From positions 1,426,001-1,490,000 of the forward strand of contig NZ_CP121197.1 of assembly GCF_029625215.1 (NCBI RefSeq): 64,000 nucleotides of DNA, written 5' to 3'. The translations under genes were made by a program, and so were the position numbers. The notes under the pieces are model-generated. The model did not search any database. It was not told the origin of the DNA and was given only the letters and a program-made list of their open reading frames with translations. Shown here one piece after another: positions 1-64,000 of this stretch (position 1 is its first letter; the number at the start of each line of letters is the position of its first letter). The stretch comes from Aurantibacillus circumpalustris (GTDB lineage Bacteria > Bacteroidota > Bacteroidia > B-17B0 > Aurantibacillaceae).

Positions 1-154
1 CGTTTACTCCTGTATTACCTAATAAAGTGATACTTGGGTGCGGCGGTGCTACATTTTGAGAATGCAAGTCGCCACAAATAACTAGAGAAAAAATAAGGCA
101 GAAAAAGATAGTGAGTGCTTTTACTGGTTTACCTAAAAATTGTGTTTGTTTCAT
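1..154 (-). CDS. Exported protein of unknown function, N-terminal part only
   Basis: Reading leftward from an ATG at 154, an open frame runs off the window edge after about 51 residues. The product begins MKQTQFLGKPVKALTIFFCL and continues as a hydrophobic stretch followed by a polar segment (CGDLHSQN), which is a plausible Sec signal peptide. The first mature residues are proline- and histidine-rich (VAPPPHPS, with the exact number of prolines depending on the frame edge). Too little remains to name a family. In this genome such an N-terminus often belongs to a large secreted or T9SS-exported protein, but that is inference only. Confidence 0.6.
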   Translation of the reverse strand, partial: MKQTQFLGKPVKALTIFFCLIFSLVICGDLHSQNVAPPHPSITLLGNTGVN

Positions 155-662
155 TTTATTTGTTTTTATAAATAAGGGATTTAGAACTTTTAAAACATGA
201 TTTTTTTCATCTAAACTGAAAAGAAATTATGCGGGAGCTTCTTTTGGTTTATACGTTTTCTTTTTACTTTTCATGAATTTTTTAATTAAAATCTATGACG
301 TTTTTTTAAACTGTAAGTGGGGTACTCATTTTTATTCAATTAACATAGCATAGTACCTTTTACAATTAATCAATTGTCTAAAAAAACAACTATTCAGTAC
401 ATTTAAAAAAATTAGTGCTAATAGGCGCCAACAAGGAAAAAATTGGGTTTGCCGCTTACCATTGTAAATATTATAATTTGCCGATTATAATTATGAAAAC
501 ATTATGTGAATTTATTTCTCCTATTAAAACACACAAGTTTTCACAGAGCAAAAGTGTATCTATAAAATAAGGAAGTCAAGAGATTTCAAATGCGAGATTG
601 CATATTTAAAAGAAAAACAAAACTTTCGTATGCAGTATTGCATACTGTAATTACAAACTGGG
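155..662. other. Intergenic region without a supported gene
   Basis: These 508 AT-rich bases lie upstream of the truncated exported-protein gene and downstream of the XRE regulator. No frame of credible length or composition is present. The only notable structure is the TTGCATA-containing palindrome near 628-645, listed separately, plus a weak GGTACT/AGTACC inverted repeat around 319-357. Confidence 0.5.
597..645. promoter_or_regulatory. Palindrome GTATGCA-gtat-TGCATAC with an upstream half-site
   Basis: A perfect 7-base inverted repeat (628-634 and 639-645) has a four-base spacer. The half-site ATTGCATA at 637-644 recurs at 597-604, exactly 40 bases away, or about four helical turns. This spacing suits a dimeric DNA-binding protein occupying two sites. 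The adjacent gene encodes an XRE-type regulator, but the sites lie at its 3' side, so control would be of the leftward gene or at a distance. Binding is inferred only. Confidence 0.3.
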
Positions 663-1064
663 TTAACCTTCTAAAAGAACTCTGCTAACGTCCATTTCAC
701 TCTGTTTTTCTTTTATTTTGGATATAAGAAAATCTAATTCTTCCATAGTGAAATTTAAATCCTGCCTTTTTTCGGTTATCATTAAAATGAACTTTATTAA
801 TGTCTGCGTGTACGATGTTGTATTAAAGTCAATAATATTATCACAGTCAGCTAAAGTTAAAATCTGGAAATGGGAAGTTTGTAAAGCTTGTGCTACTATT
901 TTTAATTGCCCTGGACTAAAAGAGAGTTCACCTTTTTCTATTCTGCTATAGGTAGATTGGTCAATGTTCAACGCGTTAGCTAAGTTAATCTGCTTTATAA
1001 ATGAAGTTCCGCGAAGTGCTTTGATAACCTTTACAATTCTTAAATCATATTCCTGGGGTTTCAT
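663..1064 (-). CDS. XRE-family helix-turn-helix transcriptional regulator
   Basis: This 133-residue protein has an N-terminal Cro/CI-type helix-turn-helix at about residues 8-68, including INLANALNIDQSTYSRIEKG, where the recognition helix is followed by the typical RIEKG segment. The second half is charged and probably helical (residues about 85-130), with no recognisable domain. It starts at an ATG at 1064. It stands alone, with nearly 600 bases of non-coding DNA upstream and 500 downstream, so it is not part of an evident toxin-antitoxin pair. Its target is unknown; a TTGCATA palindrome lies just beyond its stop codon. Confidence 0.85.
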   Translation of the reverse strand: MKPQEYDLRIVKVIKALRGTSFIKQINLANALNIDQSTYSRIEKGELSFSPGQLKIVAQALQTSHFQILTLADCDNIIDFNTTSYTQTLIKFILMITEKRQDLNFTMEELDFLISKIKEKQSEMDVSRVLLEG

Positions 1065-1657
1065 GTTTTGAGTTTTAATGTCTTGATTTCAAAAAAATTA
1101 TTGCGACTCTAATTTTGTATTTAGAATATTTCTGCACAAGTTGGAATGATTATAACAAAGTCGTATCAAATAGTGTTTTGATTTATTTTCATAACTATTG
1201 TAAACGAAATGAGATGCTGCATTGCTTGATCTTGGCTTATTCTTTTAAAAAGGTTTGGGGGTTTCTGATTAGTAGTAAACTAAAATTAAGATGCAATTGG
1301 TGTTCTTTTTTTATTTTTTGGTTCACGCAATGTTAGATAAAGATCATTCTTTTGACAAAAGAATTCGACCAAAATTCAAAACTACCCGATGAAAATCATT
1401 TTCGCTTGGTATTTAAGGGATTGGAAGTTGCCTGATAAGACTCTCTTTAATTTTATTTTTTTCAGGTATTGTAATAGGGGTTTCCGACTCTTAAGTATGG
1501 TAATATCGATTCCAAAACAATATGGTCTAATTTCAGAATACTTATTGTACCATTTGTTTTTTGGGTCGACTCCTAATTAGAAATAAGAAAATCGGAAAAC
1601 GTAGCCCGAGAAATTTACATGAAACAAAATGTCTATCAATAAATTCTTAGCGTTTTT
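1065..1657. other. Intergenic region, no supported gene
   Basis: This 593-base stretch lies between the regulator start and the feoB stop. Two short plus-strand frames (1115-1336 and 1389-1580) are rich in Phe, Cys and Trp, have no credible initiation context and resemble nothing known, so they are treated as chance. No clear terminator hairpin for feoB and no perfect TAnnTTTG element for the regulator were found. Confidence 0.5.
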
Positions 1658-3691
1658 CTAGGATAAAAGCTGATACGCCCCAAAGGCGGAAGCATACGCC
1701 AATATGGACATAAAGGCCAATTGTGCGAGCACCCATTTCCAACTTTTTGTTTCGCGCTTAACAACAGCCATTGTACTCATGCACTGCATGGCAAAAGCAT
1801 AAAATAAAAGTAACGACCAGCACACGGCAGGAGTATAAATTAAATTTCCTTGGTCGTCTTTCTCTTTTAATAATTTTTGTTTAATCCCTTCAGTGTTTTG
1901 TTCATCTTCGCTCTGATAAATGGTGGCCATTGTTCCAACAAATACTTCGCGCGCAGCAAAAGATGTGATGAGTGCAATTCCAATTTTCCAATCAAAGCCC
2001 ATTGGTTTAATTATGGGTTCAATCACATGACCAAGATTTCCAATAAACGAATGTTCTAATTTTTCCGACCCTAGTTTTTTAAGTTCCACCTTGTTTTCTT
2101 GAGTAGCAGCCGAACTCTCAAGTATTTCTATTTTGGCATCTAATTCTTTATAAGTTTCGGTAAAGCCATGCGAACTTAAAAACCATAATACAATAGAGAT
2201 TGCCAAAATAATTTTTCCAGCTTCGCTAACAAATACTTTTACCTTGCTGTAAACCATAAACAAAATGTTTTTAAGCTGAGGCCAACGGTAAACTGGCAAT
2301 TCCATAATAAAAAAAGAAGCCTCTTTTACTTTTACAAAGCGTTTTAAAAAGAAAGCAGTAATAAGTGTAACCGCAAAGCCCAGCATATACAATAGAAATA
2401 AAACAAGTCCTTTTGAATTGAAGACACCAAGAAATTTACTATCAGGATAAAGCACTGCTATTAGTAAAGTGTATACTGGTAAGCGAGCAGAACAACTTAT
2501 TAGTGGTAAAACAAAAATAGTAATTAAGCGTTCTTTCAAATTGGAAATAGAGCGTGTAGCCATTATAGAAGGCACAGCACAAGCCGTTCCACTGATAAGA
2601 GGAATAACCGATTTTCCGTTTAGTCCAAAACGCCGCATGACTTTGTCCATTATAAAACTTGCGCGAGCCATGTATCCAGAGTCTTCGAGAAAACCAATAA
2701 ATAAAAAAAGAAAAGCGATTTGCGGAACAAACATCACCACTCCGCTTATACCTGCAATAATTCCATTTACTAAAAGATCGTTTAATTGTCCTGGCGGTAA
2801 ACTGTTTCTTACAAAATCTCCAAAAGTCAAAAAAGCGCTTTCAATCCAGTCCATGGGTGCTTCAGAAATAAAAAAGATAAATTGAAACACTAAAAATAAA
2901 ACCGCCAATAAAACAACGTAACCAAAAACCCGATGCGTGGTAATAGCGTCAATTTTCGAAGTGGTTGCTTTACGCGATAATTGTTCAGGACTTTGCACGT
3001 AGCGCGCAACGAGATAATTTATTGTATTAAAACGATAAATTTTATCGGCATTTTCAAAAGTAGAAGTACCTTTCCCGTCCACTAGACTGGAACTAACAAG
3101 CTGTACGTAAGATGTTTCTTTATTTAAAAAAGGCGAATTAATGTCATAAAAAAAACTGTCGCTTATTTTAGCTGTTACAATAGCGGCTTTCAATTCTTTA
3201 AACCCAACCTGTTTGCGTGAGTTCATAGGAATCACGTCAACACCAAGCGTTGTTCGCAAACCAGCCAAATCAATTTTTATACCTTGACTTTCGGCCTCAT
3301 CCATCATGCTGAGCGCAAGCACTGTTTTAAATTTAAGATCGATCAGCTGTGTAGCCAGTAATAAATTGCGTTTTAGATTGGTAGCATCAGCCACAATAAC
3401 CACGACATCGATTTTTTCTTTAGGATCGAGTAAAGTTTTGCAAGCAATTTCTTCGTCGCTTGATTTAGGGAACAAGCTATAAATGCCCGGAAGATCAATA
3501 ACAGAAAGTGTATATTTTGTTTCGGCTATTAAAAAGGAGGTACTACCTTCTAGTCTATCAACTGTAACACCGGCGTAATTACCCGTTTTTTGTTTTAAAC
3601 CTGTTAGGCCATTAAACAAGCTTGATTTACCAGCGTTGGGGTTACCAAGAAGTGCTATTTTTAAATGTGTATGTTTTGTGTCGGAGGGCAA
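1658..3691 (-). CDS. feoB: Ferrous iron transport protein B (FeoB)
   Basis: FeoB is the inner-membrane Fe(II) importer with a cytosolic G-protein domain. The 677-residue product has G1 GNPNAGKS at residues 16-23 and G3 DLPG at 66-69. After that come a helical spacer and a membrane region with the two Gate segments, including GTACAVPSIMATR with its conserved Cys, and a C-terminal membrane part containing CWSLLLFYAFAMQCMS. The G4 position reads SMMD (128-131) where the family normally has NxxD. The start is TTG at 3691, six bases after the feoA stop; no ATG lies before the G1 motif. It forms an operon with feoA. At 677 residues it is at the short end of the family. Confidence 0.95.
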   Translation of the reverse strand: MPSDTKHTHLKIALLGNPNAGKSSLFNGLTGLKQKTGNYAGVTVDRLEGSTSFLIAETKYTLSVIDLPGIYSLFPKSSDEEIACKTLLDPKEKIDVVVIVADATNLKRNLLLATQLIDLKFKTVLALSMMDEAESQGIKIDLAGLRTTLGVDVIPMNSRKQVGFKELKAAIVTAKISDSFFYDINSPFLNKETSYVQLVSSSLVDGKGTSTFENADKIYRFNTINYLVARYVQSPEQLSRKATTSKIDAITTHRVFGYVVLLAVLFLVFQFIFFISEAPMDWIESAFLTFGDFVRNSLPPGQLNDLLVNGIIAGISGVVMFVPQIAFLFLFIGFLEDSGYMARASFIMDKVMRRFGLNGKSVIPLISGTACAVPSIMATRSISNLKERLITIFVLPLISCSARLPVYTLLIAVLYPDSKFLGVFNSKGLVLFLLYMLGFAVTLITAFFLKRFVKVKEASFFIMELPVYRWPQLKNILFMVYSKVKVFVSEAGKIILAISIVLWFLSSHGFTETYKELDAKIEILESSAATQENKVELKKLGSEKLEHSFIGNLGHVIEPIIKPMGFDWKIGIALITSFAAREVFVGTMATIYQSEDEQNTEGIKQKLLKEKDDQGNLIYTPAVCWSLLLFYAFAMQCMSTMAVVKRETKSWKWVLAQLAFMSILAYASAFGAYQLLS

Positions 3692-3697
3692 AAAGAT

Positions 3698-3925
3698 TTA
3701 AGCTACTAATTCAATCATCACGGAAGCGGCTTCTTCTCTACGTAAACTCAACTCGTATCCTGCAATGGTAATTGCTAGCGGGCAACCAAAGGGTGCTGTT
3801 TTTGATAGAGCAATGGCCTCTCCGGGCATGCAGCCCATCTCAATTAACTTAGTGCTCAAAAGCTCATTCGTAAACGATTTTACGAATGCCTTTTGTCCTA
3901 TTTTAAGATCTGCTAATGATAACAT
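3698..3925 (-). CDS. feoA: Ferrous iron transport protein A (FeoA)
   Basis: This is a 75-residue SH3-like FeoA-domain protein, the small cytosolic partner required for FeoB function. The sequence covers the complete domain: an LADLKIGQKAFV opening strand, the turn IEMGCMPGEAI and the closing AGYELSLRREEA segment, as is typical. It starts at ATG 3925. It lies immediately upstream of feoB with a six-base gap, so the two are almost certainly co-transcribed. An imperfect palindrome over a promoter-like element lies about 45 bases upstream and may mediate iron control. Confidence 0.95.
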   Translation of the reverse strand: MLSLADLKIGQKAFVKSFTNELLSTKLIEMGCMPGEAIALSKTAPFGCPLAITIAGYELSLRREEAASVMIELVA

Positions 3926-3966
3926 GACATTGATTTAACCATAAAATTACTGATTCTAGCGCGGCT

Positions 3967-3989
3967 AAAACATACCCTAAATAAGGTAT
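3967..3989 (-). promoter_or_regulatory. Candidate feoA promoter overlapped by an imperfect palindrome
   Basis: On the minus strand a near-consensus -7 element TATGTTTT (3974-3967) precedes feoA. It overlaps the imperfect palindrome ATACCCTAAATAAGGTAT at 3972-3989. An operator over a promoter of an iron-uptake operon would fit a Fur- or DtxR-type repressor, but the sequence is not a textbook Fur or DtxR box, so this is inference. Confidence 0.35.
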
Positions 3990-4114
3990 CTGTTTTCTGT
4001 CTCAGCGAGCAATTTTTCTGGGAACATCCTGAATCCCTTGTAATTCTTGATAAAAGATCTCCGTTAAATAAAAAATTCTTTCTTACTTTAAGGCTAAGAA
4101 ATAACACGCAATTT

Positions 4115-4909
4115 TTGCTAAAAACTGCCTTATATAAAAAAGAGAAAATAACCTTTTCAGACCAGGGAAAGGGGCGGGTGGTAGTACTTTTACATGGATT
4201 CCTGGGTTCATATGAAATATGGAAAGGGCTTGCCCAAGATCTTTCTAAATCTTACCGCGTAGTGGCTATTGATCTGCCGGGCCATGGTGCGAGTCCCTGT
4301 TTTGGTTACGCGCATAGCATGGAGCTTATGGCTAAATGCGTAAAGGCTGTAATGGATTCATTACGGGTAAAAAAATACGTCATTGTTGGTCATAGCATGG
4401 GAGGGTATGTTGGACTGGCGTTTGCTGATATTTTCCCCGATAATTTAAAAGGTTTGTGTTTGTTTCACAGCACAGCGTATCCTGATAATGAAGAAAAAAA
4501 GAAAGATCGACTACGAGCGATTCAGTTAGTTAGATCAAACAAAACGGTGTACACCAAATCGAGCATTCGTAATTTGTTCGCAACAAAAAATTTAAAGTAT
4601 CTGCACGAGGAAATTAGTTTTGCGACAAAAATTGCAAAGGAAACTTCGCAACGTGGTATTATTGCGGCGCTTCATGGCATGCGGGATAGACCAGGCAGAG
4701 ACCTTATTCTAGGATTGGTAGAATATCCAATTATGATGGTAATAGGAGAATTAGATAACGTTTTACCTTATGATCAATTATTAGAACAATCAGAACTTAT
4801 TAAAAATAAAACTGTGCTTTATTTAGAACACGATGGGCATTTCGGATTTCTGGAGTCGCCAAAACAATCCCATAAAGAGTTGAGAAAGTTTTTAAGGAAG
4901 TGTTTTTAG
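4115..4909 (+). CDS. Alpha/beta-hydrolase fold protein
   Basis: This 264-residue alpha/beta hydrolase shows the oxyanion-hole motif HGFLGS at residues 27-32, the nucleophile elbow GHSMGG with Ser94, an acid candidate in the GELDNVLPY segment, and His242 in DGHFGF. It probably hydrolyses an ester or amide; the substrate cannot be told from sequence. No ATG fits in frame, so a TTG at 4115 is taken as the start. It is divergent from feoA across about 190 bases, with no evident link to iron uptake. The cytosolic location is inferred from the absence of a signal peptide. Confidence 0.85.
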   Translation: MLKTALYKKEKITFSDQGKGRVVVLLHGFLGSYEIWKGLAQDLSKSYRVVAIDLPGHGASPCFGYAHSMELMAKCVKAVMDSLRVKKYVIVGHSMGGYVGLAFADIFPDNLKGLCLFHSTAYPDNEEKKKDRLRAIQLVRSNKTVYTKSSIRNLFATKNLKYLHEEISFATKIAKETSQRGIIAALHGMRDRPGRDLILGLVEYPIMMVIGELDNVLPYDQLLEQSELIKNKTVLYLEHDGHFGFLESPKQSHKELRKFLRKCF

Positions 4910-4948
4910 TCTGTACTTATTTGAAATTAGGTAAAAGCAATAAGCGAT

Positions 4949-5590
4949 TTAGGTGTTTAATCCAAGATCATAAATTTCCCGAATCCCGTCTAATTTCTTG
5001 AGAAAATCAATTCGAAGATCAATTAAATTGCCTGAATGTAAGTCAAACACCCAGCCGTGAACCGTTGGAAATCCTTTTTCGAGATAATGCTTTTGTAAGA
5101 CAGCCATTTTTATAATATTAATGCATTGTTCTTCCACATTCAGTTCCACTAATTTTTTATAACGCTCTTCGGTATTTGTAAGAGCGTCGAGTTCATTTTT
5201 GTGTAAGCGGTACACATCTCTTACATTTCGCAACCATGGATTTAATATTCCCAGATCTTCAGCTTTCATTGCAGCCTTAATTCCCCCGCAATTGTAGTGA
5301 CCACAAACAACAATGTGTTTAACATGTAAATGTGCCACCGCATATTCTACTACTGCTGCTGAGCTATTATCATTGTTGGGCACAAGGTTGGCTACATTTC
5401 TGTGAACAAACATTTGTCCAGGTTTAATACCTGTCATTTCTTCGGCCGTTACCCTACTATCACTACAACCTATATAGAGAATTTCTGGATTTTGTCCCTT
5501 TGAAAGGTGTTCAAAATAATCACTATCCGTTTCTTTTTTTTCGGCGACCCATTTCTTATTATTTTCGAATATTTTTTTATAAAGTTTCAT
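4949..5590 (-). CDS. can: Beta-class carbonic anhydrase
   Basis: This zinc enzyme interconverts carbon dioxide and bicarbonate. The 213-residue protein carries the full beta-class signature: Cys42, Asp44 and Arg46 in CSDSR, and His98 and Cys101 in HYNCGG. Cys42, His98 and Cys101 are the zinc ligands, and the Asp44/Arg46 pair is the catalytic dyad. The length matches cytosolic bacterial members and no signal peptide is present. It is monocistronic: a hydrolase converges from the left, and the pirin gene upstream ends in a hairpin terminator. A TATTTTTG element lies about 70 bases before the ATG. Confidence 0.95.
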   Translation of the reverse strand: MKLYKKIFENNKKWVAEKKETDSDYFEHLSKGQNPEILYIGCSDSRVTAEEMTGIKPGQMFVHRNVANLVPNNDNSSAAVVEYAVAHLHVKHIVVCGHYNCGGIKAAMKAEDLGILNPWLRNVRDVYRLHKNELDALTNTEERYKKLVELNVEEQCINIIKMAVLQKHYLEKGFPTVHGWVFDLHSGNLIDLRIDFLKKLDGIREIYDLGLNT

Positions 5591-5658
5591 CTTTGCCTAA
5601 GAATTTATATAACGTGAATTATTTTTTTACCTATTACAACTATCGAATTTTATAAATG

Positions 5659-5666
5659 CAAAAATA
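5659..5666 (-). promoter_or_regulatory. -7 promoter element (TATTTTTG) for carbonic anhydrase
   Basis: On the minus strand TATTTTTG matches the Bacteroidota TAnnTTTG -7 consensus. It lies about 70 bases upstream of the carbonic anhydrase ATG. A TTTG occurs only 11 bases further upstream, too close for an ideal -33 element. Confidence 0.4.
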
Positions 5667-5756
5667 AGACAATAAGGCAAACGGTTGTCTGTGTAAACGA
5701 ATTAATTATCTGAACATAAATTGATTTTTAAATTTCCAGCATCTTATGATATTAAA

Positions 5757-5788
5757 AACCCTTGATAAATGAATATTTACCAAGGGTT
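5757..5788 (-). terminator. Hairpin terminator after the pirin gene
   Basis: Fourteen-base arms (5757-5770 and 5775-5788) with one mismatch enclose a GAAT loop, with the core AACCCTTG/CAAGGGTT. On the minus strand it is followed by a modest T-rich run. It lies about 85 bases after the pirin stop codon. Confidence 0.7.
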
Positions 5789-5871
5789 AATTAAATTGTT
5801 AGTTTTCTGCTAAAGCTTAAACGCAAATTTTAGTTTGTAGCATAAATAATTTTTACGGTATGTTCAAAGTG

Positions 5872-6720
5872 CTAGTATAAAAATCCCATTTTACCATTTT
5901 GATAATCACGCATGGCTTCAAGAATTTCTGTCTGTGTATTCATTACAAACGGTCCATGCGTTACCAAAGGTTCGTTTAGTGGATCTCCCGCCATTAGCAA
6001 TAATTTAGAATTTGAATTGGCTTCAAATAAAATTTCTCCCTCTGAATTATTAAAGACGATTAGTTGATGCTGTGCAGCAAAACGTTCTTCATTTATTCTT
6101 AATTGACCTTCTAATACATAAAACGCAACATTATTTGATGCAGGTAAGTTTAGCGAATAGTTAGAAGCCTCATTCATGTGCAACATGGCAGTAAAGACAT
6201 CGGATTTAGCAGGACCTTTTTTACCTTCGTAACTTCCTGAAACCAATCTTAAAGCGACTCCATCCTTTTCCATCAAAACAATTTCTTCTTTTGTAATAGG
6301 CTGATAGGAGGGAGGATCCATTTTATTTAGTTTAGGTGTATTAATCCAAAGTTGAATTCCTTGAAACCTACCACCTTTTTCTGCGAAAGCTTTTCCTACT
6401 TTTTCTCCATGTATGATGCCCCTTCCAGCATTAATCCATTGTACTTCATTGTCGCCAATTACTTTGTCGTTACCCAATGAATCGGTATGTTGAACAGCAC
6501 CTTCATACATATAGGTGATTGGTGAGAAGCCACGGTGTGGATGCGGAGGTACATTAAACTCATGTTCTCCCGGCCCTTTCGTGAAATCGAAATGATGTAG
6601 TAAAATAAACGGATCTACTTGTTCTAATCCTGCAACCGGAAAAGCTTGGCGTAAAGTTGTTGGCCCCATTTGCACTTCTGGCGCCATGATGCTTGATTTA
6701 ATTGCTCTGTAATTTTTCAT
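5872..6720 (-). CDS. Pirin family protein
   Basis: This 282-residue bicupin of the pirin family has a conserved N-terminal cupin with PHPHRGFSPITYMYEG (about residues 60-76) and a following histidine (VQHTDS) plus HGE, which together supply the usual metal ligands. A less conserved C-terminal cupin covers about residues 170-270. Some bacterial pirins have quercetin dioxygenase activity, but the physiological substrate is generally unknown. It starts at ATG 6720. It is followed by a hairpin terminator and appears monocistronic. Confidence 0.92.
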   Translation of the reverse strand: MKNYRAIKSSIMAPEVQMGPTTLRQAFPVAGLEQVDPFILLHHFDFTKGPGEHEFNVPPHPHRGFSPITYMYEGAVQHTDSLGNDKVIGDNEVQWINAGRGIIHGEKVGKAFAEKGGRFQGIQLWINTPKLNKMDPPSYQPITKEEIVLMEKDGVALRLVSGSYEGKKGPAKSDVFTAMLHMNEASNYSLNLPASNNVAFYVLEGQLRINEERFAAQHQLIVFNNSEGEILFEANSNSKLLLMAGDPLNEPLVTHGPFVMNTQTEILEAMRDYQNGKMGFLY

Positions 6721-6842
6721 TATATTTTTTCCTTTCTGACTTAATGCATTCTAATAAATACACTTATGTAAAGGTAGAATAGCAAGCAGAAATTACTAAT
6801 AATCTAGATTAAGAAATTATTTGAAAAATTTTAAGGGTTGTT

Positions 6843-7577
6843 TTACAAACGTTGTTTTACAGCTTCAAACAGCACAATACCGCTAGCTACAGAAACATTG
6901 AGTGAAGCTATTTTTCCTGTCATAGGAATTTTAACTTGTATGTCGCTCCGTTTTAAATATTCGTTACTAATACCGTTTTCTTCGCTTCCCATAATAATTG
7001 CTGTAGGCTTGGTAAAATCGGCGTCGTAAATAAGATTATCGGTTTTTTCGTGACAGGAAACTATTTGTAATCCACCTTCTTTTAAAAATTCGAGCGTGTT
7101 TTTTAAGTTATCTTCTCTACACACTTTTAAGCGGTGAAGAGCTCCTGCACTTGTTTTTATGGCGTCTCCATTTATTTGAGCAGCACCACGACTTGGAATG
7201 ATAATAAAATCAACACCTGCACATTCAGCTCCACGTGCAATGGCCCCAAAATTACGCACATCTGTAACGCGATCTAAAATAAGCACTAATGGAATTCTTC
7301 CTTTTTCAAAAACACCAGCTAACAATTCTTCGGCATTGTAATAGGTGATCTCAGTTAAATACGCAACAACGCCTTGATGGTTTTTGTCGGTAATTCGTTT
7401 GAGTTTTTCTGCCGGCACAATCTGAATGGGAACAGCTTGTCCACGTAAAGCTTGTCTTAGTTGATGATACAATTCATTCGATAATCCTTTTTGAATGTAA
7501 ATTTTTTCTATGTCTTTTCCTGCTTCAACAGCTTCAATAACAGCGCGTGTTCCAAAAATTAAGTTTTCTTCTTCCAT
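6843..7577 (-). CDS. rlmB: SpoU/TrmH-family 23S rRNA 2'-O-ribose methyltransferase RlmB
   Basis: This SPOUT-class enzyme is expected to methylate the 2'-O of G2251 in 23S rRNA. The N-terminal substrate-binding domain covers about residues 1-75 (FGTRAVIEAVEAG opening), and the trefoil-knot catalytic domain contains LDRVTDVRNFGAIARGAECAG, the motif 2 region IMGSEENGIS, and the motif 3 segment IPMTGKIASLNVSVASG. I place the start at ATG 7577 (MEEEN, 244 residues) rather than the TTG nine bases upstream. It is divergent from the NifU-like gene. A second TrmH-family gene lies near 38.5-39.2 kb. Confidence 0.92.
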   Translation of the reverse strand: MEEENLIFGTRAVIEAVEAGKDIEKIYIQKGLSNELYHQLRQALRGQAVPIQIVPAEKLKRITDKNHQGVVAYLTEITYYNAEELLAGVFEKGRIPLVLILDRVTDVRNFGAIARGAECAGVDFIIIPSRGAAQINGDAIKTSAGALHRLKVCREDNLKNTLEFLKEGGLQIVSCHEKTDNLIYDADFTKPTAIIMGSEENGISNEYLKRSDIQVKIPMTGKIASLNVSVASGIVLFEAVKQRL

Positions 7578-7758
7578 TGAAAACAAAGAACATCAAATTT
7601 TAGACATTAAGCAAATTTTGGATTTGCAATCCCTCTTAGAAAAACGCAAGAATAGTATAAACATTAGCCTTTTTGCCTCCAATAATTATCTCTTGACATG
7701 CTGTTTTGTTAAGTTCCGTATAAGCCGTATCTTTAAAGCTAAATTTAGAATAAGAACG

Positions 7759-7992
7759 ATGGATGCGCTGTACCGTAAAGTTGAAGAAGCACTAGACACG
7801 ATTCGCCCGTATTTAGAGGCAGATGGTGGAAATGTTGAAATAGTAGAGATTACTTCGGATCAAACACTTCATATCGAGTTAAAAGGGGCTTGCAAGACCT
7901 GTAATATGAGTCATATGACGATGAAGTCGGGCATTGAAGAGACCATTAAACGCGCCGTTCCAGAAATTAAAAATATTATTTCCGTTAATTAG
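7759..7992 (+). CDS. NifU C-terminal-domain Fe-S scaffold-like protein
   Basis: This 77-residue stand-alone NifU C-terminal (Nfu) domain protein carries or delivers iron-sulfur clusters to apoproteins. It has the expected RPYLEADGGNVEIVEI opening and the cluster-binding pair Cys45 and Cys48 in GACKTC. The ATG at 7759 starts exactly at the domain; a longer upstream frame back to about 7510 overlaps rlmB and is not coding. It is divergent from rlmB and followed by metF 54 bases later, so it may share its transcript. Confidence 0.92.
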   Translation: MDALYRKVEEALDTIRPYLEADGGNVEIVEITSDQTLHIELKGACKTCNMSHMTMKSGIEETIKRAVPEIKNIISVN

Positions 7993-8011
7993 TAATTTAA
8001 TCATCTAAGAA

Positions 8012-8029
8012 CACAGAATTTTTTCTGTG
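8012..8029 (+). other. Small perfect hairpin between the nfu-like gene and metF
   Basis: Seven-base arms CACAGAA and TTCTGTG flank a TTTT loop, 18 bases before the metF ATG. There is no T-tract after the stem, so it is not a classical terminator. It could be an operator or an mRNA hairpin near the metF initiation region. Confidence 0.35.
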
Positions 8030-8046
8030 GCATTAATTAAACATTT

Positions 8047-9000
8047 ATGAAACTAACCCAGAAACTGAGTCAAAGCAAAAAAACTCTTTTTTCGATAGAA
8101 ATATTGCCTCCTTTAAAAGGAAGAAGTATTCAAAGTATTTTTGATGGCATTGATCCATTAATGGAATTTAATCCTGCATTTGTAGATGTAACCTATCATC
8201 GCGAAGAATACATTTACAAAAAACGCGAAGGCGGGTATTTAGAAAAAGTAAGTATACGTAAACGTCCTGGTACGGTTGGTATCTGTGCTGCTATCATGAA
8301 TAAGTACAATGTTGAAGCAGTGCCACATATTATTTGCGGCGGTTTTACGAAGGAAGAAACAGAAAATGCTTTAATTGATCTTCAGTTTTTAGGAATTGAT
8401 AATGTACTTGCTCTGAGAGGAGATAGTATTAAGACTGAACCTGCTTTTGTCCCTGAACCGGGAGGACATTCTTATGGCCTTGATTTGGTTAAACAAATCT
8501 CGGAAATGAATCAGGCGAATTATTTGGATGAAGAAATGAAAAATGCGGCACCTACTAATTTTTGTATTGGTATTGCTGGGTATCCTGAAAAGCATTTTGA
8601 AGCACCAAACATGATTAGTGATTTGAAATACTTAAAAGCTAAAGTGGATGCTGGCGCCGAATACATTGTAACACAAATGTTTTTTGATAATACAAAGTAT
8701 TTTGATTTTGTCGACCTGTGTCGTAAAAACGGAATTACGGTTCCAATAATTCCGGGACTTAAAATTCTTGGTGGAAAAAATCAGATCACCACGCTTCCAA
8801 AGGTTTTTCACATCGATATTCCACAACCATTTTATGAGGAATTAGAGAAATGTAAAGACGATAAACAAATAAAACAGGTTGGAATAGAGTGGTGCATTCA
8901 ACAAAGCAAAGAGTTGGTAAAAGCCAATGTGCCTTGTTTACACTTTTACACGATGGGTGCCTCTGAAGCTACAAAGACTGTTGCTAAAGCAGTATTTTAA
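8047..9000 (+). CDS. metF: 5,10-methylenetetrahydrofolate reductase
   Basis: MetF reduces methylene-THF to methyl-THF for methionine synthesis, using FAD. The 317-residue TIM-barrel protein opens with FSIEILPPLKG (the conserved SxEffPP segment), and contains VDVTYHRE, a folate/FAD-binding VLALRGDS segment, IAGYPEKH, and GAEYIVTQMFFDN. The usual bacterial length is about 300, so it is complete. ATG start at 8047. It follows the NifU-like gene and precedes truB on the same strand, with gaps of 54 and 28 bases. Confidence 0.95.
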   Translation: MKLTQKLSQSKKTLFSIEILPPLKGRSIQSIFDGIDPLMEFNPAFVDVTYHREEYIYKKREGGYLEKVSIRKRPGTVGICAAIMNKYNVEAVPHIICGGFTKEETENALIDLQFLGIDNVLALRGDSIKTEPAFVPEPGGHSYGLDLVKQISEMNQANYLDEEMKNAAPTNFCIGIAGYPEKHFEAPNMISDLKYLKAKVDAGAEYIVTQMFFDNTKYFDFVDLCRKNGITVPIIPGLKILGGKNQITTLPKVFHIDIPQPFYEELEKCKDDKQIKQVGIEWCIQQSKELVKANVPCLHFYTMGASEATKTVAKAVF

Positions 9001-9028
9001 ATCTTGTATTTATTAAGTGAGCTGAGGC

Positions 9029-9739
9029 ATGGACTATAATTTTTACACAGGCGAAGTTCTTCTTATTGACAAACCATATACCTGGAGCAGCTTTCAGGCT
9101 GTGAATAAACTCAAACATGCAATAAAACATCACCCTTCATTTCTTGTGGACGGAGTAAAAATAAAACCGAAAATTGGGCACGCAGGTACTTTAGATCCAT
9201 TAGCTACCGGCTTACTTATTGTTTGTACTGGAAAAAAAACCAAAACTATTAATGAGTTGATGGGTTTGGAGAAGGAGTACACTGGAACATTTTTATTGGG
9301 CGCAACAACTCCATGCTACGATCTTGAAAAACCGGTTGATCATAGCTATCCAACGGATCATATTTCTTCAGAAGATATTTTAAATACCGCAAAAAAATTT
9401 ATTGGAGTTCAGCAACAAGTGCCTCCCCTTTTCAGCGCGGTGATGGTTGATGGTAAACGCGCTTACGAATTGGCAAGAGCTGGAGTAGAAACTGAATTAA
9501 AATCGCGCGAAATAGAAATAAAAGAATTTGAAATTACGGCAATACGTTTTCCTGAAATAGATTTTAGAATTGTATGCAGTAAGGGTACATATATCAGAAG
9601 TATTGCCCGTGATTTTGGACTTGCCTTAAATAGTGGCGCACATCTCACAAAACTTTGCCGCACACGTATTGGTGATTTTAAACTGTGTGATGCCGCAACA
9701 CCACAACAGTTTTCTGATAATCTTATCTTATTAAAGTAA
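9029..9739 (+). CDS. truB: tRNA pseudouridine-55 synthase
   Basis: TruB isomerises U55 in the T-loop of tRNAs. The 236-residue protein has the family hallmark HAGTLDPLATG with catalytic Asp56, the opening IDKPYTWSSFQAV, and the later KGTYIRSIARDFG motif. It is at the short end for TruB, lacking a C-terminal PUA domain, as is common in Bacteroidota. Its last 17 bases overlap the 3' end of the convergent giant T9SS gene. Confidence 0.95.
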   Translation: MDYNFYTGEVLLIDKPYTWSSFQAVNKLKHAIKHHPSFLVDGVKIKPKIGHAGTLDPLATGLLIVCTGKKTKTINELMGLEKEYTGTFLLGATTPCYDLEKPVDHSYPTDHISSEDILNTAKKFIGVQQQVPPLFSAVMVDGKRAYELARAGVETELKSREIEIKEFEITAIRFPEIDFRIVCSKGTYIRSIARDFGLALNSGAHLTKLCRTRIGDFKLCDAATPQQFSDNLILLK

Positions 9740-12700
9740 TACTTCCGTTTTTATTAAATGATTGCCCGTCTTTGCCGTTTGCTTTAAGTGTGTATAAATA
9801 AACACCTTCAGCAGATTCTTTACCTTGTTGGTTTTTCCCATCCCACTCAATATTACCAGTCTCACTCGAAAGTTCATAAACAACAGTACCCCAGCGGTCA
9901 ACAATCAACATATCTATTTTATTAAGATTGCTGGCCTTTATGAAAAACAAGTCGTTATTACCATCGCCGTTAGGGGTGAAAATATTTGGTATAACAAGTT
10001 CTGAAGGAATATCAACGGTTATCCTTATGGATGCCGAATCTCTGCAATCTCCTTTGTTTGCGAACAAAGTTACTATATAGCTTCCAGCTTGGGTATATCG
10101 AACCGGAGCCATAGTCATTTGTGTAATTCCTGATTGCGAGGTGCCGTTTCCGAAGTTCCAATACGACGCAATGTTATTTTTTCCAGTTAAGAAATCTGAC
10201 GAGTTAGATGTGTTTGTAAAATTCACCTCTAGTGGAGCGTATCCTGAAACTTTGTCCGCCGAAAGACCCGCTTGCAAAGTTCCATCAACAACTTCTAAAA
10301 GTCCTGATGTTATACAGCCATTCACAGTGTTTGTAATTATAATATTGTATTGTCCTGAACTAGTTACAATCAAGTTTTTTGAGCCCGGACTACTTATTGT
10401 TGCTCCTGGAACGGCGATCCAATTATAAACCAGGTCTTTATTTGAACCAATAATATCAGGAGAAATAGTTTTACCTTTTGAACCACAATCAATTGTGTCT
10501 GGAATCGCGGTTCTGGTAATTTCTGGATAATCACGGAAGTCGTCAATTGATTTTGTCCCCACAGATAAACACCCGTTGTTCAAATCTTTTGCAACCATGG
10601 TGTAAGTTCCAGTCACAAATCCAACATAGGTTGAAACAAGTTGTTTTTCTTCCTGTGGGCTAGGCCCTGTCCAAACATAACCAATAACAGGAAGATTAGG
10701 AATACCAAAAACTGGTGGTATTGTAGTACTACTTTGATTTGTAAGTGTAACGCTTAAGGTATTACAACTAATATACTCTCCACCACTTATTAAAACTTTT
10801 GGCGGAAAAAAGTTTTGCTCTATCGGAATTATAGTAGAGCTTTTGCAAGTGTTATTATCATCTGTTACAGTCAAAGTATAATTGGCAACAAGAGTATTTG
10901 TTGTTTGAAGCGTGTTGCCGAAAACCGTTAGTGAGCTTCCCAGAAGAGAATTTGGCACGCCTGGAAAGTTCCAAATGAATGAAGTGTTTTGAGTAGTACT
11001 TGTACCTACAATCACCATACTAGGTGTGTAACAGGTTAATCTTGTTACTGGAATGATTGCGCTTACGGCTGGCGAAAAGACATTTTGTAAAACGGATACT
11101 TGTACTTTACTTTCACATAGATTGGTGTTGTCTTTTGTAATTATTGTCCACGTGCCTGGCGTAGACACCGTGTATGTAGACGAAGTCCCAGGAACATAAA
11201 TAGTATTAGTTGGCGGGCCTAATATGGTGTAGGATACAGGGCCACCAGGCACTGGGGTAGTTTGTGCGTTAACGATATTAATAATTGCTGTACTTTTAGA
11301 GCTACAGCCAAGTGTAAAATTTTGAGGACTCGAGACACTGAACGTCGGGAACCCTGAATTGGATGCAACAGTAAATGTTTTAGAAACAGAACAACCATTG
11401 GCATCATTTACAAGAACATGGGTATATGTGCCAGGTGTACCGGGCAGAAAATAAGCCGGGTTATTATTCATTGTGAGCGTTCCACCTGTGGGCGAAATCC
11501 AATAATGTGAAGTATTTACAGAAGGGTTACCCGCAGCCGTTACGGTTATAACTGACGTAACTGAACAGGTGATATTTTGAAATGGAGGGTTAATGCTTGA
11601 TGTAGATACGGTTATATTTTGACCAATAGCTAGGGTATGAGTGCCACCACAACCAGAAGTTAAATCAACTGCATTTACCGTCCATGTTCCAGACTGCCCT
11701 TGAATAAAGGAGGCTGAGCTTCCAGTGTAAGTTGCCGTTAAACCAAACCAGGTATAGGAGTATGTGGTAGGTGAGGCGTTAACGGTTATGGTTGGGTTAT
11801 TACAATCAATAATTAAAGGACCTGTAAGATTAAACGCTACCGAGGTGGGTATAGGATTCATGGTAAACGTAGCTGAATTTGTACAGCCGTTAGCTGCAAA
11901 AACTTTAACAAAATAGGCGCCTGGAGCAATTCCACCGGTGGCGCCAGTTTGCGTTGGCGTTGTAATTCCTGCCGGTATGGGCGTCCAAAACACAGCATAC
12001 GTTGGTGTTGGCCCTGCCGGAAGAAAAGTAAGGCCGATATCAAACGCATTGAACGTACTTGAACAAGCCGCTTGCGTTAAAGAAGGCGAAATTTGAGGCA
12101 CAGGAGCAATACTCACGGTTGATATACCCGTGTTTGTTACCACTGTACTAAAGCCGTTTGTTCCAGTGATAAATAGTGTATAAACTGTTGTAACCAATGG
12201 TGCCACTGTAAAGAAGGGAGTACTGGAAACAACGCCTCCCGGCTGTAAAGAAAATGTTGGATTGACTAAACCATTTACATTGGTAATACTTATGGTGGCA
12301 GTTCTGCCCATGCAAACGGTTGTATTCGTGATTAACGGATTACAATTAACTTCAAAATCTATTTTAAACACAGCGATATCGCAACCTGAAACTTGTTTTG
12401 TTTGAGAAAATGCGGTTGGCAAAGTTGGGAAAGTTCCGCATGCACAAACAGCTTGATATACAAATCCATTAGGGTCAAAACGACTGGTTCCGCCATCCAC
12501 ATGTTCTCCACCACCGCCATAATAGGACCCATATAATAACGAACTAGCATTCTGACTAAGAACCATAATATGGAATCCGCTTGCCAGAGTTGTAGATTGC
12601 GCTGCGTTTGTTGTTGTAGGATAACTAGCAACTGTACCCCAACCAGACATATAAATATTACCGCAAAGATCTACCAATAATGCAGTTGGAGAAAATGGAT

Positions 12701-14570
12701 TTTTTGTGTTGTTACCAAGGTTACTAAAAAACAATACCGTGCTAAGTGCAGGATTTAATTTTGCAAGAATATTTATACTGTTCGCATTAAAATACACCGA
12801 GCCAACAATAGGAAATGTACCATCAGAAATGCCATAGATATAAATATCATTGTTTATATCAATATCGATTAGGTAAACAATATCTTTTCCTCCAGTACCA
12901 ACATAGGTTGAGCTAAGAAGAGTGCTCCCTGTAGAGTTTAAACGAGCAACAAAACCGTCATACGACCCTCCTTGAAAGGTTGTCATGTATGCCCCTGTAG
13001 TTGCAGGAAATCCATTCCCCGCCGTTAAACCAACCACATACACGTCGCCACTGGCATTTAAACGAATACTGCAACCGGTTTCCTGCCCAGCCCCGCCTAT
13101 ATAAGTGGCCCACTGCAATGTTGTGAGGGAGGCGTTTAATTTCAATACCACAGCATCTTGTGTTCCATTGTGAGTAACGTCATAAGCTCCTGTTGTTGCT
13201 GGGAAGTTTGTCGACTCACTTGTTCCAACAATAAATACTTCGCTATTTGAATTTAGTACAATTTCTCCTCTATAGGCATCGGCATAATTATAAGTAAGTC
13301 CATTATTGAATCCATCATTGGCGCTACCGCCTATATATGTGGAGCCTAACAGAGTTGTTCCGGTAGGGTTTAACTTACACACAACCATGTCGCTTAAACC
13401 GTTGTGAGTAACATCGTATGCGCCTGTTGTTGTTGGGAAGTTGGCACTGCCGGTTGATCCATAAACGTATAATTCATTCGACGAATTTACAAACATGCTA
13501 TGTGGATTATCTTCAGCACTACCTCCAAGATAGGTTGCATAAATAAGTGCACTTCCTGTTGGGTTGAGTTTGCTTATTGCAATATCTTGTTGACCCCCAA
13601 AAGTTACTTGTGCAGCACCTGTGGATACAGGGTAACCAATAGCAAAACAACGTCCGCCAGAATAAATATTTCCCAAACCATCATAAGTAGCACAGTGACC
13701 GTAAGTGGTTGCCGTTGATCCCGAATAAGTAGAGGCTACAACGATTGGGTCAATAATAAGTTCATAATTTGAATCGTAACCTTCTGGAAAATAAAAAGAA
13801 ACCGTTTCTCCATCGTTTGCCAATTTATATTCACAGTTAATTTTCACCTCTTTACCATCAATAATTTGATAAGCAGTCGGAATACTTTCTACCACGTCAC
13901 CCACAGATGTTACAATGTGAAGGTTGTTATTTTTTATTTCGAGCTTATTAGCGCCGTTAAATTTTAATTGAATATGCTTTACATCTGCACCTGGTTTAAC
14001 AATATAATCGTATTTAAAATCATTGTCTTTTTGGTAAGCAACTAAATCAATGCCATCATACAAATTTGAATAAGAGAGATTTCTGAATACGGGCACTTCG
14101 CTCGCCCATTTTGAAGGGTCGTTCCCTAAAAAATAATTGTAATAAAAATTAGTCATCCCCGAGCCTTGAACAATGTCAAAAGTATTTGCGTTAACAAAAA
14201 CCATTTCAAAGGCATGAATGTTTATCAATTCATTCTTACTTCCACGTTTATCATGTTCATTCTCATGAGCACGGTACAAATCATCTGGATTGTACACCAC
14301 ATAAGTAAATTTATTTTTCTCAAAGAAAATACGTCTGCCTGATCCTAAGTCAGCTTTATATTCCACCTGTTCAGGCCATTGTCCTTTATTCTTTTCGAAT
14401 CCAAACCTGCCTTCAGTTTTTTCACTAAAAGTTGTTTTGAAAGATGCCGGAACATCGAAGTTTTGAGAAGGTGAAGGAAACAAAGAAGTTTGAGTAGTTT
14501 TTTCAGGTGTTCCAGCACATAGAAAAAAGGAACTTAACATCAACGATAAAACGCAGAGAGATCTTTTCAT
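9723..14570 (-). CDS. Giant T9SS type B (CHU_C) secreted protein with SBBP repeats
   Basis: This 1615-residue cell-surface protein has a signal peptide (about residues 1-20). A conserved N-terminal region (about 55-265, FEKNKGQWPEQVEYKADLGS) of the kind found ahead of SBBP repeats follows. A beta-propeller-like block (about 275-720) has repeated units of the form ATYLGG...FPTTTGAYDVTHNG. A long series of Ig/PKD-like segments (about 760-1510) ends in a PKD-like domain (NFTNTSNSSDF). The C-terminal 85 residues are a gliding-motility-associated CHU_C domain (IPNIFTPNGDGNNDLFFI, VDRWGTVVYE), the type B sorting signal for T9SS export. The likely role is adhesion or another surface function. It converges on truB with a 17-base overlap. 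Confidence 0.93.
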   Translation of the reverse strand: MKRSLCVLSLMLSSFFLCAGTPEKTTQTSLFPSPSQNFDVPASFKTTFSEKTEGRFGFEKNKGQWPEQVEYKADLGSGRRIFFEKNKFTYVVYNPDDLYRAHENEHDKRGSKNELINIHAFEMVFVNANTFDIVQGSGMTNFYYNYFLGNDPSKWASEVPVFRNLSYSNLYDGIDLVAYQKDNDFKYDYIVKPGADVKHIQLKFNGANKLEIKNNNLHIVTSVGDVVESIPTAYQIIDGKEVKINCEYKLANDGETVSFYFPEGYDSNYELIIDPIVVASTYSGSTATTYGHCATYDGLGNIYSGGRCFAIGYPVSTGAAQVTFGGQQDIAISKLNPTGSALIYATYLGGSAEDNPHSMFVNSSNELYVYGSTGSANFPTTTGAYDVTHNGLSDMVVCKLNPTGTTLLGSTYIGGSANDGFNNGLTYNYADAYRGEIVLNSNSEVFIVGTSESTNFPATTGAYDVTHNGTQDAVVLKLNASLTTLQWATYIGGAGQETGCSIRLNASGDVYVVGLTAGNGFPATTGAYMTTFQGGSYDGFVARLNSTGSTLLSSTYVGTGGKDIVYLIDIDINNDIYIYGISDGTFPIVGSVYFNANSINILAKLNPALSTVLFFSNLGNNTKNPFSPTALLVDLCGNIYMSGWGTVASYPTTTNAAQSTTLASGFHIMVLSQNASSLLYGSYYGGGGEHVDGGTSRFDPNGFVYQAVCACGTFPTLPTAFSQTKQVSGCDIAVFKIDFEVNCNPLITNTTVCMGRTATISITNVNGLVNPTFSLQPGGVVSSTPFFTVAPLVTTVYTLFITGTNGFSTVVTNTGISTVSIAPVPQISPSLTQAACSSTFNAFDIGLTFLPAGPTPTYAVFWTPIPAGITTPTQTGATGGIAPGAYFVKVFAANGCTNSATFTMNPIPTSVAFNLTGPLIIDCNNPTITVNASPTTYSYTWFGLTATYTGSSASFIQGQSGTWTVNAVDLTSGCGGTHTLAIGQNITVSTSSINPPFQNITCSVTSVITVTAAGNPSVNTSHYWISPTGGTLTMNNNPAYFLPGTPGTYTHVLVNDANGCSVSKTFTVASNSGFPTFSVSSPQNFTLGCSSKSTAIINIVNAQTTPVPGGPVSYTILGPPTNTIYVPGTSSTYTVSTPGTWTIITKDNTNLCESKVQVSVLQNVFSPAVSAIIPVTRLTCYTPSMVIVGTSTTQNTSFIWNFPGVPNSLLGSSLTVFGNTLQTTNTLVANYTLTVTDDNNTCKSSTIIPIEQNFFPPKVLISGGEYISCNTLSVTLTNQSSTTIPPVFGIPNLPVIGYVWTGPSPQEEKQLVSTYVGFVTGTYTMVAKDLNNGCLSVGTKSIDDFRDYPEITRTAIPDTIDCGSKGKTISPDIIGSNKDLVYNWIAVPGATISSPGSKNLIVTSSGQYNIIITNTVNGCITSGLLEVVDGTLQAGLSADKVSGYAPLEVNFTNTSNSSDFLTGKNNIASYWNFGNGTSQSGITQMTMAPVRYTQAGSYIVTLFANKGDCRDSASIRITVDIPSELVIPNIFTPNGDGNNDLFFIKASNLNKIDMLIVDRWGTVVYELSSETGNIEWDGKNQQGKESAEGVYLYTLKANGKDGQSFNKNGSITLIR

Positions 14571-14600
14571 AGTTCTTAAAATAAAAGTTTCAAGTTAAGA

Positions 14601-14616
14601 ATTAAAGATCTTTAAT
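14601..14616. promoter_or_regulatory. Perfect 16-base palindrome upstream of the giant T9SS gene
   Basis: ATTAAAGATCTTTAAT is a perfect palindrome 31 bases before the ATG (minus strand). It could be an operator or a 5'-UTR structure. With AT-rich composition the chance expectation is not negligible. Confidence 0.35.
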
Positions 14617-14680
14617 ACAAAAAAAAGTGCAAATAGTGATGTTACAGAAATAAGGCCGAAAAAAGAAGGCTAAAATGGGA

Positions 14681-15343
14681 CTAAATATTTAAAAAATGAA
14701 GAAATTCATTTAAACGGTCGTCTAAACCTGTATTGAAATCACGGTTTTGAAAACTTGCCTTTACCTCATAATTATAGCGGTTAAAGGTTTGGAGAATTCC
14801 TGAAAGATCTTCGCGATTTACCTTAATGGTTACTTCCATCTTAGTACTATCAGGTGCTGAAGAAACGTGAAGACTTAAAATTTTTGTATCGTTGCTTTCA
14901 ATAATGTTACCAATTTGCGTAACCGAATAATCGTTTTGATTTACTTCGAGAACGATGAGGCCGCCTGGATCCTGAACAGCCATCATGGTGCTTAAATTTT
15001 GAACCATTCCTTTTAAAGTGATGCAGCCTTGGTACAATTCTTTTTCATCAATTACCGGAATAAGTGTGAGATTAAGACTACTCATTAAACGCACCACATC
15101 GTAAGCATGCTGATAATAGTGAATTGCCGGGCGAGACAAGAGTAATTTACTTACATTAATTTGCTCATCAGGACGTTCATAATCCAAGAGATCCGTTTCT
15201 GCAACAACACCAATTAATTCTCTGTTTTTTACAACAGCAAGATGAGAAACTTTAAATTGTTCCATCCAATCCAACGCTATCTCAACAGTATCTGTTACCT
15301 TTAACGGTGGAATTTCGTCTGTTATTAAATCGCCTGCTAACAT
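14681..15343 (-). CDS. CBS-domain protein with C-terminal ACT-like region
   Basis: This 220-residue cytosolic protein has two CBS motifs (about residues 1-60 and 70-130) that form a Bateman module, usually sensing adenosine nucleotides. The C-terminal half (about 138-212, GGLIVLEVNQNDYSVTQIGN...) has the spacing of an ACT-like fold, as in AcuB-type proteins. No catalytic domain is attached, so it is probably a regulator or sensor. ATG at 15343. Divergent from pdxJ with only 73 bases between the starts. Confidence 0.85.
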   Translation of the reverse strand: MLAGDLITDEIPPLKVTDTVEIALDWMEQFKVSHLAVVKNRELIGVVAETDLLDYERPDEQINVSKLLLSRPAIHYYQHAYDVVRLMSSLNLTLIPVIDEKELYQGCITLKGMVQNLSTMMAVQDPGGLIVLEVNQNDYSVTQIGNIIESNDTKILSLHVSSAPDSTKMEVTIKVNREDLSGILQTFNRYNYEVKASFQNRDFNTGLDDRLNEFLHFLNI

Positions 15344-15370
15344 TTATTTTCCCAAAAGTAGTAAATTAAT

Positions 15371-15378
15371 TAGCTTTG
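15371..15378 (+). promoter_or_regulatory. -7 promoter element (TAGCTTTG) for pdxJ
   Basis: TAGCTTTG matches the TAnnTTTG consensus 38 bases before the pdxJ ATG, within the short divergent region shared with the CBS gene. No clear -33 TTTG was found at the ideal distance. Confidence 0.45.
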
Positions 15379-15416
15379 CCCTGTAAAAACAAAACTTAAT
15401 TTTTGTTTAAAAAAAT

Positions 15417-16133
15417 ATGACTAAATTAAGTGTAAACATTAATAAAATTGCGACGCTGCGTAATGCTCGTGGAGGAAATATTCCTAATCTGGTAAAAGCC
15501 GCGCTTGACCTCGAGCGCTTTGGAGCTCAAGGTATTACAGTGCATCCACGTCCTGATGAACGTCATATTACTTATAAGGATGTTTATGATCTTAAACCGG
15601 TATTAAAAACAGAATTTAATATCGAAGGGAATCCGAAGGAAAAAAAATTTGTGGATCTTGTTTTAGAAATTAAACCCGCACAAGTAACCCTTGTGCCTGA
15701 TACGCAAGGACAAATAACGAGCGATCACGGTTGGGATACTCTTTTACACGCAAATTATTTAAAAGATACTATTGCATTATTTAAATCGCACGGAATTCGC
15801 ACCTCTATTTTTGTAGATGCCAATTTAGAAATGGTAGAGGGTGCTAAAGAAACCGGAACTGATCGCATTGAATTGTATACCGAAGAATACGCACGTTTAT
15901 ATCATTCTGAAAAAGATATTGTTATCGGATTATTTCACAATGCCGCTCAAAGGGCTCTGGAATTAAGTCTTGGTGTGAATGCCGGACACGATCTTAGTCT
16001 AGAAAATTTAAAATATTTTAAAGAAAATGTTCCAGGCTTATTAGAAGTTTCAATTGGTCACGCATTAATTAGTGATGCGCTTTATTTCGGTTTAGAAAAC
16101 ACTGTTCAGTTGTACTTAAGGCAACTCAAATAA
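15417..16133 (+). CDS. pdxJ: Pyridoxine 5'-phosphate synthase
   Basis: PdxJ condenses 3-amino-1-hydroxyacetone phosphate with 1-deoxyxylulose 5-phosphate in the DXP-dependent vitamin B6 pathway. The 238-residue TIM-barrel protein shows the family signatures LSVNINKIATLRNARGG, GITVHPRPDERHI, PAQVTLVPD, NAGHDLSLENL and VSIGHALISDA. Length matches the family (about 240). It is followed 20 bases later by an alpha/beta-hydrolase gene, probably in the same transcript. Confidence 0.96.
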   Translation: MTKLSVNINKIATLRNARGGNIPNLVKAALDLERFGAQGITVHPRPDERHITYKDVYDLKPVLKTEFNIEGNPKEKKFVDLVLEIKPAQVTLVPDTQGQITSDHGWDTLLHANYLKDTIALFKSHGIRTSIFVDANLEMVEGAKETGTDRIELYTEEYARLYHSEKDIVIGLFHNAAQRALELSLGVNAGHDLSLENLKYFKENVPGLLEVSIGHALISDALYFGLENTVQLYLRQLK

Positions 16134-16152
16134 TTTTAAGAAAATTAAAAAC

Positions 16153-16923
16153 ATGAAATTAGCCTTCCGCGAATTTGGTAATGGTCAACCTCTAATCATC
16201 TTGCACGGTTTATTCGGACAAAGCGATAACTGGAACACACACGCTAAAAGTTTTTCAGAAAAAGGATTTCATGTTTTTGCAATCGATCAACGTAACCATG
16301 GCTTATCGCCGCACAGCGATGTGTGGAATTACGAGGCAATGGCAGATGATTTGAAAGAGTTTATTGATGAGCACCAATTAAAAAACCCGATTCTTCTTGG
16401 TCATAGTATGGGTGGTAAAACGGTGATGTACTTTGAACGAAAATATAAAGGCATTGCATCAAAAATAATTATCGCAGATATTTCTGCAAGAGCTTACCCG
16501 CCTCACCATCAGGAAGTTTTAGCAGCTTTAAAAGCTGTAGACTTCACTAAAATATCAACGCGTAAGGAAGCCGAAGAGCTTATGAATAAATACATAAAGG
16601 ATTTTGGCACAAAACAATTTCTTTTAAAAAATATTTATTGGAAGGATAATTCAAATAACGTAATGGACTGGCGATTCAATTTAAAAGTGATTGATGCCAA
16701 TTATGAGAACGTATGTATGGGTGTTCCTGAATTTTCGAGCGAAGTAAAAACGCTCATTATAAAAGGCGAAAAGTCACATTATATAAGCGATTCAGATAAG
16801 GAAGATTTGAAAAAACGTTTTCCGAACTCCACATTTGTTGTTTTAAATGGTGCAGGTCATTGGGTGCACGCAGAAAAACCGAAAGAGTTTTTTGAGACGA
16901 CTTTGTGGTTTATAACAAATTAA
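16153..16923 (+). CDS. Alpha/beta hydrolase (YbfF-like esterase)
   Basis: This 256-residue hydrolase resembles the YbfF/abhydrolase-11 esterase group. It has HGLFGQSDNW (residues 18-27), DQRNHGLS, the nucleophile elbow GHSMGGK with Ser85, and the terminal catalytic His in GAGHWVHAEKP. The natural substrate is unknown; family members cleave short acyl esters. No signal peptide is present. It follows pdxJ by 20 bases and overlaps the convergent HAD gene by 14 bases at the 3' end. Confidence 0.9.
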   Translation: MKLAFREFGNGQPLIILHGLFGQSDNWNTHAKSFSEKGFHVFAIDQRNHGLSPHSDVWNYEAMADDLKEFIDEHQLKNPILLGHSMGGKTVMYFERKYKGIASKIIIADISARAYPPHHQEVLAALKAVDFTKISTRKEAEELMNKYIKDFGTKQFLLKNIYWKDNSNNVMDWRFNLKVIDANYENVCMGVPEFSSEVKTLIIKGEKSHYISDSDKEDLKKRFPNSTFVVLNGAGHWVHAEKPKEFFETTLWFITN

Positions 16924-17539
16924 GCTCTTTGAGTAAATCTCCAACCTCCATGTCTTTTGGAAGTAAATAGGCTTTGATGCCGCATTCACCAGCACCTTTC
17001 ACATGCTGAATGGAATCGTCAATAAACACCGTTTCCTCCGGAACTAATTCATTTTCTTTTAAAACTAATTCAAAAATTTCGCGATGAGGTTTGCGCATTC
17101 CCATTCTGCATGAATAGTAAACCCTATCAAAATAATCATTAAAGTTTTTTACACCGTGGTGAATGTAAAGTTCTTTCTCAAAACAAGCTATATGTGGTTC
17201 GCAGGTGTTGCTTAGTAAAAAGGTGTTGTAATTCTGTTTCATGTTTACAAGAAGATCTAACCTCTTTTCGGGAACATCCAATAACATCGCATTCCAAGCA
17301 TAGAGCAAATCAACTTCAGGACCTTCGTAACGAATCTGTTTTCTTAGTTCAGAAAAGAATTCAAAATCGCTGATTTTTCCTTTATCGAAGTCATTAAATA
17401 ATTCCGTTTGCGCAGTTTGTGTGTAAACTTCTTCAAAAGGAATGGCACTGATCTTGTTAAACTCATGAATAGTAAGGCTTTGGTCGAGGTTGATGATCAC
17501 GCCACCCAAATCAAAAATGATATTTTTTATTTCACTCAT
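16910..17539 (-). CDS. HAD-superfamily (subfamily IA) phosphatase
   Basis: This 209-residue HAD hydrolase has motif I IIFDLGGVIINLD with nucleophile Asp10, motif II in LLSNTCEPH, the motif III Lys in RKPHREIFE, and motif IV as VFIDDSIQHVKGA. The DLGGV form, with glycine where many HADs have a second Asp, occurs in YihX-like sugar-phosphate phosphatases, so this may be a hexose-phosphate phosphatase; the substrate is inferred. It is divergent from the tRNA with only 60 bases between them. Confidence 0.88.
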   Translation of the reverse strand: MSEIKNIIFDLGGVIINLDQSLTIHEFNKISAIPFEEVYTQTAQTELFNDFDKGKISDFEFFSELRKQIRYEGPEVDLLYAWNAMLLDVPEKRLDLLVNMKQNYNTFLLSNTCEPHIACFEKELYIHHGVKNFNDYFDRVYYSCRMGMRKPHREIFELVLKENELVPEETVFIDDSIQHVKGAGECGIKAYLLPKDMEVGDLLKELNLL

Positions 17540-17543
17540 TTAT

Positions 17544-17574
17544 TTTGCAAATATGGGGTAATTATCTATTTTTG
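17544..17574 (+). promoter_or_regulatory. Promoter of the CAT tRNA: TTTG and TATTTTTG
   Basis: TTTG at 17544-17547 and TATTTTTG at 17567-17574 are 19 bases apart, matching the Bacteroidota -33/-7 arrangement. The mature tRNA begins 25 bases after the -7 element. The same TATTTTTG form precedes tRNA-Gln and paaE. Confidence 0.75.
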
Positions 17575-17599
17575 CAATCCAATTATTGCAAAATAATTT

Positions 17600-17673
17600 G
17601 GTCCTATAGCTCAGCTGGTTAGAGCATCAGACTCATAATCTGAGGGTCCTTGGTTCGAGCCCAAGTGGGACCA
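17600..17673 (+). tRNA. tRNA with CAT anticodon (elongator tRNA-Met, or tRNA-Ile2)
   Basis: The cloverleaf folds completely. The acceptor stem is GGTCCTA/TGGGACC (one G-U pair), the D arm GCTC/GAGC, the anticodon stem TCAGA/TCTGA with loop CTCATAA (anticodon CAT at 17634-17636), and the T arm CTTGG/CCAAG with loop TTCGAGC. The discriminator is A at 17673 and CCA is not encoded. The 5' end is not the initiator type. CAT is read either as elongator Met or, after lysidine modification, as Ile2; I cannot decide by eye, though Met seems likelier. Confidence 0.93.
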
Positions 17674-17680
17674 CTTTTAC

Positions 17681-17705
17681 AGGAAAGCTTTGCTTTCCTT
17701 TTTTT
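17681..17705 (+). terminator. Rho-independent terminator of the tRNA
   Basis: Perfect eight-base arms AGGAAAGC/GCTTTCCT with a TTT loop are followed by seven T residues, just eight bases after the tRNA. An identical copy occurs 100 bases downstream. Confidence 0.9.
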
Positions 17706-17734
17706 ATTCTGGCTTGGGCGAGAAGTTTATCCCG

Positions 17735-17747
17735 CCGCAGCGAAGCG
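17735..17747. repeat. GC-rich dispersed element CCGCAGCGAAGCG (copy 1)
   Basis: This 13-base block sits inside the imperfect palindrome CCCGCC...GGCGGG (about 17731-17756). It recurs exactly at 19754-19766. In this AT-rich genome such GC-rich palindromic islands look like REP-type intergenic repeats. Confidence 0.6.
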
Positions 17748-17780
17748 GATGGCGGGGAGCCCAAGTGGGAACACTTTTAC

Positions 17781-17805
17781 AGGAAAGCTTTGCTTTCCTT
17801 TTTTT
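17781..17805 (+). terminator. Second copy of the tRNA terminator
   Basis: This is identical in stem, loop and T-tract to the terminator at 17681-17705. It lies in the second copy of the duplicated tail and has no gene of its own, so it can act only as a back-up terminator. Confidence 0.8.
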
Positions 17806-17860
17806 ATTTTAACTTTGGTTCCGAGCGAACGAGAGTGAGACTCGGGGAGCCCATTGGGAC

Positions 17861-18373
17861 TTTAAGACCCCGATTTTTTCGAGATTTTCTTTTGCCTATA
17901 ATTTTGCTCTTACTGAACGTCATTAGGTCAAGTTTTTGACTCCTTTCAAAAAACGATATTGAAAGTTCTGGGATTTTTCGTCTCGATACGACCACCGCAA
18001 ACTATTGCTATGCTAACACGAGGGGAATTCTCACTAGGACACATACACAGTCACTTCGAATAGATTTTTTCTGTCTCTTTGAAAAAATTGTATCGAGAAG
18101 AAATAGAAAACGAGTCTCGATTAGGCCAGGTAAACTATTGCCATGCCTAACGCCGGGACAAGGCATAGTTATTCTACAAAGTTTTTTGCATAAACATTAC
18201 AAATCGTTTCACTAAGACAATTACTATGTATTCAACCAAAACAAACTTTTGAAACTGAAACAACCGGTAAATTGTTTGAAACTCCTTGTTTTTTTGAATA
18301 AGTACTTTTGCATAACAATGGCTTAAACAAAGCCTTTTTAGTAGATTTACCCTCTTAAAATATAAGCTTCCGA
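17861..18373. other. Non-coding region with a degenerate direct repeat
   Basis: No gene is visible between the tRNA-tail modules and the transketolase gene. A third terminator-like hairpin (CGGGG...CCCCG followed by TTTTTT) lies at about 17843-17879. A degenerate direct repeat with core AAACTATTGCyATGC occurs at 17999-18014 and 18132-18146, and the second copy can fold with AAGGCATAG just downstream. No N-terminal transketolase fragment is recognisable. Confidence 0.5.
18303..18310 (+). promoter_or_regulatory. -7 promoter element (TACTTTTG) for the transketolase gene
   Basis: TACTTTTG matches TAnnTTTG and lies 64 bases before the ATG. A TTTG at 18275-18278 sits 24 bases upstream, slightly longer than the ideal spacing. 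Confidence 0.5.
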
Positions 18374-19327
18374 ATGAAAAAATATACTTACACAGAAAAA
18401 AAGGATACGCGCTCAGGTTTTGGTGCCGGTTTATCAGAACTTGGAAAAACCAACACAGACGTAGTTGCGCTCTGCGCTGACCTTACGGGCTCTCTTAAAA
18501 TGGATGCGTTTCAAAAAGATCATCCAGAACGTTTTTTTCAAATAGGTATTGCAGAAGCCAATATGATGGGCATTGCAGCGGGATTAACCATTGGAGGAAA
18601 AATTCCATTTACGGGAACGTTTGCAAACTTTAGTACCGGGCGTGTGTATGATCAAATTCGTCAGAGTATTGCGTATTCAGATAAAAATGTAAAAATCTGT
18701 GCGTCACATGCTGGTCTTACTTTAGGAGAAGACGGAGCAACGCATCAAATTTTGGAAGACATCGGTTTAATGAAAATGCTTCCAAACATGGTTGTTATTA
18801 ATCCTTGTGATTACAACCAAACTAAAGCAGCAACCATTGCTATTGCAAAATATCACGGTCCGGTTTATTTGCGTTTCGGACGTCCGACTGTTCCTAATTT
18901 TACGCCAGCAGATCAAAATTTTGAAATTGGTAAAGCAGTGATGTTGAATGAAGGAACAGATGTAACAATTATTGCAACGGGTCATTTGGTTTGGAAAGCC
19001 ATTGAAGCAGGCGAAAAGCTAGCAGAAAAAGGTATCAGTGCTGAGATTATTAATATCCACACGATTAAACCATTGGATGACGCAGCTATTTTAAAATCGC
19101 TTAAAAAAACAAAATGTGTTGTCACTGCCGAAGAACACCAAATGAATGGCGGACTTGGTGACAGTGTTGCACAACTATTATCACGTAACTTACCTTCTCC
19201 ACAAGAATTTGTTGCGGTGAATGATTCTTTTGGTGAAAGTGGAACACCCGATCAATTAATGACAAAATACGGTCTTGATACCATCAATATTATTGAAGCT
19301 GTTGAGCGCGTTATTAAAAGAAAATAA
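18374..19327 (+). CDS. Transketolase, C-terminal subunit
   Basis: This 317-residue protein comprises the pyrimidine-binding domain and C-terminal domain of transketolase. It starts KDTRSGFGAGLSELG and contains DLTGSLKM, FFQIGIAEANMMGIAAGL (with the catalytic Glu that contacts the thiamine ring), SHAGLTLGEDGATHQ, and the C-terminal AEEHQMNGGLGDSVAQLL. In split transketolases the thiamine-diphosphate-binding N-terminal half is a separate, usually adjacent gene. Here no such gene lies in the window, so the partner must be elsewhere. It serves the pentose phosphate pathway. Confidence 0.92.
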   Translation: MKKYTYTEKKDTRSGFGAGLSELGKTNTDVVALCADLTGSLKMDAFQKDHPERFFQIGIAEANMMGIAAGLTIGGKIPFTGTFANFSTGRVYDQIRQSIAYSDKNVKICASHAGLTLGEDGATHQILEDIGLMKMLPNMVVINPCDYNQTKAATIAIAKYHGPVYLRFGRPTVPNFTPADQNFEIGKAVMLNEGTDVTIIATGHLVWKAIEAGEKLAEKGISAEIINIHTIKPLDDAAILKSLKKTKCVVTAEEHQMNGGLGDSVAQLLSRNLPSPQEFVAVNDSFGESGTPDQLMTKYGLDTINIIEAVERVIKRK

Positions 19328-19356
19328 TCTCGTACTATTCACTAAAATTAAATCAC

Positions 19357-19530
19357 ATGAAAAGACTCATCTTAATCAGCACCATTTTTCTTGCCTGCTT
19401 TTCATGTAAAAATTCTTCTGATACTTCGAACGAAGCGGAAGAAGCTTATCCAACTAGTAAACTGGATATGATCACTACTTTAGAAAACGTTGATGATACA
19501 AGTTCAACGGTTCAAGAAGAAGCGAAATAG
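19357..19530 (+). CDS. Small lipoprotein of unknown function
   Basis: This is a 57-residue frame with ATG at 19357. It has a basic N-terminus, a hydrophobic core and a lipobox-like Cys (MKRLILISTIFLACFSCKNS), then a short acidic, Ser/Thr-rich tail ending VQEEAK. Such short lipoproteins are often missed by gene finders. It sits 29 bases after the transketolase gene on the same strand and may be co-transcribed. No domain is recognised. Codon usage and signal-peptide architecture make it plausible, though not proven. Confidence 0.65.
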   Translation: MKRLILISTIFLACFSCKNSSDTSNEAEEAYPTSKLDMITTLENVDDTSSTVQEEAK

Positions 19531-19560
19531 TCAACCACTTTCCCTTTTTCTACCTATGTT

Positions 19561-19706
19561 TTTAACCACATAGAGTCATAGAATCAACTAAACGCTTAAA
19601 CATAGGGGCGCATACATCTGAAGCTACGCTTCAAATACTATGTTTACTTTAAATCAAAAAAGTTAATACACTTCCCTATGCAAAACTATGCTCTTTGTGG
19701 TTTAAA
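19561..19706. repeat. Imperfect inverted-repeat element (MITE/REP-like)
   Basis: The left end TTTAACCACATAGAG (19561-19575) is inverted at the right end as CTCTTTGTGGTTTAAA (19691-19706), with one substitution and one insertion. Internal CATAGGGG and CCCTATG blocks are also roughly inverted. It has no coding capacity. Similar AACCACATAG-type intergenic repeats are familiar from other Bacteroidota genomes, but mobility is unproven. Confidence 0.5.
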
Positions 19707-19753
19707 CTTGCACATTTAAACGGTTCGCTAAGAATAGAAATAAACTAAAAAAA

Positions 19754-19796
19754 CCGCAGCGAAGCGTAGCCCGTAATGGCCCGCCCGGGCGCCCAA
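19754..19796. repeat. GC-rich dispersed element CCGCAGCGAAGCG (copy 2)
   Basis: Copy 2 of the 13-base block (19754-19766) is followed by a GC-rich tail containing the perfect palindrome GCCCGGGC at 19783-19790. It stands out sharply from the AT-rich surroundings. Confidence 0.55.
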
Positions 19797-19942
19797 AAGA
19801 TAGACTGAATACAATTAGTAGTTTAATCCTCAATTCAGCGCAAACGATTGAGTACAGGGCAAACTCTTCCTAAAAATAACCTTTAATTAATTTATAAGTC
19901 CAATCCTTTTTATAACTTAGTTCTCTTATTTAAGTGCCAATT

Positions 19943-21373
19943 ATGGAAAAGAAATTTAACAGAACCAAGATCGTTGCAACAATGGGTCCGGCTACTGCCG
20001 ACATTAATGTTCTTGAAGAAATGTATAATCAAGGATTGGATATTTGCAGGATCAATTTTTCACATGGTGACTATGATGCAGTTTTAAATAATGTAAAAAA
20101 TATTCGCGAATTAAATAAAAAATTAAACCGGCACGTAGGTATACTTGCGGACTTACAGGGTCCGAAACTTAGAATTGGGGTTGTGAAAAACAACAGCGCT
20201 GAACTTGTAACGGGTGAAATGATTGACATTACAACAAAGGAATGTGAAGGCGATGAAAAAATAATTTACATTACTTATCCACAGTTCCCGCAGGACGTGC
20301 AGGTTGGAGAAATTGTTTTAATTGATGACGGAAAATTACACTTAGAAGTTATTGAAACCAATGGAAAAGATCTTGTGCGCTGTCGTATTAAAGTGGGTGG
20401 ACACCTTTCCTCAAAAAAAGGCGTTAATCTTCCAAATACTAAAATTTCGCTTCCATGTTTAACAGTAAAAGATTTACGCGATCTTGATTTTGCATTGGAA
20501 CAAGATTTTGATTGGATAGGTTTATCATTTGTGAGAAGCGTAACAGACATTGTTGAACTAAAAGACATTATTCATAGTAAAGGCAAACGCGCGCGTGTAA
20601 TTGCTAAGATTGAAAAACCAGAAGCTATTAAAGAAATTGATAACATCATTGATCTGACAGACGGAATCATGGTTGCTCGTGGAGATCTAGGCGTAGAGCT
20701 TCCAATGGAACGTGTTCCTTTATTACAGAAAATGATCGTGAATAAATGCATTCAGATTGGTAAACCTGTAATTATTGCGACACAAATGATGGAAAGCATG
20801 ATTACGAGTTATACGCCAACAAGAGCAGAGGTGAACGACGTGGCGAATGCCGTGATGGATGGTGCCGATGCAGTAATGTTAAGTGCAGAAACATCGGTCG
20901 GTAAATTTCCGGTAAAGGTGATTGAAATGATGCGAAGAATTATTACAGAGGTGGAAGAACTAGATACCATTTATTACAAGGAACATACTCCACATATAAA
21001 AACGATTACTTTTATCACAGATAGCATTTGTTATAATGCCTGCTCACTTGCCCACCACGCAGGTGCACAAGCTCTCATTAGCATGACAAATAGTGGTTAC
21101 ACCGCTTTTAAATTATCGAGTCACCGCCCTAAGGCGCCAATATTTATTTTTACAGATAATCGTTCTTTGCTCACAACGCTAAGTCTAGTGTGGGGCGTGA
21201 GGGGTTACTATTACGATAAATACGAGAGTACCGATCAAACCATTGATGATTTAAAAAACATTATTAAAAAGGCAGGTTTGGTAAAAAATGATGACCTTGT
21301 TATTAATATTGCAAGTATGCCAATGAAAGAAAAAGGCAGAACCAATATGATGAAGCTTAGTTACATTAATTAA
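19943..21373 (+). CDS. pyk: Pyruvate kinase
   Basis: This glycolytic enzyme transfers phosphate from PEP to ADP. The 476-residue protein opens with FNRTKIVATMGPA and carries the barrel motifs CRINFSHGD, LADLQGPKLRIG, IAKIEKPEA (active-site Lys), VARGDLGVELP (Mg ligands) and IATQMMESM, with a C-terminal domain after about residue 350. I prefer the ATG at 19943; an in-frame GTG nine bases upstream is possible. Its stop TAA overlaps the ATG of the next gene by one base, indicating translational coupling. Confidence 0.96.
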   Translation: MEKKFNRTKIVATMGPATADINVLEEMYNQGLDICRINFSHGDYDAVLNNVKNIRELNKKLNRHVGILADLQGPKLRIGVVKNNSAELVTGEMIDITTKECEGDEKIIYITYPQFPQDVQVGEIVLIDDGKLHLEVIETNGKDLVRCRIKVGGHLSSKKGVNLPNTKISLPCLTVKDLRDLDFALEQDFDWIGLSFVRSVTDIVELKDIIHSKGKRARVIAKIEKPEAIKEIDNIIDLTDGIMVARGDLGVELPMERVPLLQKMIVNKCIQIGKPVIIATQMMESMITSYTPTRAEVNDVANAVMDGADAVMLSAETSVGKFPVKVIEMMRRIITEVEELDTIYYKEHTPHIKTITFITDSICYNACSLAHHAGAQALISMTNSGYTAFKLSSHRPKAPIFIFTDNRSLLTTLSLVWGVRGYYYDKYESTDQTIDDLKNIIKKAGLVKNDDLVINIASMPMKEKGRTNMMKLSYIN

Positions 21374-22077
21374 TGTGGTTAAACGCTCCCAACATAACAT
21401 GTACTCATGGGTTTTCAACCCGATTGGGAGGCGTGTCTTCTATACCATTTGATTCACTAAACCTTGGCGGCTCACAAGATGATTCTGAAAAAATAAAAGA
21501 AAATAGAAAAATTGCTCTTGAAAAAATAAATTTATCTTCTACACAACTTTTTACTCTCAAACAAGTTCACGGCAACGATGTGTGTTTTCCGCAATCGCAG
21601 CCGCAAGAAGGTGATGCCTTGGTGACGGATAAAAAAAATACAACTCTTGCAATAAGTATTGCCGATTGCTATCCTGTTTTATTTTACGATGAAGTAAATC
21701 ACATCATTGGCGCTGCACATGCTGGTTGGCGTGGAACACAAGCTAAGATTGTTGAAACAACTTTAAAGGCCATGATTCAACTTGGGGCCAAAACCGAAAA
21801 CATTCAAGTCGCAATTGGTCAGGGAATTTCTCAGGATAAATTTGAAGTGGGTGCCGAAGTAATTGAAAAATTTCGAGAAGCGGGTTTTCCAGAAAAGTGT
21901 TGGAGTGGAAATAAAATTGATTTAATTGCCTGTAATTTATTTACTTTGTTTCAGAATAATATCCCGAAAAAAAATGTGTGGACAATGAATCGTTGCACGT
22001 TTGAAAATGACTTTTTTAGTTACCGCCAAGACAAGGGAGTTACAGGGAGAATGTGGGCAGTAATATCAATGACATAA
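21373..22077 (+). CDS. YfiH/YlmD-family (laccase-domain) protein, probable purine nucleoside phosphorylase
   Basis: This 234-residue protein of the multi-copper-polyphenol-oxidase/YfiH family has the N-terminal HGFSTRLGGVS, SIADCYPVLFYD, the zinc-site motif HAGWRGT, and a C-terminal FSYRQDKGVTGRMW. Members have been shown to act on purine nucleosides, and some act in muropeptide quality control. It overlaps pyk by one base (TAATG), so the two are coupled, and it is followed three bases later by the PorP/SprF gene. Confidence 0.92.
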   Translation: MWLNAPNITCTHGFSTRLGGVSSIPFDSLNLGGSQDDSEKIKENRKIALEKINLSSTQLFTLKQVHGNDVCFPQSQPQEGDALVTDKKNTTLAISIADCYPVLFYDEVNHIIGAAHAGWRGTQAKIVETTLKAMIQLGAKTENIQVAIGQGISQDKFEVGAEVIEKFREAGFPEKCWSGNKIDLIACNLFTLFQNNIPKKNVWTMNRCTFENDFFSYRQDKGVTGRMWAVISMT

Positions 22078-22080
22078 AGA

Positions 22081-23040
22081 GTGAAAAAAAGTTTAATATA
22101 TTTATTTGTTTTGCTTTGTTTAGGAAACAAAGCACAGCAAACAATTATGTTTACTCAGTACACATTTAATAAAGCTGGCATGAATCCGGCGGCTTCGGGT
22201 ACAGATATTACAAAAGAAATTTATTATTGCGTAGGACTAAACCGTCAATGGGTTGGAATTGATAACAGCCCTAACCAAAGTTTTTTAAATGTTTCTTATA
22301 CCATTCGTCCGCCACGCAGTTACAAGCGCTGGCAAAATGTTGGTGTTTATTTCGATAACGATAACAGTGGTCTAATAGGAAGTCAGGGGATTTACGCGAA
22401 CTACACAATTCACTACCTCATTAGAAAAAAATTAATTGCTTCTTTCGGTGTCTTTGCAGGAGTTAGGCGTTATTCACGTTCCACTGCTGGTTTTGATATC
22501 AACGATCCAGCTGTAGCCAAAACGAAGACCTCTCTCTTTCTTTACCCAGACATTATTCCCGGTGTACGCTTAACAGATAAAAAATATTTTGTTGGATTAT
22601 CTGTGCGACAAATTTCTATTTATAAATTACAAGACTTTAAAGGTCGTAAAATAGGAAGTCCTTCCAAGCTAAAACCTTCTGTTTATATGGAGTATGGGCG
22701 ACTCATGACTTTAAATGATAACCTTTTAATGATGCCTTCTTTGGCTTTAAATACACCAATTCTTGGTTTACCACTGATTGATTTGAATGTTATGTTTTAT
22801 TATGCTAACAGAGTCGGGCTTGGTGCTGGAATTAGAAACACCAGTTTTTTGAGCGGCATTTTTCAAATACGTTTTCTCGAAAATATGACAGCGGGATTAG
22901 CTTATTCTTATCCCATCAACGCCGCGCGTTATGCTGCCCAAAACAGTTTCGAAATTATGATTGGTGTCGTACCCATGGGTATGGATGCAAAATTAACAGG
23001 AAGACATTCCATAGCAAAATGCCCGGTGCTTAGTTATTAA
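22081..23040 (+). CDS. PorP/SprF-family type IX secretion membrane protein
   Basis: This 319-residue outer-membrane beta-barrel protein of the PorP/SprF family has a signal peptide (about residues 1-19) followed by TQYTFNKAGMNPAASGT, the family's characteristic start of the mature protein. Alternating beta strands and a large number of aromatic and Gly residues follow. SprF-like proteins help attach or export particular T9SS type B cargos. The start is GTG at 22081, three bases after the YfiH stop. The next gene (TPR) begins two bases after its stop, indicating one transcript. Confidence 0.92.
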   Translation: MKKSLIYLFVLLCLGNKAQQTIMFTQYTFNKAGMNPAASGTDITKEIYYCVGLNRQWVGIDNSPNQSFLNVSYTIRPPRSYKRWQNVGVYFDNDNSGLIGSQGIYANYTIHYLIRKKLIASFGVFAGVRRYSRSTAGFDINDPAVAKTKTSLFLYPDIIPGVRLTDKKYFVGLSVRQISIYKLQDFKGRKIGSPSKLKPSVYMEYGRLMTLNDNLLMMPSLALNTPILGLPLIDLNVMFYYANRVGLGAGIRNTSFLSGIFQIRFLENMTAGLAYSYPINAARYAAQNSFEIMIGVVPMGMDAKLTGRHSIAKCPVLSY

Positions 23041-23042
23041 AG

Positions 23043-23738
23043 ATGAGATTGCTAATTCTACACATATTTATCTTTTTTGCTCTTATAATAAGAGCGCAGA
23101 CTCCCTTTGAAAACTTTAGAGAAAGGTTGCAGGAAGAAGATTTTAAAACAGCTCAATCCATTATAGATTCTTGTTCGTATTCCAATTATCATATGGACAG
23201 TGTTTTGTACTATAAAGGATTACTCACCTTAAAGAAAGGGAACATTCGAGGCGCACGAACAATTTGTAATAACTTAAAAAAAATGTATCCAGATTTTTTT
23301 GAGCAGCACTACCTCAGCGCACTTATTTATTTTGTAAATCAAAACTATGGAAACTGCATAAATGAATTTACCATTGTGTTGCAAAAAGACTCTATGCATT
23401 TAAAAGCTTTATACAATAGATCTTTAGCTTACGGAATGCTTGATGATTACACCAGAGCCATTGAAGGTTTGAGTAAATGTGTTTTGTATTATCCTAATTA
23501 CGCCATGGGTTATTACTCCCGCGCTTATTGGTATGAGTACAGTGTTAACTACACAGAAGCAAAAAAAGATTACGAAAAAAGTATTGCATTAAATCCTAAA
23601 AATTATGATGCTTACATGGGCTTAGCCTATATTTATCAGAACGAAAAAAACAGTGATAAGGCCTGTGATATTATTAACAATGCTATAACAGCTGGTTCAC
23701 AAATTGCAGAAGAGTTGAAAGAAAATTTTTGCCGATAG
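23043..23738 (+). CDS. Exported tetratricopeptide-repeat protein
   Basis: This 231-residue protein has a signal peptide (about residues 1-18, ending in ALIIRAQ) and at least four TPR-like helical hairpins, for example HLKALYNRSLAYGMLDDYTRAIEG, split over residues about 115-138, and YDAYMGLAYIYQNEKNSDKAC near the C-terminus. TPRs mediate protein contacts, so it may be a periplasmic partner of the preceding PorP/SprF protein, from which it is separated by only two bases. This pairing is inference. Confidence 0.88.
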   Translation: MRLLILHIFIFFALIIRAQTPFENFRERLQEEDFKTAQSIIDSCSYSNYHMDSVLYYKGLLTLKKGNIRGARTICNNLKKMYPDFFEQHYLSALIYFVNQNYGNCINEFTIVLQKDSMHLKALYNRSLAYGMLDDYTRAIEGLSKCVLYYPNYAMGYYSRAYWYEYSVNYTEAKKDYEKSIALNPKNYDAYMGLAYIYQNEKNSDKACDIINNAITAGSQIAEELKENFCR

Positions 23739-23843
23739 CTTTTCTAAATCATTCGAAATAAAATCTTAAAAATTGACTAATTGACTTTGTTGTCATTTCA
23801 ACTGAATTATTTCATAACTTCATATATCCAAAAATTAATTCCT

Positions 23844-24755
23844 ATGAAAAAAATTCTACCCTCAATCTTTTTTCTTATTTTATTCTTTCAATTAAAATCA
23901 CAAGTTGTATTTTGCCCTGTTGGGGCTGAATGGAGTTATGAATTTTCGGGGATTATCTTTTCCCCAAGCGTTTATAACAATAAAATTAAATGCACGGGAT
24001 CTTACTTTGATGGCAATGACACTATAAAGACTTTAGTGCATGACAAGTTTTATTTGTTTTGCAATGAATCTTCAAGTATCACAACTTTAATAAAACAAAG
24101 GGGAGACACGGTTTATTTTTCAAACGCTAGAACACAAAACACTTGGCAAATTCTATACAACTTTGCCAGTCAAACAAGCCAAGGGTGGCAAACTACCATT
24201 CTTCAGCACTCTCAATTTCCAGCTACCTTTTATTATGTTGTAGATTCGGTTAAAACGGTGCAAATAAATGGATTTAACCTAAGGAGGCTGTACATCAACA
24301 ACGGCGCCTCTGTGATCACAGAGCGTTTTGGAAGTTCAGGTTTTCTTTTTAATTTTCCGAATTCCGATTTGGGGCTGTGTGATGGTGATTATTTCCATGA
24401 ATTCTTATGTTATACAGATCTCTCTTTTGGCACTAAACAATTTTCGGCGAAACCTTGTGATTTTTCTAACACTGTAGGCTTTATTGAGTCTAATGAGACA
24501 AAACCAATCATTCAAATATTTCCAAATCCGAGCACCAACAAAATAAATGTTCAAATAGAAAATCTTACCAATACCGGCGAATATGAATTTCAGTTCGTAG
24601 ATCTTTTAGGACAAAAAAATCTCATTCATAAAACAGAACCTAACGAAAACAATTCTTTCGAAATAGACATTTCTTCTTTCAAAACAGGAATTTACTTCTT
24701 GCAAGTATTTCAGAATAACGAACTAATTACAAACCAAAAAGTAATTAAAGAATAA
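23844..24755 (+). CDS. Secreted protein with T9SS type A sorting domain
   Basis: The 303-residue protein starts at ATG 23844 (MKKILPSIFFLILFF...) with a clear signal peptide; a frame extension upstream to 23781 is not needed. The central region (about 25-210) has no recognised domain. The C-terminal 75 residues form a type A sorting domain: IQIFPNPSTNKINVQIEN, LLGQKNLI, and the terminal DISSFKTGIYFLQVF...KVIKE. The product is expected at the cell surface or in the medium. It lies about 105 bases downstream of the TPR gene. Confidence 0.9.
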   Translation: MKKILPSIFFLILFFQLKSQVVFCPVGAEWSYEFSGIIFSPSVYNNKIKCTGSYFDGNDTIKTLVHDKFYLFCNESSSITTLIKQRGDTVYFSNARTQNTWQILYNFASQTSQGWQTTILQHSQFPATFYYVVDSVKTVQINGFNLRRLYINNGASVITERFGSSGFLFNFPNSDLGLCDGDYFHEFLCYTDLSFGTKQFSAKPCDFSNTVGFIESNETKPIIQIFPNPSTNKINVQIENLTNTGEYEFQFVDLLGQKNLIHKTEPNENNSFEIDISSFKTGIYFLQVFQNNELITNQKVIKE

Positions 24756-24762
24756 GTGTTTG

Positions 24763-25206
24763 TTACTTCTCGCCAGTACTTCCAAAACCTCCAACACCTC
24801 TTTTTGAATCCTTCAAAGCAGAAACAACGTACCATTCAATGCGTTCGTGTTTTGCAACAACCATTTGCGCAATGCGCTCACCATCGTTAATGACAAAATC
24901 TGTATTGGATAAATTTACCAGAAGTACTTTCACTTCACCTCTATAATCTGCATCAATAGTGCCTGGAGAGTTTAAGACTGTAATGCCGTGTTTATAGGCA
25001 AGTCCGCTTCTTGGACGAATTTGTGCTTCGAAGCCAACGGGTAATTCCAGAGAGATTCCAGTTGAGATCAATTGCCGTTCTAAAGGCTTTAGAGTAATGG
25101 GCTCCGTTAAATTTGCTTTTAAATCTAATCCTGCTGAGTGTTCTGTTGCATATTCAGGTAGGGCATGCAATGAACGGTTTATGGCTTTAATTGTTAGAAC
25201 TGACAT
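24763..25206 (-). CDS. dut: Deoxyuridine 5'-triphosphate nucleotidohydrolase
   Basis: Trimeric dUTPase converts dUTP to dUMP, limiting uracil misincorporation. The 147-residue protein contains all five motifs: [31 protein letters not shown] (catalytic Asp and Tyr in the sugar pocket), RIAQMVV, and the C-terminal arm [13 protein letters not shown] at 25206. Its 5' end overlaps the end of the upstream flippase gene by 20 bases, suggesting coupled translation. Confidence 0.96.
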
Positions 25207-26689
25207 TGGAACTTAATTTTTTTAGATTATTAATTTCCAGTTTATAAATCATCCAAACAAATATTCCTATTAACAAATTATTCAAAATAATTTTAGTCCA
25301 TGTACTTTCGAGACCACTATAAGTTAGAGAAACGAGATACAGAAGTATTGTGATAGCAGAATAAACCGCTAATGCCCTCACATTGTATTTAATTGGGAAA
25401 TACTTTTGTCCCCATAAATACGATAAAACCATCATGCCAGCATATGCTGCTAGCGTTGCCCAAGCACAAGCTACATAGGAATAAGCTGGGACAAAAAGCA
25501 CATTAATTACAATGGTTATGACTGCGCCGGTAATTGAAATGTAAGCTCCAAATTTTGTTTGACCACTTAATTTGTACCAAATAGACAAATTGTAGACCAC
25601 TCCCAAACACACGTTGGCCAATAACAGTATGGGAACTACTTTTAATCCACTCCAATAGGCTTCGCCAATAATGTATTTTATCCAATCTAAGTTTAATACT
25701 GTTGCTAAAAACAAAAACAAACAAAAAATCAAAAAATACTTCATCACGTAAGCGTAGGTGTTTTTTGAATCTTTTTCCTTTGCTTTTCCAAAAAAGAAGG
25801 GCTCGGCAGCAAAACGAAATGCTTGTATGAAAATGGTTATTAAAATGGCTATTTTATAACAGGCTCCGTATATACCTTGTGCATCTTGAGCCGCAACTTT
25901 ATCGGGCATTAATTGTTTTAAAATAATTCTGTCGAGTGTTTCGTTAATCATGCCCGCTAGCCCAAGAATAATTAAGGGCCAGGTGTACTTAAGCATTTCT
26001 TTTAGAAGAGTCGTATTCAAATTAAAACGAACGGATAAAATTTGTTTACTTAATAAGAGCAGAGTTAAAAGATTTGCAATCAGGTTAGCGAGAAAACAAT
26101 AGCCAATTCCTATTTCAGGATTATACATCTCAGCCAGAACACTGCCGTCCTGAGTATCGTAAGCTACTTTGCAAAAGGAGATAAAAAATACCGTGAGTCC
26201 AAAATTGACAACGACATTGAATAATTTTAAAAAAGAAAACTTCAGTGCCTTGTTCTCAGATCTTAATTTTGCAAAAGGGATACTCATAATCGCATCTGAA
26301 GCGATAATAAGAACACACCAGATAATAAATTGTGACGAATAAGTAGCGTTGGGTGTTGATAGTCCAGCCGCGATGGTAGAAGATAGAACAATTAAAATCA
26401 GACTAAAAACTAAAGAAGTGGAAAGAAGAGAAAGTAATGCTGTATTGTATACATCTGCCTTATTCTCGAGCTTTGAATTAAAATTAAAGAAGGTGGTCTC
26501 CATACCATAGGTAAAAATGACGTTCAGAAAAGAAATAATCGAATACAGTTCTGAATTAATGCCGTATTCAGCAGGAAGGAAAGCCCTTGTTAAAATAGGA
26601 ACCAGAAAATAATTTAAGAATCTGGGCAAAATAGTCCCCAGTCCGTAAACGACTGTTTGCCCAGCTAAATTTTTTATTGGATTTGACAC
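25187..26689 (-). CDS. Polysaccharide/oligosaccharide flippase (Wzx/MOP-like)
   Basis: This 500-residue integral membrane protein has about 12-14 hydrophobic segments. It belongs to the MOP-type polysaccharide transporters ([20 protein letters not shown] opening, [15 protein letters not shown] after helix 1), which translocate lipid-linked sugar units across the inner membrane. The start is GTG at 26689. It ends inside the dut start region (20-base overlap). An RmlD-like gene lies upstream, so a surface polysaccharide role fits, but no glycosyltransferases or polymerase are adjacent. Confidence 0.9.
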
Positions 26690-26835
26690 AGATAAGTAAT
26701 AAAACTAAAAGTAGGAAAATATACGTCTTTTAGATTCCTTTGCGGCTGTAAGATATTAACCATGACTTGTAAAGAAGCAAAGATTAAATGGAAGATGTAA
26801 AAAGGCAAAGGGAAAATGGATAAATCTCTTCTATA

Positions 26836-27768
26836 TTAGGCTTTACCCATTGCTTTTATTTGATCTTCTAATAGTTTAATTCCTTCTGTAAAACTATGCG
26901 GATTGTATCCTAAATTATTTACAGCTTTATCGATAATAAAACCTGTTATTGGCGGGCGTTTCGCTGGTTGCTTGATATCAGCGCTTTTACTTGGTTTAAT
27001 TAAACTCTTATCCAAACCATAATAATCAGCCACAACTGTAGCCAATTCTAAAATACTATAAAAGTTTTTTCCTGAAATATTATAAACTCCTTTTGCTCTT
27101 TTCTGTGCAATGAGTATACAACCATCAGCCAAATCTTCAGCAAGTGTTGGTGTTCTGAACTGATCGTCCACAACATTTATAACTTTTCCTTGCTCTAAAT
27201 TAGATTTCACCCAAAGTACAATATTACTACGACTCATATTATCAACGATGCCATAAACCAAAACCGTTCTTGCTATTGCCCAATGAAGCGTTGAGGCCTT
27301 TACTATTTTCTCTGCTTCTAACTTTCCTTCTGCGTAATAACTTAGAGGATTCGGTTTTTCTTCTTCATCTAAAGGTCCATGAGTACCATCAAAAATAAAA
27401 TCTGTGCTAAGATGGATAAAATGTGGCTTATAATTTGGATTTTTTTTCTGAAGAGCTTCTAAGGTTTTTACCTGAAACTCAACTGCCGTAGCATTCATAA
27501 GCCAACTCGTTTCTTTTTCTGTTTCACAGGCATCTACGTTGGTCATAGCAGCAGTGTTTATGATTACATCTGGTAAATACTTCGAAAAAACGTCTTCTAC
27601 ATTTTTTTTATTTGTAATGTCTAATGAATCGTAAATATATCCTTCTTGTTGCACCAATCGGTTGACTCCTCTCGCTGTTGCAATACATTCAACACCAGTT
27701 GTGTTGCGCAATTTATAAACCAGTTTTTGTCCTAACAAGCCATTAGAACCTGTAATTAAAATTTTCAT
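26836..27768 (-). CDS. RmlD-like NAD(P)-dependent sugar nucleotide reductase
   Basis: This 310-residue extended short-chain dehydrogenase of the RmlD (dTDP-4-dehydrorhamnose reductase) superfamily has the cofactor motif ITGSNGLLGQ at residues 4-13, NTAAMTNVDACE, STDFIFDGTHGP and the catalytic YAEGK (Tyr-x3-Lys). The exact sugar is unknown, as no other rml genes are nearby. The DUF3109 gene lies upstream with a 12-base gap; the intergenic 26690-26835 contains no gene. Confidence 0.88.
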   Translation of the reverse strand: MKILITGSNGLLGQKLVYKLRNTTGVECIATARGVNRLVQQEGYIYDSLDITNKKNVEDVFSKYLPDVIINTAAMTNVDACETEKETSWLMNATAVEFQVKTLEALQKKNPNYKPHFIHLSTDFIFDGTHGPLDEEEKPNPLSYYAEGKLEAEKIVKASTLHWAIARTVLVYGIVDNMSRSNIVLWVKSNLEQGKVINVVDDQFRTPTLAEDLADGCILIAQKRAKGVYNISGKNFYSILELATVVADYYGLDKSLIKPSKSADIKQPAKRPPITGFIIDKAVNNLGYNPHSFTEGIKLLEDQIKAMGKA

Positions 27769-27780
27769 TTCTAATCTGAA

Positions 27781-28359
27781 TTAATCTTTTTTTAAATGTA
27801 ACATTGCGCTTTTTTCCAACTGTTTAAACCACTCTTTACCGTATTTACGAATAAGTGGTTCTTTTAAAAATTTGTATACAGGCACATCTAGTTTTTTTCC
27901 ACATTCACAGGCAGGTTTGCAGATGTCCCATTTATCATAGTTGACAGCGTCGTAATTTTTATGCTCAGTAATTCTAATTGGATAAAGGTGACAGCTAATT
28001 GGTTTTTTCCAGGTAATAACACCTTCGTAATATGCTTTCTCTATTGCGCACTTAGCTGTTTTGGTTTCATCGAAATATACAAATGCACATTCAGCACCTT
28101 CGCTTACCAAAGTGGTTGTATAATCTCCGTCACTGTCAACAACAAATGGTCCGTATTTTTCTACTGCTTTGATGCCTTTTTTCACCATGTAAGGTTTAAC
28201 CTTGTCAACCAGCTCTTCTAAAATAGGAAGTTCATCTTTGTTAAGAGGGGCGCCGCTATCACCGGCAACGCAGCAAGCTCCTTTGCAGGCATTTAAATCA
28301 CATACAAACTTTTTATCCAGCAGATCTTCGCTGACCAATGTTTTATCAATTGCTATCAT
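27781..28359 (-). CDS. DUF3109 family cysteine-rich protein
   Basis: This 192-residue cytosolic protein is of the DUF3109 family, common in Bacteroidota. It has a Cys-rich N-terminal signature, CDLNACKGACC at about residues 20-30, then a further Cys cluster (SEGAECAF, KTAKCAIE, ISCHLYPIR, CKPACECGKK). The spacing suggests a metal or Fe-S site, similar to YkgJ-type CxxCxxCC proteins, but this is inference. The biochemical role is unknown. It probably forms an operon with the downstream RmlD-like gene. Confidence 0.85.
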   Translation of the reverse strand: MIAIDKTLVSEDLLDKKFVCDLNACKGACCVAGDSGAPLNKDELPILEELVDKVKPYMVKKGIKAVEKYGPFVVDSDGDYTTTLVSEGAECAFVYFDETKTAKCAIEKAYYEGVITWKKPISCHLYPIRITEHKNYDAVNYDKWDICKPACECGKKLDVPVYKFLKEPLIRKYGKEWFKQLEKSAMLHLKKD

Positions 28360-28404
28360 TCTTGTGGCGACAAAGATAAGGAATAAGAAGGATTCTCAAT
28401 TAAA

Positions 28405-29208
28405 TTAATTGATAGCCATGTTTTGCGTCATATACGCTCCAAGATATTTTTCAAGGATACTGCGGTAAGCAGGGGTGGATTTAAATGAAGCGAAGAATTC
28501 ATTAAATAAAGCTTTATGCTGACTTCCTTTAGGCATCACAAAACCAAGTTCTTCTTTAGACTGGTTGAGGATTTTTTGCATTTTCAAAAATTTTCCAGGA
28601 TTGTTTTTTAAATAGAACCAAAAGCCAACCGCATCAACGTACCCAAAGCATAATACGTTTTTAGCGATTTCGTCCAAAATTTTTACCTCATCCGTTTTAT
28701 AAGAAATTTTTAAATCCTGGATGTATTGCTTCTTAAGTTCTACGATATACCTATTTAGAGAAGTGTTGTTAATTGTAAGGGCACTCATGCTTCCGAGCGA
28801 CCTAAGTATTTCATCAGTAGTTTTCGATTTTACATCAGGCGCATGACCGTTTGTTACACAAAAAGCTACGTTTTTTAAATAGGCAGATGAAAAATCTACT
28901 TCCATAGCCCTTTCCTGACTAATCGTTACAGAGCCCAAACCCAGACTGTTCTGACTTTTTTTCGTTGAAATGTAAAACGAGTTAAAATCGGTATAACCAA
29001 CTTGTTTTAAGGTGATGTTAATTTTCTTTTTGGATTTAAGCCAATATACATACTCGTTAACTATGTCAACTTCAATTCCTTTTACTGAACCGTTATCTGT
29101 ATAGGCAAAAGGCGTTTGGATATAATAATTAACGAAAAGGGTATCGCCAATTTGAGCAAAACTGATACTACTTAAAACAGAGGTTATTATAATTAAAAAA
29201 TATCTCAA
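28405..29208 (-). CDS. Extracellular solute-binding (SBP family 3-like) protein
   Basis: This 267-residue protein has a signal peptide (about residues 1-18, RYFLIIITSVLSSISFAQ) and a type 3 periplasmic binding-protein fold. YTDNGSVKGIEVDIVNEYVYW is the typical N-terminal lobe segment, SQERAMEVDFSSAYL the ligand-lobe crossover, and LGFVMPKGSQHKALFNEF the C-terminal lobe. No permease or ATPase is nearby, so it may be a stand-alone sensor or binder. The start is TTG at 29208, as no ATG precedes the signal peptide. Confidence 0.85.
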   Translation of the reverse strand: MRYFLIIITSVLSSISFAQIGDTLFVNYYIQTPFAYTDNGSVKGIEVDIVNEYVYWLKSKKKINITLKQVGYTDFNSFYISTKKSQNSLGLGSVTISQERAMEVDFSSAYLKNVAFCVTNGHAPDVKSKTTDEILRSLGSMSALTINNTSLNRYIVELKKQYIQDLKISYKTDEVKILDEIAKNVLCFGYVDAVGFWFYLKNNPGKFLKMQKILNQSKEELGFVMPKGSQHKALFNEFFASFKSTPAYRSILEKYLGAYMTQNMAIN

Positions 29209-29433
29209 CTTACTTAACGTCTTTTTGGGGTCAGCTAAAGTACAAATTTAATATTTAAACTCAGGGGTATAATATGAATTTAATGTAATAAACCCCCATT
29301 CTTACGGATAAATACCCCTTCTGTGGTATAGTGAAAATTGTGTTTTTTTACTTATATTCCAGCTACAAATTCTAGCATTATTTAGTAATTTTAAGGTTGT
29401 TAACTTCTTTTAAAAATTAGTGCCAAGAAAACA

Positions 29434-29943
29434 ATGGATGAAATAATAAATAAAGTTGCTGGAAGCGGTATAGTTAGTATTGATCTAGAGGAGTTTTATG
29501 TAGAAGGAGACCGTGTTTTTTTCGATATCAAGCCACATTTGTTTATGGAGCAAATATTAAAGGAAAAAGACTTTAGAGAATTTCTTAAAACAAATGACTG
29601 GAGTTTATACGAAGATAAGATTGTTGGTATAATTTGTAGCGCCGATGCCATTGTACCTACTTGGGCTTATATGCTTATTACACTTGCTTTAGAGCCTCAT
29701 GCGAGAAGAGTTTTTTTTGGAAACCTCAATGAACTCGAAAATATTATGTTTGCAGAGAAACTAGCAACGATTAACCCGGAAATATACAAAGATGCTAGAG
29801 TTGTGATAAAGGGTTGTGGTGAAAAGCAAATTCCAACAAACGCCTTTGTACAGCTTACAACACTTTTAAAACCTTTTGCAAAAAGTATTATGTATGGAGA
29901 GCCCTGCAGTACAGTGCCTTTGTACAAGGCCAAAAGTTCATAG
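29434..29943 (+). CDS. DUF2480 family protein
   Basis: This 169-residue cytosolic protein matches the DUF2480 family restricted mostly to Bacteroidota (opening INKVAGSGIVSIDLEEFY, internal ICSADAIVPTWAYMLI, and C-terminal GEPCSTVPLYK). No catalytic motif is understood. A conserved Cys occurs in IICSAD and another pair in KGCGE and EPCS. ATG at 29434. Its stop overlaps the end of the convergent deacetylase gene by six bases. Function unknown. Confidence 0.88.
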   Translation: MDEIINKVAGSGIVSIDLEEFYVEGDRVFFDIKPHLFMEQILKEKDFREFLKTNDWSLYEDKIVGIICSADAIVPTWAYMLITLALEPHARRVFFGNLNELENIMFAEKLATINPEIYKDARVVIKGCGEKQIPTNAFVQLTTLLKPFAKSIMYGEPCSTVPLYKAKSS

Positions 29944-30555
29944 GGTTTTAAAGCTATACCCCTTTTGTAAAAAATTTTCAAGGAAAATTGGAAGTGCATA
30001 TTTCATATTTGTTTCGGCCTTTACATTATCGTGAAAAAGTACAATGCTTCCATTTCTCGTATTCTTGAGCACATTCTCAGTACATTTAAGCGGAGAAATA
30101 TGTTCGAAGTCGTAACTGATTACGTCCCATAAAATTACATCGTAGCCACGTTCAACTAAGGCCTTATACTGTCCGAGTCTCAATTGTCCATAGGGTGGTC
30201 TAAACAAATTATTTTCTACGAGCCTTTTACACTCCTCCACCTCTCTTATGTAATCGCCAACTGTAGTCTTAAACCCTTTTGTGTGAAACATAGTATGATT
30301 TCCAACACGGTGGCCCTCTATTTTAACTCTATCAAAAACTTTAGGATTACGTATAATGTTGGCGCCCACACAAAAAAAAGTTGCCTTAATATTGTATTTT
30401 TTTAATTCATCCAACACCCAATCTGTTAAGCCTTGAATAGGACCATCGTCGAAAGTAAGGTAAATGTTCTTTTCTTCCTTGTTCATACGCCAAACCGCTC
30501 GAGGATAAATCCTTCTTAGAACCGCGTTTGGTTGTATGAGTAAAAGATTTTTCAA
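29938..30555 (-). CDS. Polysaccharide deacetylase family protein
   Basis: This 205-residue NodB-domain (CE4-like) deacetylase contains the metal motif TFDDGP with Asp36/Asp37, the zinc-binding NHTMFHTKG (His-x3-x-His spacing), RPPYGQLR, and the C-terminal VLFHDN. It removes acyl groups from a glycan, possibly peptidoglycan or an exopolysaccharide. I place the start at a TTG at 30555 (KNLLLIQPNAVLRRIYP) because the family shows about 35 conserved residues before TFDDGP. The frame's earlier TTG at 30582 falls inside a terminator hairpin. There is no clear signal peptide. Confidence 0.85.
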   Translation of the reverse strand: MKNLLLIQPNAVLRRIYPRAVWRMNKEEKNIYLTFDDGPIQGLTDWVLDELKKYNIKATFFCVGANIIRNPKVFDRVKIEGHRVGNHTMFHTKGFKTTVGDYIREVEECKRLVENNLFRPPYGQLRLGQYKALVERGYDVILWDVISYDFEHISPLKCTENVLKNTRNGSIVLFHDNVKAETNMKYALPIFLENFLQKGYSFKTL

Positions 30556-30565
30556 AACAAAAGTT

Positions 30566-30591
30566 CCACCACAGATAAACAACTGTGGTGG
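30566..30591 (-). terminator. Terminator of the DUF2723 gene
   Basis: Perfect nine-base arms CCACCACAG/CTGTGGTGG with an eight-base loop, followed on the minus strand by AACTTTTGTTTT. It lies six bases after the DUF2723 stop and immediately before the deacetylase start region, so the deacetylase is probably expressed by read-through or from its own start below the hairpin. Confidence 0.75.
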
Positions 30592-30596
30592 ATTAA

Positions 30597-33500
30597 TTAA
30601 GGTAATTGCGGCTCTCTCGTGGGAGAAAGATCTTCAGGACTTAAAACTCCTTTAATTCTATTTATAAATTCCTTCGACAAATCTTCCTGTTTGTATTGCT
30701 GCGATAAACCAGTTAAACGTTTTAAAATTTCTTTTGCTTGATTTACGTCTCTACCATACGCAGCTCTGTGATTTGGCTTTTGAGCCATATATATTCTTAA
30801 ATCACCTTCAAAAATATCAAACAGTTTTTTAGCTAGTTCATTTGCTTTTTTAGTTTCTCCGATTTCATAATAAGAACCGCAAATAGTAAAAATGGTTGCG
30901 TCGTAAGGAATGTTTTCATCCGGCATAACGGTAAGACATTTATCTAAAACGTTTTTCGCTAGTTTGTTTTTACCTTCGTTAATAAGGGCTCCAGAAAGTA
31001 TGGCCATTTGCATACGCAGATTGCTAGCCATTCTGATACAATTTTCATCCAAATTCACACCAGGTTTGTCCATTCCACCCCAAAGGAATTTATTCATAAT
31101 GTTATCATACATCACTTCTGTGTTTACACGTCCACCTTGTGCTTCTTCGTCTTCTGTTTGTTTAATTGGAACAAATCTATATGCTAAACCTTCTAGTTGA
31201 AAATAACGCTTCATTCCAACGTAAGCATCGTCACCGGTTGTAACGGCAAAATAAATTGGTCTCTCCCAAGTATTATGTGCCACAAGATCTAAAACTAAAA
31301 GATCGTTTTTTGTGATATAATTTTTTCCACCCAAATCCCAAGCAATCCTCTTTGCAAGACGACCAGTGTCACCCACACTAATTACTTTGTTTTTCATTAC
31401 GGTAAGGCTATCCACATTCACATAAAGGCGTCTAGATGGCAACACGTCTAAAAGATCGCCTCCGTTATTGTATTTTCCATCAGGATTGTCGCTCAAAGCA
31501 GTTTCTAAAGCCCCTTTCAGCTCCATGGCGGCCGGATTTTGTCCATTGATTAACAAATACGATAACTTTTCAGCTTCCAATTTTTCTTCAGGAATTGTAA
31601 ACGGAACGGGCATACTTAAATAAGCCGCTCTGCGCATTTGGCGTATGTACCAATCGGTTTGAAGTAAACTTAAATTTACCACACGCACGTCAGTTCTTAT
31701 TCCTTCTACTTCCTGAGCGTACCATAAAGGGAATGTATCATTATCACCATTCGTAAAAAGAATGGCATTTGGTGCACAACTTTGTAAATAATTTATTGCC
31801 ACGTCGCGCGACAGTGTTCTCAAAGAACGGTTATGGTCATTCCAACCATCCTTAAGCATAACGGCAGGTACTACTAATCCTAATGCCGTAGAGCCGATTG
31901 CAATTCCTATTGTTGCCGCTTTTTTACTAAACAGGTCATATAAATACAACACTCCAAAGCCAATCCATATCGCAAAGGCATAAAAACTTCCCGTATAAGC
32001 ATAGTCACGTTCACGCGGTTGATAAGGCGATTGATTAAGATAGATTACTATCGCCAGTCCTGTTAAAAGGAAAAAACACAGCACCACCCAAGCATCCGGT
32101 TTATTTCTTTTAAAATGGAAAAACATTCCTAGAAGTCCCAGGATTAGAGGCAGTGCATAAAAATGATTATTTGCAAAATTATTTTTATCGCGATAAATTT
32201 TTTGCGAAGTATCCGTACCAAGTTTAAAATCATCAATTGGCTTAATCCCACTCACCCAGTTACCATCCATGTTATTACCGGTTGAACCTTGTACATCATT
32301 TTGTCTTCCAACAAAATTCCAGTAAAAATAGCGCAGGTACATATAATTTACCTGATAATTGAAGAAAAACCACAGGTTAGCTCCCATTGTAGGAACCTCA
32401 ACGCTTTCAGTCTCACCATTTCTGTTCTCCATTACTCGGTTTCTGTGATGCTCTGCAACATTTCCCCAATATTTATAACCAGCTTCATGATGCGCTTGGG
32501 AACTGTGCATTCTTGGAAAAATTGTACAAAATTCAGGTTCGTATTTTGCGATCGAATTCTTTCGTGAATCAATCATTTTATAATTCTTATTTATTTTGTC
32601 TTTTGCATAAACCGGATCACCATTACCAAATTCACTTCTTGGGCGCGTAGGCGCATTGTAATATTGTCCGTATAAAATTGGCCAGTCACCGTATTGCTCT
32701 CTCAACAAATAAGAAAGCATATTAGGTGCATTTTCAGGATCGTTTTCATCCATAGGAGGATTGGCTTGTGAACGAATTACCAAAACAAAGAAAGAGGAAT
32801 AACCAATTAACAGCGTTGCAAAGCTTAAAAAGATTGCATTAAGTGTAATTGTTTTTGTTTTATAATGTTTAATCGCGTATAGAATTGCTCCTAACATTAT
32901 CAGACGTGTAAACATTCCACCACCATTTGGCGCAACTATCACAGCAAAACCAGATAAAATTGAAGCGGAATAAAATCCCATCTTGTAATACTTCTCAGTT
33001 TTATTAATGGTATAAATAATAAATGTAGTAAGAGAAAATGCAAGCAGCAAGAAGAAGAAAATAGTTCCGGTACTAAAACCAAGGCTTAATTTGTTGGTAA
33101 AAAACACCTCGTAGTCACTTATAAACTTTACAATTTTTGGAATAATGAGATTTTGCACTAAACCCAAAACCATAACTGAAGAGATCCCTGCTATGAAAAA
33201 ACCTTTCCAGGTGAACTTATATTTTTTGAAATAAATAATAAACCCAATTGCAGGAATAATTAATAGATTTAATAAATGGACACCTATAGATAAACCTATC
33301 ATGTAGCTAATGAGCACTAACCAACGCAAAGCACCCGTTGGATTCGTAGAATCTTCTTCATCCCATTTTAAAATAGCCCAGAAAGCAATTGCTGTGAAAA
33401 AAGATGACATGGCATATACCTCACCTTCAACGGCACTAAACCAGAAGGAATCGGAAAATGTATAAGCTAAAGCTCCTACAATACCTGCTCCAAGAATAGC

Positions 33501-33863
33501 CCATTGTTTAGGTTTTTCAAGTTCGCTCACCTTTTTGCCATATACTTTTATTCCTAAACGGGTAATTGTCCAAAATAAAAACAAAATACTGAAAGAGCTT
33601 GATAAGGCGCTCATCACGTTGATCATCATCCCTGCATGAGCAGGATCAGATCCCCCAAACAAGGTAAAAAAGCGCCCTACTATCAGGAAAAAAGGCGCTC
33701 CTGGAGGGTGACCAACCTCCAATTTAAATGCGCAAGCAATATACTCTCCACAATCCCAGAAACTGGCAGTTGGTTCAATACTAGAGCAATAAGTTACAGT
33801 TGCAACGGCCCAAATCAGCCATCCGATCAGATTATTAAGTTTCCCGAATTCTTTTGTCATCAT
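30597..33863 (-). CDS. DUF2723 (GT117-type) multi-pass membrane protein
   Basis: This 1088-residue inner-membrane protein has an N-terminal DUF2723 domain (about residues 10-200) that includes WDCGEYIACAFKLEVGHPPGAP, a GT-C-like acidic first loop. About 12 transmembrane segments extend to about residue 680, and a large C-terminal soluble region (about 690-1080) contains NGDNDTFPLWYAQEVEGIRTDV. NCBI-style annotation groups these with glycosyltransferase family 117. The fold resembles protein O-glycosyltransferases, but the acceptor is unknown. A terminator follows. A TATCTTCG promoter-like element lies 18-25 bases before the ATG. Confidence 0.9.
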   Translation of the reverse strand: MMTKEFGKLNNLIGWLIWAVATVTYCSSIEPTASFWDCGEYIACAFKLEVGHPPGAPFFLIVGRFFTLFGGSDPAHAGMMINVMSALSSSFSILFLFWTITRLGIKVYGKKVSELEKPKQWAILGAGIVGALAYTFSDSFWFSAVEGEVYAMSSFFTAIAFWAILKWDEEDSTNPTGALRWLVLISYMIGLSIGVHLLNLLIIPAIGFIIYFKKYKFTWKGFFIAGISSVMVLGLVQNLIIPKIVKFISDYEVFFTNKLSLGFSTGTIFFFLLLAFSLTTFIIYTINKTEKYYKMGFYSASILSGFAVIVAPNGGGMFTRLIMLGAILYAIKHYKTKTITLNAIFLSFATLLIGYSSFFVLVIRSQANPPMDENDPENAPNMLSYLLREQYGDWPILYGQYYNAPTRPRSEFGNGDPVYAKDKINKNYKMIDSRKNSIAKYEPEFCTIFPRMHSSQAHHEAGYKYWGNVAEHHRNRVMENRNGETESVEVPTMGANLWFFFNYQVNYMYLRYFYWNFVGRQNDVQGSTGNNMDGNWVSGIKPIDDFKLGTDTSQKIYRDKNNFANNHFYALPLILGLLGMFFHFKRNKPDAWVVLCFFLLTGLAIVIYLNQSPYQPRERDYAYTGSFYAFAIWIGFGVLYLYDLFSKKAATIGIAIGSTALGLVVPAVMLKDGWNDHNRSLRTLSRDVAINYLQSCAPNAILFTNGDNDTFPLWYAQEVEGIRTDVRVVNLSLLQTDWYIRQMRRAAYLSMPVPFTIPEEKLEAEKLSYLLINGQNPAAMELKGALETALSDNPDGKYNNGGDLLDVLPSRRLYVNVDSLTVMKNKVISVGDTGRLAKRIAWDLGGKNYITKNDLLVLDLVAHNTWERPIYFAVTTGDDAYVGMKRYFQLEGLAYRFVPIKQTEDEEAQGGRVNTEVMYDNIMNKFLWGGMDKPGVNLDENCIRMASNLRMQMAILSGALINEGKNKLAKNVLDKCLTVMPDENIPYDATIFTICGSYYEIGETKKANELAKKLFDIFEGDLRIYMAQKPNHRAAYGRDVNQAKEILKRLTGLSQQYKQEDLSKEFINRIKGVLSPEDLSPTREPQLP

Positions 33864-33951
33864 AATAGAAGTAATGGTTGCGAAGATAGTATTTTACTTG
33901 GTTTAAAATTGTGCACAAAAGTGTAATATCCACGTTTTTTTTGAAAAATTA

Positions 33952-33981
33952 TTTGATTGAACTAAAAATTTTGTATTTTTG
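33952..33981 (+). promoter_or_regulatory. Promoter of tRNA-Gln: TTTG and TATTTTTG
   Basis: TTTG at 33952-33955 and TATTTTTG at 33974-33981 are 18 bases apart, fitting the Bacteroidota -33/-7 pattern. The mature tRNA starts 17 bases later. Confidence 0.75.
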
Positions 33982-33997
33982 CAGACCAAAATTAAAT

Positions 33998-34068
33998 TGC
34001 CCGATCGTCTAATGGCAGGACTTCGGTTTTTGGTACCGACTATGTAGGTTCGAATCCTGCTCGGGCAA
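33998..34068 (+). tRNA. tRNA-Gln (anticodon TTG)
   Basis: The full cloverleaf has the acceptor TGCCCGA/TCGGGCA, D arm GTCT/GGAC, anticodon stem TCGGT/ACCGA with loop TTTTGGT (anticodon TTG at 34030-34032), T arm GTAGG/CCTGC with loop TTCGAAT, and discriminator A at 34068. The CCA end is not encoded. It is flanked by its own promoter and a strong terminator, so it is a single-gene unit. Confidence 0.95.
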
Positions 34069-34072
34069 CAGA

Positions 34073-34104
34073 AAACCCTCTCAGAAATCCGGGAGGGTTT
34101 TTTT
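34073..34104 (+). terminator. Rho-independent terminator of tRNA-Gln
   Basis: Arms AAACCCTC (34073-34080) and GAGGGTTT (34093-34100), followed by a T-tract to 34104, start five bases after the tRNA. Confidence 0.88.
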
Positions 34105-34177
34105 ATTTTAATCAAATTTTTTTATCCGATGTGTTTTTAAAGTCACACTGATTTGCTCATATACAATACAATAGCAC

Positions 34178-34220
34178 AAAGAAAATCTCGATGCTGAAAA
34201 TTCACATCGGGGATTTCTTT
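34178..34220 (-). terminator. Hairpin terminator after valS
   Basis: Imperfect long arms (CACATCGGGGATTTCTTT against AAAGAAAATCTCGATGCTG) lie 14 bases after the valS stop on the minus strand. The 3' arm on that strand ends in a T-rich stretch (TTTTCTTT). Probably functional. Confidence 0.6.
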
Positions 34221-34233
34221 ATTAAACAATGAC

Positions 34234-36876
34234 TTACAAACTTTTTAACTGCTCTTCGATAGAATCAATCTTTGACAGCGCATCACTCTCTTTCTTACGC
34301 TCCACAGCAATAATTTCAGGCTTTGCATTAGCTACAAATTTTTCGTTAGATAGTTTTATTTGCACGGACTTCAAAAAGCCTTTATTGTATTCCAACTCCT
34401 TTTTTAAACGTTCTTTTTCTTCTTCCACATTAATATTGTTTGCAAGTGGAATAAAAAATTCAGTTGTTTGAATCGTAAAACTGTATGCGCCATCTACTTT
34501 TTCTTTAGAATATTTAAAGGCAGAGAGATTTGCAAGTTTTATGACAACTTCATTAAAATAAGAATGATCTGATGAAGATTTTTCAATCACCTCTAATTTT
34601 TCTTTTGGTGGTATTTGTTTTTGAGCACGTACATTTCTAGCCGTAGTTACGAGTTCTTTGCATACTTCAAATTCACCCAAAACTCTGGCATCTAAAGATG
34701 CCAGTTGTTTCGGCCATTCTGCCACAATAACACACTCTTTTTCAGAACGCTCTGTTATCAAATGCCAGATTTCTTCTGTAACGAAAGGCATCCATGGGTG
34801 CATTACTTTTAAGAGCTGTTCTAAGAAAATGATAGTTGCATCATAAGTCGTTTTATCAATTGGTAAAGATTTGCCATCTACAAATTCTGGCTTTATTATC
34901 TCAAGATACCAGGCGCAAAAATCGTCCCATACCAATTTGTAGGTTGTCATTAATGCATCACTCATTCTGTATTTCGAATAATGATCGTTGATAAATTCCA
35001 GTTGTTCAGATAATTTATTTTCAAACCAAGTAATCGCTGCTTTCTGCGCCGCTGACTGTTTCGCAGATGCCCCTACCTCAAAACCTTTTATCAAACGAAA
35101 TGCATTCCACACCTTATTTGCAAAATTTCTTCCCTGTTCACAATCTTTTTCGTCAAACAGCAAATCGTTACCGGCCGGAGAACTTAAAAGCATTCCAACA
35201 CGTACGCCATCTGCGCCATATTTTGCAACCAAATCAAGTGGATCGGGAGAGTTTCCCAATTGTTTGCTCATTTTTCTTCCGAGATTATCACGTACAATGC
35301 CTGTAAGGTAAACGTTGGTAAATGGTTTCAGTCCAGTAAATTCTTTACCAGCAATAATCATGCGGGCTATCCAGAAAAATAAAATATCCGGACCAGTTAC
35401 TAGATCGTTTGTAGGATAATAATATTTAAGTTCTTCATTTGCATTTTCCCAACCGTTTTTAATTACATTTGGATCAAAAACCGTTAAAGGCCAAAGCCAT
35501 GAAGAGAACCAGGTGTCTAAAACATCTTCATCTTGTTTTATTTCATCGTTCGTTAGTTTTTCATTCTTAATTTTTAATTTCTCAAATGCTTCTTCCCTTG
35601 TTTTACAAACAACAGTATTTCCTTTTCCATCGTACCAAGCCGGAATACGTTGTCCCCACCACAACTGGCGACTGATACACCAATCATGTACATTTTCCAT
35701 CCAGTGTTTATAGGTGTTGATGTATTTTTCCGGAATGAGTTTTACCTCGCCGCTCATCACAGCATCCAAAGCTGGTTTACTAATCTCGTCCATCTTTAAA
35801 AACCACTGCAGAGAGAGTTTAGGTTCAATTACCGCGTTTGTTCTTTCGCTGTACCCAACTTTGTTTTTTATATCTTCTACTTTTTCAACTAAGCCTTGTT
35901 CTTGTAAGTCTTTTACTATTTGCTTTCTGCAAGCAAAACGATCCATCCCAACATATACTCCGGCAGCTTCACTAATTTTTCCATCTGGAGTAAGTGCATC
36001 AATAGTTGGTAATTTATATTTTTGTCCGAGATTAAAGTCATTAATATCATGCGCTGGAGTAACCTTAAGTGCACCTGTACCAAAAGAAGCATCTACATAA
36101 TCATCAAAAATAATTGGCACTACCCTATTTACAACTGGCACAATTATATTTTTTCCTTTCAGGTGAGAATAGCGTTCATCATTTGGATTTACACAAACTG
36201 CAGTATCACCCATGATGGTTTCAGGTCGCGTTGTAGCAACTGTAATAAATTCATCAGACGCCTCTACTTTGTATTTTACGTAAACCAGTTTACTGTTAGT
36301 TTCTTTATGAATTACCTCTTCGTCGCTCAGTGCTGTTAATCCTTGAGGGTCCCAGTTAACCATTCGAACTCCTCTATAAATCTGACCTTTATTATGTAAA
36401 CTCACAAATGCATCCAACACTGCTTCACTCATTGCCGGATCCATTGTAAAACGTGTGCGATCCCAATCACAACTGGCGCCTAGTTTTTTGAGTTGTTCCA
36501 AAATAATACCACCGTATTTTTCTTTCCAGTCCCAGGCGTGTTTTAAAAAATCTTCGCGCGAAAGATTCGTTTTTTTGATTCCTTTTTCAGCTAATAAGTT
36601 TACTACTTTAGTTTCAGTAGCAATGCTAGCATGATCTGTACCTGGCACCCAACAGGCATTCATTCCAAGCATGCGCGCGCGACGGATTAAAACATCTTGA
36701 ATGGTGTTATTGAGCATGTGCCCCATATGCAACATACCAGTAACATTTGGAGGAGGGATGACTATTGTATAAGGAGTACGGCTATCAGGTGTTGAACTAA
36801 AAAAATTCTGTTGCATCCAATGCGGATACCATTTACTTTCTGCTTCGCCGGGATTATAGGTTTTGGCTATCTCCAT
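34234..36876 (-). CDS. valS: Valyl-tRNA synthetase
   Basis: This class I aminoacyl-tRNA synthetase charges tRNA-Val. The 880-residue protein has the HIGH-type motif HMGH at residues 50-53 within PPPNVTGMLHMGH, the editing (CP1) domain with TTRPETIMGDTAV, and the KMSKS-type loop as RKMSKQLGNSPDP. The C-terminal anticodon-binding domain and the terminal coiled-coil arm (about 815-880, KERLKKELEYNKGFL) follow. The length is typical. The KMSKQ variant is usual for this phylum. ATG at 36876. Confidence 0.97.
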   Translation of the reverse strand: MEIAKTYNPGEAESKWYPHWMQQNFFSSTPDSRTPYTIVIPPPNVTGMLHMGHMLNNTIQDVLIRRARMLGMNACWVPGTDHASIATETKVVNLLAEKGIKKTNLSREDFLKHAWDWKEKYGGIILEQLKKLGASCDWDRTRFTMDPAMSEAVLDAFVSLHNKGQIYRGVRMVNWDPQGLTALSDEEVIHKETNSKLVYVKYKVEASDEFITVATTRPETIMGDTAVCVNPNDERYSHLKGKNIIVPVVNRVVPIIFDDYVDASFGTGALKVTPAHDINDFNLGQKYKLPTIDALTPDGKISEAAGVYVGMDRFACRKQIVKDLQEQGLVEKVEDIKNKVGYSERTNAVIEPKLSLQWFLKMDEISKPALDAVMSGEVKLIPEKYINTYKHWMENVHDWCISRQLWWGQRIPAWYDGKGNTVVCKTREEAFEKLKIKNEKLTNDEIKQDEDVLDTWFSSWLWPLTVFDPNVIKNGWENANEELKYYYPTNDLVTGPDILFFWIARMIIAGKEFTGLKPFTNVYLTGIVRDNLGRKMSKQLGNSPDPLDLVAKYGADGVRVGMLLSSPAGNDLLFDEKDCEQGRNFANKVWNAFRLIKGFEVGASAKQSAAQKAAITWFENKLSEQLEFINDHYSKYRMSDALMTTYKLVWDDFCAWYLEIIKPEFVDGKSLPIDKTTYDATIIFLEQLLKVMHPWMPFVTEEIWHLITERSEKECVIVAEWPKQLASLDARVLGEFEVCKELVTTARNVRAQKQIPPKEKLEVIEKSSSDHSYFNEVVIKLANLSAFKYSKEKVDGAYSFTIQTTEFFIPLANNINVEEEKERLKKELEYNKGFLKSVQIKLSNEKFVANAKPEIIAVERKKESDALSKIDSIEEQLKSL

Positions 36877-37000
36877 GTTAAACTAATAAAAAATATTTTG
36901 TTAAATTTCGTAAAATTACGGAAAGAATCCCGTGTTTGTAATATCTTTATGGCACGATTTTAGTAATAATCACACAAATTAATTAAAAAAAAAGACTCAC

Positions 37001-37507
37001 ATGAAAAAGCTAATTTTTACTCTAGGTTTAGTTGCAGGTTTAACTGCTTTAACATTTGCACAAGATGGTCATTCAGCAGATGATGGTCATGGACATGCTG
37101 CTGCACCAGCTGCTGCTGCCCCTGCAAGCTTAGCCGATATTAAACTTGATAAATTAGAACACGATTACGGTACTATTAAACAAGGTGGTAATGGTGAGTG
37201 CGAATTTAAATTTACAAATAACGGTAAAGAGCCATTGGTGATTACAAATTGTCAAGGAAGCTGCGGTTGTACTGTTCCTCAGTGTCCTAAAGAACCAATT
37301 CTTCCTGGTAAAGCTGGTGTTATTAAAGTAAAATATGATACTAACCGTCCTGGTCAAATTTATAAAACTGTTACTGTAAACTCAAATGCGAAAAGTGGTA
37401 ATGTTGTTTTAACGATTAAAGGAAATGTTGAAGTAAAACCAGTTGAAACTGATTTTCCTGCAAACCCGACTCCAGCTGGCGCTCCTGTTGAGCAAAAGAA
37501 AGGTTAA
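37001..37507 (+). CDS. DUF1573 secreted protein (first of three)
   Basis: This 168-residue exported protein has a signal peptide (about 1-20, ending TFAQ), then a His/Ala/Pro-rich linker (DGHSADDGHGHAAAPAAAAP) that could bind metal. A DUF1573 Ig-like domain (about 46-150) contains HDYGTIKQGGNGECEFKFTN, the conserved Cys trio in CQGSCGCTVPQCP and VIKVKYDTNRPG. The role of DUF1573 is unknown; the domain resembles ASH/MSP-type folds. It lies 18 bases upstream of a second DUF1573 gene, probably co-transcribed. Confidence 0.9.
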   Translation: MKKLIFTLGLVAGLTALTFAQDGHSADDGHGHAAAPAAAAPASLADIKLDKLEHDYGTIKQGGNGECEFKFTNNGKEPLVITNCQGSCGCTVPQCPKEPILPGKAGVIKVKYDTNRPGQIYKTVTVNSNAKSGNVVLTIKGNVEVKPVETDFPANPTPAGAPVEQKKG

Positions 37508-37525
37508 TTTATTCTTTAAACTATT

Positions 37526-37963
37526 ATGAAAAAGTTTATTTCATTACTGTTTTTTGCACTAGGTTTAAATTTTGGTTTAAATGCTCAGGAATCTGTTATA
37601 CCTAACATGGATCCTAACGCACCAGACATTAAATTTGAAACTGAAGTTCTTGACTACGGTGTAGTCGAATACGATGCTAACGGCTTACGTGAATTTAAAT
37701 TTACTAATACTGGAAAAACGCCTTTAACTATTACAAGTGTTTCTGGAGAGTGTGGTTGTACCGCAACTACTATTGATGGTAAACCAGGCTGGCCAACTGA
37801 ACCAATACTACCGGGTAAAAGCGGTGTAATAAAAGTAAAATACGATACGCAGCGTGAAGGTCGTTTTGAAAAAAACGTCACTGTAACTTCAAACGCAAAA
37901 TTTGCAACTAAAAAAATTCGTATTAAAGGTGAGGTTAAGTCTAAATCTGGCACTGGTGGTTAA
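37526..37963 (+). CDS. DUF1573 secreted protein (second of three)
   Basis: This 145-residue paralogue of the preceding gene has a signal peptide (about 1-20, LNAQ) and one DUF1573 domain with LDYGVVEYDANGLREFKFTN, the Cys cluster SGECGCTATTI and VIKVKYDTQREGRFEKNV. It lacks the His-rich linker of the first copy. The domain pair differs mostly around the Cys cluster, which suggests an old duplication. A strong terminator follows 18 bases after the stop. Confidence 0.9.
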   Translation: MKKFISLLFFALGLNFGLNAQESVIPNMDPNAPDIKFETEVLDYGVVEYDANGLREFKFTNTGKTPLTITSVSGECGCTATTIDGKPGWPTEPILPGKSGVIKVKYDTQREGRFEKNVTVTSNAKFATKKIRIKGEVKSKSGTGG

Positions 37964-37981
37964 TCCAATTAATATATTTAG

Positions 37982-38017
37982 AAATCCTCAAGGTAATGCC
38001 TTGGGGATTTTTTATTT
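37982..38017 (+). terminator. Rho-independent terminator between the second and third DUF1573 genes
   Basis: Twelve-base arms AAATCCTCAAGG (37982-37993) and CCTTGGGGATTT (37999-38010), with one G-U pair and a short loop, are followed by TTTTTATTT. It overlaps the initiation region of the third DUF1573 gene. Confidence 0.85.
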
Positions 38018-38384
38018 AAAAGTGGTTTCACTTTTTATTCTACTATTTCTTTCGTTTAACAGTTACTCCCAAGCGAAACTGAAAATACCAGAAACAAAAA
38101 AGAATTTTGGTCTTGTTAAGCGGGGTGAAATAATTAAAAATGAATTTGAGATAAGTAACTCCGGGGATGCACCGTTGTTGATTAATGATATTGAAATTTC
38201 TTGCTCCTGCACTACCGTTGATTTTCCTAAGCAACCCATTTTGCCAGACCAAAGCTCAAAAATTACGGTGATTTTTAATACAACAACTGTGTATGGGAGG
38301 CAAGACAGAGTAGTATATGTGAATAGCAACGACCCGAATAGTCCTCATAAACTGCGCTACAAAGGCACGGTGTCTGCCAAATAA
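38001..38384 (+). CDS. DUF1573 secreted protein (third of three)
   Basis: This is a third DUF1573-domain protein, with signal peptide MGIFYLKVVSLFILLFLSFN if translated from the TTG at 38001, or a shorter one from the GTG at 38022. No in-frame ATG exists. The mature part has KNFGLVKRGEIIKNEFEISN, CSCTTV and NSNDPNSPHKLRYKG. Both starts lie in or just after the terminator of the preceding gene, so initiation is unusual: the TTG codon is in the 3' arm of the hairpin. The gene is probably real; the start is uncertain. Confidence 0.75.
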   Translation: MGIFYLKVVSLFILLFLSFNSYSQAKLKIPETKKNFGLVKRGEIIKNEFEISNSGDAPLLINDIEISCSCTTVDFPKQPILPDQSSKITVIFNTTTVYGRQDRVVYVNSNDPNSPHKLRYKGTVSAK

Positions 38385-38458
38385 TTTCATTCTATTTTCT
38401 TTAAGTTCTTTTAAGGCGTGAAGAATGTCCGTCGGAAGAAAAATCAATAACTCGAAAA

Positions 38459-39226
38459 TTACTGATTCAATTTAAGCTGTCTGAAAAACTCTGATGCAAT
38501 GATAGAGGTTGCCATAGCAGCATTGAGCGACTCTGTTCCATTATTTTGGTTTGCAGGAATAGTAAGTTTGTGTGTTATTAGTTTTAAATTCTCTTCGCTA
38601 ATCCCATTCGCTTCGTTACCAATAACAATTAAACCGTTTTTTAATGGTGCTTTATAAATATTGTCTCCGTTTAAAACAGCTCCATAGATGTTTTTTATTG
38701 TGTTTTTAGAAAGTAATTCTACCAAACCAATATTTATATTTTTAACCCTCAAAAAAGCACCCATTGTGGACTGTATAACTTTTGGATTATAAAAATCACA
38801 ACTGGATGGAGAGCAAAACACAGTGGTGACTCCAAACCAATCTGCTAAACGAACGATGGTTCCCAAATTACCAGGATCACGAACATCATCGAGGTAGAAG
38901 GAAAAATTATTTTCAAAATCAAAAGATTCTCTTGATGCCTTAAAATAATTGCAAATTGCTAACACACCGCTGGGAGTGGATTGCAAACTGATTTTCTTGT
39001 ATTCTTGTTCTGAAATTTCATTGAATTTAATATTCAAACGTCGTAGCGTCGTTTTATATGTGTTCACAAAATCAGGCGTTGCAAAAAGTTCTTCCAACAA
39101 AATAGGGGCGTTATTAAGAATTTCTAAAACAGTTTTTGTTCCTTCTGCAATGAATTGCTTCTTAATCTCTCTGAATTTTTTAAGCTGTAAAGATTGTATT
39201 TCTTTTATTTGATTTTTACTAAGCAT
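38459..39226 (-). CDS. TrmH/SpoU-family RNA 2'-O-methyltransferase
   Basis: This 255-residue SPOUT methyltransferase has an N-terminal L30e-like substrate domain (about 1-90), and the knotted catalytic domain with LDDVRDPGNLGTIVRLADWFG, IVIGNEANGIS and the terminal motif GTESLNAAMATSIIASEF. The RNA target (rRNA or tRNA) is not evident. It lies divergent from tamL with 36 bases between the starts, an arrangement commonly seen in Bacteroidota. Confidence 0.92.
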   Translation of the reverse strand: MLSKNQIKEIQSLQLKKFREIKKQFIAEGTKTVLEILNNAPILLEELFATPDFVNTYKTTLRRLNIKFNEISEQEYKKISLQSTPSGVLAICNYFKASRESFDFENNFSFYLDDVRDPGNLGTIVRLADWFGVTTVFCSPSSCDFYNPKVIQSTMGAFLRVKNINIGLVELLSKNTIKNIYGAVLNGDNIYKAPLKNGLIVIGNEANGISEENLKLITHKLTIPANQNNGTESLNAAMATSIIASEFFRQLKLNQ

Positions 39227-39262
39227 ATTTTACCCTAAATTAGCATATTTTATTGAGGACAG

Positions 39263-41797
39263 TTGAACATTCACACAAAAATAATAAATACCAGTAGTTG
39301 CAAAGTAACAATTAAAGGTTTTTTGGTGTTGGTTTTGTTAGGATTTATTGTCGCTTGTAACCCAACAAAAAAATTGCTACCCGATCAATACATTATTGAA
39401 AAAGTAGAAGTTCATAATTCAAAACTCACTAACATTCCGAAGGAAAATTTCGAGGCTTTTTTTCGGCAAAAACCTAACCGAAAACTATTTAGACAATTTC
39501 AATTTTACGTTTGGTGGTATAATCTTTTTGATGAAGAAAGAATTCGCGAAAAAAGAATAAAACGAAATTTAAAATACGACCGGCTTAACACAAAAAAAGT
39601 AATCCGTTTTGAAAATAAAAATAAAAAAAGGGCAAAAAAAGGTAAACTCCCAAGAGAGCCAAAATTAAAAGATAAAGAAAGTCCTCTTTTTATTGAAAGT
39701 CTCAGAGATATTGGTGAGCCTGCGGTTATCTATGACTCAGCTTTAACGCACCAAACACTCTTTCAATTGAGTAAGTATTTGTTCAGCAAAGGTTATTTTG
39801 ATAATAAAGTAACTGACACCGTTAAACTTATAGAGAAGAAGAAAAGTGCTATTATTAAATATTATTTAATCCCTAATAACTCTTATACAATTAACAGTTT
39901 AGGTTACAACATAAAAGATCCAGGCCTTCGCGAACTTATCCTAAATGATACTGTAAATACAATCTTAAAACTTGGAATGCCTTTTGACAAAGAAAAATTT
40001 CAGCTTGAACAAGAGCGCGTGACAGAGCATGCACTTAACAATGGCTATTTTTATTTTGACAATGCTTACATTACCTATAGCGCCGATAGTAATGTAACAA
40101 ATCATTCGGTAGCTATGAAAATGGTAGTTAAAAATTTTTCTACGCCCTATAACTCCAATAGTGATTCCCTAGTTGAAACCGACCACCCAAAATTCAAAAT
40201 TGCCAATACGTATATTATTACGGAAGCCTTGATTGGCAATCCACGTGACCACTATTTTAAAGACACAGTGATTTCTAAAAAGAAAGGTTTAATCTTTTTG
40301 CTCAACAAACCTCTTGCTTATAAACGCAGAATCATTGTATATAATACCGATGTTTATTCTGGTCAACTTTATCGCAAAGATTCTGCACAACTCACCTATA
40401 AACAGCTATTAGGTTTAGGGATTTTTAAAAACGTTACCATCCAATTTTTAGTAAATCAAAGTAAAAGCAACGAATTAGATTGTTATATTATTTGTAATCC
40501 TTTGGTAAAACAATCAATAACCAGTGAAACTGAAGGAACCAATACCTCAGGCAACTTAGGAATTGACGCAAGTGTTTTATATCAAAACAGAAATTTCGCC
40601 AAAGGTGGTGAACTCATTGAATTAAAACTACAAGGATCAATTGCCGCACAAAAACCTCTTACTACTGAAGATGCTGGTGTGAGTGGTTCAAATGGATCAG
40701 GGTCTTTAAATAAATTTCAACAAACATTTAATACCATTCAATTTGGACCAGAGTTAAGCTTTTCGGTTCCAAGAGCATTCTTTCCATTCTCATTACTGCC
40801 TTTCAGAAAAGATCAACAGCCGCGTACCTATATAAAAACTTCGTTAAATTATCAAACACGTCCGGAATTCAGTCGCGTAATTAGTACTTTGAATTACGGT
40901 TTTAGTTTTAATTCTTACAACAGGCAATTAAGACATGATGTTATTCCTTTTGAAGTTTATCTAATACGTGCTAATTTGCTCGATAGCTACCGAAAACTTC
41001 TTGTCGATTTTAATGATGCGTTTTTACTTAATTCGTTCCAAGATCACATTACAACCTTAAGTAAATATGGTCTAACATATACCTCTAAAGAAAATTCTGT
41101 TACAGGGCAGAAGACAGCTTTTTATGCAAAATTAAATCTGCAGTCATCAGGTAGCATACTCAGAGAGGTTTACAAACTGAGTAATCAACCAAAAGATTCA
41201 TTAGGGCGTTATCACTTATTTGGTATTCCTTTTGCGCAATTTCTAAAAGTTGATGCAGATTTTAGAATTTATGTTCCCCTTCGAAAAAACAGTAGAATTG
41301 TTTACCGTATTGCGGGTGGAATTGGAAAACCGCTTGCTAATCTCAATCAACTACCTTATGAACAGAGCTTTTTTAGTGGTGGGCCTAACAGCGTAAGGGC
41401 TTGGCGCGCACGTACACTTGGACCGGGAGGTTATAATCCACCTGCTGATAATAAAACGCGTTTCGATAAAATTGGTGATATATTATTAGAAGGAAATATT
41501 GAATATAGGTTTCATCTTCTAAGAGCCTTTTATGGCGCTATATTCGTTGATGCCGGAAACATCTGGCGGTTACAACCAGATCCGAGCAAACCGGGAGGTG
41601 AATTTATTTTAAGCAAGTTTGCAGATCAAATTGCCATTGGTGGAGGGTTTGGTATTCGTTGGGATTTGACGTTTTTTGTTTTAAGACTTGATATGGCTAC
41701 GCCACTGAAATACCCTAAATTTGAGCTTGGAAACAGTCCAACATTTGACCCCTGGCGTAATTCAGTGCTAAACTTCGGAATTGGTTATCCATTTTAA
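39263..41797 (+). CDS. tamL: TamL-type BamA/TamA-family outer-membrane lipoprotein
   Basis: This 844-residue Omp85-superfamily protein has a hydrophobic N-terminus with a lipobox Cys (LVLLGFIVACNP), POTRA-like segments (about residues 35-400; GYFDNKVTDTVKL, GLGIFKNVTIQFLV) and a C-terminal surface-antigen beta-barrel containing the SGGPNSVRAWRARTLGPGGY stretch and ending FGIGYPF. TamL is the Bacteroidota counterpart of TamA. Its partner tamB is normally adjacent, but here a glycosyltransferase follows. TTG start at 39263 behind a GAGGAC ribosome-binding site; no ATG fits. Confidence 0.9.
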   Translation: MNIHTKIINTSSCKVTIKGFLVLVLLGFIVACNPTKKLLPDQYIIEKVEVHNSKLTNIPKENFEAFFRQKPNRKLFRQFQFYVWWYNLFDEERIREKRIKRNLKYDRLNTKKVIRFENKNKKRAKKGKLPREPKLKDKESPLFIESLRDIGEPAVIYDSALTHQTLFQLSKYLFSKGYFDNKVTDTVKLIEKKKSAIIKYYLIPNNSYTINSLGYNIKDPGLRELILNDTVNTILKLGMPFDKEKFQLEQERVTEHALNNGYFYFDNAYITYSADSNVTNHSVAMKMVVKNFSTPYNSNSDSLVETDHPKFKIANTYIITEALIGNPRDHYFKDTVISKKKGLIFLLNKPLAYKRRIIVYNTDVYSGQLYRKDSAQLTYKQLLGLGIFKNVTIQFLVNQSKSNELDCYIICNPLVKQSITSETEGTNTSGNLGIDASVLYQNRNFAKGGELIELKLQGSIAAQKPLTTEDAGVSGSNGSGSLNKFQQTFNTIQFGPELSFSVPRAFFPFSLLPFRKDQQPRTYIKTSLNYQTRPEFSRVISTLNYGFSFNSYNRQLRHDVIPFEVYLIRANLLDSYRKLLVDFNDAFLLNSFQDHITTLSKYGLTYTSKENSVTGQKTAFYAKLNLQSSGSILREVYKLSNQPKDSLGRYHLFGIPFAQFLKVDADFRIYVPLRKNSRIVYRIAGGIGKPLANLNQLPYEQSFFSGGPNSVRAWRARTLGPGGYNPPADNKTRFDKIGDILLEGNIEYRFHLLRAFYGAIFVDAGNIWRLQPDPSKPGGEFILSKFADQIAIGGGFGIRWDLTFFVLRLDMATPLKYPKFELGNSPTFDPWRNSVLNFGIGYPF

Positions 41798-41805
41798 ATT
41801 TATTT

Positions 41806-42678
41806 ATGTTAGTTGCTGGTTTTACAATAATTCGAAATGCTTTGAAGTATGACTACCCGGTTGTAGAGGCCATTACATCGATTTTACCTCTATGCGACAT
41901 TTTTTATGTGGGGGTCGGTAACAGTGATGATGAAACAAAAAAACTTATTGAGTCTATTCATTCAAAAAAAATAAAAATAATAGACACTGTTTGGGATGAC
42001 AGCATGCGCGAAGGAGGAAAAGTACTGTCACTTGAAACAAATAAAGTATTTGATGTAATTCCAAATGAATATGATTGGTGCTTTTACATTCAAAGTGATG
42101 AATGCGTTCACGAAGAAGATTTACCAAAAATTAAATCTGCCATGCTTACATACAAAGATGACAGCGAAGTGAACGGATTGTTATTTGAATACAAACATTT
42201 TTATGGGCATTACAAATACATTGGTATTGGTCGCCGCTGGTATAAAAACGAAATAAGAATTATTAAAAACAATAAAAATATTCGTTCTTATAAAGATGCG
42301 CAAGGATTTAGAACCATTGATGATAAAAAACTACGCGTAAAAAAAACAGGTGCATTTATTTATCATTATGGGTGGGTAAAATCACCACAAGCGCAGCAAG
42401 CCAAACAAAGCTCGTTTCACAAAATGTGGCACAGTGATGAATGGATGAAAAATAATATTCCCGAAGTGGAAGAGTTTGATTACAACAACATTGATCTTTT
42501 AGAAATTTATAAAGGTTCGCATCCTAAAGTGTTCGAAAAACGAATTACTGAAGCAAACTGGAATTTTAGATATGATCCAAAAAAAATAAAAACAAATTTA
42601 AAATACAGATTTTTATTTTGGGTGGAGAAACTCACTGGGTGGAGGGTTGGAGAGAATAGGAACTATAAAGTCCAGTAG
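41806..42678 (+). CDS. Family 2-like glycosyltransferase
   Basis: This 290-residue protein has a GT-A-like N-terminal part. It opens MLVAGFTIIRNALKYDYPVV, with IFYVGVGNSDDETKKLI following, and IQSDECVHEED supplies a DxD-like acidic motif. The C-terminal half has an aromatic-rich acceptor-binding region (GRRWYKNEIRII; HYGWVKSPQ). The donor and acceptor sugars are unknown. It follows tamL by eight bases, in the place where tamB usually sits. It may act in cell-surface glycan synthesis. Confidence 0.85.
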   Translation: MLVAGFTIIRNALKYDYPVVEAITSILPLCDIFYVGVGNSDDETKKLIESIHSKKIKIIDTVWDDSMREGGKVLSLETNKVFDVIPNEYDWCFYIQSDECVHEEDLPKIKSAMLTYKDDSEVNGLLFEYKHFYGHYKYIGIGRRWYKNEIRIIKNNKNIRSYKDAQGFRTIDDKKLRVKKTGAFIYHYGWVKSPQAQQAKQSSFHKMWHSDEWMKNNIPEVEEFDYNNIDLLEIYKGSHPKVFEKRITEANWNFRYDPKKIKTNLKYRFLFWVEKLTGWRVGENRNYKVQ

Positions 42679-42829
42679 GCAGTTGGCAGGTTAAAACACG
42701 AAGGCGCGGAGAGCAAGTAGAAACACTGAGAGGCGGACGTAAGCAACGCCGGTTGGCAGTTATCGGCGCGAAGTGAATTGGAAGATCAATTAGTGACTAT
42801 CGACTTGTGACTATCGACTAAAAACTTCT
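42679..42829. repeat. Short intergenic repeats (GTGACTATCGACT x2)
   Basis: After the glycosyltransferase, GTTGGCAG recurs twice in a GC-richer patch (about 42686-42755), and GTGACTATCGACT is repeated in tandem (42793-42805 and 42808-42820). Such TATCGACT motifs are common Bacteroidota filler. No gene is supported. Confidence 0.45.
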
Positions 42830-43315
42830 CTATATACACTTAAAGTAATCAAAAGCTTCAAGGCAATCACTGCACTTATATAATGCTTTACAGGCTGTAC
42901 TGCCAAATTGCGAAACCATTGCTGTGTTTTTACTTTTACAACGCGGACAAGTAATATTTTTTGGTTTGTTTGTTAGAAAAGATTTATCGGTAGTGTTTTC
43001 TTCGGGTGGTGCGATTCCGTAATCTTGTAATTTTTGCCTGGCTTCTTTGCTTAACCAGTCAGTTGTCCATGCCGGGTTAAAAACGGTATTAATTTTAATT
43101 TCTTCAAAACCGTTTGCTTTTAATTTTTCTCGCACGTCGTCCTCCATTTGTTTCATAGCCGGACAACCACTATAAGTGGGAGTTATGGTAACCTCAATCG
43201 TTTTATCGTCGTGTTTTATTTCACGAATCACACCAAGCTCTACAATAGAAATAACGGGAATTTCCGGATCAGGAATTTCGTTGAGTAAAGAATAAATATT
43301 TTCTTTCGTTTTCAT
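42830..43315 (-). CDS. paaD: Phenylacetyl-CoA epoxidase accessory protein PaaD
   Basis: PaaD helps assemble metal or Fe-S centres for the PaaABCE epoxidase. The 161-residue protein has an N-terminal MIP18/DUF59 domain (IPDPEIPVISIVELGVI; TYSGCPAMKQME with conserved Cys) and a C-terminal zinc ribbon (CPRCKSKN...CKALYKCSDC). It is separated from paaA-B-C by a T9SS cargo gene (43411-45195) and a small peptide gene, so the usual paaA-B-C-D order is interrupted. ATG at 43315. Confidence 0.93.
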   Translation of the reverse strand: MKTKENIYSLLNEIPDPEIPVISIVELGVIREIKHDDKTIEVTITPTYSGCPAMKQMEDDVREKLKANGFEEIKINTVFNPAWTTDWLSKEARQKLQDYGIAPPEENTTDKSFLTNKPKNITCPRCKSKNTAMVSQFGSTACKALYKCSDCLEAFDYFKCI

Positions 43316-43410
43316 TTTAAATAGTTTCCTTCTATCTCGCTACAAAATGCGTAGTTTATATTTTTATTTCAGTAAATAGTTTAAGTTTTTTGCTAACAGA
43401 AGCACTTATT

Positions 43411-45195
43411 TTAATTACCCCTTGTGCTTTTTAAAAGGCGTTTTACTTTTTGCGTTCCATTGGTTGTGAATATCATATTATACAAGCCATCTGCCAGTTC
43501 CTCCAACGATAAATTTAACTCACCCGAAGTAATTCCAATTTGTTTTATCAATTTCATATCTACACTATAAATTGTTACACCATCTACACTATTTTCTCCT
43601 GACTTTATAGTATACAAACCATTACTAGAAGGATTAGGGAATACTAGCAATTCCTGGTTTGAGTCGGTGTTATCGATAACAATAGTTTTATAATATTTGA
43701 AAGAATCATCGGTGTCAATCTGTTTCAAACGATAATAATTAAGACCAGTGCTGGAGCTTATGTCAACAAAATTATAGTTATTTAGAACCTGTGAATTCCC
43801 TTTACCCGGAACACTTCCGATATTATCGAAATTTATGCCGTCTCGACTTCTTTCAATTGCAAATTCTTTGTTGTTTTTCTCTGTGGCAGTCTGCCAATAA
43901 AGATAACCTTTTCCATCTTTGAAATTGCCAGTAAAATTTAGCAATTCGATGGGAAGTGTACTGAATGAGTATATTGTTATACGCATGTGATCTACCCGAG
44001 CAGTACCATTCTGAACAGTAGCACTTAAAACGGCTCCGAATGTTGTAGCGTTAATATCGGAATCCGCCCAAGTTGTTCCCCATAAATCTGTAGGAGTTCC
44101 GTAACTTGTATAGGCATCTGTAGTGGACCAAGCTGAAGTTGTTTGAGCGTAATTATTCCCTGTTATAACACCACCTTTTACCAATCTAACAGAATGATCT
44201 GCTTCGCGAATACTCTGAAGATGTATACAAATTGCCATTTGCCTGTTAACAGTGCCTGCAAATGTAAATGCCGGAGATTCAGTTCCTGAAGCAACTGTTG
44301 CTTTATGTGCTACTTCAAAAGAACCACCTGAGGTACTGAATCCGGAATTTGCACTATAAGTATCTACAACTTCCGTAAATGAAGAGTTAATGTTGTAGGT
44401 ATTTGTTCCTCCAATGGTAGATGCCGGAGTTGTGTTGTTTCCGCAAAAAACACCCGAAACACTCATACCTCCTGCCAATGTATTAAGTGAAGGACTTAGG
44501 GTAATAGGATTGGTGGTAGTGTTTGAAAGTGTTGTTCTAATATCTGATACGGGTATAGTTTGATCTACAAATTGATACACGGCGCTTGACACTGCTTCCC
44601 AGTTCTCGAGGAGTGAAGTGCCGTCAAAGGTTAATACAAAAGAAGTGCCTATAGCTGCCGTAATTTCAGTCTCCATTAGTCGCCAATATTCAATTTTACC
44701 ACAAAAACCAGATCCGCTTCCAACGAACGCTTCTGTAATTTGCGTAAGGTTTTGCCCACCATAAGTCAGAGCCGTAACATTGCGGGGCCCCAGACCATTT
44801 TCCATAAAAATACTGACAATCAAACACCTGGCAACCCCAGAAGAAATGGTTTTAGAAGTGCCAGTTGTCCAATTATCCAACACAGCAACCGCTGTCGAAC
44901 TTGTAGTGCTTCGCTCTATTTCAAGAACAATTCCGCTTATAGAGGAAGGAACAGGAATTGCGAAATTAAAATTAGTTCCTGAAACATAATTCGTTATTCC
45001 TTTGGTTGAACACGATGCATAAGTATTATTACTACTCAGGATTTGAGCAGGAGTAGACCATGCGTTTACGCCTATAGAAGTATTGTTAGCTCTTGTTTGA
45101 GGGGAATTAGGTCCCGTTTGTGCATTTAAAACACCAGAAGAGCATCCTAAATGGATCCCTAATAAATAAAAAAGGATCAATACACGTTTTAGCAT
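43411..45195 (-). CDS. T9SS type A cargo protein inserted in the paa cluster
   Basis: This 594-residue secreted protein has a signal peptide (about 1-25; a second possible cleavage after VLNAQ). It is a beta-rich protein with two copies of a NAWSTP/SAWSTT-type segment (about residues 45-120 and 350-420). A linking region about 420-505 (IELLNFTGNFKDGKGYLYWQ ... INYYRLKQ-type) is common to Bacteroidota T9SS cargos, and the type A sorting domain is at the end (VFPNPSSNGLYTI ... NLSLEELADGLYNMIF). It has no enzymatic motif. Located between paaC and paaD, on the same strand, and not related to phenylacetate by sequence. Confidence 0.88.
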   Translation of the reverse strand: MLKRVLILFYLLGIHLGCSSGVLNAQTGPNSPQTRANNTSIGVNAWSTPAQILSSNNTYASCSTKGITNYVSGTNFNFAIPVPSSISGIVLEIERSTTSSTAVAVLDNWTTGTSKTISSGVARCLIVSIFMENGLGPRNVTALTYGGQNLTQITEAFVGSGSGFCGKIEYWRLMETEITAAIGTSFVLTFDGTSLLENWEAVSSAVYQFVDQTIPVSDIRTTLSNTTTNPITLSPSLNTLAGGMSVSGVFCGNNTTPASTIGGTNTYNINSSFTEVVDTYSANSGFSTSGGSFEVAHKATVASGTESPAFTFAGTVNRQMAICIHLQSIREADHSVRLVKGGVITGNNYAQTTSAWSTTDAYTSYGTPTDLWGTTWADSDINATTFGAVLSATVQNGTARVDHMRITIYSFSTLPIELLNFTGNFKDGKGYLYWQTATEKNNKEFAIERSRDGINFDNIGSVPGKGNSQVLNNYNFVDISSSTGLNYYRLKQIDTDDSFKYYKTIVIDNTDSNQELLVFPNPSSNGLYTIKSGENSVDGVTIYSVDMKLIKQIGITSGELNLSLEELADGLYNMIFTTNGTQKVKRLLKSTRGN

Positions 45196-45227
45196 TTTAC
45201 TAATTGTTTAGTAAATATATCGAAAAT

Positions 45228-45335
45228 CTACAATATAAAGATTGCCGCAACAATCATAATTACTATAATAACTAAGTACTGCCAGAAGTCTACAAAATAA
45301 GGAGACATTTTTTTCCAGCTCTCTTTTAGTGACAT
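45228..45335 (-). CDS. Putative 35-residue single-pass membrane peptide in the paa operon
   Basis: An ATG at 45335, 19 bases after the paaC stop, opens a 35-residue frame. The N-terminal part is amphipathic (MSLKESWKKMSPYFVDFWQY) and is followed by a hydrophobic segment LVIIVIMIVAAIFIL running to the TAG. This is a clean small single-pass membrane protein with a positively charged N-terminal end. It is same-strand and close to paaC. It may be a co-translated partner of PaaC or a chance frame; conservation in related genomes would decide. Confidence 0.5.
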   Translation of the reverse strand: MSLKESWKKMSPYFVDFWQYLVIIVIMIVAAIFIL

Positions 45336-45354
45336 TTAAATTTGATTTAAAGAA

Positions 45355-46113
45355 TTACCACTTAGCGGTTGGATGCATTCTTGGTAAAGATTGCATTTCT
45401 GCTAAGATATAACTTAAGTGCTCACCGTGTAAGCCTTTTCTACTTCCAGTTTGCATGTAGGTAGTTTCAGGAATTTTAATGTTTGCATTTTGCAACAACT
45501 CAAAAATTTCTTTTTCCCACATTGGTTTTAATGTGTTTAAATCAATTGCTATTCCATCTTTGATAAGTGTTGCATCCACCTCATTCATTTCGAATAACTC
45601 ACCAGTGTATTCCCAAACCTCGTTTAATCCTTTTTGTAAACGCGTTAAGCTTTCTTCTGTACCATTTCCAAAACGCATAACCCAACTAAAGCTGTGACGT
45701 TTGTGGTAAGTAATTTCTTTAATGGATTTAGAAGCGATCCCAGCTAGGGTTCCATCTTTGCATTTAGAAAGTTCTGTATAAAACATCAAATCAAAACAGT
45801 CAATCAATGCCTGACGAATAATTGTTTTGGCATAATCTCCATTTGGTTGCTCCGTGATTAGTGCGTTATAATATTCTCTGTCGTTTCTAAAAAAAGCGAG
45901 ATCATCTTCTGTTCTGCCTTTGCCTTCAATTTGTGCAGCGTACTCCAATAAATTTTTTGCTCGTCCAAAAATATCTAAAGCAATGTTCGTTAATGCTAAA
46001 TCTTCTTCTAGAAAAGGACCGTGTCCTGTCCACTCGCTCAAGCGTTGACCAAGAATTAAACTTGTGTCTCCTAAACGTAAAGTGTAGTTAAATAATGCGT
46101 CGTTAGTTGTCAT
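45355..46113 (-). CDS. paaC: Phenylacetyl-CoA epoxidase structural subunit PaaC
   Basis: PaaC is the non-catalytic ferritin-like subunit that forms the heterodimer with PaaA in the aerobic epoxidation of phenylacetyl-CoA. The 252-residue helical protein has the expected LGDTSLILGQRLSEWTGHGP start, LEEDLALTNIALDIFG, and DCFDLMFYTELSKC. The C-terminal end carries GSRKGLHGEHLSYILAEMQ. It lies in the cluster paaA-B-C with short gaps. Confidence 0.95.
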   Translation of the reverse strand: MTTNDALFNYTLRLGDTSLILGQRLSEWTGHGPFLEEDLALTNIALDIFGRAKNLLEYAAQIEGKGRTEDDLAFFRNDREYYNALITEQPNGDYAKTIIRQALIDCFDLMFYTELSKCKDGTLAGIASKSIKEITYHKRHSFSWVMRFGNGTEESLTRLQKGLNEVWEYTGELFEMNEVDATLIKDGIAIDLNTLKPMWEKEIFELLQNANIKIPETTYMQTGSRKGLHGEHLSYILAEMQSLPRMHPTAKW

Positions 46114-46147
46114 TCAATTTTTAAAATTTGATTTTTGATTTATTGAA

Positions 46148-46435
46148 TTACATGTGCCCTACACCATCAGGAATCTGATAGAAGGTGGGGTGACGGTATA
46201 TCTTATCATTAGAAGGTTCAAAGAAAGCGCCTGCATCTTCAGGACTACTTGCAACGATTGCATCACTTGGTACTACCCAAAGAGACATGCCTTCACCACG
46301 GCGGGTATATAAATCACGCGCATTTTGCAGCGCCATTTCTTTATCGTAGGCGTGGAGGTTACCACAATGTACAAAAGGTTGCCCTGATTTTTTTTGTACA
46401 AATACTTCCCATAATGGGCCTTGACTATCACTCAT
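46148..46435 (-). CDS. paaB: Phenylacetyl-CoA epoxidase subunit PaaB
   Basis: This 95-residue PaaB protein contains WEVFVQKKSGQPFVHCGNLHA and the C-terminal DAGAFFEPSNDKIYRHPTFY. It is the small subunit of the epoxidase that bridges PaaAC heterodimers. It sits 36 bases after paaA and 34 bases before paaC. Typical length for PaaB is 95. Confidence 0.95.
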   Translation of the reverse strand: MSDSQGPLWEVFVQKKSGQPFVHCGNLHAYDKEMALQNARDLYTRRGEGMSLWVVPSDAIVASSPEDAGAFFEPSNDKIYRHPTFYQIPDGVGHM

Positions 46436-46471
46436 AAACTAAATTAAAAATGTTGAATTAAAAATTGAAAA

Positions 46472-47416
46472 TTATGCAGCCTCCTGAGCTTGTTTCATTT
46501 GTTTTTTGCCATATGCAGCAGCAGCTGCTCTTACCCACTCTCCTTCTTTGTGCGACTTGTTACGGGAAGTCATGCGTTCTTTGTTACAAGGACCATTTCC
46601 TTTAATCACATTTTTAAACTCTGCCCAATCTGGTTCGCTGAAATCGTACTCTTTACGCTCTTCGTTCCACTTTAGATTTTTATCAGGAATGGTTAATCCT
46701 AAATATTCTGCTTGTATAACCGTTTGATTTACGAAACGTTGACGTAATTGATCATTTGTTTCGCGCTTGATACGCCATTTTATTGCATTTTCACTATTTG
46801 GACTTTCACGATCAGGTGGGCCAAACATCATTAATGTTGGAAACCACCAACGATTTAGAGCATCTTGTGCCATTTCTTTTTGGCCTTGTGTACCAAAGGC
46901 CAAATGCGTCATAATTTCATATCCCTGACGTTGGTGAAAACTTTCTTCTTTACAAATTCGCACCATTGCACGGCTGTATGGTCCATACGAAGAACGCTGA
47001 AGCATCACCTGATTCATGATGGCAGCGCCATCCACTAACCAGCCCACAGCGCCCACATCTGCCCATGTTAAAGTAGGGTAATTAAAAATAGACGAATATT
47101 TTGCTTTTCCTGTAAGTAATGCATCGAGCATTTCATCACGACTTGTACCAAGAGATTCAGCGGCGGTGTAGAGATATAAACCGTGACCGCCTTCATCCTG
47201 CACTTTTGCCATTAAAACCAATTTAGCACGCAGACTGGGTGCGCGTGAAATCCAATTTCCTTCCGGCAACATTCCAACAATTTCGCTATGCGCATGTTGC
47301 GAAATCTGGCGAATTAAATGTTTGCGATAGTTCTCAGGCATCCAATCCTTTGGTTCGATCATTTCATTTTTTGCCAGTTTGGACTCAAATAAATCTTCAA
47401 AATTAACAACACTCAT
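46472..47416 (-). CDS. paaA: Phenylacetyl-CoA epoxidase catalytic subunit PaaA
   Basis: PaaA is the di-iron catalytic subunit that epoxidises phenylacetyl-CoA. The 314-residue protein contains the ferritin-like helices with metal ligands in [14 protein letters not shown] and [15 protein letters not shown] (carboxylate and His ligands), the substrate region [15 protein letters not shown] and a C-terminal basic tail. Start ATG at 47416; a perfect Bacteroidota promoter lies about 30 bases upstream. The length fits (E. coli PaaA about 309). Confidence 0.96.
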
Positions 47417-47441
47417 GAGAAATATGATTTAATTATTCTAA

Positions 47442-47472
47442 CAAAGATAGGATTTATAGCCTGTTAAATCAA
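47442..47472 (-). promoter_or_regulatory. Promoter of the paaABC operon: TTG-N20-TATCTTTG
   Basis: On the minus strand TATCTTTG (47449-47442) is a perfect -7 match, with TTG (47472-47470) 20 bases upstream. The paaA ATG is about 25 bases further on. A divergent paaE promoter lies about 80 bases away. Confidence 0.75.
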
Positions 47473-47551
47473 GAAAAGAGCCAATTATTCCATGAGAAAA
47501 ATCAGTAATTCACTTAATTTAATATTAATTTTTTTATAGGCTCAAAACGGT

Positions 47552-47559
47552 TATTTTTG
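47552..47559 (+). promoter_or_regulatory. -7 promoter element (TATTTTTG) for paaE
   Basis: TATTTTTG matches TAnnTTTG, 18 bases before the preferred paaE ATG. Its position means the longer frame beginning at 47557 would start within the promoter, supporting the start at 47578. Confidence 0.6.
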
Positions 47560-47577
47560 CAGACTAGTTACAGAATT

Positions 47578-48642
47578 ATGGCACGTTTTCACACATTAAA
47601 AGTAAAAGATATTCGTCGCGAAACAGCTGATGCAGTTTCTATATCATTTGAGATTCCACCGCAGCAGCAGCCCGAGTATCAATTTAAACAAGGACAATAC
47701 GTTACCCTTAAACTAAAAATTAAGGGTGAAGACGTGAGACGCTCTTACAGTCTTTGTTCTAGTCCTTTTAGTGAAAAAGAATTACGTGTGGCGATTAAAG
47801 AAGTGGACGGTGGCCTTGCTTCCACCTATATAAATCGCGAACTAAAAGTGGGGGACTCCATGGAAGTAATGACCCCAATGGGTAATTTTCATACTATTTT
47901 ATCGGGTTCAAAGTCAAAGAAGTATGTCCTAATTGCTGGCGGTAGTGGAATTACTCCAATGATGAGTATTTTAAAAAGTGTTTTGTATGTAGAAAAACAA
48001 AGTACAATTACTTTAATTTACGCTAATAGAAATGAAGAGAGTACGATTTTTAAAAAAGAACTTGATTCAATTGCAGAAAACAATTCAAATTTGAAAATTG
48101 TTTACGTATACGACCAGCCTCAGCAAAAAATTTCAGATTTACAAACCGGAATAATAACTACTGATAAAGCAAAAGCTTTAATTGAAAATTTTGGCGGCGT
48201 AAATGCAGATGAATATTTTATCTGCGGTCCAGGCCCTATGATGGAAAATGCTAAAACTACTTTAGAAGCTTTAAAAATTCCAAAAGAAAAAATACACATT
48301 GAATATTTTACTGCTGTAATTGAAGCGGTGAATAAAGCAGAAGTAGCCACTGGCGGAAATGTAAATGCTAAAATAAAAGTCATTCAGTACGGTATAGAAA
48401 CTGATTTTGATTTAGAAACAAGCAGTATTTCGATTCTTGAAGCAGCAATTGAAGCAGGCGTTGACGCTCCATTCAGTTGTAAAGGTGCTGTTTGCTGTAC
48501 CTGCCGCGCAAAAGTTTTAGAAGGTGCTGTAAAAATGACTGCCAACTTTGCTTTAACTGATCAAGAAGTAGAAGAAGGATTTATACTAACTTGCCAAGCA
48601 CATCCAATTACCGAAAATGTGGTAATAGATTATGATGCTTAA
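47578..48642 (+). CDS. paaE: Phenylacetyl-CoA epoxidase reductase subunit PaaE
   Basis: PaaE passes electrons from NADPH to the PaaABC epoxidase. The 354-residue protein has a ferredoxin-reductase-like FAD domain (VRRSYSLCSSP, the FAD-binding RxYS motif), an NAD(P) domain (VLIAGGSGITPMMSIL; FICGPGPMMEN) and a C-terminal 2Fe-2S ferredoxin with CKGAVCCTC plus a distal Cys (FILTCQAHP). I prefer ATG 47578 (MARFHTLKVKD) because the longer frame would start inside the promoter. It is divergent from paaA and probably co-regulated. Confidence 0.95.
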   Translation: MARFHTLKVKDIRRETADAVSISFEIPPQQQPEYQFKQGQYVTLKLKIKGEDVRRSYSLCSSPFSEKELRVAIKEVDGGLASTYINRELKVGDSMEVMTPMGNFHTILSGSKSKKYVLIAGGSGITPMMSILKSVLYVEKQSTITLIYANRNEESTIFKKELDSIAENNSNLKIVYVYDQPQQKISDLQTGIITTDKAKALIENFGGVNADEYFICGPGPMMENAKTTLEALKIPKEKIHIEYFTAVIEAVNKAEVATGGNVNAKIKVIQYGIETDFDLETSSISILEAAIEAGVDAPFSCKGAVCCTCRAKVLEGAVKMTANFALTDQEVEEGFILTCQAHPITENVVIDYDA

Positions 48643-48683
48643 GAGCAGGCTATTTTAATTTTCCCAAGCCAAGCGCAGTTTCA

Positions 48684-49292
48684 TTAATTAAACCATTGAA
48701 TATATATCTTTAGTTTGCATTTTACATAGTTTTTTTCTACAGTAGTAGGATAATTAGCATAATCACTTCCTTTGAAACGGAAGCTTGATCCTGTAATAAA
48801 TTCATCAGTACTTCCATCATAATCGTAGATGCTAAGATGAAAATAGTCGTCTAAATTGTTAATCACATGTGGACTTGGGAATGTAAATATGAGTGGCAGG
48901 TTCTTTTCCACAACGTTATTACGGATATCCGAGATACCGTTGATTGCAATTTTGTCGTTGGTCTCGTCTTTATAAATTATATAAAAAACATCGGGACCGT
49001 CATTAGCATCCCAGCCGAGAGGCGGCTCTAAGTCCTCCAATTCAGCGATCTGGAAGCCTGTTACTCGTACTTTTGTAAATGCGGACGAGCCCGAAGTTGT
49101 TCCACCAGTTGTTGTTCCACCAGTTGTTGTTCCGCCGGTTGTTGTTCCCCCTGTGGTTGTTCCCCCTGTGGTTGTTCCCGCAGTAGTCGTGCTGTTAGAT
49201 TGAGGTTGTTCTGTCTCTTTTTTCTTACAAGAAAAAATAAACAAGCAAACCATTCCTGCTGAAAATAGTAGAAATCGAATATTTTTTTTCAT
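48684..49292 (-). CDS. Lipoprotein with GGTTT tandem repeats
   Basis: This protein has about 202 residues, a signal peptide and a lipobox Cys (LFIFSCKKKE). A linker of five or six Gly-Gly-Thr-Thr-Thr repeats (about residues 40-70) follows, then a globular C-terminal domain (about 75-202) of unknown family (SAFTKVRVTGFQIAELEDLE; HLSIYDYDGSTDEFI), possibly a C2-like beta-sandwich. The ATG at 49292 is preferred over an ATG six bases earlier. The repeats are encoded by 15-base DNA units. Confidence 0.82.
   Translation of the reverse strand: MKKNIRFLLFSAGMVCLFIFSCKKKETEQPQSNSTTTAGTTTGGTTTGGTTTGGTTTGGTTTGGTTSGSSAFTKVRVTGFQIAELEDLEPPLGWDANDGPDVFYIIYKDETNDKIAINGISDIRNNVVEKNLPLIFTFPSPHVINNLDDYFHLSIYDYDGSTDEFITGSSFRFKGSDYANYPTTVEKNYVKCKLKIYIQWFN
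49095..49190. repeat. 15-base tandem repeat encoding GGTTT
   Basis: Five to six units of about 15 bases within the lipoprotein gene encode Gly-Gly-Thr-Thr-Thr. The first three units read (minus strand) with AACAACTGGTGGAAC-type codons, the last two with CACAGGGGGAAC-type, so the repeats have partly diverged. Changes in copy number would keep the frame. Confidence 0.75.
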
Positions 49293-49298
49293 GATCAT

Positions 49299-49578
49299 TT
49301 ATTATAGGCATTACGAATTTAGAAAAAATTATGCGAGTCTTAAACTTTAAGAAGATCTTGTTCTAGTTTTTACTTCGAGTGTACAAGAATTCTCTTGCCT
49401 GCAAAACTGAAACATTCAGATATATTTCATCAACACTTCTTTACATAAACGAAAGGTTTGGCATAAATGTCGGTACTCTAAAAGAATTTAATTTTGAAAA
49501 TTTATTTTACAGCGTTATACACATCTTACTGTCGAAAATGTGGAAATGCATTACGTGCTTATATCTTAAATGGATTTT
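49299..49578. other. Intergenic region without a supported gene
   Basis: These 280 bases lie between the lipoprotein start and the stop of the small secreted protein. A plus-strand frame at 49379-49735 runs over the next gene and is not credible. If the next gene is a truncated homologue, part of its lost 3' end may lie here, but no clear match to the usual continuation is visible by eye. Confidence 0.4.
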
Positions 49579-49983
49579 TTATTCAACAATTAATTTTCCT
49601 CGGGTATATTTAGAATTACTTATAACCCCTCCTGAGGGAGCCGGCAGATCGGAAGCAGATTTGACAGGGACAAAATTATTTCTTACCGTATTTGTTGTGC
49701 TAAATCCTACCCACTCTGTTCCGCTCCACGAATAATGTCCGTCGCTTACCGATCCACCACTACTGTACACTAGCATGTCTGGTGGTACTGGTGCGGTTAA
49801 CGGAGTGGCGGAATTTACACTGACTAGTGCTACTCTTGGACGCAAAAATCCTTTATTAGTGCTTTCTAATTCCAGCATTGAATTTACATCAATGTTATTC
49901 GGATTGTCTCCGATTTTTACTTGTCCATAGAGCGGACTTAGCGTAATAACCAGAAAACTTATGATGGTGATTAACTGTTTCAT
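49579..49983 (-). CDS. Secreted surface protein fragment, possibly truncated
   Basis: This 134-residue protein starts at ATG 49983 (MKQLITIISFLVITLSPLYG) with a signal peptide. The body resembles the Bacteroidota family of secreted proteins with NPNNIDVNSMLELESTNKGFLRPR (cf. ...LDVQSTTKGFLPPR) and WSGTEWVGFS. It ends after LPAPSGGVISNSKYTRGKLI, a position where family members usually continue. The upstream frame extension to 50091 is not signal-like. Either a short version or a gene cut by a frameshift or deletion. Confidence 0.6.
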   Translation of the reverse strand: MKQLITIISFLVITLSPLYGQVKIGDNPNNIDVNSMLELESTNKGFLRPRVALVSVNSATPLTAPVPPDMLVYSSGGSVSDGHYSWSGTEWVGFSTTNTVRNNFVPVKSASDLPAPSGGVISNSKYTRGKLIVE

Positions 49984-50316
49984 CTTGTTTGATTTTTGAT
50001 TTATAAAAGAACGGTGCAAACTTATCCAGAAATGGTATGCAAGTAAATTTAGTTGATGCATGAGCCCTGCACATGTAAGTTTTAACGCCATAACGTAAAT
50101 AGTAGTTGAAAACGTGGAAGACTTATACTTATTTATAACGTAGGATAAAGATTGTTGTAGTTTTAAAAAATAGATCTTGCGCAGGCGTGTATACTCAGCT
50201 TACAGATTTTCTGTTTATTCATAATTACTACTGTGTGTTTTTTATACAAATCCACTAAAAATCTTACACGTGTTTGCTTTAAAGAGAATTGACTGTTTTC
50301 ACGTTCTCTTGTGTGA

Positions 50317-50324
50317 TACATTTG
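50317..50324 (+). promoter_or_regulatory. -7 promoter element (TACATTTG) for the hybrid kinase
   Basis: TACATTTG matches TAnnTTTG and lies 44 bases before the hybrid-kinase ATG. A TTG at 50289-50291 is 25 bases upstream, slightly long for -33. Confidence 0.5.
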
Positions 50325-50336
50325 TAGTATAAACCA

Positions 50337-50353
50337 TTGACAGATACTGTCAA
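50337..50353. promoter_or_regulatory. Perfect palindrome TTGACAG-ATA-CTGTCAA before the hybrid kinase
   Basis: The arms are seven bases and perfectly complementary, with a three-base spacer. The site lies between the putative -7 element and the ATG at 50369, a typical place for an operator (roadblock) or a small mRNA hairpin near the ribosome-binding region. The regulator is unknown. Confidence 0.5.
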
Positions 50354-50368
50354 ATAAATAAATATACC

Positions 50369-52870
50369 ATGTTACTTCATAACCTACTCGAAAAACAAAT
50401 TAAGGAATTTTTACCTCATGGGAGCGAATCAAACCCCGAACTAAAGCAATTTATCAATTCCATTAACGGTACGTATGAGACTTTGCATTCGGACAAAACG
50501 CCGCGCGAGGGTGACTTTGTTTCAAAACAACAAACTATTTTTGAACTCGAAAAAAGTGAGGAAAAATATAAGAGTATTCTTGAAAAATCAGCTGACATCA
50601 TATACAAAACAAATCGGGATGGTTACTTTACGTTCGTTAACCCTGTAGCTGAGAGAATAACCGAATTTTCAGAAGACGAACTTTTGAATACACATTTTTT
50701 AGAACTCATTCGCGAAGATTACAGAAAAATGGCAAATTCCATTTATGGGAGGCAGACTCGTTTCAAAAAATCGACCACTTACTTGGAGTTTCCAATTGTT
50801 ACCAAAACAGGTCTTGAAAAATGGATTGGGCAAAGTGTTCAATATACAGAGCTAGGCGATAGCGATTTTGAGTTGACAGCACTTGCTATTGATATTACTG
50901 AGAGAAAAGCATCTGAAAAAACTATTTTATTGCGAGAAGAAAAATACCGAAACATTATTGCCAATGTAAATATGGGATTGGTGGAGGTTGATCTGAATGA
51001 AGTTATTCAACATTGCAACCAGGGTTTTTGCGATTTATCTGGTTATACAAGACAAGAGTTGATCGGAAAAAACATTGTTGACATTCTTGTGTGTGAAAGC
51101 AGTAAATCTTTATTAAAAAATAAAACCCAACAACGATCGAGTGGTCTTTCTGATAGTTACGAAATTGAAATAAAAAACAAAAAAGGTTTCGACCGCTGGT
51201 GGTTAGTAAGTGGAGCGCCTAACTATGATGATTCTGGAAAATTAATCGGCTCTGTTGGAATTCATCTGGATATTACAGAAAGGAAAAGGTTGGAGCAAGA
51301 ATTGAAGGCTGCTAAACAAAAAGCCGAAGAATCGTCAAAGGCCAAAGAAGTTTTTCTAGCAAACATGAGCCACGAAATAAGAACGCCACTCAATGCTATT
51401 ATCGGTATGATTAGAGAACTTTCTTTTGAAAATCTAACTGAAGTTCAAAACGTTTATGTTCGAAACACGTCAATTGCTTCACAGCATTTATTATCGATTC
51501 TTAATAACATACTGGATATCTCTAAAATAGAAGCGGGAGAATTTAAGTTACAGGAAACGGACTTTGAGATAGAAGCACTTTTATATAGCGCAACAGAAAT
51601 GATGAAAAATTCTGCGGCGGATAAAAATTTGCATTTAAAAACAAGTTTTTCGAAGGATCTTAAAAAAGTGCTTCGGGGAGATGCTACCCGATTAAGACAA
51701 ATACTAATTAATATTCTGGGAAATGCCATAAAATTTACTGAGCACGGGGGTATATCATTAAAATGTGAAGTTGAGAGGGAAACGTCTTCAGAGCAAATGT
51801 TGCTTATTTCTGTTACAGACACTGGTGTTGGCATGAGCAAGGACTATCAGAAAAACATATTTAATAAATTCTCACAGGAAGATGCTACAACTGCCCGCAT
51901 ACATGGTGGTACTGGCCTTGGCATGGCAATTACGAGAGAACTTATTCAACTTATGCAGGGAGATATTACAATAGATAGCACCAAGGGTGTTGGCACAACC
52001 GTGTTAATTAAATTAGCATTATTAGTAGGTGATTCGTCAAAAATCTCTGAATTAAACCCAAAAAAGACTTTTACCAAAAAACCAATAAAAGTTCTGTTAA
52101 CTGAGGATAATGAGTTTAACAGGTTTGTTGCAACAAAAACACTAAACAGAAATAATTGTATTGTATCAACAGCTGTAAATGGATTAGAAGCTATTGAAAA
52201 ACTAAAAAAAGATCAATATGATATTGTTCTTATGGATGTACAAATGCCAGTAATGGACGGCATTGAAGCTACTAAGTTAATAAGAACAAAATTAAAATTA
52301 ACCACTCCTATAATAGCATTAAGCGCTAATGCATTTAAATCAGAAAGTGATTTTTGTCTTAAAATAGGAATGAACGATTATATCACAAAACCTTTCGAAG
52401 AAAAATTTCTAATGGATTCGATTTATAAAAACATTAATAAACCTTTAGAAGAATCAGACTATGTCGTAAATACTTCGCAAACTAAAAAATTATATAACAT
52501 AAGTGAACTCAGACAATTAAGCGATGGTGATGATAACTATATGAAAACGCTTGTTAATTTATTTATTAAACAAAGTAAAAGTTCAGTTAAACAAATAACA
52601 GAAGCTCTCGTCGACAAAGACCTTAAAAAGGTTTACGAAATTTCTCATCAAATTAAGCCTAGCATAGAGAATTTTAATATTGACAGGCTTAAATTAGCCA
52701 TTAGAGAAATTGAGGACGATAGTAAGGCTGGAATATATTCTAAAGAGCTTAAACAAAATGTTACCTTTTTATGTATTACTCTGAAAAAGGTAATTTATGG
52801 TTTACAATTTGAATTTAATTTAAGTTCAGATGAAGAGGATATTAGACCTCTCTATGAATACCAGCCATAG
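50369..52870 (+). CDS. PAS-PAS hybrid histidine kinase with receiver and Hpt domains
   Basis: This 833-residue signalling protein has no evident membrane segment. Domain order: PAS (about 65-185, IIYKTNRDGYFTFVNPVAER), PAS (about 190-310), HisKA with His335 in SHEIRTPLNAI, HATPase (N box ILINILGNAIKF, G boxes DTGVGMS and GGTGLGMAI), receiver (about 570-690) with Asp623 in MDVQMPVMDG, then an Hpt-like domain with His760 in SHQIKPS. The whole His-Asp-His relay is thus in one chain. No cognate output regulator lies next to it, so it is an orphan. Confidence 0.95.
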   Translation: MLLHNLLEKQIKEFLPHGSESNPELKQFINSINGTYETLHSDKTPREGDFVSKQQTIFELEKSEEKYKSILEKSADIIYKTNRDGYFTFVNPVAERITEFSEDELLNTHFLELIREDYRKMANSIYGRQTRFKKSTTYLEFPIVTKTGLEKWIGQSVQYTELGDSDFELTALAIDITERKASEKTILLREEKYRNIIANVNMGLVEVDLNEVIQHCNQGFCDLSGYTRQELIGKNIVDILVCESSKSLLKNKTQQRSSGLSDSYEIEIKNKKGFDRWWLVSGAPNYDDSGKLIGSVGIHLDITERKRLEQELKAAKQKAEESSKAKEVFLANMSHEIRTPLNAIIGMIRELSFENLTEVQNVYVRNTSIASQHLLSILNNILDISKIEAGEFKLQETDFEIEALLYSATEMMKNSAADKNLHLKTSFSKDLKKVLRGDATRLRQILINILGNAIKFTEHGGISLKCEVERETSSEQMLLISVTDTGVGMSKDYQKNIFNKFSQEDATTARIHGGTGLGMAITRELIQLMQGDITIDSTKGVGTTVLIKLALLVGDSSKISELNPKKTFTKKPIKVLLTEDNEFNRFVATKTLNRNNCIVSTAVNGLEAIEKLKKDQYDIVLMDVQMPVMDGIEATKLIRTKLKLTTPIIALSANAFKSESDFCLKIGMNDYITKPFEEKFLMDSIYKNINKPLEESDYVVNTSQTKKLYNISELRQLSDGDDNYMKTLVNLFIKQSKSSVKQITEALVDKDLKKVYEISHQIKPSIENFNIDRLKLAIREIEDDSKAGIYSKELKQNVTFLCITLKKVIYGLQFEFNLSSDEEDIRPLYEYQP

Positions 52871-53003
52871 CTATACGTATTGTCTTCTGGAACTTGAATT
52901 TGTTAATGCTAATTAATTTGACTTAAAAATAGCATCAACTCAAAATTGTCTATATAAATAACCACTTTCGAAATAACAGAACTGTTGAATAACCTTTAAA
53001 TTT

Positions 53004-53381
53004 TTAGCCATTCCCAAAGTCATCAATGTCACGACGGTCTTTTTTGGTGGGCCTGCCAGAACCTCTTTCACGTTTAACATTTACTTTAAAAAACGCTGAA
53101 GGGAGCACGTCCCCTTTTTTTTCAGCTGGTGGAGTGTGATCTGTATAATGTTGTTGCGCAATTTCAAAACTCTGTCTTTTCTCGATTAGCGCAGTAACTT
53201 CAATAATTTTTTTATCGTAACCAATACTCATCGTATAACGTTCTCCAACTTTTACAACATGCGAGGGTTTTAAATTTTGGTCATCTAATTTTACTTTCCC
53301 TCCCTTAATTGCTTCAGAGGCAAGTGTTCTCGATTTATACATTCTAATGGCCCATAAATAAGTATCTGCACGCACTTCCAT
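53004..53381 (-). CDS. S4-domain RNA-binding protein (Hsp15-like)
   Basis: This 125-residue protein has an N-terminal S4 domain (about 4-70, RADTYLWAIRMYKSRTLASE, with the RNA-binding Arg/Lys pattern) and a basic tail (RERGSGRPTKKDRRDI). It resembles the heat-shock protein Hsp15 (HslR), which helps recycle 50S-nascent chain complexes. It starts one base after the stop of the 198-residue gene, so it is co-transcribed with two genes for secreted proteins, an odd pairing. Confidence 0.88.
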   Translation of the reverse strand: MEVRADTYLWAIRMYKSRTLASEAIKGGKVKLDDQNLKPSHVVKVGERYTMSIGYDKKIIEVTALIEKRQSFEIAQQHYTDHTPPAEKKGDVLPSAFFKVNVKRERGSGRPTKKDRRDIDDFGNG

Positions 53382-53382
53382 C

Positions 53383-53979
53383 TTATCTTAAAATAATGAT
53401 TTTACAAGTGAATGTTTTTAAACCGTTTGTTAGCCAGACAAGGTAAGCTCCATTAACAAGTTCAGACGTGGAAATCGCAGCTCTATTTTGAACGGGAGAT
53501 ACTTCGATAGCTTTCACCGGATCTCCATAATAATTATAGAGAAAACCCTTTAGTTGAACATTGTTTACTCCAAATAATTTAAGACTTACAACATCTTCTA
53601 AATAAAATGGATTTGGATAAGCTGACATTTTTAATGTTCCATCGTTATAATCAACAAAAATTTTTCTCACTGCAGAAGTTTCAATGGAAGGCTCTAAGCG
53701 AACTTTATAATAATTTACTGTGTTGAGACTCGGTTTAAGATGCACGTAATTTTTATCCTCAACAAGTGTAGAGACTCCGCAAATAGCAGGATCTGAACCT
53801 ACCTCAACATAAATGAGAGAATCTGTACTGTGCAATACCGAGAAACCAAAACACGTTGGGCCTGGTTTTACAGAAAATTTTAATACAACCGAACCGTCAT
53901 TTTCGAATACATTAAAAGCTTGAATGCGTTGCGCTGAAACTACGTTTAATAAAAAAAGAAATAGAACGAGTAAACGCAT
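53383..53979 (-). CDS. Secreted protein with T9SS type A-like C-terminal domain
   Basis: This 198-residue protein has a signal peptide (about 1-16, ending VVSAQ), a small beta domain (about 20-110; KFSVKPGPTCFGFSVLHSTD), and a C-terminal domain with the type A sorting pattern (KMSAYPNPFYLEDVVSLKLF ... ISTSELVNGAYLVWL ... CKIIILR). It is expected at the cell surface. The gap to the upstream 424-residue gene is only two bases, suggesting a single transcript. Confidence 0.85.
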   Translation of the reverse strand: MRLLVLFLFLLNVVSAQRIQAFNVFENDGSVVLKFSVKPGPTCFGFSVLHSTDSLIYVEVGSDPAICGVSTLVEDKNYVHLKPSLNTVNYYKVRLEPSIETSAVRKIFVDYNDGTLKMSAYPNPFYLEDVVSLKLFGVNNVQLKGFLYNYYGDPVKAIEVSPVQNRAAISTSELVNGAYLVWLTNGLKTFTCKIIILR

Positions 53980-53981
53980 GT

Positions 53982-55256
53982 TTATTCTTCATTAATCCAG
54001 ACAAAAGTATTCCGGCTGTTATAATATAAAGTTAAGACATAATTTCCTTTTTTCAATCCGTTTAGTTTCATGTCAATACTCATAGAGTTTTTGCCTTCAA
54101 AAACACGTTTCTCCTTTACAACCAATTTTTCAAAACCAGGTTCTAGCGGCTTTGTTATCACAGCAGTGATAAACGCATTTTGTTTTACTGTAAAATCTAA
54201 AGTTATCTTATCCGCAAATTTGAACGAACGTTCAATCTCCATTTCTTTGCTTTCTTCACTGAGATAATAATGTCCGATACTACTATCGTTCACAAGAACT
54301 TCATACAAATCAAAACGGTTTGATTCAACCGCTTGCACCCATCTTACCCGAATACCATTGTTATCAATTATTTCATGAAAATTTGCATTAAACAAAAAAG
54401 GATGTTCATTGATCTTAAAATAATCAAATTTTAAACCGCCGTTTTTACTTAACGCAAGAGTAAGATCGGTTTCCTTTCCTGAATAGAAATTTTGTTTGTC
54501 GAAATATAAAATATAAACATATCCTGTCAGACTATCGACCTTTATGCTGGGCATAAATTGTTCTTTGTGATTAGGCCTGTAACTAACTAAAATAGGCTCT
54601 GTCCAATGCTCTCCACTATCATCGCTATAAACTAAGAACACATCTTTGTTTTTCTCGCCGTTTTTTTCATCACTCCAAGTAATGTACACCCTGCCTTTGA
54701 ATTCTCCGTTAGAATTATCACAGGTAATAAAAGGTAGGCCATTCGTTTTAATTTCATCTACTTTAGATGCCCATCCTCCTTTAACAGGATTAATAATTTT
54801 TTCTTCCTTTAACCAGGTTGTGCCACTATCTCGGGAGCATTGAAACATTAAGCCTTTTGGGCCTATCCATGTAACATAAATTTCTCCACCACTGCCCACG
54901 CTTGGCATGGGCCCCTTAAGAGTATTATCGTCATCTGAACAATCGCCGAAAGTTGAATTTAATTGTTTTGGGCTTGTCCATGTTTTACCTTCAATTGATC
55001 TTGCGTAATATACAACAGACAAGTCCTCTTTTCTTTTGCTTTTGTAGGAGTCGAATTGGGTCCAGGTTGCGTGCCACAAATTTCGTGTGTTATCAAAATA
55101 TACGTGTGGGGCGTCTTTATGTTTTGTGTTTTTTTCATCAATAGACATTTTAGTTGATGCCGGAATAAAATCACCTTCAGTAAGAACGGCTTGAAATTGC
55201 GCCTGGTGTTTTAAAAACAAAAATATCAAGAGTGAGAAATAAAAACTTTTTTTCAT
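53982..55256 (-). CDS. Secreted sialidase-fold (BNR/Asp-box) protein
   Basis: This 424-residue protein has a signal peptide (about 1-19, LFLKHQAQ). It contains several Asp-box-like motifs (SRDSGTTWLKE, SDDSGEHWTEP) and the strand pattern of a beta-propeller, over about residues 40-320, with a C-terminal beta domain (about 325-424). It is sialidase-like in fold, but I cannot see the full Arg-triad or catalytic Glu/Tyr set of true sialidases, so the catalytic role is uncertain. It is the first gene of a three-gene transcript. Confidence 0.82.
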   Translation of the reverse strand: MKKSFYFSLLIFLFLKHQAQFQAVLTEGDFIPASTKMSIDEKNTKHKDAPHVYFDNTRNLWHATWTQFDSYKSKRKEDLSVVYYARSIEGKTWTSPKQLNSTFGDCSDDDNTLKGPMPSVGSGGEIYVTWIGPKGLMFQCSRDSGTTWLKEEKIINPVKGGWASKVDEIKTNGLPFITCDNSNGEFKGRVYITWSDEKNGEKNKDVFLVYSDDSGEHWTEPILVSYRPNHKEQFMPSIKVDSLTGYVYILYFDKQNFYSGKETDLTLALSKNGGLKFDYFKINEHPFLFNANFHEIIDNNGIRVRWVQAVESNRFDLYEVLVNDSSIGHYYLSEESKEMEIERSFKFADKITLDFTVKQNAFITAVITKPLEPGFEKLVVKEKRVFEGKNSMSIDMKLNGLKKGNYVLTLYYNSRNTFVWINEE

Positions 55257-55368
55257 GTCAGATTAACACAAATTTAGAAATACAACTCATATATGCAAGC
55301 GACAAAAGTCAATTATTCATTTTGTATTCGTTCATAAAATCATAACTTTAAGGACTTAAAAAAAATAT

Positions 55369-56766
55369 ATGGAAAAGTCTCTTATCACTAATTATTTAGA
55401 TCAGAACAAAGATCGTTTATTAAATGAACTCATTGATCTTCTAAAAATTCCCTCAATAAGCGCTGACAGTAAATACAAACCTGATGTGATGAAAACAGCT
55501 GAAGCTGTTAAACAACGATTAATTGAAGCTGGTGCTGATAAAGTAGAACTTTGCACAACCAAAGGAAATCCGGTTGTGTATGCCGAAAAAATAATCGATC
55601 AAAAAAAACCAACCGTTATTGTATATGGTCATTATGACGTACAACCCGCAGATCCTATAGAGTTATGGGATTCTCCTCCATTTGAACCGATAATTAAAAA
55701 AACAGCCGCTCATCCTGACGGTGCTATTTTTGCACGTGGGGCGTGTGATGATAAAGGGCAGATGTATATGCACGTGAAGGCTTTTGAATTCATGATGAAA
55801 TCAAACACTTTACCTTGTAATGTGAAATTTATGATCGAAGGAGAAGAGGAAGTTGGATCACCAAGTCTTGGCCCATGGATTATTGAAAATAAAAATCGTT
55901 TAAAAGGGGATATTATTTTAATTTCTGATACATCCATCATTGCAAACGATACACCTAGTATTGATGCAGGTTTGAGAGGTTTAGCGTATATGGAAGTTGA
56001 AGTGACCGGACCAAATCGTGATTTACACAGCGGTGTATATGGCGGTGCAGTTGCTAATCCAATAAATATTTTATGCAAAATGATCGCGGATTGTCACGAT
56101 GAAAACAATCACATTACCATTCCTGGATTCTACGATGACGTGATGGAACTAAGTAAAGAAGAGCGTGCCGAAATGGCAAAGGCACCTTTTGATTTGAATG
56201 ACTTTAAAAAAGATTTAGGAATTGCCGAAGAACGCGGTGAAAAAGATTTTAGCACTAATGAAAGAACTGGCATTCGTCCAACTTTGGATGTAAATGGCAT
56301 CTGGGGAGGCTATACAGGTGAAGGTGCAAAAACAGTTCTGCCATCAAAAGCGAGCGCAAAAATAAGTATGCGTCTTGTTCCAAATCAAGGTTCACATAAA
56401 ATAAGTGAATTGTTTCAAAAACATTTTGAAAAAACTGCTCCAAAATCGGTGAAGGTGAAAGTTACAGCGCATCATGGCGGAGAGCCTGTTGTTGTGAGTA
56501 CAGAAAGTATTGGATTTAAAGCTGCGAGCAAAGCCATGCAAGAAACATATGGTAAAAAACCTATCCCAACGCGCGGAGGCGGCAGTATTCCTATTGTTGC
56601 CCTGTTTAAGAAAGAATTGGGATTAGATAGCATTCTGTTTGGTTTTGGTTTAGACTCTGATGCCTTGCACTCACCAAACGAACATTACGGCCTATTTAAT
56701 TATTACAAAGGCATTGAAACTATTCCTTTGTTTTATAAGTACTTTTCGGAGCAGTCTGGTAAATAA
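55369..56766 (+). CDS. M20-family metallo-dipeptidase
   Basis: This 465-residue zinc peptidase of the M20 family resembles cytosolic dipeptidases (CNDP/PepV-like). It has VYGHYDVQPADP (first zinc His and Asp), RGACDDKGQ (bridging Asp), IEGEEEVGSPSL (catalytic and zinc Glu), and SDALHSPNEHYGL near the end (final zinc His). The dimerisation (lid) domain covers about residues 210-370. No signal peptide. Its stop overlaps the next ATG by one base (TAATG). Confidence 0.95.
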   Translation: MEKSLITNYLDQNKDRLLNELIDLLKIPSISADSKYKPDVMKTAEAVKQRLIEAGADKVELCTTKGNPVVYAEKIIDQKKPTVIVYGHYDVQPADPIELWDSPPFEPIIKKTAAHPDGAIFARGACDDKGQMYMHVKAFEFMMKSNTLPCNVKFMIEGEEEVGSPSLGPWIIENKNRLKGDIILISDTSIIANDTPSIDAGLRGLAYMEVEVTGPNRDLHSGVYGGAVANPINILCKMIADCHDENNHITIPGFYDDVMELSKEERAEMAKAPFDLNDFKKDLGIAEERGEKDFSTNERTGIRPTLDVNGIWGGYTGEGAKTVLPSKASAKISMRLVPNQGSHKISELFQKHFEKTAPKSVKVKVTAHHGGEPVVVSTESIGFKAASKAMQETYGKKPIPTRGGGSIPIVALFKKELGLDSILFGFGLDSDALHSPNEHYGLFNYYKGIETIPLFYKYFSEQSGK

Positions 56767-57002
56767 TGACACCGGGAGAAATTGTCGGGACTTTTGGAGT
56801 GAGTATTTTACTCATTGCATTTGCACTTAATCTTGCTAATAAATTGAACGCTGCGTCTGTTCCGTATTTGTTAATGAATATTATTGGCGCGGCACTTGCA
56901 GGTGTTTCCAGTTATATGATTGCTTTTTGGCCTTTTGTAATTTTAGAAGCTGTGTGGACTGTTTCATCACTTATAATGCTTATTCGTACTTTAAAAAAAT
57001 AA
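56766..57002 (+). CDS. Small CBU_0592-family membrane protein
   Basis: This 78-residue membrane protein has two or three hydrophobic helices (VSILLIAFALNLANKL; YLLMNIIGAALAGVSSYMI; FVILEAVWTVSSLIMLI). It matches small proteins annotated CBU_0592-like, of unknown function. It overlaps the dipeptidase stop by one base, so it is translationally coupled. Confidence 0.85.
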   Translation: MTPGEIVGTFGVSILLIAFALNLANKLNAASVPYLLMNIIGAALAGVSSYMIAFWPFVILEAVWTVSSLIMLIRTLKK

Positions 57003-57004
57003 AC

Positions 57005-57466
57005 ATGTTTTCGCGTTTTCATCTTCTTACTTTATTGGCTGTTTCACTTCTGCTTTTCACAAACTGCAGAGACTATAAAGAAATACAGACTACAGGCGTA
57101 AAAGGTTTTAAAGTAAATAAAATAAGTACTGAGGGAATTGATGGAGATATTATGATTGGCATTAAAAACCCAAACAATTTTGGATTTTCAATTTACAAAA
57201 GTGCATTTGACGTTAATTACAGCGGGGTTTATCTAGGTAAGGCTAAATTGACCAAGCGCGTACATATAAGTGCCAACGAAGAAGAGGTTTATAGTTTTAA
57301 CTTAAAGAATGATTTTAAAGGAGCGAATCTTCCAGATGTTATGAAACTATTAAGTGGTGCTATGTTTAAAAACACGATCGAAGTAAGGGGTAATTTAAAA
57401 GTGGGTAAGTTTCATTTTAAGAAAAAAATTCCTATTAAAATTTCGGAAAAGGTAAAGTTGAACTAA
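57005..57466 (+). CDS. LEA type 2 (WHy) domain lipoprotein
   Basis: This 153-residue protein has a lipoprotein signal peptide (MFSRFHLLTLLAVSLLLFT with NC as acylation site). It also has a LEA type 2 / water-stress-type beta domain (about 25-150; IMIGIKNPNNFGFSIYKS, YLGKAKLTKRVHISANEEE). ATG 57005 lies two bases after the preceding stop, so it belongs to the same operon. The longer upstream frame to 56927 lies inside the previous gene and is rejected. Function unknown; probably membrane-anchored in the periplasm. Confidence 0.85.
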   Translation: MFSRFHLLTLLAVSLLLFTNCRDYKEIQTTGVKGFKVNKISTEGIDGDIMIGIKNPNNFGFSIYKSAFDVNYSGVYLGKAKLTKRVHISANEEEVYSFNLKNDFKGANLPDVMKLLSGAMFKNTIEVRGNLKVGKFHFKKKIPIKISEKVKLN

Positions 57467-57496
57467 TCAGATATTGAAAAATTGAAGGGTTTATTT

Positions 57497-58900
57497 CTAT
57501 TTTTTATCAATATTCGGTGGTGGCAAAGTTACTCTTCCACTAATCAATTCCTCGCTTGTCTTTTTTACAGCATTAACCACAATCAATTGTGTTTTATCTT
57601 CAAGAAACACAGAGAAAAAGAAATCCTGTTTAGCCTTAAACTTCCAATCCTTTAGCTCTACAAAATTCTTTTTAATAATAGTTAGTTTATCCTGATTCTC
57701 TTTTGAGACAATAATCACTTTAGTAATCGGTTTCTCTTTCATTCTGTTTATTGATACTTCACTTACCTCATCCTCCGATTGTGATATTGAGCAATATGGA
57801 TACTGTTTCGAAAAAATACCAAAGTCACTAGCGTTATCAGAAATTACATATCTGTAACACATTAGATTATCCATTTCTTCAAGCCATTCAGAAAAGTTTT
57901 CCTCATAAAATTTTATGTAAATATTTATAAAACCTTCATCAATTCCTTTCTTTTGATTGATATAATCCACCAACATAGGGTAAATTTTTTTCGCCATTTG
58001 GTTAATGTATTTTCTGTCGTACCAATCACCTTCATCTCTTTTACCGCTTAACGATTCATAAACGTAACCATTACCGAGTGAAGTTGCCAGCGCTTCATTG
58101 AATAACAAATAGGCATAAGCGCTGTATTTTGAACGGTTGTTGGCAAACCATTTCGAAATATTTTTTTTAATAATTACAGGTTGTTCATCGTATAAAATAT
58201 GGAATATTTCATGCAACATAACGCTTAATACTGTGGTGTAATCTTTCGTATCCGTTGAAAGAGCGCTTATTGCATTGTTGCAAAATGCCTCAGCAGTAAA
58301 TCCACTCGAACTTGGATAAGGATAAAAAGCAATCTCGAACGGAAAAGAATCATCCCAATATGATCTATAAAACGTTAATCCTTTATTAAAATACGAATCA
58401 AGCTTTTTTGTTTTAGCGAATGTTACGATTTCATGAAGTTGCTTTTCGAATTTTACTTTATTAGGTTGATATACCAACTCCCTATATATAAATTGAAACT
58501 CATATAAAATTGTGGTAAGATGATGTAAAGTTGAATTCGGAATAATGCCTACAGCAGCGGTTTTAAATACCTTAAGGTTGGCACTATTCATTAAACACTT
58601 CTTTAATAGTGCAATAGTAAAGCCAGGCATCTTTGATCCGTAAGGAAAACCTTCGAATTCGTACACATAGTCTATCCTTAAGGTATCGAACTGAGCAAGC
58701 AGTCGTTTATATTTATCACGATTGTATAAGGAAGCTGAAAAATCCTTCTTAAAGGGGTTATCAGGATGTGTTTCCGAAAGTTGTTGTACATAAATAAAAA
58801 CTGCCAGCGGCTCCGAAAATTTTATATCAAACTGCGGTTCTTGAGAAAAATTTTTAATACTTGAGATTAGAAAAACAAATATAATACAATGTACTTTCAT
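57497..58900 (-). CDS. Secreted HExxH zinc-peptidase-like protein
   Basis: This 467-residue protein starts at ATG 58900 (MKVHCIIFVFLIS...) with a signal peptide to about residue 20. It contains the zinc motif HEIFH (His230, Glu231, His234) preceded by TTVLSVML, and NEALATS with Glu269, 35 residues downstream, a gluzincin-like third ligand. The sequence upstream is helical, with no recognised family. It is likely a periplasmic or secreted metallopeptidase. It begins ten bases after the stop of the 1503-residue gene, so it is co-transcribed with it. The longer frame to 58963 overlaps that gene and is rejected. Confidence 0.8.
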   Translation of the reverse strand: MKVHCIIFVFLISSIKNFSQEPQFDIKFSEPLAVFIYVQQLSETHPDNPFKKDFSASLYNRDKYKRLLAQFDTLRIDYVYEFEGFPYGSKMPGFTIALLKKCLMNSANLKVFKTAAVGIIPNSTLHHLTTILYEFQFIYRELVYQPNKVKFEKQLHEIVTFAKTKKLDSYFNKGLTFYRSYWDDSFPFEIAFYPYPSSSGFTAEAFCNNAISALSTDTKDYTTVLSVMLHEIFHILYDEQPVIIKKNISKWFANNRSKYSAYAYLLFNEALATSLGNGYVYESLSGKRDEGDWYDRKYINQMAKKIYPMLVDYINQKKGIDEGFINIYIKFYEENFSEWLEEMDNLMCYRYVISDNASDFGIFSKQYPYCSISQSEDEVSEVSINRMKEKPITKVIIVSKENQDKLTIIKKNFVELKDWKFKAKQDFFFSVFLEDKTQLIVVNAVKKTSEELISGRVTLPPPNIDKK

Positions 58901-58910
58901 TCTTAAATGC

Positions 58911-61900
58911 TTATTCGTCGTCATCTTTCGTTTCTCCACCAACCTCGTCCCCACCATAAACACCGGCGCGTTTCATTTTACTTACAAAGTCTATTGCTTT
59001 CTTTTTTGTAGTTCCATCAAATGAATAAGAAGGTCCTCGTTCGATATTCATTTTTTTGCTTTTGCCTTTTAACTCGTTCATAGCATTATTAAAATCAGGA
59101 TTGCTACTCACAGACAGCATCTTTCCACGTGAAAATGTAAAGTAGTACCAGGTGTTTCCATCTGCTTCGAGATATATATCCAAAACATCACCACCTCTTT
59201 GTTTTTTTATTTGCACAATAGATTGTCCCCCAAAGTAGCGGAAAATTTCTGTTTTTAAAATATTTCCTAATCCCACAGGGCCTACTGAAACATAAGCTCG
59301 CAGCTTGTCGTTAAAGGTCATTTTTACATCGCTCAATACAATACTTTTCTCAAATTCATCAGGAAAACGTTTGTAATTACCATATAAATTAAGTTCTGAT
59401 AGAGCTCTGTCTCCGCGTTCCTTTCCAAGTATTTCAATTAAACCATGATTAAATAAATCTCCCTCAAATGGAGTTGGATTAAGAGAGCCGAGATAAATCT
59501 CTAAATCCTTTGCCATTTTTTTAAGAAGGCTTCCTTCAAAAAAGAAATCGAAAACCATCATGAGATTAAAATTGATACTGTCGTTAACAGCGTTATAAAC
59601 TGCATTTCCAACGCTGGTTAACTTAATTTGCCCCAAATCTGTACTTATATTATATCTACCTTCTGATTTTACAATGCAATTGGACGTGTTTAAACTAACA
59701 TAGTTACCGGGTAAACTCATCTCTTCTAATTTTTCTTTATTAGAAATTTCGTATTGAAGATTTTCTTTGTCGTAGGTTAAAAGTCCTTCTGCTTCGATAA
59801 CGTCACGACTACTCCTCGATCCTTGCAAAGAAAGAAAGGAGGTAAACACCTTGTTTGAATCGGGATTAAAAAACAAGCCCGTTCCAACAGCTGCGCCACG
59901 CATGTCGAGAGCCTTTTTAGGAATTGGAATTAAAATTTCTTTTGGATTTATTTCACCGGTAAATTTTAAATAAGATTTACCAATTTTGTTACAATTGTGT
60001 ACAATTCGTGTTCCACCATCAAAGGTTAAGAACTCCTGTGTGGCTTGCAAATATACCTTACCTGCAAAACTAAAATAGTCATTGAAATTAAAATTTTCAG
60101 ATTCCGGAATTTCACCTTCAGAAATGGTTTGGCCCGACTCGTCTGGTTTAATTGTTTTAAATAAGATGAGATAAGGCTTATCATTCTCATCTAAATATTG
60201 ATATTCACCAGAGGCCAAATAATCTCTTCGACCATATATACTCGCCGTGGTGTTTCGGATGTTGTGAAATTTTGTTACTGTATTTGCAAGAATAGAAGAT
60301 TTTCTAAGTGTATCCATTACTGCATTTTTAAAAATAGTGACGTCGCCATTTTTAGGGAAAATTCTTGCATCTGCTACATTAATAAAGGGCACATTTACAC
60401 ACCGAATAATAAATTTACGGAGATTATATTTCGCACCGGGAGCAAAAAAACGAAGAGAATCTTGTTTTGGATGAATACTAATAAATTCAGGTCCTTCCAA
60501 ATCAAGCCCTGCCTCCGAAGAATCGGTTACCATTTTTTTCTGTGTATCTCCAAGTTCTATATCTTCGGCATCCATAAACCATTTAAAACGATCCATAAAC
60601 GCGATGTATTGGTTCTTATCAAATTTCACATACGACCCTTCACCATTTGTTACGAATTCACCAATTCGCTGATCAAAATCTATTTTGGCGTTTACGTTTA
60701 CAGTACTAAAAGTGAATCCCTCTTCTTCAAAGGCTTTGAGTCGGAAGCTAGCGGTATCACTGAATATTCGCCGCTTTACAAATAAAATATTTCTGGAAAA
60801 CAGGTTCGCCTTTTCAAAATCCACTCTTCCATCGCCAACAAGATCCTTAAATGTTAAATCATATCTACCTCTAAATTCAACTTTTTCTTTGTATGCTAAG
60901 AAAGGGCTCTTGGTATTAAATGACTGCAGAAGATCTTCGTAGGGCATAAAATGTAATCGCACAGTGTCACCGTGAACGACAGGAAATTCAGGATTATCGC
61001 CTTGTTTTACGTCATAGGTAGTTGCGTAACCATTTGCACTGTCGGGAAAAAATATGAGGTCGGGAACTTTTGATAAACTGGAACTAAATTTAAAATCTCC
61101 ACCACCTCTTAGGCCCTTATTGCTTAAACGAATTTCCTGGTCGAAATTAGCTTTTCCCTTATAAATAGGATATCCCCCTGCTGGTGTCTGTCGTATAAAA
61201 CCAAGAGAATAATCTTTTTGCAAGCCAAGTATTTCTTTAAAATCGGGGAAAATACCCGCTGAAGCAAAAGTACCTTCGAAGCGCATTCCTTCATTTCGAA
61301 AATTATCTAAACTATCGATACTAAACGGATCGAGCTTGAAATAAAATTTATCGCGATTGTATACTCCTTTAAAAATTTGACGCTTATCGTAAAAAGCATA
61401 ACTTTCTTTAAAGCTCTGAAAGCTCGGAAACGTAGGAGCCTTGCCATATCCACTTTTATTTTTTGGAGCATCAATACGCAACTCACCATTTACGTTTTCA
61501 ATTAAAGTCTGCACTTTTTTAAACGGAATGTTTCCATTTATATCCGGCTCAAACGCTTCCACATATATTTTTATGGAATCGATTGTCTTCATGTCGATTT
61601 TAAATTGCTCATAATCAAAGATGAAATCTTTGCCGACGAATTCGAACTTTCCCGACGCCACTGTACCACTGAAATCGACACGGCGATTCTTTTTTAAGGT
61701 CACTTCGCCATGTCTTGGAAAAATAAAAACTTTTTGCGTATCACTCAAAAGTACCTGCTTAACACCATGAACCGTTAGATCGTAATTTAATAAATTCATG
61801 GTAGCATTATCCTTGCCAGGATTCACCGAGTGTAATGTGATGATATCATAATCGTGTTTATGCTTCGCATTATCAGCGTAATCAAACAAACGTTGACGCG

Positions 61901-63422
61901 TGCTAATCAAATCGTTTTCAGGATTATAATAGATAAGCCCACTGGTAGCCATTTTAAAAATTATTGGACGAAGATCATTCGCTAAATATTTAATGTATTT
62001 GGCAAAATCTACCACCGTAAAACTCGCAGGCTTACCGTTTGCATTGTAAAATTCAATCATCCGGGTAATGGGACTAATTCTCTCTCCCATTTTTATGTCC
62101 TCAGCTTTGTTGCGGTTATAAAAATCAGACGACTCAAAATACGCTTCGCCCTGAAAGTTATTTGGAAGAAAATTAAACGCTAACAGGGGCTCGTCTATGT
62201 TCCAGGTAATTTGTTCAAAATACATGTCGTATTTATGAAATGTGTTGAGAAAAGGTGTTTTTTGAAGACCGTCATCACCACGTAAAATTGTAACCAGTCG
62301 TTTTTCCATCTGATAGGTGAAACTCAAGCCAGGGTGGTAGATGGTATCTTTTCCAAGAAAAAATTTAATAACAGCAGGATTCGCCGCAATTTTTTCTTTA
62401 CTCATACCAAAGGCACGAGCACTTACTTCCAAAAATTTTACGTTTTCATTCTTAAAAATAATTTTAGCCATATTGGAACCATTTCCTGATCCAATAAATT
62501 TTCCGCCCCGCATACCAAATCCACCTTCGTAATCCACGTCCGGGTAAATGTCTTTAACTGTTAAACGTTTACTGTAAGAATCAAAACGAGGGTATGTAGG
62601 CTCGCCATTTTCGGTAATAATGCGGTCTGTAATTTTTCCTAATTGAGGTTGATCGAAATATTGCTTGCCATTAAAAGTCGCACTGTCGCTGATATAATTT
62701 CCAACTTTGCAATCAATCGTAAAACGTTTTAATGCGGCGTACACATCGCTTTCAAGACCTGCTTTTGCCCAACTTACCTTGCCGCCTCTGCCAACAAATT
62801 TGCCGTTGGTAGGGTAATACGTACCACCCGTTTCTTCTATGGCGATACTATCTCCGCGTGGGTTAGCGCCAATCATAGTAATTTCGTCAAAAATTATAAC
62901 GGGTATTGAATCGTAAACGAATTTATAATTTGGTTCAATACTGTAATACCTGTATGAAGGTGTCTTGTAAAAAGTATTGTCTTTGAAAATATTTTCGCTC
63001 ACTTCAAAAAAATCTTGCGCACCTCTTAATGATTTACCCTTAAGGATTTTGTCTACACAAACCTGCCAGTTTTCAAAATGCTCCACACCTTGATTTGCTT
63101 GAATGGCGTTTACAACCGTATTAAGATAACTCTGAAAATAGGGGTATGGTTTCATGCGTTTGTTAAGCATCGCATTCGACGTTTCCATGATTATTTCCTT
63201 ATAATATCCGGCAACCACATTTTCTTTCCAAAGTTTTTCGAAGTTGCGCATGTAATCAGCTGCCAGTTCTTTATTGGCTGAATTATCCTGAAAATACTGA
63301 TTTAGATCTTTGGTGAATCTAGCCGTATCGGTTGAAAATTGCGTAATTTTTTGGGCTTTTCCGAATGAAAAAACACCTATACAGAAAATAACAAAAATGA
63401 TTTTTAAGGAGGAAAACGACAT
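58911..63422 (-). CDS. Giant exported beta-rich protein of unknown function
   Basis: This 1503-residue protein has a signal peptide (about 1-23, FSFGKAQ). No transmembrane helix or T9SS sorting domain was seen. The sequence is full of short beta-strand units, such as NGEVTLKKNRRVDFSGTV and FPKNGDVTIFKNAVMD, that recall OstA/LptA-like or AsmA-like periplasmic proteins. No standard domain can be assigned. The C-terminus is acidic (TKDDDE). It is followed ten bases later by a secreted HExxH protein; I infer that the two act together. ATG at 63422. Confidence 0.8.
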   Translation of the reverse strand: MSFSSLKIIFVIFCIGVFSFGKAQKITQFSTDTARFTKDLNQYFQDNSANKELAADYMRNFEKLWKENVVAGYYKEIIMETSNAMLNKRMKPYPYFQSYLNTVVNAIQANQGVEHFENWQVCVDKILKGKSLRGAQDFFEVSENIFKDNTFYKTPSYRYYSIEPNYKFVYDSIPVIIFDEITMIGANPRGDSIAIEETGGTYYPTNGKFVGRGGKVSWAKAGLESDVYAALKRFTIDCKVGNYISDSATFNGKQYFDQPQLGKITDRIITENGEPTYPRFDSYSKRLTVKDIYPDVDYEGGFGMRGGKFIGSGNGSNMAKIIFKNENVKFLEVSARAFGMSKEKIAANPAVIKFFLGKDTIYHPGLSFTYQMEKRLVTILRGDDGLQKTPFLNTFHKYDMYFEQITWNIDEPLLAFNFLPNNFQGEAYFESSDFYNRNKAEDIKMGERISPITRMIEFYNANGKPASFTVVDFAKYIKYLANDLRPIIFKMATSGLIYYNPENDLISTRQRLFDYADNAKHKHDYDIITLHSVNPGKDNATMNLLNYDLTVHGVKQVLLSDTQKVFIFPRHGEVTLKKNRRVDFSGTVASGKFEFVGKDFIFDYEQFKIDMKTIDSIKIYVEAFEPDINGNIPFKKVQTLIENVNGELRIDAPKNKSGYGKAPTFPSFQSFKESYAFYDKRQIFKGVYNRDKFYFKLDPFSIDSLDNFRNEGMRFEGTFASAGIFPDFKEILGLQKDYSLGFIRQTPAGGYPIYKGKANFDQEIRLSNKGLRGGGDFKFSSSLSKVPDLIFFPDSANGYATTYDVKQGDNPEFPVVHGDTVRLHFMPYEDLLQSFNTKSPFLAYKEKVEFRGRYDLTFKDLVGDGRVDFEKANLFSRNILFVKRRIFSDTASFRLKAFEEEGFTFSTVNVNAKIDFDQRIGEFVTNGEGSYVKFDKNQYIAFMDRFKWFMDAEDIELGDTQKKMVTDSSEAGLDLEGPEFISIHPKQDSLRFFAPGAKYNLRKFIIRCVNVPFINVADARIFPKNGDVTIFKNAVMDTLRKSSILANTVTKFHNIRNTTASIYGRRDYLASGEYQYLDENDKPYLILFKTIKPDESGQTISEGEIPESENFNFNDYFSFAGKVYLQATQEFLTFDGGTRIVHNCNKIGKSYLKFTGEINPKEILIPIPKKALDMRGAAVGTGLFFNPDSNKVFTSFLSLQGSRSSRDVIEAEGLLTYDKENLQYEISNKEKLEEMSLPGNYVSLNTSNCIVKSEGRYNISTDLGQIKLTSVGNAVYNAVNDSINFNLMMVFDFFFEGSLLKKMAKDLEIYLGSLNPTPFEGDLFNHGLIEILGKERGDRALSELNLYGNYKRFPDEFEKSIVLSDVKMTFNDKLRAYVSVGPVGLGNILKTEIFRYFGGQSIVQIKKQRGGDVLDIYLEADGNTWYYFTFSRGKMLSVSSNPDFNNAMNELKGKSKKMNIERGPSYSFDGTTKKKAIDFVSKMKRAGVYGGDEVGGETKDDDE

Positions 63423-63623
63423 AGCTGCTGATTATCTTACCAACCAAATATAAAAAATGAATATAAGTTTTTAAGCCTTAAATCGGGATTATTTACAATT
63501 TCCTTTAATATTTCGACCAATAAATGCCATAATTTGTTTTTTGTCAAAAAATCAGCCAAAACTTTGATAAAAACGCCTAAGAAAGCTCTTAAAAACAATA
63601 TCTTTGCGCATTAATTTTTAGTT
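63423..63623. other. Divergent promoter region of purL and the giant protein gene
   Basis: 201 bases between two divergent genes. It contains a perfect -7 element for purL (listed). No frame or RNA gene is apparent. Confidence 0.5.
63599..63606 (+). promoter_or_regulatory. -7 promoter element (TATCTTTG) for purL
   Basis: TATCTTTG matches the TAnnTTTG consensus, identical to the paaA element, 17 bases before the purL ATG. No TTTG occurs at the expected -33 distance; one lies about 32 bases upstream. Confidence 0.55.
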
Positions 63624-64000
63624 ATGTCAACATTAAACTATTCAGAGCAGTTAGCCGACCTGGAAGCAGCGAAAAACCTGGGACTTTTACCAGAAGAATT
63701 TGAACGTATTAAAACAATTTTAGGTCGTACACCTAATTTTACAGAGGTTTCTATTTTTTCGGTAATGTGGAGCGAGCATTGTTCTTACAAAAACTCTATT
63801 ACCTGGTTAAAAACATTGCCTAAAAAAGGTCCACACATGTTGGCAGAGGCAGGTGAAGAAAATGCTGGATTAGTAGACATTGGTGATGGTTTAGCTTGTT
63901 GTTTTAAAATAGAATCGCACAATCACCCAAGTGCACTAGAGCCCTATCAAGGTGCTGCAACGGGTGTTGGTGGCATAAACCGTGATATTTTTACGATGGG
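63624..64000 (+). CDS. purL: Phosphoribosylformylglycinamidine synthase PurL (N-terminal part)
   Basis: The frame begins at ATG 63624 and continues beyond the window (125 complete codons visible). The product shows [18 protein letters not shown], the [14 protein letters not shown] motif and [19 protein letters not shown], all characteristic of the ATP-dependent FGAM synthase that performs the fourth step of purine synthesis. The start of the small-type PurL, rather than the long fused form, is indicated by the absence of an N-terminal PurS-like extension. Confidence 0.95.

Follow-up and report, generated by a model that had tools for sequence, protein, structure and literature searches.

The array that follows the CAT tRNA gene at positions 17657-17860 is probably a nuclease-free member of a family of homing-like elements that reside at tRNA genes of Bacteroidota. 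Here, the window is the whole stretch of DNA analyzed, 64,000 nt that correspond to positions 1426001-1490000 of a 4.6-Mb genome in one contig (G000). Elsewhere in this genome and in its relatives, partial tRNA copies of this kind accompany a gene for a small GIY-YIG nuclease. These genes are associated with tRNA genes, keep to the strand and, for most subfamilies, to the isoacceptor of their tRNA, form tandem arrays, and have left a deletion derivative of the element. We infer that the elements spread in a homing-like manner, and the architecture of the window array suggests that it descended from such a GIY-YIG unit.

A tandem array of tRNA tails and terminators in the window

The intact tRNA gene of the array (17600-17674, + strand, as for all array features below) carries the anticodon CAT and was called tRNA-Met by ARAGORN, with tRNA-Ile2 also possible. 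Its original 3' tail (17657-17674), composed of the 3' strands of the T-arm and acceptor, served as the reference copy of the repeat, and its intrinsic terminator, with the stem AGGAAAGC/GCTTTCCT and a T run, lies at 17681-17706. Both were found again downstream. Tail copy 2 (17757-17774) has a single mismatch to the tRNA, and terminator copy 2 (17781-17806) has the same stem and loop as copy 1. Overall, 17657-17718 and 17757-17818 form a direct repeat with a spacing of exactly 100 and 92% identity over 62 nt, and a comparison of 17657-17708 with 17757-17808 shows a single mismatch in 52 nt (C at 17671, A at 17771). A sequence-only reading of this DNA had described the duplication with the same spacing and the same single mismatch; only its tail length of 17 nt needs correction, to 18 nt. 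Its degraded third tail is present at 17847-17860 (GAGCCCATTGGGAC), and the two different palindromes that it placed before the extra tails are both real, hairpin 1 (TCCCGCC...GGCGGG) at 17730-17756 and hairpin 2 (TCCGAG...CTCGGG) at 17820-17846. The third terminator-like hairpin that it proposed has weak support: in the minimum-energy fold, TCGGGG is paired with CCCCGA ahead of six T's, but the z-score is -1.51, the centroid retains four of these pairs, and the terminator scan did not report the candidate. That scan returned exactly two terminators, with stems at 17681-17699 and 17781-17799 and T's after each, where shuffled sequences lead one to expect 0.6.

The hairpins of the window occupy the T-loop and not the anticodon arm. 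Hairpin 1 stands in the place of the T-loop, the T-loop hairpin of the array being GGGCGAGAAGTTTATCCCG, and is preceded by CTTGGGC (17713-17719), the equivalent of the T-arm 5' strand. CTTGGGC can form pairs with the GCCCAAG in tail copy 2, and this copy can therefore be read as a T-arm with a hairpin in place of its loop, followed by the tail and the terminator. The same CTTGGGC layout is repeated in L033 and L032. Hairpin 2 resembles TCCCGAG..CTCGGGA of L033, and this hairpin and those of L033 have the common form TCCGAG..CTCGG. We found no GIY-YIG remnant in the window array, and at no locus seen did the 100-bp unit of the window occur together with a nuclease gene. The statement that no integrase lies nearby was borne out, as none of the genome's nine integrase, two Y1-transposase, and seven GIY-YIG matches falls within the window.

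Two observations concern the flanks. Just past the array, the stretch 17976-18146 contains two 15-nt direct repeats (17999, 18132) and 14-nt inverted arms (17976-17989 and 18090-18103). Upstream of the tRNA lies a gene on the - strand (16910-17539) whose product starts with MSEIKNIIFDLGGVIINLDQ and is presumably HAD-like; a similar gene start occurs downstream of the tRNA in L042.

Partial self-copies at other tRNA genes of the genome

Copies of the respective 18-nt tail with no more than one mismatch were also found behind tRNA-Arg(tct) (+433), tRNA-Val(tac) (+338 and +710), tRNA-Ala(ggc) (+315), and tRNA-Ser(tga) (+161), and tRNA-Arg(cct) has a 97-nt unit in three near-identical copies that match its tail at 15 of 18 positions. 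A blastn survey of G000 detected self-copies at 13 of 35 tRNA genes versus 10 of 105 mismatched pairs, a control that is not low because tRNAs resemble one another. From the 13 hits, we picked eight loci by eye and dropped three rows explained by a neighbouring tRNA and two by a pseudo-tRNA. Besides the Met locus of the window, these comprise Ala-tgc, Arg-tct, Val, Arg-cct, Cys-gca (weak), Ala-ggc, and Ser-tga, that is, seven further loci with partial self-copies, one of them weak. Tail copies lie beside tRNAs in relatives as well. Because copies adjoin other tRNAs here and also occur in relatives, strain-specific slippage alone, the outcome against which the sequence-only reading had set its proposal, does not account for them. 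In a second genome (G001), the same survey covered 30 of 47 tRNA loci and gave no clear excess (7/33 vs 11/99 mismatched).

At Val, Ala-ggc, and Arg-tct, the intact tRNA is separated from a palindrome-interrupted copy by a small GIY-YIG gene, with two such genes in tandem at Val. The seven PF01541 matches in the genome consist of two in large frames and five small frames, four of which are the genes at these three loci. The fifth small gene (L064, G000 C1:1142959-1143177) lies without a tRNA in a dense CTTCGGGTTTGTTCTTTACACGCGG-type repeat. Upstream of the real tRNA-Val are ten similar tandem 89-bp units (L011, G000 C1:2150527-2151345), each composed of the promoter region, the first 28 bases of tRNA-Val, and the hairpin TCCCGACTAACGTCGGGA.

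Copies of this kind can pass for genes. Behind tRNA-Ala(tgc) in rRNA operons, ARAGORN called a 'tRNA-Glu(ttc)' that is a copy of tRNA-Ala with the anticodon arm TCCCGAGTTTCACTCGGGA; one instance is L180:1446-1522 (G000 C1:2011487-2011560), and a similar match lies at 2898304-2898377. The pattern TCCCGAN{2,12}TCGGGA has 32 sites in G000 and none in a reversed control. Fifteen are within tRNA copies; those outside are scattered, many have the form TCCCGATAGCTATCGGGA, and these palindromes are possibly mobile by themselves.

A small GIY-YIG nuclease gene at tRNA genes

The nuclease of the full element is a stand-alone GIY-YIG protein of roughly 80-110 codons, and its gene occurs in two layouts. 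In layout A, the intact tRNA and its terminator are followed by the GIY gene, which usually starts about 35-50 nt past the tRNA, and then by a partial copy of the same tRNA with a palindrome, a tail, and a terminator; the palindrome replaces or sits in the anticodon arm, D-loop, or T-loop. In layout B, the promoter region, tRNA 5' half, and palindrome come before the GIY gene, and the intact tRNA comes after it. The copy at L165 (Leu-taa) bears hairpins at three places. Among 84 distal-copy rows, in which at least six loci were entered twice under two numbers, the 9-mer of the anticodon loop was lost in 80 and kept in 4, while the intact tRNA remains alongside. An inverted repeat with a stem of at least six was present in 82 of these rows, with a mean longest stem of 7.45 compared to 5.11 for shuffled sequences and 5.23 for the intact tRNAs, where in some rows the longest repeat is A/T-rich and outside the tRNA part.

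We searched 40 genomes of the genus with PF01541 and obtained matches in 39, large UvrC-type proteins included. A profile built from seven tRNA-side proteins separated a high-scoring clade from other small GIY proteins, a split that is not blind since the profile was made from tRNA-side proteins. Among the matches listed, a tRNA part adjoins 60 of 64 clade frames, namely an intact tRNA on the same strand for 44 and a partial copy for 16, some of the latter being weak tRNA hits; the four frames with no recognizable tRNA part are at L103 (twice), L133, and L145. For the lower-scoring small GIY frames, the corresponding count is 4 of 52 (low-scoring tRNA-side frames), with 48 away from tRNAs. None of the 116 small frames among the matches listed has a tRNA on the opposite strand in range.

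Eighteen anticodons are involved. On a tree of 69 GIY proteins (86 columns, nine loci labelled by hand, 'Glu-ttc' hits counted as Val), the tRNA label changes 27 times, compared to a mean of 52.9 for shuffled labels, none of 200 shuffles being as low. This clustering may in part reflect descent in place. The Arg-cct, Arg-ccg, and Arg-tct subfamilies each occur in both layouts, which favours repeated insertion at one tRNA over descent in place alone. Fidelity has exceptions. One promiscuous subfamily is found at Phe (L119), Ala (L135), Met (L124), and Arg-acg (L125), and another moves among Ser tRNAs (L139, L162, and L171).

Conservation of the enzyme and of its hairpin

In 85 Val-type sequences, some of whose loci were counted twice, the residues Y, Y, R, and E, which we take to be catalytic, are invariant, and an H is present in 99%. 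Across 86 Val-type pairs of 70-97% identity, the median dN/dS is 0.11 and all values are below 0.5; the Val-type nuclease is under purifying selection. PF01541 scored above its cut-off in all five proteins scanned. The best profile matches among solved structures were UPF0213 proteins EF2693 (1ywl, E 1.1e-13) and BH0048 (1zg2, E 1.7e-12), and SLX1 (7cq2) was also matched (E 4.9e-9).

The hairpin is conserved as a structure. We aligned 35 of 42 Val distal copies, leaving out seven with a T-loop insert or with no anticodon-arm hairpin in the stretch, and found pairing in 99.6% of 242 cells, with far lower values in slid controls. Three pairs (CCG/CGG) are invariant. In the other four of the seven pairs, both sides changed (28 cells; shuffled mean 6.9, 0 of 500 shuffles as high), and covariation was 0.294 versus 0.124 for shuffled alignments. 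Thus, the hairpin has undergone compensatory changes.

Distribution in the phylum Bacteroidota

With a profile of 20 proteins, relatives were detected in 64 of 87 genomes of the family, including 33 of 40 of the genus (E<=1e-12), and in 179 of 395 Bacteroidota genomes and 94 of 171 genera (E<=1e-15). In the phylum survey, at most 13 candidates were scored per genome and the link to a tRNA was checked at fetched loci only. The best 59 phylum loci contain 79 frames, of which 50 have layout A, 10 have layout B, and 19 have no tRNA in range, and none of the 79 has a tRNA on the opposite strand.

Using the Val protein as a query against 84,980 species genomes, we obtained 160 stretches with a relative and kept the best 80 loci. 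These hold 100 GIY frames, 81 in layout A, 3 in layout B, and 16 with no tRNA in range, again with no opposite-strand tRNA at any frame of these 80 loci. Among the 84 labelled frames of this set, 73 are at tRNA-Val(TAC), 3 are at Arg-tct, and 8 have odd calls, some of which are probably hairpin copies misread as tRNAs; frames that share an array do not count as independent. A far tail with at most two mismatches in 16 was present for 52 of the 81 layout-A frames. Judging from record titles, Pedobacter, Polaribacter, Algoriphagus, Marivirga, Mucilaginibacter, and Cytophaga are among the hosts of Val-type elements. Four loci carry the titles Kuenenia, Actinomyces, Limnohabitans, and Bifidobacterium (L269, L285, L298, and L307); they are on bin contigs of 3-11 kb and are probably misassigned Bacteroidota. 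In Pedobacter cryophilus (L261:1700-3300), three tandem GIY units follow the 3' part of tRNA-Val alone, and no intact tRNA was called at that locus.

We found no relative of the Val enzyme in 50,697 phage or 72,556 plasmid records (E<=1e-5). The enzyme of the promiscuous subfamily gave six weak phage matches with 36.8-40.3% identity. In an order-level tree of Val enzymes, 4 of 76 inner branches are starred and the order label changes 20 times, compared to 31.4 for shuffled labels; with so few columns and some clustering by order, the tree shows neither transfer nor descent for these enzymes.

Occupied sites, empty sites, and units that lack the nuclease

The nuclease gene occupies a specific site, as isoacceptor fidelity indicates, and orthologous loci are filled in some genomes and empty in others. 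The window locus has an upstream region conserved with 65-74% DNA identity in 13 relatives, and the locus is therefore orthologous in them. Judged by eye over up to 420 nt downstream, eight of these orthologues are empty (L034, L036, L047, L048, L052, L054, L058, and L059) and two have a GIY gene behind the CAT tRNA (L041 and L051). In L040, two GIY genes lie behind a tRNA-Leu that follows the CAT tRNA, and L049 has partial copies on both sides with no GIY gene seen. Nuclease-free units occupy this locus in the window and in L032.

A filled and an empty site could be compared directly for an array in G256 in which tRNA-Met is followed by five tandem units of about 366 bp. We sought the right-hand gene of this array in 121 congeners (G256 included), of which 41 matched and 30 loci were read. 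GIY frames on that strand were present in G256 only; 16 of the other 29 loci show tRNA-Met 112-556 bp before the gene. Relative to G559, which is empty and the next best match, G256 differs by the insert together with a duplication of ~100 bp that runs from tRNA base 27 through the terminator, as both of its tRNA-half and terminator copies resemble the single local one of G559. The far copy differs chiefly by TCCGCCACGGCGGA, which replaces ACCCTGAGGT. The likeness of the G256 repeats, whose terminators are identical, could also stem from gene conversion.

One element was found at two sites. In G001, a 555-bp stretch lies behind both tRNA-Met and tRNA-Arg(acg), with 547 of 555 positions identical (8 differences). 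At its far end is TGGGACCAC at Met and TGGTACCAC at Arg(acg), in each case the nine bases with which the tRNA at that site ends, and at Met the far copy extends into the terminator region. This is the only such pair, and both of its targets are tRNAs.

Units with and without the nuclease gene also occur side by side. At L149 (Leu-caa, G001), the second of two units is intact, and the first has lost 191 bp of its GIY gene, from about the start codon to the last 20-odd codons, with retention of the hairpin, tail, and terminator. The deleted unit therefore shows how nuclease-free repeats like those of the window can arise. L139 has two nuclease-free units between the tRNA and the GIY gene, and in L151 a nuclease-free tail follows two GIY units. 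Behind the CAT tRNA, nuclease-free units with GGGCGAGAAGTTTATCC or a near form were found in L033 (three units), L032, and L042. The window units may have come from deletion of the GIY gene or through a nuclease acting in trans.

Discussion

Several other explanations for the window array deserve consideration. It is unlikely, although less so than the alternatives that follow, that the tail and terminator were duplicated locally by slippage or unequal recombination, that the palindromes came later, and that the nuclease elements are unrelated. The alike terminator copies and the spacing of exactly 100 fit such a history, and the three near-identical 97-nt units at Arg-cct are what recent slippage would be expected to leave. 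Against it, the same kind of hairpins, T-arm pairing, and unit layout is seen elsewhere, both at further tRNAs and in further species; nuclease and nuclease-free units share arrays (L139, L149, and L151); and the near-identity of tails 1 and 2 is not matched by hairpins 1 and 2, which differ. Purifying selection on the enzyme, a maintained hairpin, and wide occurrence in the phylum would also be expected of a system domesticated by the host, in which the nuclease and a hairpin-bearing tRNA mimic serve tRNA dosage, repair, or defence and are not selfish. We regard domestication as improbable given the marks of an element: orthologous loci are occupied in some genomes and not in others, units are amplified in tandem, one unit is a deletion derivative, and a single element occupies two tRNA genes.

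Duplication of the tail at a tRNA 3' end is a classic sign of integration at a tRNA site, and the genome has nine integrase matches. The sequence-only reading had offered scars of integration and excision as one source of the array. Mobile-element activity at tRNA genes is indeed what the loci suggest. The tyrosine integrase, however, is missing from them: all nine matches lie outside the window and more than 15 kb away from each of the eight tRNA loci with copies, the nearest being ~16 kb from Ser-tga. Moreover, terminators and hairpins are part of the copies, and in layout B it is the 5' half of the tRNA that is duplicated. Island scars made by a tyrosine recombinase with the tRNA 3' end as attachment site are hence scarcely credible, and we rejected them for want of an integrase near the tRNA loci with copies. 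The other source offered was a landing site for REP-like elements, here palindromes mobilized by a Y1 (RAYT-like) transposase that would carry the tails along. Two Y1_Tnp genes are present in the genome and palindromes of the TCCCGATAGCTATCGGGA kind occur away from tRNAs too, but both Y1 genes are >100 kb from the tRNA loci with copies and the gene that adjoins tRNA copies is GIY-YIG, in 60 of 64 clade cases. The REP proposal is unsupported, and we consider it very improbable.

If the array does belong to the family of tRNA-gene elements, which we take to be homing-like and selfish, its history might be pictured as follows. The Slx1-like nuclease would putatively nick or cut cognate tRNA genes that lack the element, and repair of the break would then insert the element and duplicate part of the tRNA and its terminator; the host would therefore keep a working tRNA. 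Recombination between repeats could later expand, contract, or remove the array, and loss of the nuclease gene would leave solo tail repeats such as those at 17657-17860. The putative roles of the hairpin include protection of the target, recognition by the enzyme, and hindrance to precise loss by recombination. A difficulty for this scheme is the presence of an intact tRNA beside the nuclease gene: were the tRNA itself the target, this copy should be cut.

More tentatively, and with a little less than even confidence, we propose a new class of selfish element in which stand-alone Slx1-like GIY-YIG nucleases, most subfamilies of which are committed to one isoacceptor throughout the phylum, parasitize the tRNA gene itself. 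Insertion would duplicate half of that gene, and a co-varying hairpin that substitutes for the anticodon arm would label the duplicate; solo arrays of tails and of heads, like that of the window, would be the non-autonomous descendants of this class. Full-text searches of an open library, which covers neither subscription papers nor preprints, gave no description of such elements among the papers listed. With relatives in 179 of 395 Bacteroidota genomes, an element family that is as yet undescribed may reside at the tRNA genes of this major phylum. The elements provide a natural test of how a nuclease of 90 residues with no extra DNA-binding domain stays loyal to one tRNA gene, whether by structure or by sequence, and of why a hairpin has taken the place of the anticodon arm. 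They also call for caution in annotation, since some partial copies are annotated as tRNAs and given a false anticodon, as with the 'tRNA-Glu(ttc)' behind tRNA-Ala.

Comparison with known systems

Genomic islands that integrate at tRNA genes rebuild the tRNA and displace a copy of its tail. The present loci differ in having no nearby integrase, in duplicating 5' halves as well, in their internal hairpins, and in units of about 90-450 bp. REP/RAYT elements are short palindromes in intergenic arrays and can include non-autonomous units; here a different enzyme is linked, and the units are fragments of, and specific to, their own tRNA. The enzyme itself is a minimal GIY-YIG domain related by sequence to UPF0213/Slx1-like proteins. 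Unlike the tRNA-side clade, the lower-scoring small GIY proteins of the genus are mostly away from tRNAs. The available part of a survey of the GIY-YIG superfamily describes the prokaryotic members of the Slx1 family as this minimal form, and in that part tRNA occurs three times, never in connection with loci of the present kind (PMC1564403).

The best analogue of the element is SegB, a free-standing GIY-YIG homing endonuclease of T-even phages. For SegB, the unit of tRNA and nuclease is reported to be amplified in tandem, by a proposed route in which the nuclease gene's 3' end and the tRNA's 5' end share a short stretch of homology (PMC13096335). The two systems are alike in the presence of a GIY-YIG enzyme at tRNA genes and in their tandem units of tRNA and nuclease. 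SegB is carried by phages, whereas the present elements are chromosomal and encode the minimal domain only. Unlike SegB as described in that report, most present subfamilies are loyal to one isoacceptor, and a hairpin substitutes for the anticodon arm.
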